From Limimaricola soesokkakensis (GTDB taxonomy: Bacteria > Pseudomonadota > Alphaproteobacteria > Rhodobacterales > Rhodobacteraceae), in contig NZ_FWFY01000014.1 in assembly GCF_900172345.1 (NCBI RefSeq), positions 1 to 44,247 of the forward strand: a stretch of DNA of 44,247 bases, given 5' to 3'. Of this stretch, positions 1 through 44,247 are shown piece after piece. Numbering within the stretch: position 1 is the stretch's first letter; each line of letters opens with the position of its first letter. The notes beneath the pieces were generated by a model. It had not been told where the DNA came from. It saw only the letters and a list, made by a program, of their open reading frames with translations, and ran no database searches. Both the position numbers and the translations under genes were made by a program.

Positions 1-121
1 TTCAGATATCTGCGATGTCAAAGAGCGAGAAGAAAACCAAACAACCGCGCCCTAACTTCCGGCGCGCCGCCCAGTCCCCTTCGGAATTTCCCACCGACGC
101 TGCATCTCTGCGCCGCCGGTG
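1..121 (-). ncRNA. 5' leader of an rRNA operon (16S gene lies off the left edge)
   Basis: Read on the minus strand, this stretch runs from the inferred transcription start near 121 to the window edge. It has no convincing ORF and carries a boxA antitermination element at 16-27 followed by an AGATATCTGAA stretch, as remembered upstream of 16S genes in Rhodobacterales. The mature 16S start is not in the window. Identification rests on the boxA plus the upstream promoter; an internal-spacer boxA is unlikely because a promoter and an unrelated gene lie directly upstream. Confidence 0.65.
16..27 (-). promoter_or_regulatory. boxA antitermination element
   Basis: The minus strand reads CGCTCTTTGACA, matching 10 of 12 positions of the E. 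coli rrn boxA TGCTCTTTAACA. In rRNA leaders this RNA element recruits NusB/S10 to make RNA polymerase resistant to Rho. Its position about 95 nt after the inferred start site fits an rrn leader. Confidence 0.7.
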
Positions 122-187
122 AGGGGCCTTCTACGGATAGGGACGGAGACCCGCAAGCGGTTTTTTCGCCTTCTCGAGATTTTTTTG
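121..187 (-). promoter_or_regulatory. rRNA operon promoter with UP-like A-tracts
   Basis: On the minus strand a -35 TTGCGG (156-151) is separated by 17 nt from a -10 TAGAAG (133-128). A G+C-rich GCCCCTC discriminator follows, typical of stringently controlled stable-RNA promoters. Upstream are A-tracts (A6 at 166-161 and A7 at 187-180 region) resembling an UP element. Promoter strength and stringent control are inferred from these features and from the boxA downstream. Confidence 0.6.
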
Positions 188-216
188 TCCGCCCTCCCCT
201 ACCCCCTCTCATGCGA

Positions 217-243
217 ACGCCCCGGCCTTTGGGGCCGGGGCGT
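217..243 (-). terminator. Hairpin terminator downstream of the L,D-transpeptidase gene
   Basis: A perfect 10-bp G+C-rich stem (218-227 with 233-242, plus a flanking A-T pair) with a 5-nt loop lies 30 nt past the stop of the minus-strand gene and before the rRNA promoter. There is no clear U-tract, so this is a hairpin-type terminator or an insulator between the two units. Confidence 0.5.
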
Positions 244-273
244 GCATCACGTCCATTCCTGTCGCCTCAGGGC

Positions 274-849
274 TCAAGCGAGCTTGGGATAGAGGAACAC
301 CTTGGTCTCCATCGGCACCTCCGGGTAGAGGGCGATGATGTGGTCATTGACCAGGCGGGCGCAGCCGTTCGACACGGCGGTGCCGATGGTCGAGGGCGCG
401 TTGGTGCCGTGAATCCGCAGGAAGGTGTCGCGCGTGCCGTCGAAGAGATAGAGCGCGCGGGCGCCGAGCGGGTTGTCCGGGCCGCCCTCCATGCCGTCCT
501 CGTACTGCTTGTACTTCTCGGGCTCGCGCTCGATCATGTCTGGCGTCGGCGTCCAGCTCGGCCATTCCTTCTTGGCGCCGATGCGGAACACGCCGGTCTC
601 ATACAGACCTTCGCGCCCCACCCCAACGGAATAGCGCATCGCCTGCCCGCCGGGCTGGGTCCAGTAGAGCGCGAAGCGGTTCGGGTCCACGTGGATCTCG
701 CCCGGGTTCATGCTTGCCGGGATGGGAACCATGCGCGGCATGTATTTCTCGGGAAGTTGGGCCGCCGCGTCGCCCTCATGCGCCACGGCGCGAGTGCCGA
801 AGATGCCGAGCGCGGCGCCCGCCGCGAGAAAGTATCGTCTGTCGATCAT
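274..849 (-). CDS. L,D-transpeptidase (YkuD family), Tat-exported
   Basis: A 191-residue periplasmic enzyme of the YkuD (ErfK/YbiS) family. The family forms 3-3 peptidoglycan cross-links or attaches proteins to peptidoglycan through a catalytic cysteine. The protein begins with a twin-arginine signal (DRRYFLAAGA, Ala-rich core, then AVAH). The catalytic signature lies near the C-terminus: H147-G-T, IG, then SNGC163ARL. The start at 849 was chosen over an upstream ATG at 936 because GGAGG lies 8 nt before it and the signal peptide begins there. It stands alone between an rRNA promoter and the divergent alpha-glucan operon. Which cross-linking or anchoring reaction it performs cannot be told from sequence. 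Confidence 0.88.
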   Translation of the reverse strand: MIDRRYFLAAGAALGIFGTRAVAHEGDAAAQLPEKYMPRMVPIPASMNPGEIHVDPNRFALYWTQPGGQAMRYSVGVGREGLYETGVFRIGAKKEWPSWTPTPDMIEREPEKYKQYEDGMEGGPDNPLGARALYLFDGTRDTFLRIHGTNAPSTIGTAVSNGCARLVNDHIIALYPEVPMETKVFLYPKLA

Positions 850-875
850 GTTCAGTGCCTCCGCAGAGAAAATCG

Positions 876-898
876 GCAGGAATGAGGGAGGTTCCTGC
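876..898. repeat. Inverted repeat GCAGGAA-N9-TTCCTGC upstream of the L,D-transpeptidase
   Basis: A perfect 7-bp inverted repeat lies 27-49 nt upstream of the start at 849. It could be an operator or a 5' UTR hairpin; nothing identifies a regulator. The rest of 850-1099 has a TTGACA at 976-981 without a convincing -10 box and no other recognisable element. Confidence 0.4.
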
Positions 899-1099
899 GA
901 CCATGTGAAAATTCGAGCATCGCGACGTTTCGACAACGCCGCGTTTGACCTTGATCTGGCACGGGCCGCCCCCTGTTGACAACCGCGCGGCCATCACCCT
1001 CGCGTCAGCGCCGGTGCCGCGCGGTGATCGGCAGCAAACTGCGAGCGATACCAAGCCATTCGGGATCGCGGGGCCGCAAAACGCCTCCTGGAGGTCATT

Positions 1100-3220
1100 A
1101 TGCACCTAGAGGCTTTACAGACCGGAACCGGCGCGACGTGGCGCGGTTGGGCTCCTACAAACAGCCAAGCGGAGGGACCTTGGTTCATGTATGACGACGA
1201 GCTGCGCCCGGGCAATACGGGCCGCGCTGTCGGGGACAGCGCCCGCGAGATGGAGATACTGGCCAGCTCGCGCATTTGCATCGAGGGTGTCGATCCAGAG
1301 ATCGATGGCGGAAGGTTTGCCGCCAAATGCGTGGCCGGCCGCCCCTTCACCGTGCGCGCCGACATCTTCGGCGAGGGGCATGACAGCGTCCGGGCCGCGC
1401 TCTTGTGGTGGCGGCAGGGCGCGCAGGAGGTCCACGAGACGCCGATGCGGTTTCTCGAGAACGACCGCTGGGAAGGCAGTTTTACCCCGCCGGAGAACGC
1501 GCTCTACCGTTATACGCTGATCGCCTGGCGCGATGATTTCCTCACCTGGCGCAAGGATACCTCGAAGAAGGTGGCGGCCGCATTGAACGTCGATGTCGAG
1601 GCCGAGATCGGTCATCGGCTTGTCGCAGCCTCGCGCGATCACGCGCCGGAGGGCGAAGGCCGCGCGGCGCTCGAAAGCGTGGTCCATGCCACCAATCACG
1701 GCAGCACCGAGGAGCGCCTCGACATCCTGATGAACGAGGACACGCTGGCGCTGATGACCCGGGCCGGGCGGCGCTACTGCCTGACCCGTTTCGACCGGGA
1801 TCTGGCGGTCTTCGCCGACCGCGAGATCGCGGCCTTCTCGGCCTGGTACGAGTTGTTCCCGCGTTCGGCCGCGCCGGGGCTGCGCCACGGCACGTTCCGG
1901 GACGTGATCGACCGGCTGCCCTATGTGCGCGATCTGGGCTTCGATGTGCTCTATTTCACGCCGATCCACCCGATCGGCCGCACCAACCGCAAGGGCCGCA
2001 ACAACACGCTGACGCCGGGGCCCGATGATGTCGGCAGCCCCTATGCGATCGGCTCGGACGAGGGCGGCCACACCGCGATCCATCCCGAACTCGGCACGAT
2101 CGAGGATTTCGACGCGCTGGTCGAGGCGGCGCGCGGCCACGGGCTGGAGATCGCGCTGGACATCGCCCTCAATGCCTCGCCCGATCACCCGTGGATCAAG
2201 GAGCATCCCGACTGGTTCGAATGGCGCCCCGACGGCTCTATCGCCTATGCCGAGAACCCGCCCAAGAAGTACGAGGACATCGTCAACTTCCGCTATTACC
2301 TCGAGGATGGCAGCCCCAACGCCCCCTACTGGGAGGCGGTGCGCGACATGTTCCTCTACTGGGCAGATCATGGCGTGCTGTGCTTCCGGGTCGACAACCC
2401 GCACACCAAGCCCTTCCCGTTCTGGGAATGGGTGATCGACGAGGTGCGGGCCAAGCATCCCGGCGCGGTGTTCCTGTCCGAGGCCTTCACCCGGCCCAAG
2501 ATGATGAAGCGCCTCGCCAAGCTGGGCTACAACCAGTCCTACAGCTACTTCACCTGGCGCAACACAAAGGCCGAGCTGACCGAGTATCTGACCGAGCTGA
2601 CGAGCGAAGAGTGCCGCCACTACATGCGGCCGAATTTCTTCGTCAACACGCCCGACATCAACCCGTATTTCCTGCAGACATCGGGCCGCGCCGGGCATCG
2701 CATCCGCCTCGCTCTCGCCGCGACGCTCGCCGGAAATTACGGCGTCTACAGCGGCTACGAGATCTGCGAGGCCACGCCGATCCCCGGCAAGGAGGAGTAT
2801 CTCGACAGCGAGAAGTACGAGATCCGCGACTGGGATTTCGACCGCGAGGGGCACATCAAGGACGACATCCGGCTCCTGAACGGCATCCGCCGCAAGCATG
2901 CCGCGATGCGTGACTTCACCAATCTGGAGTTTTTCGACGCGCATGACGGGGCGGTGCTCTATTACGGCCGCTTCGACCCGGCGACCGAGAACTACCTGCT
3001 GTTCCACGTGCTGCTCGACCCGCATGCGGGGCGGGAATTCTCCTTCGACCTGCCGCTGTGGCGCTTTGGCCTGCCAGACGAGGCCTCGATCGAGGTGCAG
3101 GACGCGATCCACGGCAACCACTTTACCTGGCACGGCAAGGAACACCGGCTGACGCTCGACCCCGAGACCCGGCCCTATGCGATCTGGCGGCTGATCCCGC
3201 CGGGAGGAGCGAGAGATTGA
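1100..3220 (+). CDS. glgE: Alpha-1,4-glucan:maltose-1-phosphate maltosyltransferase
   Basis: GlgE extends alpha-1,4-glucans with maltose-1-phosphate in the cytoplasm (GH13_3 family). The 706-residue protein has the N-terminal beta domain and the TIM barrel. The nucleophile is D432 in FRVDNPHTKP, the acid/base E461 in LSEAFTRPKMM, and D519 in NTPDINPYF follows; the NASPDHPW and AENPPKKYEDI segments are GlgE hallmarks. The start at 1100 has GGAGG 5 nt upstream. ATG 1187 (GGAGGG 10 nt upstream) and ATG 1250 are alternatives, and the conserved domain only begins near 1250. It opens a four-gene alpha-glucan operon, and its TGA overlaps the treS start by one base (TGATG). No ADP-glucose genes (glgA, glgC) are in view. 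Confidence 0.93.
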   Translation: MHLEALQTGTGATWRGWAPTNSQAEGPWFMYDDELRPGNTGRAVGDSAREMEILASSRICIEGVDPEIDGGRFAAKCVAGRPFTVRADIFGEGHDSVRAALLWWRQGAQEVHETPMRFLENDRWEGSFTPPENALYRYTLIAWRDDFLTWRKDTSKKVAAALNVDVEAEIGHRLVAASRDHAPEGEGRAALESVVHATNHGSTEERLDILMNEDTLALMTRAGRRYCLTRFDRDLAVFADREIAAFSAWYELFPRSAAPGLRHGTFRDVIDRLPYVRDLGFDVLYFTPIHPIGRTNRKGRNNTLTPGPDDVGSPYAIGSDEGGHTAIHPELGTIEDFDALVEAARGHGLEIALDIALNASPDHPWIKEHPDWFEWRPDGSIAYAENPPKKYEDIVNFRYYLEDGSPNAPYWEAVRDMFLYWADHGVLCFRVDNPHTKPFPFWEWVIDEVRAKHPGAVFLSEAFTRPKMMKRLAKLGYNQSYSYFTWRNTKAELTEYLTELTSEECRHYMRPNFFVNTPDINPYFLQTSGRAGHRIRLALAATLAGNYGVYSGYEICEATPIPGKEEYLDSEKYEIRDWDFDREGHIKDDIRLLNGIRRKHAAMRDFTNLEFFDAHDGAVLYYGRFDPATENYLLFHVLLDPHAGREFSFDLPLWRFGLPDEASIEVQDAIHGNHFTWHGKEHRLTLDPETRPYAIWRLIPPGGARD

Positions 3221-6200
3221 TGGAAGACCAGAGCATGGCCCCCGCAGCCGAGGCGGACGCGATCGATAACAGCCAGCGCGACTGGTACAAGGACGCGGTC
3301 ATCTACCAGCTTCACGTCAAGGCCTACCAGGACAGCAATGGCGACGGCATGGGCGATTTCGCCGGCCTGATGAGCCGGCTCGACCATGTGCAGGAGTTGG
3401 GCGCGACGGCGATCTGGCTGCTGCCTTTCTACCCCTCGCCGCTGCGCGACGATGGCTACGACATCCAGGAATACACCGAGATCAACCCGCAATACGGCAA
3501 CATGGACGAGTTCCGCGCCTTCGTGGAGGAGGCGCATCGCCGGGGACTGCGGGTGATTACCGAGCTGGTGATCAACCACACCTCGGACCAGCACGAATGG
3601 TTTCAGCGGGCGCGCAACGCCCCCATCGGCAGCCCGGAGCGCGATTTCTACGTCTGGTCCGACGATGACGGCAAATGGCCCGAGACGCGGATCATCTTCA
3701 ATGACACCGAGCCGTCGAACTGGACCTGGGACCCGGTCGCGGGACAGTATTACTGGCACCGCTTCTTCAGCCACCAGCCCGACCTGAACTTCGACAATCC
3801 CGAAGTTCTGAAAGAGGTGCTGCGGGTCATGCATTTCTGGCTCGACATGGGCGTCGACGGGCTCAGGCTCGATGCGATCCCCTACCTCGTGGAGCGCGAC
3901 GGCACCAACAACGAGAACCTGCCCGAGACGCATGACGTGTTGAAGGCGATCCGCGCCGATCTCGACGCGCATTACCCGGACAAGATGCTTCTGGCCGAGG
4001 CCAACCAGTGGCCCGAGGACACTCGCCCCTATTTCGGCGATGGCGACGAATGCCACATGGGATTCCATTTTCCACTGATGCCGCGCATGTACATGGCGGT
4101 GGCGCAGGAGGACCGGCATCCGATCACCGACATCATTCGCCAGACGCCGGAAATCCCGGAGGACTGCCAATGGGCGATCTTCCTGCGCAACCATGACGAG
4201 CTGACGCTCGAGATGGTGACCGACAAGGAGCGGGATTACCTCTGGAACACCTATGCCAGCGACAAGCGCGCGCGGATCAACATGGGCATCCGCCGCCGTC
4301 TCGCGCCGCTGATGCAGAACGACCGGCGCAAGATCGAGCTCTTGAATTCGCTGCTGATGTCGATGCCCGGCACGCCGATCCTCTATTACGGCGACGAGAT
4401 CGGCATGGGCGACAACATCTATCTCGGGGACCGCGACGGCGTGCGCACGCCGATGCAGTGGTCGCCCGACCGCAATGCGGGCTTCTCCCGCGCCGATCCG
4501 CAGCGGCTCTATCTTCCGACGATCCAGGATTCGATCTACGGCTATCAGGCGCTCAACGTCGAAAGCCAGTCCAAGGACCCCTCCTCGCTTTTGAACTGGA
4601 TGCGCCGCATGGTGCAGGTGCGCTCGAACCACACGGTCTTCGGTCGTGGCGAGATGAAGCTGCTCTATCCATCCAATCGCCGGGTGCTCGCCTATATCCG
4701 CGAGCACGAGGGCGAGGCGGTGCTTTGCGTGGCCAATCTCGGCCGCGCCGCCCAGGCGGTCGAGATCGACCTGTCGGGCTATCAGGGCCGCGTGCCGATC
4801 GAGCTGACCGGGCATTCGGCCTTTCCGCCGATCGGCGCCCTGCCCTATCTGATCACCCTGCCCTCCTACGGCTTCTACTGGTTCCTGCTCGCCGACGAGG
4901 ATCAGACGCCGTCCTGGCATCAGGCACCGCAGCAGATCCTGCCGGAATTCGTGACGCTGACCACCCGCGACGGACGTGTGTCCTCGGCGATCTCGGGACG
5001 CGACGGGCGGCTTCTGGGCACCGACGTGCTGCCCAAGTTCCTGCCGCTCCAGCGCTGGTTCGCGGCCAAGGACGCCCGCATTTCCCGCGTCGCGATCGAG
5101 CCTCTGGCCGAGATCGGCCACAACGGCGCGCTGGGTCTCATCGATGTGGAGGTGGGCGGCGAGACGCAGCATTACCTGCTGCCGCTCGCGGCGGTCTGGG
5201 GCGAGGACAGCGTGTCCTTCGGCTCCTCGACGTTGGGCTACACCATGGCCAAGCTGCGTCGCGGCCCGCGCGTCGGCGGGCTGATCGACGGCACGGTGGA
5301 CGAAACCCTGATGGGCGAGATGCTGGTCGCGCTGCGCGACGGCTATGAGACCGACACGCCGCGTGGCCGACTGGTCTTTTCGCCCAGCGCGGCGATGGCC
5401 GAGATCGAGGACCCGGGCGAACCGCGGCTGCTCAATGTCGAGCAGTCCAACGCCACCGTGGCCTTCGGCGACAAGGTGATCCTCAAGGTCTACCGTCGCC
5501 TTCGCGCCGGGTTGCAGCCGGATATAGAGGTGGCGCGTTTCCTCACCGATGTCGCGGGCTTCGATCACACCCCGGCCTTCCTGGGTGAGATCGCGCTGCG
5601 CCCCGAAGGGGGCGAGGCCACCTCGCTGGGTGCCGCCTTCGCCTATGTCGCCAACCAGGGCGACGCTTGGGGCGCGCTCACCAACGCGCTCGACCGCTAC
5701 GTGCAGGACGCGGCCACGGGCAACGAGGACGAGGCACCACCCTACCAGCCGGTGCTCGGCATCGCCGGCACTTTGGGCCGCCGCACCGCCGAGATGCACC
5801 GGGCGCTGGCGCATCCGACCGATGACCCGGCCTTCGCGATCGAGCCGCTCACCAGCGCGGATCTCGCCGCGCTCTGCGACGAGGTCCGGGCCGAGACCGT
5901 GGCGATGCTCGACCGGCTCAAGGGCCTGTCCGACCTGCCCGAGCGGGCAGCCGACCATGCCCGCCAGATCCTCGATCGGCGCGACGTGCTGATTTCGAGG
6001 ATCGACGCGGTGTCGCGGATGCAGCCCTCGGGCGCGCGCAGCCGCATCCATGGCGACTACCATCTCGGCCAGGTGCTGATGGCCCAGAACGACGTGGTGA
6101 TCATCGACTTCGAGGGCGAACCCCGGCGGACGCTGGACGAGCGCCGCGCCAAGTCCCTTGCGCTGCGCGACGTGGCCGGCATGCTGCGCTCGCTCGACTA

Positions 6201-6497
6201 CGCCGCGCAATCTGCGCTGCGCTGGGCCGAAAGCTCTGGTACCGACGGCGCCGAGGCCGACGAGCTGATCCGGAACTGGCATGATGAAGCGCGACGCGAC
6301 TTCATGGCCGAGTACAAGGCGGTGGCCAGCGAAAACCCGGCGCATCCCGACGACGAACGCTTCGCGGCCGCGCTTCTGGATCTCTTCCTGATCCAGAAAG
6401 CGGTCTACGAAGTGGGCTACGAGCTTGCCAGTCGCCCGGCATGGGTGGACATTCCGCTGAGCGGCCTGCTCGACCTGATCGACGAAGAGGATACCCA

Positions 6498-6501
<4 letters not shown>
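3220..6501 (+). CDS. treS: Trehalose synthase / maltokinase fusion
   Basis: A 1093-residue bifunctional protein. Residues about 15-560 are a GH13 trehalose synthase that interconverts trehalose and maltose: nucleophile D218 ([10 protein letters not shown]), acid/base E260 ([11 protein letters not shown]) and D326 (NHDELTLE). Residues about 580-1093 are a maltokinase making maltose-1-phosphate, with the aminoglycoside-kinase-like motifs H944-G-D946-Y-H and D963-F-E-G. Fusion of the two steps that feed GlgE is a known arrangement. The start at 3220 overlaps the glgE stop and has GGGAGGAG 10 nt upstream; an in-frame extension to 3058 lies within glgE and is rejected. Its TGA overlaps the glgB ATG (ATGA), implying translational coupling. 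Confidence 0.93.
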
Positions 6502-8720
<2,219 letters not shown>

Positions 8721-8725
8721 CACGA

Positions 8726-8741
8726 CGGGCCCATGGGCCCG
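8726..8741. repeat. 16-nt palindrome after glgB
   Basis: CGGGCCCATGGGCCCG is a perfect palindrome that starts 6 nt after the glgB stop and is followed by CTTTCCCTC. It can form a hairpin in the intercistronic RNA (7-bp arms, or fewer to leave room for a loop). It may be a weak terminator or a stability element. Confidence 0.45.
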
Positions 8742-8752
8742 CTTTCCCTCAC

Positions 8753-8776
8753 GGGCCGGGCGCACCTGCCCGGCCC
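8753..8776 (+). other. Hairpin just upstream of malQ
   Basis: A perfect 9-bp stem GGGCCGGGC / GCCCGGCCC with a 6-nt loop ends 7 nt before the malQ Shine-Dalgarno sequence (GGAG at 8783-8786). There is no U-tract, so it probably acts on RNA stability or malQ translation rather than as a full terminator. This is inferred from position only. Confidence 0.4.
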
Positions 8777-8791
8777 CATCATGGAGCCCGC

Positions 8792-10606
8792 ATGACCGAC
8801 CTCGCCGATCTGTGCCGCCATCACGGGATCACCACCGAATATGACGACCCGCATGGCGAGGGCAGCCGCCCCGTTCCCGAGGCGACGCTGCGGCTGATCC
8901 TGCGCAAGATCGGCGTCGATCCCGACGGCGCGCCTGAGGGACCCGCCGCGCCGCAGGAGATGCAGGTGCCCGAGGACGGTATCTGTCATTTTCCCGACTG
9001 GCTCGACCGCGCCCCGAGCTGGGGCATATTCTGCCAGCTCTACGAGCTGCGCTCGGCCCGCAATCACGGCATCGGCGATTTCCGCGATCTTGCGGAGATG
9101 GCGCGGATCGCCGGGCGCGCCGGGGCGGATTTCCTCGGGGTGAACCCGCTGCATGCGCTGTTCCTCGGCGATCCCGACCGCCGCAGCCCCTTCTTCCCCT
9201 CGACCCGCAGCTTCCTCAACCCGGTCTATATCGCGCTCGACGACCTGCCGGGGCACGAGGCGGGGGATCTCGACGGCGAGGCGCTGCGCGCGGGCGATCT
9301 GGTGGATTACGACGCGGTGGTGCCCGCCAAGCTGAAAGCGCTGCGCGCGGCCTTCGACCGGCAGCCCTTCGATGACGACGAGGCGGATTTCGAGGATTTC
9401 GTGAAACGGGGCGCCGAGCCGCTGCGCCGTCACGCGCTGTTCGAGGCGCTGTCGCTGGCGATGGTGGCCGAGGGCCACGGCTCGGGCTGGAAGGGCTGGC
9501 CCGAGGCGCTCAGGGACGCGGACAGCCCCGAGGTCGCGGCTTTCGCCGACAGGAATGCGGAGGAGATCCGCTTCCATCTATGGCTGCAATGGCGCGCGAC
9601 GCGCCAGCTCGACGAAGCGCAGGCCTGCGCGCTCGAAGCGGGCATGCGCATCGGGCTCTATCTCGATCTCGCGGTGGGCGAGGCGCCCGACGGCTCGGCC
9701 AGCTGGAGCGGCGGCGAGGTGCAGATGACCGGTCTCGCGGTCGGTGCGCCGCCGGACGTCTTTGCCGCCGAGGGCCAGTATTGGGGCCTGTCCGCCTTCA
9801 ACCCGGGCACGCTGCGCAAGCTCGATTTCGCGCCGTTCCGCGACATGATCGGCGCGCAGCTTGCCCATGCCGGCGCGCTCAGGATCGACCACGCGATGGC
9901 GCTGTGGCAGCTTTTCCTGATCCCCGAGGGCGAGCCCGCCAGCGCCGGGGCGCATCTGCGATACCCCTTCTCCGACCTGCTGCGGGTGCTGGCGCAGCAA
10001 AGCCGCGCCCAGAACGCCGTGGTGATCGGCGAGGATCTGGGCTTCGTGCCGCCCGGCTTTCGCGAGGCGATGCAGGCGGCCAACATCCTGTCCTATTCGA
10101 TCCTCTATTTCGAAAAGGAGGACGACCGCTTCCGGGCGCCGCAGGAGTACAGCCCCACCGCGCTGGCCTGCCTTTCGACCCACGACCTGCCAGTGCTGGA
10201 GCGCTGGTGGGCCGGTGAGGACATCGCGCTGCGCCGCAAGCTCGGCCTCGTCGGCGAAGAGGACAGCGACGCGCATGAGAAGGGGCGCGCCCGCGAACGC
10301 CGCGCCCTGCTCGACGCGATGCGCCGCGCCGGCGCGTTGCGCGGGCGGCTGCCGCGCCAGAAGGAGATGCCGCGCGAGGTGCTGGTCGCGGCCTATCGCT
10401 ACCTCGCGCGCAGCCGCGCCGCGCTGGTCGGTGTTCGGCTGGCCGACATGGTCGGACCGCAGGCGCCGACCAACATGCCCGGCACGGTGGACGACTATCC
10501 GAACTGGCGCCCACGCGCGCCGATCGACCTGTCGCGGATCGCTACCCATCCCGACTTTCGTGCCGTGACCTCGATGATGCGGCGCGAGCGTCGGCGCGAC
10601 GCTTGA
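8792..10606 (+). CDS. malQ: 4-alpha-glucanotransferase (amylomaltase)
   Basis: A 604-residue GH77 enzyme that transfers alpha-1,4-glucan segments between chains. Diagnostic segments are GVNPLHALF, SPFFPSTRSFLNPVYI, the nucleophile D366 in LRIDHAMAL, E414 in VIGEDLGFVP and D465 in STHDLPVLE. The start at 8792 has GGAG 5 nt upstream; a longer frame beginning at 8645 runs through the glgB end and the two hairpins and is rejected. It is last in the glgE-treS/mak-glgB-malQ unit and is separated from glgB by 71 nt. It could recycle oligosaccharides from the branched glucan; no debranching enzyme (glgX) is present. The thiC promoter overlaps its stop codon. Confidence 0.92.
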   Translation: MTDLADLCRHHGITTEYDDPHGEGSRPVPEATLRLILRKIGVDPDGAPEGPAAPQEMQVPEDGICHFPDWLDRAPSWGIFCQLYELRSARNHGIGDFRDLAEMARIAGRAGADFLGVNPLHALFLGDPDRRSPFFPSTRSFLNPVYIALDDLPGHEAGDLDGEALRAGDLVDYDAVVPAKLKALRAAFDRQPFDDDEADFEDFVKRGAEPLRRHALFEALSLAMVAEGHGSGWKGWPEALRDADSPEVAAFADRNAEEIRFHLWLQWRATRQLDEAQACALEAGMRIGLYLDLAVGEAPDGSASWSGGEVQMTGLAVGAPPDVFAAEGQYWGLSAFNPGTLRKLDFAPFRDMIGAQLAHAGALRIDHAMALWQLFLIPEGEPASAGAHLRYPFSDLLRVLAQQSRAQNAVVIGEDLGFVPPGFREAMQAANILSYSILYFEKEDDRFRAPQEYSPTALACLSTHDLPVLERWWAGEDIALRRKLGLVGEEDSDAHEKGRARERRALLDAMRRAGALRGRLPRQKEMPREVLVAAYRYLARSRAALVGVRLADMVGPQAPTNMPGTVDDYPNWRPRAPIDLSRIATHPDFRAVTSMMRRERRRDA

Positions 10607-10631
10607 CAGCCGACTGACCCGGCGGCAGGGT
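10603..10631 (+). promoter_or_regulatory. Promoter of thiC, overlapping the malQ stop
   Basis: TTGACA (10603-10608) and CAGGGT (10626-10631) are separated by 17 nt. The -35 box includes the malQ TGA. Initiation about 7 nt downstream would place the start just before the riboswitch P1 stem at 10642. Confidence 0.55.
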
Positions 10632-10641
10632 GGCCGCACTT

Positions 10642-12666
<2,025 letters not shown>

Positions 12667-12735
12667 AGGCACGCGGGACCGGCGCGGATCAGCGTCGCTG
12701 ACGCGTTTTCCGATTGATCGGTTGGCCAGTGAAGT

Positions 12736-12773
12736 GAACGGCGGGCGGGGGCATGGCCCCGGGCCCGCCGTTC
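12736..12773. terminator. Hairpin terminator between thiC and the convergent EamA gene
   Basis: A perfect 11-bp stem (GAACGGCGGGC with GCCCGCCGTTC) encloses a G+C-rich internal region. It sits between two convergent genes, 70 nt after thiC and 5 nt after the EamA stop. U-tracts are weak, so termination activity is inferred mainly from position. Confidence 0.5.
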
Positions 12774-12777
12774 ATGC

Positions 12778-13752
12778 TCAGCCCTGCGGCGCGACGAGCC
12801 CTTCGGCACGGGTCCGGTCCCCTCGGGCGGCGGCCCTCTCGCGATGCACCACATAGCCGCCGGAGCCGAGGATGATCGCGGTGCCGACCGCAGTGGCGAT
12901 ATCCGGCAGGTCGCCGAACACCAGATAGCCGAGCAGCACCGCACCGACGATCTCGAGATACTGGAACGGCGCCAGAAGCCCCGCCTCGGAGCGGCGAAAC
13001 GCCTCGGCGATCAGCAGGAAGGTCGCTGCCGAGATCAGCCCGGCCAGTGGCAGCACCTTCCAGACCCAGCCGGGTGCGGCGGGCGCGGTGAAGCCCGGCC
13101 CGCCCGCCAGCGTCATCATCCCGAACAGCGCGAGCGCGATCAGCGCCGCGTAGAGCGTGGCCCCGGTCTGGATGGTGAGCGCCGAGCGCGAAGCCGAGGC
13201 ACTGCGAAGGATCACCGCGTTGAGCGCGTAGCCGGTCGCCGCCATCAGCGGCAGGAGCGCCGCCGGGGTGAAGCCTTCGAAGCCCGGGCGGATCACCACC
13301 AGCGCGCCCACGAACCCCACCGCGACGGCGGCGTAGCGGCGGGGCCCGACCTTCTCGCCCAAAAGCGGCGCGGCCAGCAGCACGAGGATCAGCGGCTCCA
13401 CGAAGAAGATCGCGATGGCGGTGGCGATCGGCATCACCGCGAAGGCGCCGACGAGACCGGTCATGGTGACGACCGAGCACAGCCCCGACAGGATCAGCAC
13501 CGGCGAGAACATCGCGCCCCGTAACCTGTCCCGCATCAGCAGCGCCAGCGCCGCCAGCGTCGCGCCCTGAAAGCAGAAGCGCCACAGCACCACCTCGGCG
13601 GGCGGCATTGCCCCGGTGAGCAGCTTGGCCAGCGTGTCGCCCACCGGCAGCAGCGCCATGGCGACCACCATCAACGCGATGCCGGTGCCGACGGGCCCGT
13701 GATCGGTGCGGCGGGCGGGGGCGACCGGGCTCTTTGTGCGGGGTCTGATCAT
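12778..13752 (-). CDS. EamA/DMT-superfamily membrane transporter
   Basis: A 324-residue inner-membrane protein with the ten hydrophobic segments and two-fold EamA repeat of drug/metabolite transporters (the first begins GTGIALMVVAMALLPVGD, followed by the conserved AxLWRFCFQG-type turn). Substrates of this superfamily are very varied and cannot be assigned here. The start at 13752 has GGGAG 6 nt upstream; the longer frame to 13875 would begin at the predicted transcription start and is rejected. It has its own promoter at 13882-13910, so it need not be co-transcribed with the large helicase-nuclease gene upstream. It converges with thiC across a hairpin. Confidence 0.85.
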   Translation of the reverse strand: MIRPRTKSPVAPARRTDHGPVGTGIALMVVAMALLPVGDTLAKLLTGAMPPAEVVLWRFCFQGATLAALALLMRDRLRGAMFSPVLILSGLCSVVTMTGLVGAFAVMPIATAIAIFFVEPLILVLLAAPLLGEKVGPRRYAAVAVGFVGALVVIRPGFEGFTPAALLPLMAATGYALNAVILRSASASRSALTIQTGATLYAALIALALFGMMTLAGGPGFTAPAAPGWVWKVLPLAGLISAATFLLIAEAFRRSEAGLLAPFQYLEIVGAVLLGYLVFGDLPDIATAVGTAIILGSGGYVVHRERAAARGDRTRAEGLVAPQG

Positions 13753-13881
13753 GGGCGTCTCCCAACATGCGCGCGCCGCCTCGCGGCGGGGCGCGACCGT
13801 CCGGGCGTCCGGGACGAGAATGATGAGATGGCCGGGGGCCCGAACGACGCCATCGTCGGCCCCGTGACCGGCCATGCCACA

Positions 13882-13910
13882 GGGCTAGTGACCCCGCGCC
13901 GGCCGGTCAA
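13882..13910 (-). promoter_or_regulatory. Promoter of the EamA transporter gene
   Basis: On the minus strand TTGACC (13910-13905) and TAGCCC (13887-13882) are separated by 17 nt, placed between the end of the helicase-nuclease gene and the EamA gene. The predicted 5' UTR is about 120 nt. Confidence 0.5.
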
Positions 13911-13931
13911 GCCTCAGGGCTTCGGCGCGCA

Positions 13932-16900
13932 TCACTCTCCCGGGGCGGGCAGAGACAGGCGGCGCGGACGCGCGGCCTCGCGCCGCGCCCGATCCTCGGC
14001 CAGCGCCTCGCGCAGCCGGGTATCCAGACGCTCGGCCACGTGGCCCGGCGCGCGGAACCAGTCGGTCGACCAGACCCGCTCGATGCGCCATCCGAGGCCC
14101 TCCAGCACCGCCTGCCGCACCCGGTCGCGGTCGCGTGCGGTGGCCGCCGAGTGATAGCTTGCCCCGTCGCATTCGACGCCCGCGAGATATGCTCCGCCCC
14201 GGTCCGGATGCACCACCGCGAGATCGATGCGGTAGCCCGACACCCCGATCTGCGTGCGCACCTCCCAGCCCCTAGCCTCGAGCGCGCGCGCCACCGCCGC
14301 CTCGAACGGGTTCTCGGCCGGGCCGAGACTGCCCGTCTCGCGCGCGGGCAACGCCATCGCGCCGCGATCGGCGTAGTCGAGGAACGCCTTGAGATCGGCG
14401 ACGCCGCGGGCGCGGCTGCGGCCCAGATCGATCTGCTCGGCCCCGAGCGAGGCGAAGACATGTAGCTCGCGCCGCGCCCGGGTGATCGCCACGTTGAGCC
14501 GCCGCTCCCCGCCCTCGGCGTTGAGCGCGCCGAAATTCATCGAGAGCTTGCCCGCGAGATCCGGCCCGAAGGTGACCGAGAACAGCATCACGTCGCGCTC
14601 GTCGCCCTGGATGTTCTCGAGGTTCTTGACGATGAGCGGCTCGTCTCGCGCCTCGTCAAAGAACCATTCCAGCTCGGGCATCTCGCGGCGCATCGCGTCG
14701 AGCTGGTCGAGGATGAGGCCCTGCTGATCGCCGTTGAAGGTGATGACGCCGATGCTGTGGCGCTGCGCCTCCGGCTGCGCCAGCGCCGCCACGAGCCGCT
14801 CACGGATAAGCGCCACCACGGCGCGCGCCTCCTCGATGTTGGTGCGGCCCCGGCCGCGCCCATAGCGCCCGTCGACCCGGTGCAGGGTGATCGCCTCGCG
14901 CCCCGTGCCCGGCGACGGGAAGGTGACGAGACCGCCATCGTAGTAGAAGTGGTTCGAAAACGCGATCAGCGCCTCGTCGCGTGAGCGGTAGTGCCAGTCG
15001 AGCCGCCGCACCGGCACGCCCGAGGCCGCCACCTCGTCGAGGATCGACGGCATGTCCCGCAGCGCGAAGACGTCTTCGTCCTCGTCCTCCTCTTCCTCGG
15101 AGCGGCCGAAGAAGTTGGTCGGCGGCAGCTGCTTGGGGTCGCCCACCACGATCGCCTGCCGCCCGCGCGCGATGGCGCCGATCGCGTCCCACGTGGTGAT
15201 CTGGCTCGCCTCGTCAAAGATCACCACGTCGAAGGCGGGTTGTCCGGCGGGCAGGTATTGCGCCACCGACAAGGGTGACATCAACACGCAAGGCGCGAGG
15301 TGCGGCAGGCTCTCGGGCATCTGCCCCAGAAGCTGCCGGATCGGCATCGATGGCCGCTTCAGCCCCAGCTGGTGGCGCAGCACGCCCAGTTCCGAGGCGC
15401 GCGGCACCGCGTCGCGCGCCGGCAGGTCGCCACCGATCCGGCGCAGCGCCTCGGCGGGGGCAAGTGCGGCGGCGCGGTCGTCGAGCATGCGGAACCGCGC
15501 CACGAGATCGTCATGGGCCCAGTGGGCGAAATCGCGCAGCAGCGGTTCTGCATCCATGGCGCGCGGCAGCCACCAATCGGCATAGGCGGCCTCGAAGGCT
15601 TCGCGCGCGGGCCGGTCGAGCCGCCCCGCCTCGATCGCCTCGACCAGCGGGCCCAGCCCCGCCGCCTCGGCCCGGCCGTGCAGCGCGATCCAGCGGGTCC
15701 AGTCGGCCAGCCGCGCCGCCTGACGCTCCAGCGTTTCCAGCGCCTGGACCAGTTCGGCGGGTGCCATGGTTTCGGGCACCAGCCCGCCGAGATCCACATA
15801 GGCATCGCGGGCCGCCCGAACCTCGGCTTCGGCCGTCTCCAGCGCAGCCAGCGCCGCGCGGATCGGCCCGCTGCCGGGCCGGGTCAGCTCGGCCCGCATC
15901 GCACCGAGCCGCGCGGGATCGGCACCCTCGCTCGCAAGGGCCCCCACGGCCGTCTCGAGCCTGCGCCGGGCCTCGATGAGCCGTTCGATCCGCTCGGCAG
16001 GCAGATGCGCCAGCGGCGAGGCATCGCGCGCCGCGCGGGCCCGGCCAAGCCGGTGCAGCGCCTCGAGATCGGGGCCGGGATCGACCTCACCCGCCCGCGC
16101 ATGGCTTTGCAGCACGGCGCGCACCCGCCGCCGCGCCAGCGCCGAGAGCGGCCAGATCCCGCCCTGCGCCGCGCGCCATTCGGCATCGAGCGCCGCGAGG
16201 TCGATGCGGCTGTCGGCATCCTCCGGATATTCCGCCGCGAGCCGTCCGCGCGCCGCCGCCATCGCCGTTTCGGCCTCGGCGCGCTCCCGTGCCGCGCGCT
16301 CCAGCTCGGCGAGCGGCAGCTCGGGCAGCGCGGAGAGGTCCGGCGCCTGCGGGTCCGCGAGCAGCGTCAGCTCGGCGAAAAGCGCCCGCCGCGCCGCCAT
16401 GCGCGCCGCCTCGGGGGCAAGGCCCAGCCGGTCGCACAGTCCACCCAGCGCGCGGTCGAGGCCCCGTGCGGCGCGGCCCAGCGCGGCCACCGCATCGAGG
16501 AACCGCGCCTGCCAGTCGAAGGACCATTCGACATCGCCCAGAAGATCGTGCGGCGCGCCCTGCCCGGCCACTTGCGCGAGACGCTCCAGATCACCGGCGA
16601 GATCGCGCAGCCGCGCGTAGCTTTCGGCGTCATGCGCGTCCACCCCAGCGAAGCCGAGGCGCAGCGGCGGCACGCCCGCCGCGACGCGGCCGATCGCCTC
16701 GAACACCGAAAAGCCCTGCCGTCCCTTGCGATGCAGCGCCGCGACATAGGCGTTGAGTCGGTCGCGGGTGAGCCGCAGATCCTCGGTCACCTCGATCCAG
16801 TCGGCCTCGTCCCCCGCCGCCGCGCGGTCCCAGCCCCGCCCAAGCTGCGCCAGCACCGAGGCACGGTCGGTCTTGCTCGAATGCAGCTCGAGGCAGGCGT

Positions 16901-19082
16901 CGCCCAGACCGCATCCCGCGAGACGGCGATGCACCACGTCGAGCGCGGCGGCCTTCTCGGCCACGAAGAGCACGGTCCGCCCCTGCGACAGCACCTGCGC
17001 GATGATGTTGGCGATGGTCTGGCTCTTGCCGGTACCGGGCGGGCCGATGAGCACGAAGTCGCGGCCCTGTGCCGCCGCCGCCACGGCGGCGAGCTGGCTG
17101 CTGTCGGCGGGCAGCGGCGTCACCAGATCGGCCGGGGCCAGCACCCGGTCGAGATCGCGCGGCGCAATCACCGGCAGGTCGGGCTGCGGATAGGCCGTTT
17201 CGGGCCCGTCGAGCAGGTGCCGCACCAGCGGGCTGTCGCGCAGCTCCGCCTCGCGCGCGACCAGATCCTCCCACATCAGGAACTTGGCGAAGGAAAAGGT
17301 CGAGAGCGCCAGTTCCTCGATCACCTCGAAACCGGGCATGTCGCGCACCGCGAGGCGCACCAGATCGAAGATCCGCGCGAGGTCGATGCCGCTGTCGTCG
17401 CGCGGCAGCTCGCCGTCGAGACCGGGCACCGACAGCGCGAAATCGCGGCGCAGGAATTCGAGCAGCGTCGCGTTGACGCGCACCTCGTCCTCGAGATGGC
17501 CCAGACGGAACTCGGACTTGGCCGAACGTCGGTCGAGCCGCGCCGGGATCAACAGCAACGGCGCGCGGTAGGCCCGCTCCTCGCCCTCGCGGCGCCAGCG
17601 TAGGAAGCCCGCGGCAAGGAACAGCGTGTTGGTGCCACCCTCCTGCAGGTCGCTCTTGGCGCGCCGGTGCAGCGCCACGAGCCGCGATTGCAGCTCGGCC
17701 GTCGTCAGCGGCGCGGCGAGGCGTCCGCGCTCCTGCGCCTGCGCCGCGCGGCGCGCTATTTCGTCCGGCGACAGGCTCTCAGCCTCTTCCATCGGCACCG
17801 GGATGGCAGTGGCGCCGCCCGCCAGACGATCCTCCAGCGCCGCCATGTCGGCGCACAGGAACGGCACCGCGCCGCGCCCGTCGCGGAAATTGAGCAAGCG
17901 ATTGCGCAGCGACAGGTCCAGAAGCTTGCGCTGCCAGCGCTCGATCCGCCCCTCGGGGGTGACGGGACTTTCCTCGATTTCGGCCACCGGCAGATCGGCC
18001 GCTGCGGGTGCGCGCGGCAAGGGCGGCCTCGTCACCTCCCCCGTCTCCGGAGCGGGCTCGAGCCCGGTCTCGGCCATCGGCATGATCCCGTTCGCCCGCG
18101 CCGCCGCAACATCGATCGCGGCGATGAAGCCCGTCTCCTGCGCTTCGTCGCCCAGCGCCCGCCCCCCGGCCACCGCCGCTTCGAAGCCCATGCCACGGCC
18201 CGAAAGCTCCGGGTCGAGCATCAGCAGCTCGCGCGCGGCGATCGCCTTGCGCAGCGCCACGGCGTCGGGCTCGACCACACGACCGAAATCGCGGTCGACC
18301 AGCCAGACGCCGCACCAGACCCGCCCCTGCGCGAAGGACAGCACCGGGTTCAGCCCCAGCGCCTCCATCCCCGCCGCCAAAAGCAGCGATGCCTCCAGCG
18401 GCGTCGCCAGACGCTCGGCACGGATCCGCGACGCCGATCGCAGCTTCTGGCCGCGACTGGCCACGTCGCCGCCCGCCACCGCGCCGCGCACGCCCCAGCC
18501 CTGAAGCGCGGACCAGATCGCCGCCGCCTGCATCCAGGCCCGGCCCGGATCGCCGGAGCGGTAGCCGTCGGGATCGCCCTGCCCGGCCTGCGCCAGAAGC
18601 GCCTGCGCCCCCTCGACCAGCCCCGCCGCGACCGCCGCGTCTGGCCGCGCGAAGGCAGGCAGCAGATGCGCCATTTCGCCCAAGCCGCCCCATTCGTCGC
18701 GCGCCAGAAGCGTCACCCGGCGTTCGGCGCGGGCCAGCACCTGTCCCCCCTGCCGCAGCTCCAGCCGCAGCAGCGCCGGCTCCGCCGCCTCCAGCGTCGC
18801 GAGCGGCATCGCGTCGAGCGTCACTGCCAGATCACCGATCGCGAGGCGGTCCCCGGGGGCGATCCGGTCGAGACGCCATTGACGTGGTCGCAGCACCGCC
18901 GGGTCGGACCACAGATGCAGCTGCGCCCCCTTGATCGCCGCGTCGCCGTCATGGCGCAGCGCCAAGCTCCTGATTACCGCCGAGCGGGCCTGCGCGGCGA
19001 CGAAACCCAGCCGCGCCACCGCGTCGATCTCGATCGTGAGGCGCGGCGAAACGGTCGGAAGCTGCATCTTGGGGTTCGTCAT
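13932..19082 (-). CDS. DUF4011 / SF1 helicase / Vsr-like nuclease protein (candidate Hhe-type anti-phage defence)
   Basis: A 1716-residue protein. Residues 1-370 are a beta-rich part plus a transglutaminase-like module, about 373-640 the DUF4011 region (from RIERWQRKLLDLSLRNRLLN), and 679-1600 a superfamily 1 helicase: Walker A GPPGTGKS with K686, a long Ala/Glu/Arg-rich coiled insert, Walker B D1290-E1291-A-S, GDPKQLPPTNFF, QGDERDVMLF and NVAITRARREL. The C-terminus is a PD-(D/E)XK/Vsr-like nuclease with D1620 (GYRIDLAV) and E1637-C-D1639-G. This order matches the single-gene Hhe system as remembered from surveys of defence genes, so a role against phage DNA is inferred. Start 19082 has GGAGAG 5 nt upstream. 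The transglutaminase-like module appears to have lost its catalytic Cys and His (P228, R254). No neighbouring mobile-element gene is seen. Confidence 0.82.
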   Translation of the reverse strand: MTNPKMQLPTVSPRLTIEIDAVARLGFVAAQARSAVIRSLALRHDGDAAIKGAQLHLWSDPAVLRPRQWRLDRIAPGDRLAIGDLAVTLDAMPLATLEAAEPALLRLELRQGGQVLARAERRVTLLARDEWGGLGEMAHLLPAFARPDAAVAAGLVEGAQALLAQAGQGDPDGYRSGDPGRAWMQAAAIWSALQGWGVRGAVAGGDVASRGQKLRSASRIRAERLATPLEASLLLAAGMEALGLNPVLSFAQGRVWCGVWLVDRDFGRVVEPDAVALRKAIAARELLMLDPELSGRGMGFEAAVAGGRALGDEAQETGFIAAIDVAAARANGIMPMAETGLEPAPETGEVTRPPLPRAPAAADLPVAEIEESPVTPEGRIERWQRKLLDLSLRNRLLNFRDGRGAVPFLCADMAALEDRLAGGATAIPVPMEEAESLSPDEIARRAAQAQERGRLAAPLTTAELQSRLVALHRRAKSDLQEGGTNTLFLAAGFLRWRREGEERAYRAPLLLIPARLDRRSAKSEFRLGHLEDEVRVNATLLEFLRRDFALSVPGLDGELPRDDSGIDLARIFDLVRLAVRDMPGFEVIEELALSTFSFAKFLMWEDLVAREAELRDSPLVRHLLDGPETAYPQPDLPVIAPRDLDRVLAPADLVTPLPADSSQLAAVAAAAQGRDFVLIGPPGTGKSQTIANIIAQVLSQGRTVLFVAEKAAALDVVHRRLAGCGLGDACLELHSSKTDRASVLAQLGRGWDRAAAGDEADWIEVTEDLRLTRDRLNAYVAALHRKGRQGFSVFEAIGRVAAGVPPLRLGFAGVDAHDAESYARLRDLAGDLERLAQVAGQGAPHDLLGDVEWSFDWQARFLDAVAALGRAARGLDRALGGLCDRLGLAPEAARMAARRALFAELTLLADPQAPDLSALPELPLAELERAARERAEAETAMAAARGRLAAEYPEDADSRIDLAALDAEWRAAQGGIWPLSALARRRVRAVLQSHARAGEVDPGPDLEALHRLGRARAARDASPLAHLPAERIERLIEARRRLETAVGALASEGADPARLGAMRAELTRPGSGPIRAALAALETAEAEVRAARDAYVDLGGLVPETMAPAELVQALETLERQAARLADWTRWIALHGRAEAAGLGPLVEAIEAGRLDRPAREAFEAAYADWWLPRAMDAEPLLRDFAHWAHDDLVARFRMLDDRAAALAPAEALRRIGGDLPARDAVPRASELGVLRHQLGLKRPSMPIRQLLGQMPESLPHLAPCVLMSPLSVAQYLPAGQPAFDVVIFDEASQITTWDAIGAIARGRQAIVVGDPKQLPPTNFFGRSEEEEDEDEDVFALRDMPSILDEVAASGVPVRRLDWHYRSRDEALIAFSNHFYYDGGLVTFPSPGTGREAITLHRVDGRYGRGRGRTNIEEARAVVALIRERLVAALAQPEAQRHSIGVITFNGDQQGLILDQLDAMRREMPELEWFFDEARDEPLIVKNLENIQGDERDVMLFSVTFGPDLAGKLSMNFGALNAEGGERRLNVAITRARRELHVFASLGAEQIDLGRSRARGVADLKAFLDYADRGAMALPARETGSLGPAENPFEAAVARALEARGWEVRTQIGVSGYRIDLAVVHPDRGGAYLAGVECDGASYHSAATARDRDRVRQAVLEGLGWRIERVWSTDWFRAPGHVAERLDTRLREALAEDRARREAARPRRLSLPAPGE

Positions 19083-19106
19083 CCGTTCTCTCCTGCGCTT
19101 CGGCGG

Positions 19107-19135
19107 ACATGAATCCATTTGCCCTTTGCCGTCAA
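19107..19135 (-). promoter_or_regulatory. Possible promoter of the helicase-nuclease gene
   Basis: On the minus strand TTGACG (19135-19130) lies 17 nt before TCATGT (19112-19107), 24 nt upstream of the start codon. The -35 box is good and the -10 poor, so the call is tentative. Confidence 0.3.
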
Positions 19136-19189
19136 CAGCCTCGCCCCGATCCGGCAGCGCACCGCCGATGCATCGGGGAAGCGAAAGGC

Positions 19190-19218
19190 TGGACAAGGAC
19201 CCCACGCATCGATTTATC
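19190..19218 (+). promoter_or_regulatory. Promoter of the TRAP binding-protein gene
   Basis: TGGACA (19190-19195) and TTTATC (19213-19218) are 17 nt apart, about 60 nt upstream of the GTG start at 19279. The locally A+T-richer -10 in an otherwise G+C-rich region supports the call. Confidence 0.45.
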
Positions 19219-19278
19219 TCGCGCGAGGGCCCGCATCCGGGAGGGGCGCGGGACGTGAGAGACAGCAGGGAGAGACGC

Positions 19279-20364
19279 GTGGATCGTCGTTCGTTCATCA
19301 CCAAGGCCGGTCTGGGTGCCGGCGCCGCCGCACTGGCCGCACCCGCCGTGGCGCAGGGCAACATCACCTGGCGCATGGTCACCACCTGGCCCAAGAACTT
19401 TCCGGGCCTCGGCGTCGGCGCCCAGCGCCTCGCGGACCGGATCACCGCCGCCTCGGGCGGCCGGCTGACGATCCAGGTCTACTCGGCCGGCGAGCTGGTG
19501 CCGCCGCTGCAATCGCTCGACGCGGTGATCGACGGCACCGCCGAGATGTCGCATTCGGCCGCCTATTACTGGCAGAACAAGTCCTCGGCGCTGAACTTCT
19601 TCACCGGCGTGCCCTACGGCATGACCTCGACCGAGCTTGCCGGCTGGATGCGTCACATGGGCGGTCAGGAGTTGTGGGACGAGGTCTATGACCAGTTCGG
19701 CGTGAAGGGCTTCCTGTCGGGCAACACCGGCACCCAGGCCGGCGGCTGGTTCCGCGACGAGGTCACCGGTCTCGACAGCCTCAAGGGTCTGCGCTTCCGC
19801 ACCCCGGGCCTCGGTGGCCGTGTCTGGGAAAAGCTGGGCGTCACCGCGACCAACATGGCCGCGGGCGAGATCTTCCAGGCGCTGCAGTCGGGTGCCCTCG
19901 ACGCGGCCGAGTTCGTGGGCCCCTACAACGACCTCGCGCTGGGCTTCCATCAGGTCGCCAAGAACTACTACTTCCCCTCCTTCGTGGAGCCGGGCCTCGC
20001 CACCGAGCTGGTGGTCGACAAGGCGAAGTACTCCGAGCTGCCCGAGGACCTGCAGGCGATCATCCGTGACGTGTCGCAGGCCGAGTACGACATGGTGGCC
20101 TCGGATTTCGCGGCCAACGACCCGCGCGCGCTCAACACGCTGATGAACGAGCATGGCGTCCAGGTGAAGCAGTTCCCCGAGGAAGTGCTCGAGGCCGCGG
20201 CCGGCGCCGCCAAGGAGGTTCTGGGCGAGCTGCGCGACAGCGGCGACGACCTGACCAAGCGCACCACCGAGAGCTTCATCGAGTCGCTCAAGCTCCTGCG
20301 CACCAAGGCGCAGACCGCGGACGCCAACTTCATCCGCGCCCGCGAGCAGTATTTCGAGATGTGA
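19279..20364 (+). CDS. TRAP transporter substrate-binding protein (DctP/TakP-like)
   Basis: A 361-residue periplasmic binding protein of the TRAP family. It starts with a Tat-type signal (DRRSFITKAG, then AAPAVAQ). The pattern AGELVP, GNTGTQAGGWFR and EFVGPYNDLALGF resembles TakP, which binds 2-oxo acids in Rhodobacter sphaeroides; the arginine of GGWFR is in the position expected to hold a substrate carboxylate. A monocarboxylate or 2-oxo acid ligand is inferred, not shown. The start is a GTG at 19279 with GGGAGAG just upstream, chosen because the signal peptide begins there. The cognate membrane genes are probably dctM and dctQ on the opposite strand across a shared terminator. Confidence 0.85.
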   Translation: MDRRSFITKAGLGAGAAALAAPAVAQGNITWRMVTTWPKNFPGLGVGAQRLADRITAASGGRLTIQVYSAGELVPPLQSLDAVIDGTAEMSHSAAYYWQNKSSALNFFTGVPYGMTSTELAGWMRHMGGQELWDEVYDQFGVKGFLSGNTGTQAGGWFRDEVTGLDSLKGLRFRTPGLGGRVWEKLGVTATNMAAGEIFQALQSGALDAAEFVGPYNDLALGFHQVAKNYYFPSFVEPGLATELVVDKAKYSELPEDLQAIIRDVSQAEYDMVASDFAANDPRALNTLMNEHGVQVKQFPEEVLEAAAGAAKEVLGELRDSGDDLTKRTTESFIESLKLLRTKAQTADANFIRAREQYFEM

Positions 20365-20381
20365 TCTCGACCTCCTCGCAG

Positions 20382-20422
20382 AACGAGAAAGCCCGGATCG
20401 AAAGATCCGGGCTTTTTCGTTC
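20382..20422. terminator. Bidirectional intrinsic terminator
   Basis: AAAGCCCGGATC-GAAA-GATCCGGGCTTT forms a 12-bp stem with a GAAA tetraloop and runs of T on the plus side and A on the other. It lies 23 nt after the TRAP binding-protein gene and 23 nt after the dctM stop, so it can end transcription from both sides. Confidence 0.85.
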
Positions 20423-20444
20423 CGTTTGGCGCGATCCGCAGTTG

Positions 20445-21830
20445 TTACAACACGGTCGGCAGCCAAGTCACGATCTGCGGGAAGGCGAAGAGCAGCGCGA
20501 TCCCGATCACCTGAAGCAGCACGAAGGGGATGATGCCGCGATAGATCGCCGAGGTCGGCAGGCTGTCGGGCGCCACGCCACGCAAGTAGAACAGCGCAAA
20601 GCCGAAGGGCGGCGTCAGGAACGAGGTCTGCAGGTTCATCCCCACCAGCACGCCGAGCCAGATCGGGTCGATGTCGAGCGCCAGCAGGATCGGCGCGGTG
20701 ATCGGGATCACGATGAAGATGATCTCGAAGGTGTCGAGGATGAAGCCCAGCACGAACATGATCGCCATCACCACGATCACAGCCGCCACGGCGCCGCCGG
20801 GCAGGTTCGACAGGAACTCGTGCACGAGATTGTCGCCGCCCATCAGCCGGAACACGATCGAGAAGACCGAGGCACCGAACAGGATGATGAACACCATCGA
20901 GGTGATCGTCGCCGTCGCCACCACCGTCTCGTGCAAGATGCGCGGGCTCAGCCGCCAGCGCAGCGCCGCGAGGATGATCGCACCGACCGCGCCGACCGAG
21001 GCCGCCTCGGTGGGTGTGGCCACGCCGCCCAGGATCGAGCCCAGCACCGCCATGATCAACAGGAGCGGCGGCAGCAGCGCGACCAGCACCTCCTTGAACA
21101 GGCCGCGCTTTTCCTCGGCCGGCACCGGCGTCGCGGGACAGCTTTCGGGATCGGTGATCGCCTTGAAGATGATCCACAGCGAATAGAGCCCGACCAGCAG
21201 CACCCCCGGCAGCAGCGCGCCCGCGAAGAGATCCCCGACCGAGACCGGGGTGGGCGCGAAGTTGCCCTTCTCCATCTGGACCTGGGAGTTAATGCCCGAG
21301 AGCATGTCGCCCATGAAGATCAGCACCGTCGAGGGCGGGATGATCTGGCCCAGCGTCCCCGAGGAGCAGATCACCCCCGTGGCGAGCTTGGGGTCGTAGC
21401 CCGCGCGCAGCATCGCTGGCAGCGAGATCAGACCCATGGTGACCACAGTGGCGCCGACCACGCCGGTCGAGGCCGCGAGCATCGCGCCGACGATCACCAC
21501 CGACAGGCCGAGACCGCCGCGCAGATTGCCGAACAGCTTCGACATGGTGAGCAGCAGCTGCTCGGCGATGCGCGACCGCTCCAGCATCACCCCCATGAAG
21601 ATGAACAGCGGCACCGCGACCAGCACCTCGCTGGTCATGAAGCCGATATAGCGGCTCGGCAGGCTGCCGAAGTTCGAGGGGTCGAACACGCCGATCGCCC
21701 AGCCGACGAGGCCGAACATCAGCGATACGCCTGCGAGCGTGAAGGCGACGGGAAAGCCCAGCATCAAAAAGCCGATGATGCCGAAGAACATGAGACCCGA
21801 GAGGATCTCTCCGATGAGCACTAGATCCAT
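20445..21830 (-). CDS. dctM: TRAP transporter large permease subunit (DctM)
   Basis: A 461-residue inner-membrane protein with about 12 hydrophobic segments. This subunit carries sodium-coupled substrate translocation in TRAP transporters. Family segments include PLFIFMGVMLERSRIAEQLL, GLSVVIVGAMLAASTGVVGA, SSGTLGQIIPPSTVLI and ILDTFEIIFIVIPI. The gene follows dctQ with a 1-nt gap, so the two are almost certainly translated together. It converges on the binding-protein gene and shares the terminator at 20382-20422. Confidence 0.93.
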   Translation of the reverse strand: MDLVLIGEILSGLMFFGIIGFLMLGFPVAFTLAGVSLMFGLVGWAIGVFDPSNFGSLPSRYIGFMTSEVLVAVPLFIFMGVMLERSRIAEQLLLTMSKLFGNLRGGLGLSVVIVGAMLAASTGVVGATVVTMGLISLPAMLRAGYDPKLATGVICSSGTLGQIIPPSTVLIFMGDMLSGINSQVQMEKGNFAPTPVSVGDLFAGALLPGVLLVGLYSLWIIFKAITDPESCPATPVPAEEKRGLFKEVLVALLPPLLLIMAVLGSILGGVATPTEAASVGAVGAIILAALRWRLSPRILHETVVATATITSMVFIILFGASVFSIVFRLMGGDNLVHEFLSNLPGGAVAAVIVVMAIMFVLGFILDTFEIIFIVIPITAPILLALDIDPIWLGVLVGMNLQTSFLTPPFGFALFYLRGVAPDSLPTSAIYRGIIPFVLLQVIGIALLFAFPQIVTWLPTVL

Positions 21831-21831
21831 G

Positions 21832-22404
21832 TTATTCGGCGGCCTCGGTCAGGTGGTCGGTCTTGAGGGAATAGCGCAAGCGCTCGGGCAGCAGCCCGTC
21901 GCGCCCCGCGAGCGTCAGGATCGCGCGGCCCGCCAAGGCGAGGCCCTGAAGGCCAACGAGCACCGCGAAGCCGATGATGAAGCTCTTGAGGATGAACAGC
22001 CCCGGCATGCCGCCGACATTGGCCGAGGCCTCGTAATAGCTCCAGCTGCGCTGCACGAAGGGCATGCCGTAGACCAAAACGACCACGCAGAAGGGCAGCA
22101 GGAACACCGCCACGCCGATCAGGTCGATCAGCGCCTTTCGCGGGATCGGCGCGGGCCTGTAGAAGATGTCGACCCGGACATGGTCGTCGCGCAAGAGCGC
22201 GAAACCGGCCACGGCGGTGAACATCGCTCCGTTGAGCCAGATATAGAGGTCCTGCATCCAGACGTAGCTGATCGCGAAGACGTAGCGCTGCACCACTACG
22301 GTGAAGCAGACCACCACGATCCCCAGCGCCAGCCAGGAGAAGACCTGACCGATGATCCGGTTCAAGGCCGATATGGCGGTAACCACCGCCGCGAGCGCGC
22401 GCAT
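21832..22404 (-). CDS. dctQ: TRAP transporter small permease subunit (DctQ)
   Basis: A 190-residue four-helix membrane protein, the small TRAP subunit that pairs with DctM. The conserved Trp/Gln-rich turn VWMQDLYIWLNGAMF and the RDDHVRVDIFY motif between helices two and three are typical. The start at 22404 has GGGAGGGAG directly upstream at good distance; ATG 22419 and 22431 are possible but would put the Shine-Dalgarno inside the gene. It is the first gene of the minus-strand dctQ-dctM unit and diverges from the ABC importer operon. Confidence 0.88.
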   Translation of the reverse strand: MRALAAVVTAISALNRIIGQVFSWLALGIVVVCFTVVVQRYVFAISYVWMQDLYIWLNGAMFTAVAGFALLRDDHVRVDIFYRPAPIPRKALIDLIGVAVFLLPFCVVVLVYGMPFVQRSWSYYEASANVGGMPGLFILKSFIIGFAVLVGLQGLALAGRAILTLAGRDGLLPERLRYSLKTDHLTEAAE

Positions 22405-22584
22405 CTCTCCCTCCCTCATGGGACATGTCAATCCGCGTTCTCATGGCATGTCGGGACCGCTTCAAGCAACGCTCGGATGCGGCGCGGCATCAGAAAAAAC
22501 GCCCACTCGCTTGGCATCGGGCAGCAATTTTCTGCATGGCGGCGAATTAACCTTGCGTATGCAGCGAAATGGCGCGGCCCCCAG
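22405..22584. other. Divergent intergenic region between dctQ and the ABC importer operon
   Basis: About 180 nt, noticeably richer in A+T than its surroundings, lie between the dctQ start and the importer promoter. It holds a short inverted repeat GCAG-N7-CTGC at 22521-22535. No clear minus-strand promoter for dctQ was found; regulator sites for either operon are expected here but none could be named. Confidence 0.35.
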
Positions 22585-22614
22585 TTGACAGCTCTGCCAC
22601 CCGCTGCCTAGCCT
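22585..22614 (+). promoter_or_regulatory. Promoter of the branched-chain-type ABC importer operon
   Basis: TTGACA (22585-22590) and TAGCCT (22609-22614) are separated by 18 nt, a close match to sigma70-type promoters elsewhere in the window. The predicted start is about 50 nt upstream of the leader ORF. Confidence 0.6.
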
Positions 22615-22670
22615 CCAGTCAAACCGCCCGGAGGACATTGAGGCGGAAGAAAAAGGGGAGGAAGGCCGTG

Positions 22671-22715
22671 ATGCTGATCACGCTCGCCGGGCCGCAATCG
22701 CGGGGCGGTTGCTGA
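22671..22715 (+). CDS. 14-residue leader peptide overlapping the livG start
   Basis: The ORF MLITLAGPQSRGGC starts at ATG 22671 behind the strongest Shine-Dalgarno in this area (AGGGGAGGAAGG, 22653-22664). Its TGA (22713-22715) overlaps the livG ATG (22715) as TGATG. livG itself has only a weak ribosome site (GGGGCGG), so the small ORF may deliver ribosomes to livG by translational coupling. It is not rich enough in Leu, Ile or Val to resemble a classical attenuator. It may also be fortuitous; no homology is known to me. Confidence 0.4.
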   Translation: MLITLAGPQSRGGC

Positions 22716-23464
22716 TGGACGCTGTTCTGAAGGCCGAAGGGCTCACCAAGGAATTCAAGGGCTTCATCGCCGTCAACAAGGTCGATCTGGCCGTCGAGCG
22801 AGGCTCGATCCACGCGCTGATCGGTCCCAACGGGGCGGGCAAGACGACCTGCTTCAACCTGCTGACCAAGTTCCTGCAGCCGACGCGCGGCACGATCACC
22901 TATGACGGGCGCGACATCACCAAGATGGCCCCCGCCGACATCGCCCGGCTCGGCATGGTGCGCAGCTTCCAGATCTCGGCCGTGTTCCCGGATCTCAGCG
23001 TCCTGCAGAACGTGCGCGTGGCTCTGCAGCGCAAGCGCGGCGACAGCTATGACTTCTGGCGCTCGGAGCGTGGGCTGACCCAGTTCGACGACGAGGCGCG
23101 CGAACATATCGATGCGGTCGGGCTGTCGGAGTTCACCGATACCCGCGCGGGCGAGCTGTCCTATGGCCGCAAGCGTGCGCTGGAGATCGCGACGACGTTG
23201 GCGCTCGATCCCGCGATGCTGCTCCTGGACGAACCGATGGCCGGCATGGGCCAGGAAGACGTGGAACGCACCTCGGCGCTGATCAAGCGCATCGCCGCGA
23301 ACCGCACCATCCTGATGGTCGAGCACAACCTTAAGGTCGTCGCGGATCTGTCTGACAAGATTACGGTTTTGGCGCGCGGTGAAATCCTTGCCGAGGGCGA
23401 TTACGCCACCGTGTCGAAATCGCCCGACGTGATCGACGCTTATATCGGAGCCGGACATGACTGA
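22715..23464 (+). CDS. livG: Branched-chain-type ABC transporter ATP-binding protein LivG
   Basis: A 249-residue cytoplasmic ATPase of an importer of the HAAT (branched-chain amino acid) class. It carries Walker A GPNGAGKTT, the LivG-type signature LSYGRKRALEIA, Walker B MLLLDEP and the switch histidine in LMVEHNLKVV. The ATG at 22715 overlaps the stop of a 14-codon leader ORF; a TTG at 22709 is an alternative start. It overlaps livF by 8 nt. The substrate is not evident: relatives import amino acids, amides, urea or aromatic acids. Confidence 0.92.
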   Translation: MDAVLKAEGLTKEFKGFIAVNKVDLAVERGSIHALIGPNGAGKTTCFNLLTKFLQPTRGTITYDGRDITKMAPADIARLGMVRSFQISAVFPDLSVLQNVRVALQRKRGDSYDFWRSERGLTQFDDEAREHIDAVGLSEFTDTRAGELSYGRKRALEIATTLALDPAMLLLDEPMAGMGQEDVERTSALIKRIAANRTILMVEHNLKVVADLSDKITVLARGEILAEGDYATVSKSPDVIDAYIGAGHD

Positions 23465-24200
23465 GGCCGCCACGATGACCCACCGCCCCGCCGCCACCGG
23501 CGACGCGCTCCTGAAGGTCGAAGGGCTGCAGGGCTGGTACGGCGAAAGCCACGTGCTGCACGGCATCGATTTCGAGGTGCGCGAAGGCGAGGTGGTGACG
23601 CTTCTGGGCCGCAACGGCGCCGGCAAGACCTCGACGCTCAAGGCGATCATGGGGATCCTGTCGAAGCGCACCGGCTCGGTGACGATGCGCGGCACCGAGA
23701 CGATCGGGCTCGAGCCGCGCCACATCGCCAAGCTCGGCATCGCGCTGTGCCCCGAAGAGCGCGGCATCTTCTCGTCGCTCAATGTCGAGGAGAACCTGAT
23801 GCTGCCGCCGAAGATCGCCGAGGGCGGTCTCTCGGTCGAGCGGATCTACCAGCTGTTCCCGAACCTTCTGGAGCGCAAGCGCAGCCAGGGCACCAAGCTG
23901 TCGGGGGGCGAGCAGCAGATGCTCGCCATCGCCCGGATCCTGCGCACCGGCGCCAAGCTGCTGCTGCTCGACGAGCCGACCGAGGGGCTCGCCCCGGTGA
24001 TCGTCCAGCAGATCGGCGCGACGATCCGCGAGCTGAAGAAGGAGGGCTTCACCATCGTGCTGGTCGAGCAGAACTTCCGCTTCGCGGCCTCGGTCGCGGA
24101 CCGCCACTATGTCGTCGATCAGGGCCGGGTGGTGGACATGATCCCCAACGCCGAACTCGACGCCAACATCGACAAGCTGCACGCCTATCTGGGCGTCTGA
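23457..24200 (+). CDS. livF: Branched-chain-type ABC transporter ATP-binding protein LivF
   Basis: The second 247-residue ATPase of the importer, with Walker A GRNGAGKTS, signature LSGGEQQMLAIARIL, Walker B LLLLDEPTEGLAP and VLVEQNFRFA. The PEERGIFSSLNVEENL segment after the Q-loop is typical of LivF. The start at 23457 overlaps livG and has GGAG 6 nt upstream. It pairs with LivG on the cytoplasmic face of the LivH/LivM channel. Confidence 0.93.
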   Translation: MTEAATMTHRPAATGDALLKVEGLQGWYGESHVLHGIDFEVREGEVVTLLGRNGAGKTSTLKAIMGILSKRTGSVTMRGTETIGLEPRHIAKLGIALCPEERGIFSSLNVEENLMLPPKIAEGGLSVERIYQLFPNLLERKRSQGTKLSGGEQQMLAIARILRTGAKLLLLDEPTEGLAPVIVQQIGATIRELKKEGFTIVLVEQNFRFAASVADRHYVVDQGRVVDMIPNAELDANIDKLHAYLGV

Positions 24201-24246
24201 TGGCTTCACAAGGCGCATGAAAAGCGCCGTCCACTGGGAGGAAAAC

Positions 24247-25449
24247 ATGAAGAAAACCATTCTCGGAGCGCTGACCGTCGCGTCCTTCGGCCTGCCCGCC
24301 ATGGCGCAGGACAACATCGAGGTGACGCTGGGCGTGCTGAACGACCGCTCCGGCGTCTATGCCGACCTTTCGGGCGAAGGCTCGGTCGTCGCGGCGCGCA
24401 TGGCGGTCGAGGATTTCGACGCCGCCTCGAAGGGGCTCGACGTCGAGGTGATCTCGGCCGATCACCAGAACAAGCCGGACATCGCCTCGAACATCGCGCG
24501 CCAGTGGTACGACCAGGACGGCGTCGACGCGATCCTCGACGTGCCGACCTCCTCGACCGCGCTCGCGGTGGCCGACATCACCGCCCAGGCCAACAAGATC
24601 CTGATCGACAGCGGCGCCGGCTCGACCCAGCTCACCGGCGAGCAGTGCCAGCCGACCACGATCCACTGGACCTATGACACCGCGGCGCTGGCCAAGGGCA
24701 CCGGTGGCGCCGTGACCGAGGCGGGCGACAAGAAGTGGTTCTTCCTCACTGCCGACTACGCCTTCGGCCATTCGCTCGAGGAAGAGACGATGAAGATCGT
24801 CGAGGAATCCGGCGGGGAGATCGTGGGCTCGGTCCGCCATCCCTTCCCGGCCACCGACTTCTCGTCCTTCCTGCTGCAGGCCCAGGCCTCTGGCGCGGAC
24901 GTGATCGGCCTCGCCAATGCCGGCGGCGACACCGTCAACGCGATCAAGCAGGCCTCCGAGTTCGGCATCACCCAGTCCGGGCAGTCGCTCGCGGCGCTGC
25001 TGATGTTCATCACCGACGTGCATGCGCTCGGCGCGCAGACCGCACAGGGGCTGGTGCTCACCGAGGCGTTCTACTGGGATCATGACGACGAGACCCGCGA
25101 GTGGTCTGCCCGCTTCGAAGAGAAGTTCGGCTCGAAGCCGACCATGGTCCATGCCGGCGTCTATTCGGGCACCATGCACTACCTGCGCGCCGTCGAGGCC
25201 ACCGGTTCGACCGATGGCGACGTGGTGGCCGAGTGGATGAAGGCCAACGAGTTCGACGATCCGCTCTTCGGCGAGGGCTACGTGCGCAAGGACGGCCGCG
25301 TGATCCACGACATGCACCTCTACGAGGTGAAGACGCCGGATGAATCGACCGGCGAGTGGGACCTCTACAAGCACGTCTCGACCATCCCCGGCGAGGAAGC
25401 CTTCCTGCCGATGGAAGGCTCGGGCTGCGCCTTTGCCAACGAAAGCTGA
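24247..25449 (+). CDS. ABC transporter periplasmic substrate-binding protein (LivK-like)
   Basis: A 400-residue periplasmic binding protein of the Peripla_BP_6 class. It has a Sec signal peptide (MKKTILGALTVASFG, cleavage after AMAQ), then TLGVLNDRSGVYADLSGEG and the VLDVPTSSTALAV-type region that line the first lobe. The start at 24247 has GGGAGG 5 nt upstream; an ATG at 24217 would displace the signal peptide. The gene is placed between the ATPase and permease genes, with a strong hairpin after it. The ligand is unknown; an amino acid, amide or small aromatic acid are all possible. Confidence 0.88.
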   Translation: MKKTILGALTVASFGLPAMAQDNIEVTLGVLNDRSGVYADLSGEGSVVAARMAVEDFDAASKGLDVEVISADHQNKPDIASNIARQWYDQDGVDAILDVPTSSTALAVADITAQANKILIDSGAGSTQLTGEQCQPTTIHWTYDTAALAKGTGGAVTEAGDKKWFFLTADYAFGHSLEEETMKIVEESGGEIVGSVRHPFPATDFSSFLLQAQASGADVIGLANAGGDTVNAIKQASEFGITQSGQSLAALLMFITDVHALGAQTAQGLVLTEAFYWDHDDETREWSARFEEKFGSKPTMVHAGVYSGTMHYLRAVEATGSTDGDVVAEWMKANEFDDPLFGEGYVRKDGRVIHDMHLYEVKTPDESTGEWDLYKHVSTIPGEEAFLPMEGSGCAFANES

Positions 25450-25457
25450 TCCTGACC

Positions 25458-25484
25458 GGGCGCGCCGCGTGACGCGGCGCGCCC
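25458..25484 (+). other. Strong intercistronic hairpin after the binding-protein gene
   Basis: An 11-bp all-G+C stem (GGGCGCGCCGC / GCGGCGCGCCC) with loop GTGAC starts 8 nt after the binding-protein stop, with no U-tract. In many importer operons such a structure protects the binding-protein message or reduces read-through, so that the binding protein outnumbers the permease. That role is inferred. Confidence 0.6.
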
Positions 25485-25524
25485 ACCTCCGCCCCAAGGG
25501 GCCACTCAAAACAACGGGACAGGC

Positions 25525-26412
25525 ATGTTCGAACTCCTAGGCATACCGCCGCAGGTTCTGATGGGGCAGCTCCTGCTCGGGCTGATCAACGGGTCGTTCT
25601 ACGCGGTCCTGTCGCTCGGCCTCGCGGTGATCTTCGGCCTCCTCAACATCATCAATTTCAGCCATGGCGCACAGTACATGCTCGGCGCCTTCGTCGCATG
25701 GATGCTGCTCGAATATCTCGGCATCAATTACTGGTGGGCGCTGCTCCTCGCCCCGGTGATCGTCGGCGCGACCGGCATCGTGCTGGAGAAGCTGGCGCTC
25801 CGGCGGCTCTACCACCTCGACCATCTCTACGGCCTGCTGCTGACCTTCGGCGTCGCGCTGATCATTCAGGGGCTGTTTCGCAACTACTACGGCATCTCCG
25901 GCCTGCCCTACCAGATCCCGTCGCAGCTCTCCGGCGGCCAGAATCTCGGCTTCATGTTCCTGCCCAACTACCGTGGCTGGGTCGTGGTGGCCTCGGTCGT
26001 GGTCTGCTTCGGCACCTGGTTCGTGATCGAGAAGACCCGGCTCGGCGCCTATCTGCGCGCCGCGACCGAGAACCCGACCCTCGTCGGCGCCTTCGGCATC
26101 AACGTGCCCCTGATGATCATGCTGACCTACGGCTTCGGCGTGGCGCTGGCGGGCTTCGCCGGCGTGCTCGCGGCGCCGATCTACTCGGTCAACCCGAACA
26201 TGGGCGCCGACCTGATCATCGTCGTCTTCGCGGTCGTGGTGATCGGCGGCATGGGCTCGATCATGGGCGCCATCGTCACCGGCTTCGGCCTCGGCATCGT
26301 CGAGGGTCTCACCAAGGTGTTCTACCCGGCGGGCTCCGCCGTGGTGATCTTCGTGATCATGGCCATCGTGCTGATGATCAAGCCCGAGGGCCTGTTCGGG
26401 AGGAACAACTGA
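25525..26412 (+). CDS. livH: Branched-chain-type ABC transporter permease LivH
   Basis: A 295-residue inner-membrane permease with about eight hydrophobic segments. The N-terminal GLINGSFYAVLSLGLAVIFG and INFSHGAQYMLGAF, and the C-terminal VVIGGMGSIMGAIVTGFGLG, are diagnostic. It begins after the intercistronic hairpin and its TGA overlaps the livM ATG by one base. It forms the translocation channel with LivM. Confidence 0.93.
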   Translation: MFELLGIPPQVLMGQLLLGLINGSFYAVLSLGLAVIFGLLNIINFSHGAQYMLGAFVAWMLLEYLGINYWWALLLAPVIVGATGIVLEKLALRRLYHLDHLYGLLLTFGVALIIQGLFRNYYGISGLPYQIPSQLSGGQNLGFMFLPNYRGWVVVASVVVCFGTWFVIEKTRLGAYLRAATENPTLVGAFGINVPLMIMLTYGFGVALAGFAGVLAAPIYSVNPNMGADLIIVVFAVVVIGGMGSIMGAIVTGFGLGIVEGLTKVFYPAGSAVVIFVIMAIVLMIKPEGLFGRNN

Positions 26413-27392
26413 TGAGCGTGAGCGATATCCAGGCCCCGGTGAACGAGCGCCGCCCCGCCACCGCCGGCATGCCGATGCTGCACAAGGCGATATTCGCGGT
26501 GCTCTTCGTGCTGCTCGCCATCCTGCCGATGCTGGTCTACCCGGTCTTCGCGATGAAGGTGATGTGCTTCGCGCTCTTCGCGGCGGCCTTCAACCTGCTC
26601 CTGGGCTTCGGCGGGCTTTTGTCCTTCGGCCATGCCGCCTATTTCGGCGGTGCTTCCTACGTGGCGGCGCATGCCTCCAAGGTCTGGGGCTGGACGCCCG
26701 AGGCGTCGATCCTTGTCGGCACGCTGGCGGCGGGCCTGCTGGGCCTCGCGATCGGCGCGCTGGCGATCCGCCGGCAGGGCATCTACTTCGCCATGGTGAC
26801 GCTGGCCTTCGCGCAGATGGTCTATTTCTTCGCGCTGCAGGCCGATTTCACCGGCGGCGAGGACGGGATCCAGTCGGTGCCGCGCGGCGAGTTGTTCGGC
26901 CTGTTCTCGGTCAACAGCAACGAGGCGCTCTACTACCTCGTGCTCGCCATCACCTTCGGCGGCATCCTGTTTCTCTACCGCATCGTGCATTCGCCCTTTG
27001 GGCAGGTGCTCAAGGCGATCCGCGAGAACGAACCGCGCGCGATCTCGCTGGGCTACCGGGTCAACCGCTACAAGCTCATGGTCTTCGTGCTCTCGGCCAG
27101 CTTTGCCGGGCTCGCGGGCGCGACCAAGAGCCAGGTGTTCCAACTTGCCTCGCTCACCGACGTGCATTGGTCGATGTCGGGCGAGGTGGTGCTGATGACG
27201 CTGCTGGGCGGCGTCGGCACGGTGTTCGGGCCGATCCTCGGCGCAACCATCGTGGTGACGATGCAGAACTACCTCGCCTCGATGGGGGCATGGGTCACGG
27301 TGATCCAGGGCGTGATCTTCGTGCTCGGCGTGCTTCTGTTCCGCGAAGGCATCATCGGCGTGCTGTCGAAATGGCTCAAGCGGCCGCTCTGA
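26412..27392 (+). CDS. livM: Branched-chain-type ABC transporter permease LivM
   Basis: A 326-residue membrane permease and partner of LivH. It has a slightly longer N-terminus, then FNLLLGFGGLLSFGHAAYFG, GIYFAMVTLAFAQMVYF, the cytoplasmic EAA-like loop LKAIRENEPRAISLGY and TLLGGVGTVFGPILGA. The start at 26412 overlaps the livH stop (TGATG), with GGGAGGA 10 nt upstream. It is the last gene of the operon and is followed by an intrinsic terminator. A frame extending back into livH to 25698 is a shadow. Confidence 0.93.
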   Translation: MSVSDIQAPVNERRPATAGMPMLHKAIFAVLFVLLAILPMLVYPVFAMKVMCFALFAAAFNLLLGFGGLLSFGHAAYFGGASYVAAHASKVWGWTPEASILVGTLAAGLLGLAIGALAIRRQGIYFAMVTLAFAQMVYFFALQADFTGGEDGIQSVPRGELFGLFSVNSNEALYYLVLAITFGGILFLYRIVHSPFGQVLKAIRENEPRAISLGYRVNRYKLMVFVLSASFAGLAGATKSQVFQLASLTDVHWSMSGEVVLMTLLGGVGTVFGPILGATIVVTMQNYLASMGAWVTVIQGVIFVLGVLLFREGIIGVLSKWLKRPL

Positions 27393-27412
27393 GGGACCGC
27401 CACTGAAAAGAC

Positions 27413-27443
27413 AAAGGCCCGGGCGGATCGCTCGGGCCTTTTT
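27413..27443 (+). terminator. Intrinsic terminator after livM
   Basis: AAAGGCCCGGGC-GGATC-GCTCGGGCCTTTTT gives a 12-bp stem with one wobble pair and a T5 tract, 20 nt after the livM stop. The A-run on the other side may also help end the convergent Hsp70 gene. Confidence 0.85.
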
Positions 27444-27494
27444 CGTGGCGTCGGTGGACAGGTCGTTCATGCGTATTTTAGGAACAAAGTTGCC

Positions 27495-28748
27495 TCAGGC
27501 GAAGCGGCGACCGGCCTCCAATGCAAGACCGGTGCCGACCGAGCCCAGCATGTCCCCCGTGGCGATCCGCGCCTCGGGCAGATGCGCGGCCACTAGCGAC
27601 CGCAGTACTGGCAGCCGCGAGGAACCGCCGGTCATGAACACCGTTCCGATCGCCTGCGGTCCGACGCCGGCCTGTGACAGTACCGCGCCGATCCGCTCGC
27701 CGATCCGGCGCAGCGGCATGGCGATCGCCTCCTCGAAACCCGTGCGCGTCACCACCGGGTTCGGACCGCCCACGAGCGGCTTCAACTCCAGCCGCGCGGC
27801 CTCGGCCTCCGACAGGTCGAGCTTCACCCCCTCGACCGCCATGGCGAGCGCATGGCCGCGCCGATCCTCGACCGCGCGGACCATCCGGTCCACGAGTTCG
27901 GAGGCATCCGCCTCCCGGGACAGCGCCTTGAGATCCGACAGGGCCCGCGCCGCGTAGAGCCGATTGATGCGATGCCACGTGGCGAAATCCACGTAGTAGT
28001 GACGCGGCATGTCTCCCTTGCCGCCGCGGATCGGGCTGCCGAGGCCGAGATACGGCATCGCGCTCGCGAGGCTCAGCAGCCGGTCGAGATCGGTGCCGCC
28101 GACGCGGATGCCGTCATTGGCGAGGATGTCATCCGCGCGATCCGGCCGTTCCATCCGGTCGGGGCCGACGCGCACCACCGAGAAATCCGAGGTGCCGCCG
28201 CCGATGTCGACGATGAGGACCAGTTCCTCCTGCGCGGTGCCGCTTTCGTAATCCAGCGCCGCCGCGATCGGCTCGTATTGAAAGCCGACCTCGGAGAAGC
28301 CCGCGCCGCGCGCGATCTCCTCCAGCGCGTCCTGCGCCGCGCGGTCGCCCGCCGCGTCGTCATCGACGAAATGCACGGGCCGGCCCAGCACCGCGCGCTC
28401 CACCCCCGGCGCGACCGCGTCGAGCCGAGCGCGCAGGTGGCCGAAGTACCGGCCGAGGATCTCGACGAAGCTCACCGAGCGACGGCCGATCGCGGTGCGC
28501 TCGGTGATGAGCGAGGAGCCCAGCGTGCTCTTGAGACCGCGCAGCAGACGCCCCTCCTCGCCCGTCACATAGGCCGAGATCGCGGCGCGGCCGAAGATCG
28601 GCGCCGGGTCGTCCACCTCCCAGAACACGGCGCTGGGCAGCGTCACCTCGTCACCCTCGAGCGCGATCAGCCGCGCCCCGCGCGCAGCGCCGAGCCCCAT
28701 GGTGGAGTTGGAGGTGCCGAAATCGATGCCGCAGGCCACGGGGGTCAT
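27495..28748 (-). CDS. YegD-type Hsp70 family ATPase
   Basis: A 417-residue Hsp70-fold protein made almost only of the nucleotide-binding domain. Phosphate motif 1 is GIDFGTSNST, phosphate motif 2 VLIVDIGGGTSDFS and the adenosine motif VFMTGGSSRLPVL. The substrate-binding and lid domains of DnaK are missing, as in the E. coli YegD group, whose cellular role is not settled. The start at 28748 has GGAGA 7 nt upstream. A CTAGAC box 50-60 nt upstream may be its -10, but the -35 is weak. It lies between a transporter operon and the flagellar cluster, with no evident link to either. Confidence 0.88.
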   Translation of the reverse strand: MTPVACGIDFGTSNSTMGLGAARGARLIALEGDEVTLPSAVFWEVDDPAPIFGRAAISAYVTGEEGRLLRGLKSTLGSSLITERTAIGRRSVSFVEILGRYFGHLRARLDAVAPGVERAVLGRPVHFVDDDAAGDRAAQDALEEIARGAGFSEVGFQYEPIAAALDYESGTAQEELVLIVDIGGGTSDFSVVRVGPDRMERPDRADDILANDGIRVGGTDLDRLLSLASAMPYLGLGSPIRGGKGDMPRHYYVDFATWHRINRLYAARALSDLKALSREADASELVDRMVRAVEDRRGHALAMAVEGVKLDLSEAEAARLELKPLVGGPNPVVTRTGFEEAIAMPLRRIGERIGAVLSQAGVGPQAIGTVFMTGGSSRLPVLRSLVAAHLPEARIATGDMLGSVGTGLALEAGRRFA

Positions 28749-28839
28749 GAGAATGTCTCCGCCTTGATCGGCCCGCCGGGCCGTTGTCGAGCGGACCCGT
28801 CTAGCGGCAAGACGGGCGCGGCGAAAGCCCCGAGGCGGC

Positions 28840-30234
28840 TCAGCCCGCCTGTCCGACCCGGCGCAATGGCGCCGGCGGTTGCGGCGCCTTCGGCAGCGCC
28901 ACGTTGATCCCGGCCTCGCTCAACATGCGGTAGATCTCGGCAAAGCTCTCATCGGCCACCATCGCCTCACCCTTGCGCTGGCTCAGGAAGCCGTCGGCCG
29001 GGCCGGCAAAGCGGATCGCGGCGTCGACCTCCTCGTCGGAGCCCTGCTTGTAGGCGCCGATCCGGATCAGCTCCTCCATATCGGCATGCCGCGCGAGGCT
29101 GCGCCGCGCCGCCTGCAGCACCGCGTATTCCGCAGCCGAATGGCAGCCCGGCAGCATTCGGGAAATGCTCTTCTGGATGTTCACGGCGGGGAACCGCCCC
29201 TGCTCGGCGATGGACCGGTCGAGCACGACATGGCCGTCGAGCACACCGCGCACGGCGTCGGCAACCGGCTCGTTCATGTCGTCGCCATCGACCAGCACGG
29301 TGTAGAGCCCGGTGATGTCGCCCTGCCCCTCCGCACCGGGACCCGAACGCTCCAAGAGCTGCGGCAACTCGGCGAAGACCGTGGGCGGGTAGCCCTTGGC
29401 GGTCGGCGGCTCGCCCGCCGCCAGTCCGATCTCGCGCTGCGCCATGGCGAAGCGGGTGACGCTGTCCAAGAGCAGCAGCACCTGCAACCCCTGGTCGCGG
29501 AAATGCTCGGCCACCGCCGTTGCGGTCCAGGCCGCCTGGCGGCGCATCAGGGGCGGCTCGTCGCCGGTTGAGACCACCATGACGGAACGCGCCATGCCCT
29601 CGGGGCCGAGATCCTCCTGGATGAAATCCTGCACCTCGCGGCCGCGCTCGCCGACGAGACCCACGACGATCACGTCGGCCTGCGCGCCGCGCGCCAGCAT
29701 CGCCATCAGGGTCGATTTGCCGACGCCCGAACCCGCGAAGACCCCCATGCGCTGGCCTCGGCACAGCGGCACGAAGACATCGAGTGTCTTGATGCCGGTG
29801 TCGAGCCGCGCCCCGACGCGGCGCCGCGCGAATGCCGCCGGAGGGCCGGCCCGCACCTGCCGCGCCGCCTCGCCCTCCATCAGCGGGCCGCGCCCGTCCA
29901 GCGGTTCGCCCAGCGCATTGACCACACGGCCGATCCACGAGGTATCGGGCCGCAGCAGGTCGCCGCGCGGGCTGTGTTCCACCCGGTCGCCCACCACGAC
30001 GCCGGCCCATGAGCCGAAGGGCAGCAGATGCGTGCCGCGGGCGTCGATGCCGACGACCTCGCCCAGCACCGGGCCGCGGGCGCCATGCACCGTGCAGCGC
30101 CCGCCGATCCCGACCGCGCGTTCCAGCCCGCTCACCGTGAGCGACAGGCCCAGCACCGCGCGCACCTCGCCGGTGATGCGCGCCTCCGGAGCGTTGCGCA
30201 GTTGCGACGTCAGTTCCGAAAATGCGGTCTGCAT
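28840..30234 (-). CDS. fliI: Flagellum-specific ATPase FliI
   Basis: A 464-residue ATPase of the flagellar type III export apparatus, related to the F1 beta subunit; with FliH it delivers export substrates to FlhA/FlhB. Motifs are Walker A AGSGVGKST (K173), VVGLVGERGREVQDF, Walker B LLLLDSVTRFAMAQREI and YPPTVFAELPQLLERSG. The start at 30234 is chosen for its GGAG 8 nt upstream; ATG 30255 has no ribosome site. It diverges from flgB across only 67 bp. fliJ, often just downstream of fliI, is not there: the next gene on that strand is the Hsp70 homologue. Confidence 0.95.
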   Translation of the reverse strand: MQTAFSELTSQLRNAPEARITGEVRAVLGLSLTVSGLERAVGIGGRCTVHGARGPVLGEVVGIDARGTHLLPFGSWAGVVVGDRVEHSPRGDLLRPDTSWIGRVVNALGEPLDGRGPLMEGEAARQVRAGPPAAFARRRVGARLDTGIKTLDVFVPLCRGQRMGVFAGSGVGKSTLMAMLARGAQADVIVVGLVGERGREVQDFIQEDLGPEGMARSVMVVSTGDEPPLMRRQAAWTATAVAEHFRDQGLQVLLLLDSVTRFAMAQREIGLAAGEPPTAKGYPPTVFAELPQLLERSGPGAEGQGDITGLYTVLVDGDDMNEPVADAVRGVLDGHVVLDRSIAEQGRFPAVNIQKSISRMLPGCHSAAEYAVLQAARRSLARHADMEELIRIGAYKQGSDEEVDAAIRFAGPADGFLSQRKGEAMVADESFAEIYRMLSEAGINVALPKAPQPPAPLRRVGQAG

Positions 30235-30301
30235 GAAAATCACTCCGGTAGTCATGCCGATTTATACATGCTATCCATGATCGACCGGAAAGGAAACGCA
30301 A
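30235..30301. promoter_or_regulatory. Divergent fliI / flgB promoter region
   Basis: These 67 bp are markedly A+T-rich and must hold signals for both directions. On the minus strand TATAAA (30266-30261) resembles a -10 box for fliI. On the plus strand GCCGATTT (30256-30263) resembles the sigma28 -10 element, but no matching -35 is present. No sigma54 site or CtrA site was found. Confidence 0.35.
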
Positions 30302-30694
30302 ATGCTCGACGGAATGTCCTTCTTTGCTCTTGCCTCGAAGCGCCTCGACTGGCTCGCGGCGCGGCAAAAGGTGGTTTCCGAGAACATCGCCAACGCCAAC
30401 ACCCCGGGCTTTCGGGCCAAGGAAGTGTCGGGTTTCGAGGCGCTGCTGGCCGGCCGGCAGGCGGGTATCGCCACCACCGATCCGCGCCACATCACCTCTT
30501 CGGGCGGCCGCCACGAGACGACCCGGGTCATCGACGACCCGGTCGCGTGGGAACGTTCGATCGATGGCAACTCGGTGGTGCTGGAGCAGCAGACGGTAAA
30601 GGCCTCGGAGATCAGCGAGAGCTACCGCCTCGCCACCCAGCTCTATCGCAAGGGCCACGAATTGCTCACCATGTCCGCCACCGGCCTGCGCTGA
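30302..30694 (+). CDS. flgB: Flagellar proximal rod protein FlgB
   Basis: A 130-residue rod subunit with the conserved N-terminal ASKRLDWLAARQKVVSENIA and NANTPGFRAKE signature of rod/hook proteins, and the C-terminal heptad region ending in KGHELLTMSATGLR. It is exported by the flagellar type III system and forms the proximal rod. It begins a plus-strand operon continuing through flgC, fliE, fliQ, an SltF-like gene, flhA, fliR and flhB. AGGA lies about 8 nt before the start. Confidence 0.95.
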   Translation: MLDGMSFFALASKRLDWLAARQKVVSENIANANTPGFRAKEVSGFEALLAGRQAGIATTDPRHITSSGGRHETTRVIDDPVAWERSIDGNSVVLEQQTVKASEISESYRLATQLYRKGHELLTMSATGLR

Positions 30695-30711
30695 CCCTTT
30701 AGGAGACCGTC

Positions 30712-31122
30712 ATGGACCCGCTTTCCTCGATCAGCGCCATCGCCGCCAGCGGCATGCGGGCGCAGGGCGAACGGCTCAAGGTCGTCGCCGAGAACGTCGC
30801 CAACGCGGATTCGACCGGCAGCACGCCCGGCGCCGACCCGTATCGCCGCAAGACCCTGGCCTTCGAAGAGCTGGTCGACCGCGCGATCGGCGCCTCGATG
30901 GTCAAGGTCGAGCAGATCGGCCGCGACGACAGCCCCTTCTCGCTGGTGCACGATCCCGCGCATCCGGCCGCCGACGACAAGGGCATGGTCAAGATGCCCA
31001 ACGTCAACCCGATCCTCGAAATGAGCAACATGCGCGAGGCGTCGCGTAGCTACGAGGCGAACATGAACATGTTCGAAGCCGGGCGCGACATGCGCAACCA
31101 GATGATCGACCTCCTGCGATAG
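30712..31122 (+). CDS. flgC: Flagellar proximal rod protein FlgC
   Basis: A 136-residue rod protein with SAIAASGMRAQGERLKVVAE, VANADSTGSTPGADPYRRK and the C-terminal VNPILEMSNMREASRSYEAN and DLLR segments. The start at 30712 has GGAGA 5 nt upstream and lies 17 nt after flgB. It assembles with FlgB, FlgF and FlgG into the rod. Confidence 0.96.
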   Translation: MDPLSSISAIAASGMRAQGERLKVVAENVANADSTGSTPGADPYRRKTLAFEELVDRAIGASMVKVEQIGRDDSPFSLVHDPAHPAADDKGMVKMPNVNPILEMSNMREASRSYEANMNMFEAGRDMRNQMIDLLR

Positions 31123-31131
31123 GGCTGACCG

Positions 31132-31455
31132 ATGACCGAATTCTCCTCGATCCTTTCCACCACGAATATTCGCGGCGCCTACCGCTCCTCGCAGGAGCTG
31201 ACTTCAAGCCCGGCTGCCGCCGAGGCGCCGGCCAAGGGCGAGAGTTTTGCCGACGTCCTGAGCGAAGCGGCCTCGAAGGCGGTGAAGAACGTGCGGGAAT
31301 CCGAGGCCGTGGCGCAGAAGGGCCTGACCGGCGAGGTCGGCGCGCAGCGCGTGGTCGAGGCGACGCTCGAGCTCGAGAGCACCGTCAAGGTCATGATCTC
31401 GATGCGCGACAAGGTGGTCGAGGCCTATCAGGAAGTGCTACGGATGCCGATCTAA
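31132..31455 (+). CDS. fliE: Flagellar hook-basal body complex protein FliE
   Basis: A 107-residue protein linking the MS ring and export gate to the rod. It has the conserved SFADVLSEAASKAVKNVRES and VVEATLELESTVKVMISMRD helices and ends in YQEVLRMPI, close to the usual FliE terminus. It starts 9 nt after flgC with only a weak ribosome site, so coupling to flgC is likely. Confidence 0.94.
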   Translation: MTEFSSILSTTNIRGAYRSSQELTSSPAAAEAPAKGESFADVLSEAASKAVKNVRESEAVAQKGLTGEVGAQRVVEATLELESTVKVMISMRDKVVEAYQEVLRMPI

Positions 31456-31495
31456 AAGCGGCACCGGACAGACCACGCGCGCGGGGGCACCGGCG

Positions 31496-31765
31496 ATGAC
31501 CGAGAGCGATACATACGACATCCTGTCGGAGACGATCCTCGCGGTGCTGATCGGCTCGGGGCCGATCCTGGCATTGGCGCTGGGGGTCGGCCTCGCCATC
31601 GCCTTCTTCCAGGCGCTGACCCAGATCCAGGAAATGACGCTGACCTTCGTGCCGAAGATCGCGGCGATCTTCCTCGGCCTCCTCGCCGCCACCCCCTTCA
31701 TCTACACGACGCTGACCAAGCTGTCGGACCGGGTCTTCGACCTGATCGCGAGCGGTGGCGCGTGA
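31496..31765 (+). CDS. fliQ: Flagellar export gate protein FliQ
   Basis: An 89-residue membrane protein with two helices (ETILAVLIGSGPILALALGV and KIAAIFLGLLAATPFIYTTL) and the signature FFQALTQIQEMTLTFVPK between them. FliQ forms the export gate with FliP and FliR. Its stop overlaps the GTG start of the next gene (GTGA). The upstream gap of 40 nt holds no clear element. Confidence 0.95.
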   Translation: MTESDTYDILSETILAVLIGSGPILALALGVGLAIAFFQALTQIQEMTLTFVPKIAAIFLGLLAATPFIYTTLTKLSDRVFDLIASGGA

Positions 31766-32589
31766 GGCGTCTCGGGCTCGCCCTCGCGCTCGTCGCGGCC
31801 CTGATGCCGCGGCCCGGTCTCGCCGGCTGGGGCGATTTCTACCGCGGCAGCGACGCGCTGCGCGACGGCTCGACCGCGGGGGCCGCGCCGCGCGGCGCGC
31901 CGCTCGAACACGGCGTCTGCGTCGCCGAGATCCTGCGCGCGCAGCTGCGCCACCGGATCCCCGGCAACCTGCTGCTAGCCATCGGCATCCAGGAGGCCGG
32001 GGTGACCCGTGGCGGCCAGCTGACGATCTGGCCATGGGCGGTGAACGCCGCAGGCGAAGGCCGCCTGTTCGACAATCGCGAGGCGGCGCTGGGCTGGATC
32101 TCCGCGCGCCGCGCCGCCGGCGTTGAGAGCATCGATGTCGGCTGCATGCAGATCAACCTGCGCTGGCACCCGAAGGCCTTCGACGGCGTCGCCGAGGGCT
32201 TCGATCCGGCGCGCAACGTCGAATACGCGGCGCGTTTCCTGCGCGGGCTCTACGAGGAGTTCGGCGACTGGACTGCCGCCGCCGGGGCCTATCACTCGCG
32301 CACGCCCGAGGCGCAGCAGATCTATCTCGCGTCGCTGCGCCGCAATATCGAGGTCGCCAACGAACGTATCTCCGGCTTCCGCGATCTCGCCGCCCCGGGT
32401 CAGGGACGCGGCGGCGCCGCCGCCCGCCCGACCCCCACCCCGCAAAGCGCCGGCGCCATCGCGCAGCCGGGCCGACGCGGCTGGTCTGCGGGCAGCATTG
32501 CCGGCGGCGCCGGTGATGGCGCCCGCTTCGGGATCTACAGCAACGCACCGCTGCGGCCGATGATCGGCCAAGACCGGCCATCCTCGTGA
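31762..32589 (+). CDS. Flagellar lytic transglycosylase (SltF-like)
   Basis: A 275-residue exported protein of the SLT transglycosylase fold. It has a signal peptide (MRRLGLALALVAALMPRPGLAG), the catalytic E78 in AIGIQEAG, VGCMQINLRWHP and the AGAYHSRTP motif. The last about 80 residues are Gly/Ala/Pro-rich and probably disordered. In Rhodobacter sphaeroides a transglycosylase (SltF) encoded among flagellar genes opens peptidoglycan for the rod; position here supports the same role. The GTG start overlaps the fliQ stop by 4 bases, so the two are co-translated. Its substrate is glycan strands in the periplasm. Confidence 0.85.
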   Translation: MRRLGLALALVAALMPRPGLAGWGDFYRGSDALRDGSTAGAAPRGAPLEHGVCVAEILRAQLRHRIPGNLLLAIGIQEAGVTRGGQLTIWPWAVNAAGEGRLFDNREAALGWISARRAAGVESIDVGCMQINLRWHPKAFDGVAEGFDPARNVEYAARFLRGLYEEFGDWTAAAGAYHSRTPEAQQIYLASLRRNIEVANERISGFRDLAAPGQGRGGAAARPTPTPQSAGAIAQPGRRGWSAGSIAGGAGDGARFGIYSNAPLRPMIGQDRPSS

Positions 32590-32596
32590 GGCGCGC

Positions 32597-34696
32597 ATGA
32601 GCAGCAAACCCACCGGCGCCAAGCCGCCCTCCCGCATGCTGGCCCTCGGCCTCGCCAACCGCGACGTGGGCTTCGCGCTCGGCGTCACGGCGGTGCTGGC
32701 GGTGCTGTTCGTGCCGCTGCCCTCGGTGCTGCTCGATCTGGGGCTCGCGATCTCGCTGGCGCTCTCGGCACTGATCCTCATGGTCGCGCTGTGGATTCCC
32801 AAGCCGTTAGAGTTCAACAGCTTCCCGACGCTTCTGCTGGTGGTCACCATGCTGCGGCTGTCGCTCAACGTCGCCTCGACTCGGCTGATCCTGAGTCAGG
32901 GCCATACCGGGCCGGGCGCCGCTGGCGGGGTGATCGAGGGCTTTTCGCGCTTCATCGTCGCGGGCAGCTTCGTGATCGGCATCGTGATCTTCGCGATCCT
33001 CGTCGTGATCAACTTCATCGTCATCTCCAAGGGCTCCACCCGGATTGCCGAGGTCGCGGCGCGCTTCTCGCTCGACGCGATGCCGGGCAAGCAGATGGCG
33101 ATCGACGCCGATCTGGGCGCGGGGCTGATCGACGAAGCGCAGGCCAAGACGAGGCGCAAGGAGCTCGAGGACGAGAGCGGCTTTTTCGGGGCGATGGACG
33201 GCGCCTCGAAATTCGTGCGCGGCGACGCGGTGGCGGGCCTGATCATCACCATGATCAACATCGTCGGCGGCATCCTCATCGGGGTGGTCCAGCACGGGCT
33301 GCCGATCGGCGAGGCCGCCAATGTCTATACCACCCTGACCATCGGCGACGGGTTGGTGAGCCAGATCCCCGCGCTCATCGTCTCGCTCGCCGCCGGTCTC
33401 ATCGTCACCAAGGGCGGCACCGAAGGCGCGGCCAACGAGGCGGTGCTGGGCCAGCTCGGCAAGTTTCCCAAGGCGCTCTACATGGCCGCGGGGCTCTTGT
33501 GCGGCATCGGCCTGCTGCCGGGCTTTCCGCTACCGGTCTTCGTGATCCTGGCGTCGATGATGGCGGGGCTGGGCTACGTCATGGACCGCGAGGCCAAGGC
33601 GCGGGTGCTGCGCGAGGCGGCCCAGGCGATCGAGGGCGAACAGGCCGAGGCCAAGACCCCCGAGGACGACGTGCAGGAGACGCTGAAGCTCGACGATCTG
33701 CGGCTCGATCTGGGCGGCGCACTGGTGCCGCTGATCAACCGGCCCGACGCCGCCCTGCCCGGCAAGATCAAGAGCCTGCGCCATCTCTTCGCGCGCGAGT
33801 TCGGCTTCGTGCTGCCGTCGGTGCGGATCAAGGACGACCCGGCGCTGGCCTCGGACAGCTACGCGATCACCGTGCAGGGCGTGGCCGCCGCCACCGCGCA
33901 GATCCGCGCCACCGGGATGATGGTGATCAACCCCGCCGAAGCCGCGATCGAGCTGCCGGGTCCGCGCACCAAGGACCCGACCTTCGGGCTCGAGGTGGTA
34001 TGGGTCGACCAGGCCCTGGCCGATCAGGCCGAGGCGGCGGGCTGCACCGTGGTGGACCCCGAAAGCGTCATCACCACGCATCTGACCGAGGTGATCAAGC
34101 AGCACATGCCCGAGCTGCTGACCTATGGCGCGGTGCAGCAGCTGATCGAGGGGCTGCCCCGTCCCTACCAGAAACTCGCCGGCGAGATTTCAGGCACCAG
34201 CCCGACGATCCTCGTGCAGCACGTGCTGCAGGCGCTGCTGCTGGAGCGGATCTCGATCCGCAACCTGCCGCTGATCGTCGAGGCGATCGCCGAGGCCGGA
34301 CGCACCACCTCCTCGGTGACGCTGATCACCGAGCATGTGCGCCGGCGCCTGTCGAACCAGATCTGCCACGCGCTGACCGACGCGCAGGGCTTCGTGCCGG
34401 TGATCACCATGTCCTCGGCTTGGGAGACCGAGTTCAACGGCGCGGTGCGGATGAACGGCGAGGAGCGCAATTTCCTGATGTCGCCGCAGCGGGTGCAGGA
34501 ATTCGTGCTCGAGGCGCGCAAGGAGATCCAGCGCTTCGCGCAGGCCGACGAATGGCCGGCGCTGATGGTCAGCCCCGAAGTGCGCGGCTTCGTGCGCTCG
34601 ATGCTGGAGCGGGTGAGCCCGATGACCCAGGTGATCTCGCATAACGAGGTGCATCGCAAGGCGGCGCTGCGCACCGTCGCCACCATCGGCGGCTGA
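32597..34696 (+). CDS. flhA: Flagellar export protein FlhA
   Basis: A 699-residue export-gate component. The N-terminal half has about eight membrane helices and the cytoplasmic FHIPEP loop (RIAEVAARFSLDAMPGKQMA, IDADL, RRKELEDESGFFGAMDGASK). The C-terminal half from about residue 355 is the cytoplasmic domain that docks export chaperones, with AGEISGTSPTILVQHVL and LVSPEVRGFVRSMLE-like segments. GAGG lies 5 nt before the start, 7 nt after the transglycosylase stop. Length matches the family. Confidence 0.97.
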   Translation: MSSKPTGAKPPSRMLALGLANRDVGFALGVTAVLAVLFVPLPSVLLDLGLAISLALSALILMVALWIPKPLEFNSFPTLLLVVTMLRLSLNVASTRLILSQGHTGPGAAGGVIEGFSRFIVAGSFVIGIVIFAILVVINFIVISKGSTRIAEVAARFSLDAMPGKQMAIDADLGAGLIDEAQAKTRRKELEDESGFFGAMDGASKFVRGDAVAGLIITMINIVGGILIGVVQHGLPIGEAANVYTTLTIGDGLVSQIPALIVSLAAGLIVTKGGTEGAANEAVLGQLGKFPKALYMAAGLLCGIGLLPGFPLPVFVILASMMAGLGYVMDREAKARVLREAAQAIEGEQAEAKTPEDDVQETLKLDDLRLDLGGALVPLINRPDAALPGKIKSLRHLFAREFGFVLPSVRIKDDPALASDSYAITVQGVAAATAQIRATGMMVINPAEAAIELPGPRTKDPTFGLEVVWVDQALADQAEAAGCTVVDPESVITTHLTEVIKQHMPELLTYGAVQQLIEGLPRPYQKLAGEISGTSPTILVQHVLQALLLERISIRNLPLIVEAIAEAGRTTSSVTLITEHVRRRLSNQICHALTDAQGFVPVITMSSAWETEFNGAVRMNGEERNFLMSPQRVQEFVLEARKEIQRFAQADEWPALMVSPEVRGFVRSMLERVSPMTQVISHNEVHRKAALRTVATIGG

Positions 34697-34699
34697 GGC

Positions 34700-35455
34700 T
34701 TGGATCTCGGCGAACTCCTCGTCGCGCAGGCCCTCGCCGCCGGTCTGGTCTTTGCCCGGCTGGGCACGGCGCTGATGTTCCTGCCGGGCTTCGGCGAGCA
34801 GTCGATCCCGGCTCGGCACCGGCTGCTCTTTGCCCTCGCGCTGAGCGTGTCGCTGTCGCCGCTGGCGCCGATCGAAGGGGCGGCACAGGCCGCTCCCGTG
34901 GCGCTTCTGGCGATCTTTGCCACCGAGATCACGATCGGCCTGTGGATCGGCACCACCGCGCGGATCCTGTTCTCGGCGCTTTCATTCGCGGGCTACCAGC
35001 TCGGCATGGTGGCGGGACTGTCGAACGCCTTCGCGCCAAGCCAGGGCAGCTTCGAGGGCTCGACCCTATTGTCGGGGCTGCTGCTGATGGCCGGCGTGGT
35101 GCTGATCTTCGTCACCGAGTTGCACCACGTCATGATCACCGCACTGATCGACAGCTACGTGCTGTTCCCGCCGGGGCGGCTGATGCTGGGCGACCTGGCG
35201 CAGCAGACGGTGCGCGCGGTGGCGCGCAGCTTCTATCTCGGCGTGTCGCTCGCGGCGCCGTTCTACGTGCTGTCGCTGGTGCTCAATCTCGGCATGGGCC
35301 TCGCCAACCGGGTGATGCCGAGCCTGCCGGTGTTCTTCGTGGCGGCGCCGCTGCTGATCGCGGGCGGGCTCGCGGGCCTCGTCTTCGCCGGTCCCCCCAT
35401 GCTATCGGCGATGATGCAGGCCCTCGCCGACTGGCTCACGGGCTTCAGCTTCTAA
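34700..35455 (+). CDS. fliR: Flagellar export gate protein FliR
   Basis: A 251-residue membrane protein with about six helices. FliR segments include VFARLGTALMFLPGFGEQ, VTELHHVMITALIDSY, ALPFYVLSLVLNLGMGLANRV-like text (residues about 190-215) and PVFFVAAPLLIAGGLAGL. It starts with an unusual TTG at 34700, only 3 nt after the flhA stop, with GAGG directly before it; translation probably depends on coupling to flhA. No ATG or GTG near it fits the conserved N-terminus better. Confidence 0.92.
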   Translation: MDLGELLVAQALAAGLVFARLGTALMFLPGFGEQSIPARHRLLFALALSVSLSPLAPIEGAAQAAPVALLAIFATEITIGLWIGTTARILFSALSFAGYQLGMVAGLSNAFAPSQGSFEGSTLLSGLLLMAGVVLIFVTELHHVMITALIDSYVLFPPGRLMLGDLAQQTVRAVARSFYLGVSLAAPFYVLSLVLNLGMGLANRVMPSLPVFFVAAPLLIAGGLAGLVFAGPPMLSAMMQALADWLTGFSF

Positions 35456-35465
35456 AGGGGGCGCG

Positions 35466-36587
35466 ATGTCGGAGGAAGACAAGAGCAGCAAGACCGAGGA
35501 GCCAACGGAGCAGAAGCTGCGCAAGGCGCGGCAGAAGGGCGACGTCCCCTCCTCCAAGGAAACCGGCAACATGATGAGCGCCTTCTCCCTGCTCGTCCTG
35601 TCGCTCTACGTGCTGCCGGAGCTGCTGCCGCGTCTCGCGGGGGATCTGTCGGGGCTTCTGGCCTCGGCCGGCGGCATGGAGGTCGGCGTCGGCTCGGCCG
35701 GGCTGCGCGACGTCAGCGGCGTGGCGCAGCACCTCGTGGGCGCGGTGGCGGGCACGCTGGCGCCGGTGGTGCTCGTCATGGTGCTGGCGGCGTTGTTCGG
35801 CGTGCTGATCCAGGGCCAGACCGTGGTGGCGCTGGAGCGGATCAAGCCCAAGCTGTCGAAGCTCAACCCGCTGTCGGGCTTCAAGCGGCTGTTCTCTGCC
35901 GACGCCTTCGTCGAGTTCGGCAAGAACATCCTCAAGGTCGCGGTGGTGACGATCATCGCGGGGTTCGCGGTCAAGAACTCCGTGATGGGCATCTGGGAGG
36001 CGCCGGGCTTCGCCCCCGAAACGCTGCTGCCGCATGCGCGCGGCGCGATCGTGCGGATGCTGGTGGGCGCGACCGCCTTTCTGGCCGTGGTGGCGCTGAT
36101 CGACATCATCTGGAAGCGGATGGACTACATCCGCAAGCAGCGGATGAGCCTCAAGGAGATCCGCGACGAGCACAAGGACAGCGAGGGCGATCCGCACATC
36201 AAGGGCAAGCGCGCCCAGATCCGCCGCAAGCGGGCGCAGCAGCGCATCGCCATCGCCGTGCCAAAGGCGACCGTGGTGCTGACCAACCCGACCCATTACG
36301 CGGTGGCGTTGCGCTACACGCCCGGGGTCGATCCGGCGCCGGTCTGCGTCGCCAAGGGCACGGACCTGATCGCGGCGCAGATCCGCCGGATCGCGCGCGA
36401 GAACGACGTGACCGTTGTCGAGAACCGCCCCCTCGCCCGGGCGCTGCACGAAGTGGTCGAAGTGGACGAGGCGATCCCGACCGAGCACTGGCAGGCGGTG
36501 GCCGAGATCATCGGCTACATCATGGATCTGCGCCGCAAGATCCGCCGCGCCCCGCCGGAAGGGTCGCGGCTGCGCGAAGAGGACTGA
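35466..36587 (+). CDS. flhB: Flagellar export switch protein FlhB
   Basis: A 373-residue export component with four membrane helices and a cytoplasmic tail. The tail cuts itself at N274-P275-T276-H277 (TNPTHYAVALRY), which switches export from rod/hook to filament substrates; the motif is intact. The N-terminal KTEEPTEQKLRKARQKGDVP is characteristic. AAGGGGG precedes the start by 4-5 nt. It is the last gene of the flgB operon and meets the motE-like gene tail to tail with 29 nt between them. Confidence 0.96.
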   Translation: MSEEDKSSKTEEPTEQKLRKARQKGDVPSSKETGNMMSAFSLLVLSLYVLPELLPRLAGDLSGLLASAGGMEVGVGSAGLRDVSGVAQHLVGAVAGTLAPVVLVMVLAALFGVLIQGQTVVALERIKPKLSKLNPLSGFKRLFSADAFVEFGKNILKVAVVTIIAGFAVKNSVMGIWEAPGFAPETLLPHARGAIVRMLVGATAFLAVVALIDIIWKRMDYIRKQRMSLKEIRDEHKDSEGDPHIKGKRAQIRRKRAQQRIAIAVPKATVVLTNPTHYAVALRYTPGVDPAPVCVAKGTDLIAAQIRRIARENDVTVVENRPLARALHEVVEVDEAIPTEHWQAVAEIIGYIMDLRRKIRRAPPEGSRLREED

Positions 36588-36616
36588 AGCAAGAAACCCC
36601 GCGCGCCGCCCCCGGA

Positions 36617-37285
36617 CTATTGCAGCCGGATACCGTTCAGCCGCTGATCGCCGGGCAGCTTGGATCGTTCGAGGATGATCATCGAGATCGCCTGCGCACG
36701 CACCACGTTCATCGCGGCCAGGACCGGCGCGGCGTCGCGCTCGGGCATCGCGCCGAGCACGGTCACCGCCACCTCGATGTCGAGATCGTTCATGATCGTC
36801 GCCGCCTCGCGCGGCTTCATGTTCACGTAGAGCGCCACGAGACGCTCCACATCGGCCTGCCGCGCCTCGTCGATCTTGGTCAGCAGCCCTTCCAGCTCGC
36901 CGCGCAACTCCTCGAGCCGCGCCGTCTCAATCGCCAGCGTCTCCTCGGCCAGCGCGATCTCGGAAGCGCGGTCGTTCAGCGCCGCGCGCTGCTCGTCGAG
37001 CAGGCCGCGCTCGGTGGCGATGGCCGAGAGCACCTCTTCGGGGGCGGCGCAGCTTTGCGGGATCACGGTCTCGGCCGGGGCCGGCGCCGGTTCCGGCGCG
37101 GGCTCTGGGGCCGGATCGCCGGCGGCGGCGTTGGCCGCGCTGACGAAGAGGCCGGGCCGCGATGGCTGCGGCGCCGCGTCGGGCCCGGCATGCATACCGA
37201 CGCCACCGATCAGCAGCGACGCCTTGGCGACACCGGCCAGCGCCAGCGCGCCGACCACCATCTGGAACGGGCGCGGTGTGATCAT
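36617..37285 (-). CDS. MotE-like flagellar protein (MgtE N-terminal-like domain)
   Basis: A 222-residue protein with an N-terminal membrane anchor or signal (VVGALALAGVAKASLLIGG), a Pro/Ala/Glu linker with PAPEPAPEPAPAPA, a coiled-coil of about 60 residues, and a C-terminal MgtE-N-like domain (KPREAATIMNDLDIEVAV, MPERDAAPVLAAMN). This matches MotE, a periplasmic chaperone-like protein for the motor-associated MotC in alphaproteobacteria. A role in motor assembly is inferred. Its ATG overlaps the stop of the DUF6468-like gene (ATGA). Confidence 0.75.
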   Translation of the reverse strand: MITPRPFQMVVGALALAGVAKASLLIGGVGMHAGPDAAPQPSRPGLFVSAANAAAGDPAPEPAPEPAPAPAETVIPQSCAAPEEVLSAIATERGLLDEQRAALNDRASEIALAEETLAIETARLEELRGELEGLLTKIDEARQADVERLVALYVNMKPREAATIMNDLDIEVAVTVLGAMPERDAAPVLAAMNVVRAQAISMIILERSKLPGDQRLNGIRLQ

Positions 37286-37665
37286 TGATCGCGCTCGCGC
37301 ACGCTGTCGAAGAAGCCCTGCACCAGCTCGGTCTTGCCGGTCACGCGGGTGACGCCCGCCGCCTGCGCGCGGGCGCGCGCGGCCCGCGCCGCCTTGTCGC
37401 CGGACCGCGCCGGGATCTTCTCGCGGCTTGCGGAAAGCGGCGCCTTGGCCGGGCGGGCCTCGGCCTCACCCAGATCGCGCGCGGCCCCCGCGAGGTCGCG
37501 CACCGTTTCCTCGGAGCGGTCGACCGCCGCCGAATAGGCAGTGATCATCGGCTGCAGTTCGCGCAGCGTCTCCATCAGCAGGCGCACCCGGCGATCCACC
37601 ATGATCGCATAGCACAGCACGCCAGCCAGCATCAGCAGGATCACAGCGTCAATCAGCATCGCCAT
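37282..37665 (-). CDS. DUF6468-like flagellar-cluster membrane protein
   Basis: A 127-residue protein with one N-terminal membrane helix (MLIDAVILLMLAGVLCYAIM), then DRRVRLLMETLRELQPMITA and a helical region with Ser-Glu heptads, and a basic Ala/Arg-rich tail. I recall this layout from DUF6468 proteins of alphaproteobacterial flagellar loci; the function is unknown. The start at 37665 has AAGGAG 7 nt upstream and lies inside the last codons of fliM (17-nt overlap). It overlaps the motE-like gene at its other end, so all three are translationally linked. Confidence 0.65.
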   Translation of the reverse strand: MAMLIDAVILLMLAGVLCYAIMVDRRVRLLMETLRELQPMITAYSAAVDRSEETVRDLAGAARDLGEAEARPAKAPLSASREKIPARSGDKAARAARARAQAAGVTRVTGKTELVQGFFDSVRERDQ

Positions 37666-38602
37666 CGTCGCGCTCCTTCTCGTCCGCAAGCTCCTGGGTG
37701 ACGCGCAGCGCCACCGAGCCGTTCTTGCGCCGGCCCATCGCGGCGCGGAACAGCGCCAGACCGTTGCACGATACGGTGGCCTCGTGATCCATGTCGATGC
37801 CGAGGTCAATGATGTCGCCCGGTTTCCAGTCCAGAACCTCGCGCAGGCCGAGCCGCACCTCGTGCAGCGTCGCCGTCAGCCGCGCCTCGGAGCCCTCGAT
37901 CGAGCGGCTCAGCGCCTCGCGCCAGCCGCTTTCGACGCCGAGGTCGCCGCCCGGAAAACTCTGCGACAGCAATGGCCGTACCGTCTGCAGCGTCGTGTCG
38001 GGAATGACGATGTGAAAGACGCCGCCGCGCCCCTCGAGGCTGACCTGCAACGCGATCCGCACCGCCGGGGCGATCGGCGGCGCCAGCACCGCGTTCGAGG
38101 GGCGGCTTTCGAGGTGGTCGTGCCTGAACTTCACCGGGCCCACCGGCTCGAAGGCGGCCTCAAGATCCGCCAGCACCAGCTCGGCCAGCTTCTGGCCGAA
38201 TCGCTTTTCGATGGCGGTGAAGCTGCGCGGCGTCCACGGCCGCCCGTCGCCGCTGCGGCCACCCAGCATGATCTCGAGGGTCGAGAACAACAACTCCGGC
38301 GACAACGCGACCGCCAGCCGCCCGTCCCAAGGCTCGGCCCGCGCCACCGCGGTTAGGGCCGGCGCGGCGATCCCGTCGAGCGCATCGGCGCAGGGCATGT
38401 ATTCGAAGGAGAGCAGCGTCACCTCGGCAGGCATCGCCGCAAAGCTCTTGAAGGCCCCGCCCAAGCCGAGGGCGTAGCGCTCGAAGATCGCCTCCAGCAA
38501 TGGCAGCCGCTCGTAGCTGAGCGACGCCATCTGGATGATCTGCTCCTCGATGGTGCCCTCTTTCAGGCCGCCCTCGGGTTCACGCAGCGTGCGCTGGCTC
38601 AT
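37649..38602 (-). CDS. fliM: Flagellar motor switch protein FliM
   Basis: A 317-residue C-ring protein. The middle domain (LPLLEAIFERYALGLGGAF, LLFSTLEIMLGG and the FTAIEKRFGQKLAELVLADL helix) and the C-terminal SpoA domain (VRLGLREVLDWKPGDIIDLG, VSCNGLALFRAAMGRRKNGS) are clear. The N-terminus MSQRTLREPEGGLKEG lacks the LSQxEIDALL motif with which canonical FliM binds CheY-P. It is encoded 13 nt after fliL and overlaps the DUF6468-like gene. Confidence 0.9.
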   Translation of the reverse strand: MSQRTLREPEGGLKEGTIEEQIIQMASLSYERLPLLEAIFERYALGLGGAFKSFAAMPAEVTLLSFEYMPCADALDGIAAPALTAVARAEPWDGRLAVALSPELLFSTLEIMLGGRSGDGRPWTPRSFTAIEKRFGQKLAELVLADLEAAFEPVGPVKFRHDHLESRPSNAVLAPPIAPAVRIALQVSLEGRGGVFHIVIPDTTLQTVRPLLSQSFPGGDLGVESGWREALSRSIEGSEARLTATLHEVRLGLREVLDWKPGDIIDLGIDMDHEATVSCNGLALFRAAMGRRKNGSVALRVTQELADEKERDDGDAD

Positions 38603-38615
38603 GCGATCTCCCCTT

Positions 38616-39179
38616 TCACTGGACGATCATGTCCGAGACGAGGATCTCGCGCGGCGCCTCGCCACCCGAGACCGCGCGGGCACGGCGCAGCAGTTCGGAC
38701 TTCAGCTCCGACAGGCCAAGGCTGCCGCGCAGGTCGCGCTCGTCCAGCGTGCGCAGGTAGTCCTGAAAACTGTCGCGCATATAAATCTGCCGCTCCGGCA
38801 GCCGCGCCGCGTCCGGCGCGGTCGAATCGTAGATCAGCGCGAGGTCGAGCTTGAGGAAACGGCTGGTCTGGCGGCCCGAGGCGGTGGTGGCGGTAATGTT
38901 GACGATGATCTCCTCGAAGGGCAGCGCCATATGCGCCGGATCGGCCGCCAGCGCCGCGCGCACCTCCTCGGCCGCGGGCTCCGCCGGATCCGAGATCGTC
39001 TCGGTCTCGGCCGCATCGCCGCCCAATCCGGCCAGTTCGAGGATTCGTGCCGGGCCGACCGCCGCGATCAATCCGCCGCCCAAGGCGAGCACGGAGAGAA
39101 ACACGAGCAATATCAGGCGCAGCCGACCGGGCCGCGCGCCGCTTGCCTTGCCGGCCAACTTGGCATTCGCTTCGGACAT
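38616..39179 (-). CDS. fliL: Flagellar basal body-associated protein FliL
   Basis: A 187-residue single-pass membrane protein (helix LRLILLVFLSVLALGGGLIA near residue 25) with an acidic linker and a periplasmic FliL domain (FEEIIVNITATTASGRQTSR, FLKLDLALIYD, SFQDYLRTLDERDLRGSLG). FliL stabilises the stator around the motor. The start at 39179 is preferred because GGGA lies 9 nt upstream; ATG 39194, five codons earlier, has no ribosome site but cannot be excluded. It heads the minus-strand unit fliL-fliM-DUF6468-like-motE-like. Confidence 0.9.
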   Translation of the reverse strand: MSEANAKLAGKASGARPGRLRLILLVFLSVLALGGGLIAAVGPARILELAGLGGDAAETETISDPAEPAAEEVRAALAADPAHMALPFEEIIVNITATTASGRQTSRFLKLDLALIYDSTAPDAARLPERQIYMRDSFQDYLRTLDERDLRGSLGLSELKSELLRRARAVSGGEAPREILVSDMIVQ

Positions 39180-39192
39180 GTTGGTTCCCGCC

Positions 39193-39320
39193 ATTGTCGG
39201 AACATGGACAATATGTGGTTTTCGGACCCAACAGGCAAGAACTTATCCATGACTATACTTGTTCCATGGAATGTTTTGAGGATAGTTTCGACACAAAGAC
39301 CCGTATCGGCGAGGCTTTGC
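39193..39320. promoter_or_regulatory. Divergent fliL / fliF control region
   Basis: An A+T-rich stretch by local standards between divergent flagellar units. For fliL, minus-strand TTGCCT (39238-39233) and CATATT (39215-39210) are 17 nt apart. For fliF, TATACT (39254-39259) looks like a -10 but no good -35 precedes it. Two inverted repeats flank these boxes: ATTGTC-N8-GACAAT (39193-39212) and TTCCATGGAA (39262-39271). They are possible sites for a flagellar regulator; none can be named. Confidence 0.45.
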
Positions 39321-41039
39321 GTGCAATCCATCATCGACAACCTCGCGGCCCTCGGACGGCCTCGGCTCATCGCCTTGGGCGCAACCGGCATCGGTCTCGT
39401 GCTGGCGCTGCTGGTCGGGTTGAACCTCGTGCTGGCCCCGAACTTCGCGCCGCTCTACTCGGATCTCTCACTCGCCACGGCCGGTCGGGTGGTCTCGGCG
39501 CTGGAGCAGGACGGCTTCGACGTGGAGTTGTCGGGCGGCGGCACCATCGTGTCGGTACCGCAGGACGACGTGGCGCGGGCGCGCATGGCGCTGGCCGAGG
39601 ACGGTCTGCCCGGCGAGGGCGGCGCCGGCTGGGAGATCTTCGACCAATCCTCCGGTCTCGGCATGAACAGCTTCATGCAGCAGGTGAGCCGGCTGCGCGC
39701 GCTCGAAGGGGAACTTGCCCGTTCGATCCAGACCATCGACGGCATCGACGCGGCCCGCGTGCACCTCGTGCTGCCCGAGCGCGAGGCTTTCTCGCGCACC
39801 CGGCCCGAGCCTTCGGCCTCGGTGATCGTGCGCGGCCGTGCCACCTCCTCGATCTCGCGCCGTCAGGGTCTCGCGATCCGAGCGCTGGTGGCCTCGGCGG
39901 TGCCCGATCTCGCCGCCTCGCGCGTCACCGTGCTCTCGGCCAGCGGCGAGACGATCCTGTCGGAAGAGACCGAGGGCGACGCCGGCGTGCAGGCGGCGGG
40001 AGCCTCGATGCAAGAGCGGCTGCAGCGCTCGATCACCGAGATGCTGACCGCCCGCGTCGGCGCCGGCAACGCCCGGGTGCAGGTCAATGTCGACCTCTCG
40101 ACCGAGCGTCAGGTGATCCGCGAACAGAGCTTCAACCCCGATCAGCAGGTGGTGCGCTCGACCGAGACCCGCCAAGAGGAAAACCAGGACCGCGAAGGCA
40201 CACAGCAGGAAGTCGGCGTCGGCAACAACCTGCCCCCCGAACTGGGCGGCGACGTGAATGGCGAGCAGTCCGCCTCGACCTCGACCCGCACCGACGAGAT
40301 CGTCAATTACGAGATCGGCTCGACCCAGAGCGAGACGGTACGCGAGCCTGGTTCGGTGGAGCGGATCTCGGTCGCGGTGCTGGTCAACGGCATCTACAAC
40401 GTCGCCGCGAATGGCGAGACGGTCTACGAGGAGCGCAGCCCCGAGGAGCTGGAGCGGCTCGCGGCGCTGGTGCGCTCGGCGGTGGGCTATGACGAGGCGC
40501 GCGGCGATCTGGTCTCGGTCGATAGCCTGCGCTTCATGGATTACTCGATGGATGTCGGCGCACCCATCGGGCTGACGTTGGGCCAGACCATCGCCCAGAA
40601 TTTCGGCGCAATCCTGCGCGGCACCTTCGCCTTGGCGCTGGTCGCGGCGGTGCTGGCCTTCGGGCTGCGACCGATGCTGCGCCGCGTGCTGCCCGAGATG
40701 GCGCCGGGCCTGGCGCTCGCCGGGGCCGAAGGCGCGGGCCAGCTTGGCTACGAGGGCGGCCCGGCCGGGGCCGGGGCCCCGCGCCTGCCCGGCACCGCGG
40801 CGGCACCCGGCTCGGAACTTGGCCAGCCTGGGATGATCGGCGCGACGGGACCGGGACAACAGGCCGTGCTGCCCTACGAGCAGCAGATCGCGACCTGGGA
40901 GGGCGACGAGATGGTGTCGCTCGCCTCGGTCGAGGGCAAGATCGGCAAGCGTCGCCTCATCTCGGTCGGCGAAATGGTCGAGAACGAGCCCGAGGCCTCC
41001 CTGAAGGTGGTTCAGGGCTGGCTGGCCGAGGAGGCCTGA
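39321..41039 (+). CDS. fliF: Flagellar MS-ring protein FliF
   Basis: A 572-residue protein that forms the MS ring. It has a first membrane helix (LIALGATGIGLVLALLVGLN), ring-building motifs (APLYSDLS, DGLPGEGGAGWEIFDQSSG, RVHLVLPEREAFSRTRPEPS, ERQVIREQSFNPDQQVVRST), a second membrane helix near residue 435 and a C-terminal FliG-binding tail (GKRRLISVGEMVENEPEASL). The GTG at 39321 is chosen for GGCGAGG 6 nt upstream and a normal N-terminus; the frame is open back to 38535 but that part is opposite fliL. It begins fliF-fliH-fliN-fliP-fliG. Confidence 0.93.
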   Translation: MQSIIDNLAALGRPRLIALGATGIGLVLALLVGLNLVLAPNFAPLYSDLSLATAGRVVSALEQDGFDVELSGGGTIVSVPQDDVARARMALAEDGLPGEGGAGWEIFDQSSGLGMNSFMQQVSRLRALEGELARSIQTIDGIDAARVHLVLPEREAFSRTRPEPSASVIVRGRATSSISRRQGLAIRALVASAVPDLAASRVTVLSASGETILSEETEGDAGVQAAGASMQERLQRSITEMLTARVGAGNARVQVNVDLSTERQVIREQSFNPDQQVVRSTETRQEENQDREGTQQEVGVGNNLPPELGGDVNGEQSASTSTRTDEIVNYEIGSTQSETVREPGSVERISVAVLVNGIYNVAANGETVYEERSPEELERLAALVRSAVGYDEARGDLVSVDSLRFMDYSMDVGAPIGLTLGQTIAQNFGAILRGTFALALVAAVLAFGLRPMLRRVLPEMAPGLALAGAEGAGQLGYEGGPAGAGAPRLPGTAAAPGSELGQPGMIGATGPGQQAVLPYEQQIATWEGDEMVSLASVEGKIGKRRLISVGEMVENEPEASLKVVQGWLAEEA

Positions 41040-41040
41040 G

Positions 41041-41691
41041 ATGTCGATCTTCGAACGGGATTTCGACCATGAAATCGCGCAGGAACGCCAGCTGGCGCGA
41101 CGCGAGGCGCAAGCGCGCCATACCGATGACGAGCTACTCGCCGCCGTTGCCGCCGCCCGCGACGAGGCGCTGGCGCAAGGCCGCGCCGAGGGCCGCGCCG
41201 AGGCCGAGGCCGAGGCGCGCGCCGCTGAAGACGTGGCCCGCTCTGTGGCGCTGGAACGGATCGCCGGGCGGCTGGGCGAGATCATGGCGCAGGAGGCGCG
41301 GCACCGCGCCGCGCTCGAGGCGCAACTGCTCGACTACGCGGCCACCACTGCCGCGACCGTCCTGCCCGAGATCCTCGAGGCCCATGCCCATCGCCGCGCC
41401 CTGGCGCAGATCCGGCGCGGTCTCAGGCTCGGGCTCGGCGCGGCGCGGCTGGACATCACCCTGCCCCCGGGCTCGCAAGACTTGCAACGCGAGGTCGAGG
41501 CGCTGATCGCCGATCGGAACCTCGGCGCGCGCTCCCACGTCACCATTGATCCCGAACTCGTTCCCGGCGACGCCCGCGTCTTCTGGGAGGGCGGCAATCT
41601 CGACTACAGCTTCGCGCAGATCTGCGACGCGATCCTAAACACATTGCGGGCCAGCGCCCGCCCCCACCCCCAAGCGGAGGACCGCACGTGA
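41041..41691 (+). CDS. fliH: Flagellar assembly protein FliH
   Basis: A 216-residue cytoplasmic protein that regulates the FliI ATPase. The first half is a long Ala/Glu/Arg-rich helix with GRAEGRAEAEAEARAAED, the second half the compact FliH/V-ATPase E-like domain ending near RVFWEGGNLDYSFAQICDAI. Identity is moderate from motifs alone but position between fliF and fliN supports it. It starts one base after fliF with GAGGAGG 6 nt upstream, and its stop overlaps the fliN GTG. Confidence 0.8.
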   Translation: MSIFERDFDHEIAQERQLARREAQARHTDDELLAAVAAARDEALAQGRAEGRAEAEAEARAAEDVARSVALERIAGRLGEIMAQEARHRAALEAQLLDYAATTAATVLPEILEAHAHRRALAQIRRGLRLGLGAARLDITLPPGSQDLQREVEALIADRNLGARSHVTIDPELVPGDARVFWEGGNLDYSFAQICDAILNTLRASARPHPQAEDRT

Positions 41692-42047
41692 CGGAGACCC
41701 CTAGCAAGACCACCGGCGCCGAGTTTCCCGAGATCGAGGACGATGCCGCCGCCCTGTTCGACGACGCCCCCGAGGCCCAGGCCCCGAAGGGCGGGCGCAA
41801 CATCGAGGCGATGCTCAATGTCGGTCTCGACGTACAGATTGTGCTGGGCCATGCCCGGCTGCCAATCGCGCAGCTTCTGAAATTCGGGCGCGGCTCGGTG
41901 ATCGAGCTCGACAAGCGGATCGGCGAACCGGTCGAGGTGGTGATCAACGACCGCCTCGTGGCGCGTGGCGACCTCGTGAAGCTGGGCGATGCGCGGATCG
42001 GCGTCTCGCTGACCGAGATCGTCAAGGACTACGTCTCGGGCGACTGA
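41688..42047 (+). CDS. fliN: Flagellar motor switch protein FliN
   Basis: A 119-residue C-ring protein with an acidic N-terminus and a SpoA domain: AMLNVGLDVQIVLGHARLPI, LLKFGRGSVIELDKRIGEPV and NDRLVARGDLVKLGDARIGV. It starts with GTG overlapping the fliH stop (GTGA), with GGAGG 7 nt upstream. It forms the lower C ring with FliM and is also an export docking site for FliH. The gene for FliO, often next, is not seen. Confidence 0.96.
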   Translation: MTETPSKTTGAEFPEIEDDAAALFDDAPEAQAPKGGRNIEAMLNVGLDVQIVLGHARLPIAQLLKFGRGSVIELDKRIGEPVEVVINDRLVARGDLVKLGDARIGVSLTEIVKDYVSGD

Positions 42048-42055
42048 GCACAGCC

Positions 42056-42862
42056 ATGAACCGCAGCCTCCTCCTTTTCGCCACTGGCGCCCTTGCGCTC
42101 GCGGCCTGGCCCGCGCTGGCGCAGGACGGGGCGGGCGTGCTCGACGCGCTGGGCGACGTTTTCTCGGACGCGGCGCCGGGCTCTGACGAGCGCGCCTCCC
42201 TCTCGGGACGGATCATCCAGCTCGTGGCGCTGATGACGGTGCTATCGATCGCGCCGGGGCTGTTGATGATCATGACGAGCTTCACCCGCTTCGTGATCGT
42301 GTTCTCGATCCTGCGCTCGGCCTTGGGGCTGAACCAGACGCCGCCCAACATGGTGCTGTCCTCGATGGCGCTGTTCATGACCTTCTTCGTCATGCAGCCG
42401 GTGTTCGAGGATGCCTGGGAGGGCGGGCTGCAGCCGCTGATGAACAACGCGATCACCGAGGAGCAGGCGATCGCGCGGATCGGCGACCCGTTCCGCGCCT
42501 TCATGTTCGCCAACACCCGGCCGCGTGACATCGAGCTGTTCCAGGGGCTGGCGGCGCGAGCCGACGGCGCCGAGCCCGAGCCGCTGCCCGAGACCGCCGA
42601 GGCGACGTCCTGGCGCTCGCTGATCCCGGCCTTCATGATCTCGGAGCTGCGCCGCGCCTTCTCGATCGGGTTCCTGATCTACCTGCCCTTCGTGGCGATC
42701 GACCTGATCGTCGCCTCGGTGCTGATGAGCGCGGGCATGATGATGCTGCCGCCCGTGTTGATCTCCTTGCCGTTCAAGGTGATCTTCTTCGTGCTGATCG
42801 ACGGCTGGTACATGCTGGCGGGCAGCCTGATGGAAAGCTACGTGCCACTGGCCGGAGGATGA
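42056..42862 (+). CDS. fliP: Flagellar export gate protein FliP
   Basis: A 268-residue membrane protein with a cleaved signal peptide (MNRSLLLFATGALALAAWPA, then LAQ) and four helices. Signatures are MIMTSFTRFVIVFSILRSAL, GLNQTPPNMVLSSMALFMTF, LIPAFMISELRRAFSIGFLI and MMMLPPVLISLPFKVIFFVL. It forms the export channel with FliQ and FliR. It starts 8 nt after fliN without a strong ribosome site. Confidence 0.97.
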   Translation: MNRSLLLFATGALALAAWPALAQDGAGVLDALGDVFSDAAPGSDERASLSGRIIQLVALMTVLSIAPGLLMIMTSFTRFVIVFSILRSALGLNQTPPNMVLSSMALFMTFFVMQPVFEDAWEGGLQPLMNNAITEEQAIARIGDPFRAFMFANTRPRDIELFQGLAARADGAEPEPLPETAEATSWRSLIPAFMISELRRAFSIGFLIYLPFVAIDLIVASVLMSAGMMMLPPVLISLPFKVIFFVLIDGWYMLAGSLMESYVPLAGG

Positions 42863-42864
42863 GG

Positions 42865-43947
42865 ATGAACGCGATGACCCCCGCGCCCGCGCGCAACGAG
42901 CCCAGCCCGGTCCGCGCCGCGGCGACGCCCCCCACCCCGCCGCTGCGCCGTCTGCGCGGTGCGGAGAAGGCGGCGATCCTGTTTCTCTGCCTCGGCGAGG
43001 AGCGCGGCTCGGAGTTGATGCGCAAGCTGGCGCCAGAGGACATCGCCAAGATCACCCGCGCGGTGGCGCGGCTCGGCGTGGTGCAGGCCGAGCTGGTCGA
43101 GCGGGTGCTGACCGAGTTCTCCGAAGGCGTCGATACCGGCGGCGGCGTGGTCGGCTCGCTGGCCACCGCCGAGGCGATGCTGCGCGCCTTCCTGCCCGAG
43201 GAACAGGTCGAGGCGATCCTGCGCGACATCCGCGGCCCGATGAAGGAGCGCGACCTCTGGACCCGCTTCTCGGCGATGAACGAGAGCGTCATCGCCACCT
43301 ATTTGCGCGGCGAGCACGAGCAGACCGCCGCGGCGATCCTGTCCAACGTCGACACCGAGGTCGCCGCCAAGGTGCTGCCGCTTCTGGGCGAGGAGATGAT
43401 GCGCGAGGTGGTCGAGCGGATGATCCGCATGGAGGCGGTGCCGCCCAAGATGATGGCGCAGATCGAAGAAACGCTGCAGACCGATATGCTCTCGGCCGGC
43501 GGCCAGTCGAGCGGCGTCGAGATGGAACAGCGCATGGCGGATCTGTTCAACAAGCTCGACCGCGACGTGTTCGAGGGGCTGCAGCAGGCGATCGACGCCC
43601 GCAAGCCCGGCGCGCTCGACGGCATCATGGCCAAGATGTTCACCTTCGAAGACCTCATCCGGCTCGACGCGCAGAGCCTCGCGCGGGTGATGCGCGGCCT
43701 GACCGGTAACACGCTGCCGCTCGCGCTGCGCGGCGCCTCCAAGGAGATGCGCGAGCATTTCCTCGACGCGCTGACCGCGCGGGCGCGCGACATGCTGCTC
43801 GACGAGATGAACACGATGGGACCGGTTCGCGGCCGCGACGCCCGCGCGGCGCAGACGATGATCGTCGACTACACCCGTCAGCTTGCCGAAGAAGGCACGA
43901 TCGAGCTGCCGAGCGCAGCCGACGAGGAAGAGGACATCCTCGAATGA
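42865..43947 (+). CDS. fliG: Flagellar motor switch protein FliG
   Basis: A 360-residue torque-generating protein joining the MS ring and C ring. It has an N-terminal domain (LRGAEKAAILFLCLGEERGS, LAPEDIAKITRAVARLG), a middle domain with the ARM-like repeats (LLGEEMMREVVERMIRMEAV) and a C-terminal domain (MFTFEDLIRLDAQSLARVMR, GASKEMREHFLDALTARARD). The ATG at 42865 lies 6 nt after GGAGG; an ATG at 42859 would overlap the fliP stop but sits right on that site. Placement after fliP, not fliF, is unusual. A hairpin terminator follows. Confidence 0.95.
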   Translation: MNAMTPAPARNEPSPVRAAATPPTPPLRRLRGAEKAAILFLCLGEERGSELMRKLAPEDIAKITRAVARLGVVQAELVERVLTEFSEGVDTGGGVVGSLATAEAMLRAFLPEEQVEAILRDIRGPMKERDLWTRFSAMNESVIATYLRGEHEQTAAAILSNVDTEVAAKVLPLLGEEMMREVVERMIRMEAVPPKMMAQIEETLQTDMLSAGGQSSGVEMEQRMADLFNKLDRDVFEGLQQAIDARKPGALDGIMAKMFTFEDLIRLDAQSLARVMRGLTGNTLPLALRGASKEMREHFLDALTARARDMLLDEMNTMGPVRGRDARAAQTMIVDYTRQLAEEGTIELPSAADEEEDILE

Positions 43948-43952
43948 CGACA

Positions 43953-43981
43953 CAGGGCCGGAGCCGATCGCTCCGGCCCTG
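43953..43981 (+). terminator. Hairpin terminator after fliG
   Basis: A perfect 12-bp stem (CAGGGCCGGAGC / GCTCCGGCCCTG) with loop CGATC starts 5 nt after the fliG stop. It lacks a long U-tract. Being symmetrical, it may also end the convergent minus-strand gene that stops at 44021. Confidence 0.65.
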
Positions 43982-44020
43982 CTGGTTCCTATCCGAAGGC
44001 CGTGCCCCGGCGCGCCCGGC

Positions 44021-44247
44021 CTAGTAGGTCGAGCGCGGCATCGAAGTGATGATCGAGATGTCGAGGGTGATCGGCGTGAACTGCCCCCCCGCCCCGGCGC
44101 TGACGGCGGCGTTCATCAGGGCAAGCGCCGCGTTGGTCGAGCTGTTGACGCCGGACTTCGTGTCAGAGATCGCGACATAGGTCCGCTCGAGCTTCGCAAG
44201 CTCGTCCGGGTCCTTGAGCTTGGTGAGGTCGAACTTCGCCTTGAACA
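44021..44247 (-). CDS. Unidentified protein, C-terminal 75 residues (partial at window edge)
   Basis: An open minus-strand frame runs from the window edge to a TAG at 44021-44023. Its sequence includes FDLTKLKDPDELAKLERTY, VAISDTKSGVNSSTNAALAL and ends in DISIITSMPRSTY. I do not recognise the family. The codon usage (G/C-ending codons) matches its neighbours, and it converges on fliG across the hairpin at 43953-43981, as expected of a real gene. Confidence 0.5.
   Translation of the reverse strand, partial: FKAKFDLTKLKDPDELAKLERTYVAISDTKSGVNSSTNAALALMNAAVSAGAGGQFTPITLDISIITSMPRSTY

Follow-up and report, generated by a model that had tools for sequence, protein, structure and literature searches.

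The DNA analysed here (the window) is a stretch of 44,247 nucleotides from Limimaricola soesokkakensis and represents a single contig within a genome of 3.94 Mb. Its minus strand carries a gene at 13932-19082, with the ATG at 19082-19080 and the end of the stop codon at 13932, whose product is 1716 amino acids long and without internal stop. A search of the genome at E 0.001 returned no second copy. A preliminary description of this DNA gave the same coordinates exactly, without the strand. The features of the locus are as follows.

13932..19082, minus strand: ProA-type gene, 1716 aa, the sole copy found in the genome
19088..19094, minus strand: Shine-Dalgarno-like AGGAGAG, 5 nt upstream of the ATG, read directly in the sequence
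18699..19049, minus strand: N-terminal beta-sandwich, residues ~12-128 (AlphaFold2 model of residues 12-345, pLDDT 92.8)
18093..18692, minus strand: transglutaminase-like region, residues ~131-330, catalytic pair lost (alignment; profile of relatives against Transglut_core, E=2.9e-4)
18399..18401, minus strand: P228, at the position of the relatives' Cys (alignment)
18321..18323, minus strand: R254, at the position of the relatives' His (alignment)
17451..17927, minus strand: DUF4011, residues 386-544 (PF13195, 1.1e-40)
16803..17117, minus strand: helicase core part 1, residues 656-760 (borders set here), with motif I GPPGTGKS including K686 (Pfam, alignment)
15393..16802, minus strand: fast-evolving stretch separating the helicase parts, residues 761-1230 (borders set here; divergence comparisons)
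14403..15392, minus strand: helicase core part 2, residues 1231-1560 (borders set here), with DEAS 1290, GDPKQ 1314, HYRSR 1364, QGDERD 1492 and TRAR 1534
14013..14306, minus strand: MTES_1575/Vsr-type PD-(D/E)XK nuclease, residues 1593-1690, with D1620, E1637 and D1639 (PF18741, 4.4e-35)
13935..14054, minus strand: C-terminal stub of 40 residues, where most relatives have 220-300 residues including DUF3320 (wHTH) (alignment, tail profile)
19279..20364, plus strand: TRAP DctP solute-binding protein, the divergent upstream neighbour (PF03480, 9.5e-48)
12778..13752, minus strand: EamA transporter, the downstream neighbour (PF00892, 7.4e-19)

The preliminary description had read DUF4011, an SF1 helicase and a Vsr-like nuclease on one chain, in a candidate anti-phage gene, and this reading is borne out. 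The Pfam matches are far beyond chance (DUF4011 1.1e-40, MTES_1575 REase 4.4e-35, AAA_11 2.1e-19, AAA_12 3.6e-14), with the SF1 helicase domains between residues 660 and 1544, and the family is labelled anti-phage. The residues named there are all in place (K686 in GPPGTGKS, D1290-E1291, GDPKQLPP at 1314, TRAR from 1534, D1620, E1637 and D1639), as is the gene's own ribosome site, AGGAGAG at 19094-19088. Its remarks on promoters are unsupported, because a sigma-70-like scan of 12700-19450 was empty and such a scan says little in an alphaproteobacterium. The leader before the EamA gene has an RNA fold z of -2.29.

The domain set characteristic of ProA, DUF4011, SF1 helicase and MTES_1575 nuclease, is present with its motifs intact. 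NCBIfam NF058533 (anti-phage protein ProA, equivalog) scores the protein at 1799.3 bits, above its cut-off of 1500, and scores L. variabilis at 1749 and L. pyoseonensis at 1730 bits; the name ProA for this gene follows the NCBIfam label. The best PADLOC model is PDC-S37, at 1129 bits. The gene had been described as an Hhe system, in which DUF4011 is followed by an SF1 helicase and a Vsr-like nuclease. This order is common to both, and the Hhe matches are significant, yet the NCBIfam Hhe equivalog NF042953 gives 803.4 bits against a cut-off of 2000, and Hhe in PADLOC gives 576 bits, about half the PDC-S37 score. Since ProA passes its own cut-off and PDC-S37 leads, Hhe is the wrong name; by these profile scores membership of that family is refuted and has become very improbable, a similar function being conceivable. 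L. pyoseonensis also has another DUF4011 helicase (G005, L039:7598-13144), 1849 aa in length; at 1096 bits for Hhe and 973 for ProA it is below both cut-offs, and on these scores it belongs to an unnamed subfamily.

The match to the ProA model spans residues 29-1705 and ends at model position 1718 of 1903, and the protein is therefore without the DUF3320 tail. That tail is not strictly defining for ProA. Because a Cys/His pair of the transglutaminase-like region is also lost, the gene is filed here as what its sequence indicates, a ProA-derived variant and not a complete ProA. The preliminary description was correct for the helicase and nuclease parts of the chain but overlooked the N-terminal 380 residues, with their dead transglutaminase-like site, and the missing C-terminal tail.

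The N-terminal region was compared in an alignment of 80 rows, comprising the window protein and 79 of the best 80 loci (L094, with a split frame, was left out). The Cys/His pair is kept in all 74 non-Limimaricola rows and lost in all six Limimaricola rows. The split-frame copy of L. cinnabarinus LL-001 has lost it as well, so that the loss extends to 7/7 Limimaricola copies showing the region. The window protein has P228 for the Cys and R254 for the His; at these positions L. pyoseonensis carries Ala and Arg, respectively. The pair is common to every relative sampled here outside the genus and is not a published ProA criterion. Its loss is one change on a quick tree, and Fisher values, which count related rows as independent, are to be read with this single change in mind.

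Profile comparison suggests what the region may be. A profile of 35 relatives aligned by hhalign with one of 16 transglutaminase-core domains (one of 17 left out) at E=2.9e-4 and a probability of 41% in a single comparison, with Cys placed on Cys and His on His, while eight control profiles gave E 0.03-0.48. Pfam Transglut_core matches 2 of the 35 members, with a best E of 0.097, so we call the relatives' region transglutaminase-like, with Cys and His in register, at moderate confidence. AlphaFold2 models of a relative (pLDDT 94.0) and of the window protein (92.8, residues 12-345) have similar secondary structure, in which the Cys position opens a helix and the His position opens a strand. The best Foldseek match of the relative's model is transglutaminase 2, but with an rmsd of 16.8; the structure matches of this model span residues 1-117, which is the beta-sandwich only, and those of the window model are similar in length. 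Judging by the matched targets, the beta-sandwich is presumably Ig-like. A search of PDB sequences with the N-terminal profile gave no convincing relative.

The second reduction is at the C-terminus. Past the nuclease, Limimaricola proteins continue for 40-47 residues, against mostly 220-300 elsewhere, and in a complete relative from Pseudoroseicyclus DUF3320 falls within this tail. A tail profile has no match in the Limimaricola loci, nor in 5 of the 74 other loci, so tail loss, which amounts to five changes on the tree, probably happened more than once. Falsirhodobacter has one ProA, on a 2.3 Mb contig (L077), in which the tail is missing and the Cys/His pair is retained. A separate DUF3320 was sought in the eight Limimaricola genomes, and none was over the cut-off; there was one match below it, of 18 positions, in G003.

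The helicase and nuclease present a different picture. K686, D1290, E1291, D1620, E1637, C1638 and D1639 are identical in 80/80 aligned rows, in agreement with the intact helicase and PD-(D/E)XK C-terminus proposed for this protein. Nei-Gojobori dN/dS was estimated among five Limimaricola, in 6 of the 10 pairs that these can form. It is 0.14-0.28 over the whole gene; by part, the nuclease has 0.02-0.18, the second helicase part 0.05-0.21 and the transglutaminase-like region 0.21-0.41. The value is higher with L. pyoseonensis (0.52 for the whole gene), where dS is unreliable. By these measures the residues of the helicase and the nuclease remain intact, and selection conserves them. The divergence of the transglutaminase-like region relative to the helicase has a median ratio of 2.31 in 15 Limimaricola pairs versus 1.43 in 885 other pairs (5-95% 1.07-1.98, maximum 3.56), the pairs not being independent. 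Taken together, the dN/dS values and divergence ratios suggest that the helicase-nuclease engine is held, with the dead domain under weaker, though still some, constraint.

It is conceivable, but improbable, that these losses mark a defence gene in decay whose protein no longer works. Such a process could explain why the catalytic Cys/His pair and the tail are both gone and why the transglutaminase-like region evolves faster relative to the helicase; it could also draw on two of the eight Limimaricola genomes examined, all of which match the ProA-type gene. In G001 the gene is seen to residue 191, and in G002 (L. cinnabarinus LL-001, loci L032/L094) it is in two frames. The first of these copies ends at a contig edge, the remainder not being found in that assembly, and the second is likely a sequencing error, because the same assembly also splits thiC, livK and DctP. 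The frame is open in the other six genomes, and the low nuclease and helicase dN/dS across species and the retention of the key residues argue against decay.

The position of the gene is as constant as its core. It adjoins the DctP gene of the TRAP transporter in 8/8 Limimaricola genomes, and the EamA gene is on its other side in the seven in which the contig continues. The preliminary description took the locus to fit a stand-alone system that had inserted between housekeeping genes. The first part agrees with the result that no defence partner was found beside the gene among 10 neighbours scanned, but the notion of an accessory insertion is misleading, given that 8/8 genomes of the genus share the site. 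It had also held that presence at the same site in all relatives, with no defence association, would speak against a defence system; occupation of one site throughout the sampled genus corresponds to the first half of that statement. An empty site was sought in G016 and G009, from other genera with a close TRAP operon. In the stretch retrieved from each, both lack ProA and also the other window neighbours tested, so no exact insertion point can be given.

No convincing defence gene emerged when 10 window neighbours were scanned with PADLOC. The matches were those of two glucan enzymes, to a model described as GlgB, and of an Hsp70-like gene, to PDC-M61B (34 bits). A glucan pathway cluster occupies 1100-10606, in which genes for a GlgE-like protein, an alpha-amylase (maltogenic type), a GlgB-like protein and a GH77 enzyme stand in a row. 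The Hsp70-like gene, at 27495-28748, encodes an Hsp70/MreB-like ATPase, with only this weak match, between a liv transporter and flagellar genes, which, like the remaining window genes outside the scan, were named by eye from their translations.

The constancy of the site raises the main rival explanation, namely domestication: in Limimaricola the gene would have given up its defence role, and its helicase-nuclease would now maintain the genome by clearing broken or branched DNA. We consider this unlikely, though more plausible than decay. It would accommodate the single site in 8/8 genomes away from recognised defence genes, as well as the prior loss of the Cys/His pair and the tail, and the SF1 kin with solved structures include the nucleic-acid maintenance helicases SMUBP-2, SEN1 and DNA2. 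Fixation, though, is seen in a single genus, and the protein is only 80-84% identical to those of four genomes of other species and 60% identical to that of L. pyoseonensis, well under the 94-97% of TRAP_M and under most liv genes. This identity argument is weak because malQ (79-86%) changes about equally fast.

Outside the genus the distribution is patchy. ProA is over the cut-off in 10 of 246 genomes of the family, two of which are Limimaricola. Among 72,556 plasmid records, 325 match at E <=1e-50, 53 of them covering >=80% of the query and all with <60% identity; 234 of the 325 are from Klebsiella and 200 are typed conjugative. Distant ProA relatives are thus common on Klebsiella plasmids, and the Klebsiella rows among the matches listed are annotated as DUF3320 proteins. 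Falsirhodobacter also has a plasmid copy (L177) whose annotation names DUF4011 alone; kaiB/kaiC and replication genes are close to it. Phage records provide one match among 50,697 at 1e-20, and eight loci were found on viral contigs. In the quick tree (79 rows, LG+G4, SH-aLRT only; L098 left out), Limimaricola forms one clade with SH-aLRT 100 and a stem of 0.3, and beta- and gammaproteobacterial rows are nested among those of alphaproteobacteria. The pattern fits transfer elsewhere and vertical descent within Limimaricola, and proves neither.

In other genera, ProA recurrently has two partners, an Mre11/SbcD-like phosphoesterase of ~370-425 aa and a Rad50/SbcC/YhaN-like ATPase of ~860-1160 aa. 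The pair can be seen on either side of ProA, often co-stranded and close (for example, L075, L076, L080, L097, L116 and L143), and the DxH, GNHD and GHxH motifs are present in 7/7 of the M1 phosphoesterase group. Both partner profiles match at 34 of the 74 non-Limimaricola loci, a count tied to the profiles in that some of these loci supplied them, and at 26 of the 52 loci flanked by >4.5 kb on either side. When seven nearly identical Mesorhizobium loci are removed, these figures become 27/67 and 19/45. At one of the 34 loci (L111) both profiles match a single open frame. Partner frames are on the ProA strand within 150 bp in 30 of the 36 loci having any partner match. The profiles matched in none of 20 arbitrarily placed 12-kb control regions from 11 genomes of the genus, family and class, and the difference from 19/45 has a Fisher p of 2.5e-4, with related rows taken as independent. 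On plasmids, an annotated DNA repair exonuclease adjoins ProA or lies one gene off in 6 of 11 regions viewed, out of 30 matches listed. The pair comes and goes, with 14 changes on the tree. We found no paper in the open-licence literature that joins DUF4011 or DUF3320 with an Mre11/Rad50-like pair.

No such pair is found beside the Limimaricola gene, and a search of the eight genomes for the Rad50-like partner, with one query protein for each of two types, returned no match. Metallophosphoesterase domains in general match 12 times in the genome of the window. Because the pair is also absent at 26/52 long-flank loci outside the genus, its absence here is not special. A link between loss of the tail and loss of the pair was considered and rejected: the pair occurs at 1/5 loci without the tail and 33/69 with it, which is not significant (Fisher p 0.37, related rows again counted as independent). 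PADLOC assigned 63 models to the 111 nearest ProA neighbours in other genera (leaving out the seven near-identical Mesorhizobium loci, neighbours >1150 aa and two further); the 25 of these listed include a type I methyltransferase, HamA and mad2, most with a single member, and no enrichment is claimed because the scan had no control.

Our preferred reading, to which we give a probability of roughly 0.55, is that the gene is a reduced, lineage-fixed form of the anti-phage protein ProA that acts on DNA as proposed here. By transfer, a ProA gene would have entered the ancestor of Limimaricola and taken its place between the TRAP and EamA genes. Retained as a chromosomal gene, it would have lost the protease-like site, the tail and, if ever present, the partners. 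The protein may load on foreign or damaged DNA, along which the ATP-driven helicase would travel while the C-terminal nuclease cuts. The dead N-terminal domain could have a structural or regulatory function, and targets would now be chosen independently of the winged-helix tail. Thus slimmed down and fixed in the genus, ProA probably still attacks foreign DNA.

This reading draws on the ProA score (1799 bits against 1500), the top rank of PDC-S37 in PADLOC, the key residues kept in 80/80 rows, the low dN/dS, the one site in 8/8 genomes, the one clade with SH-aLRT 100 and the patchy, plasmid-borne and taxon-scattered occurrence elsewhere. Against it stand the lack of a convincing defence gene among the 10 neighbours scanned, since fixation in a genus would also be compatible with another role, and the dN/dS of 0.52 with L. 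pyoseonensis, for which dS is unreliable. It also counts against this reading that a published proposal assigns target recognition to the wHTH tail, a part absent from the Limimaricola form.

More tentatively, ProA may commonly work in an undescribed module with the Mre11-like phosphoesterase and the Rad50/SbcC-like ATPase, with sensing or control falling to its transglutaminase-like protease and its wHTH tail. In Limimaricola this module would have collapsed to its helicase-nuclease engine, fixed as a core chromosomal immunity (or genome-surveillance) gene without protease, DNA reader or partners. The recurrent partners in relatives are a concrete lead on how ProA may work with DNA ends. The genus also offers a natural test of which parts are needed in a giant defence protein, as all of it keeps the helicase-nuclease without the protease-like site and the wHTH tail, and it probably illustrates how a defence gene that is widely transferred can become fixed in a chromosome.

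Among known systems, the closest is ProA itself (NF058533, near the PADLOC candidate PDC-S37), with which the protein shares its DUF4011, SF1 helicase and MTES_1575 nuclease and a score over the equivalog cut-off. The Limimaricola form differs from it in having no DUF3320 tail, in the changes of Cys to Pro (Ala in L. pyoseonensis) and of His to Arg, in having no Mre11/Rad50-like neighbours and in being fixed in the genus. Hhe (NF042953 and the PADLOC model) shares the domain order, but not the score (803 against a cut-off of 2000). Hachiman HamAB, as presented in PMC12278908, is similar by analogy only: there a helicase senses DNA and controls a nuclease, in two proteins and with no homology claimed. 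A parallel for the fixed place is PA14_RS11765, which the pertinent part of PMC10250203 describes as a core DUF4011 gene flanking cDHS1 in every isolate of P. aeruginosa. It flanks a defence hotspot, whereas the Limimaricola gene does not, and the likeness is that of a DUF4011 gene at a fixed place. The passage concerned in PMC3710099 proposes a defence role for giant proteins of the MTES_1575 type, in which HEPN accompanies a transglutaminase, an SF-I helicase, a Vsr nuclease and a wHTH in that order. The window protein has no HEPN among the best 25 of 26 Pfam families, no wHTH/DUF3320 and a dead transglutaminase-like site, and it shares with these proteins the succession of a transglutaminase-like region, a helicase and an MTES_1575 nuclease.
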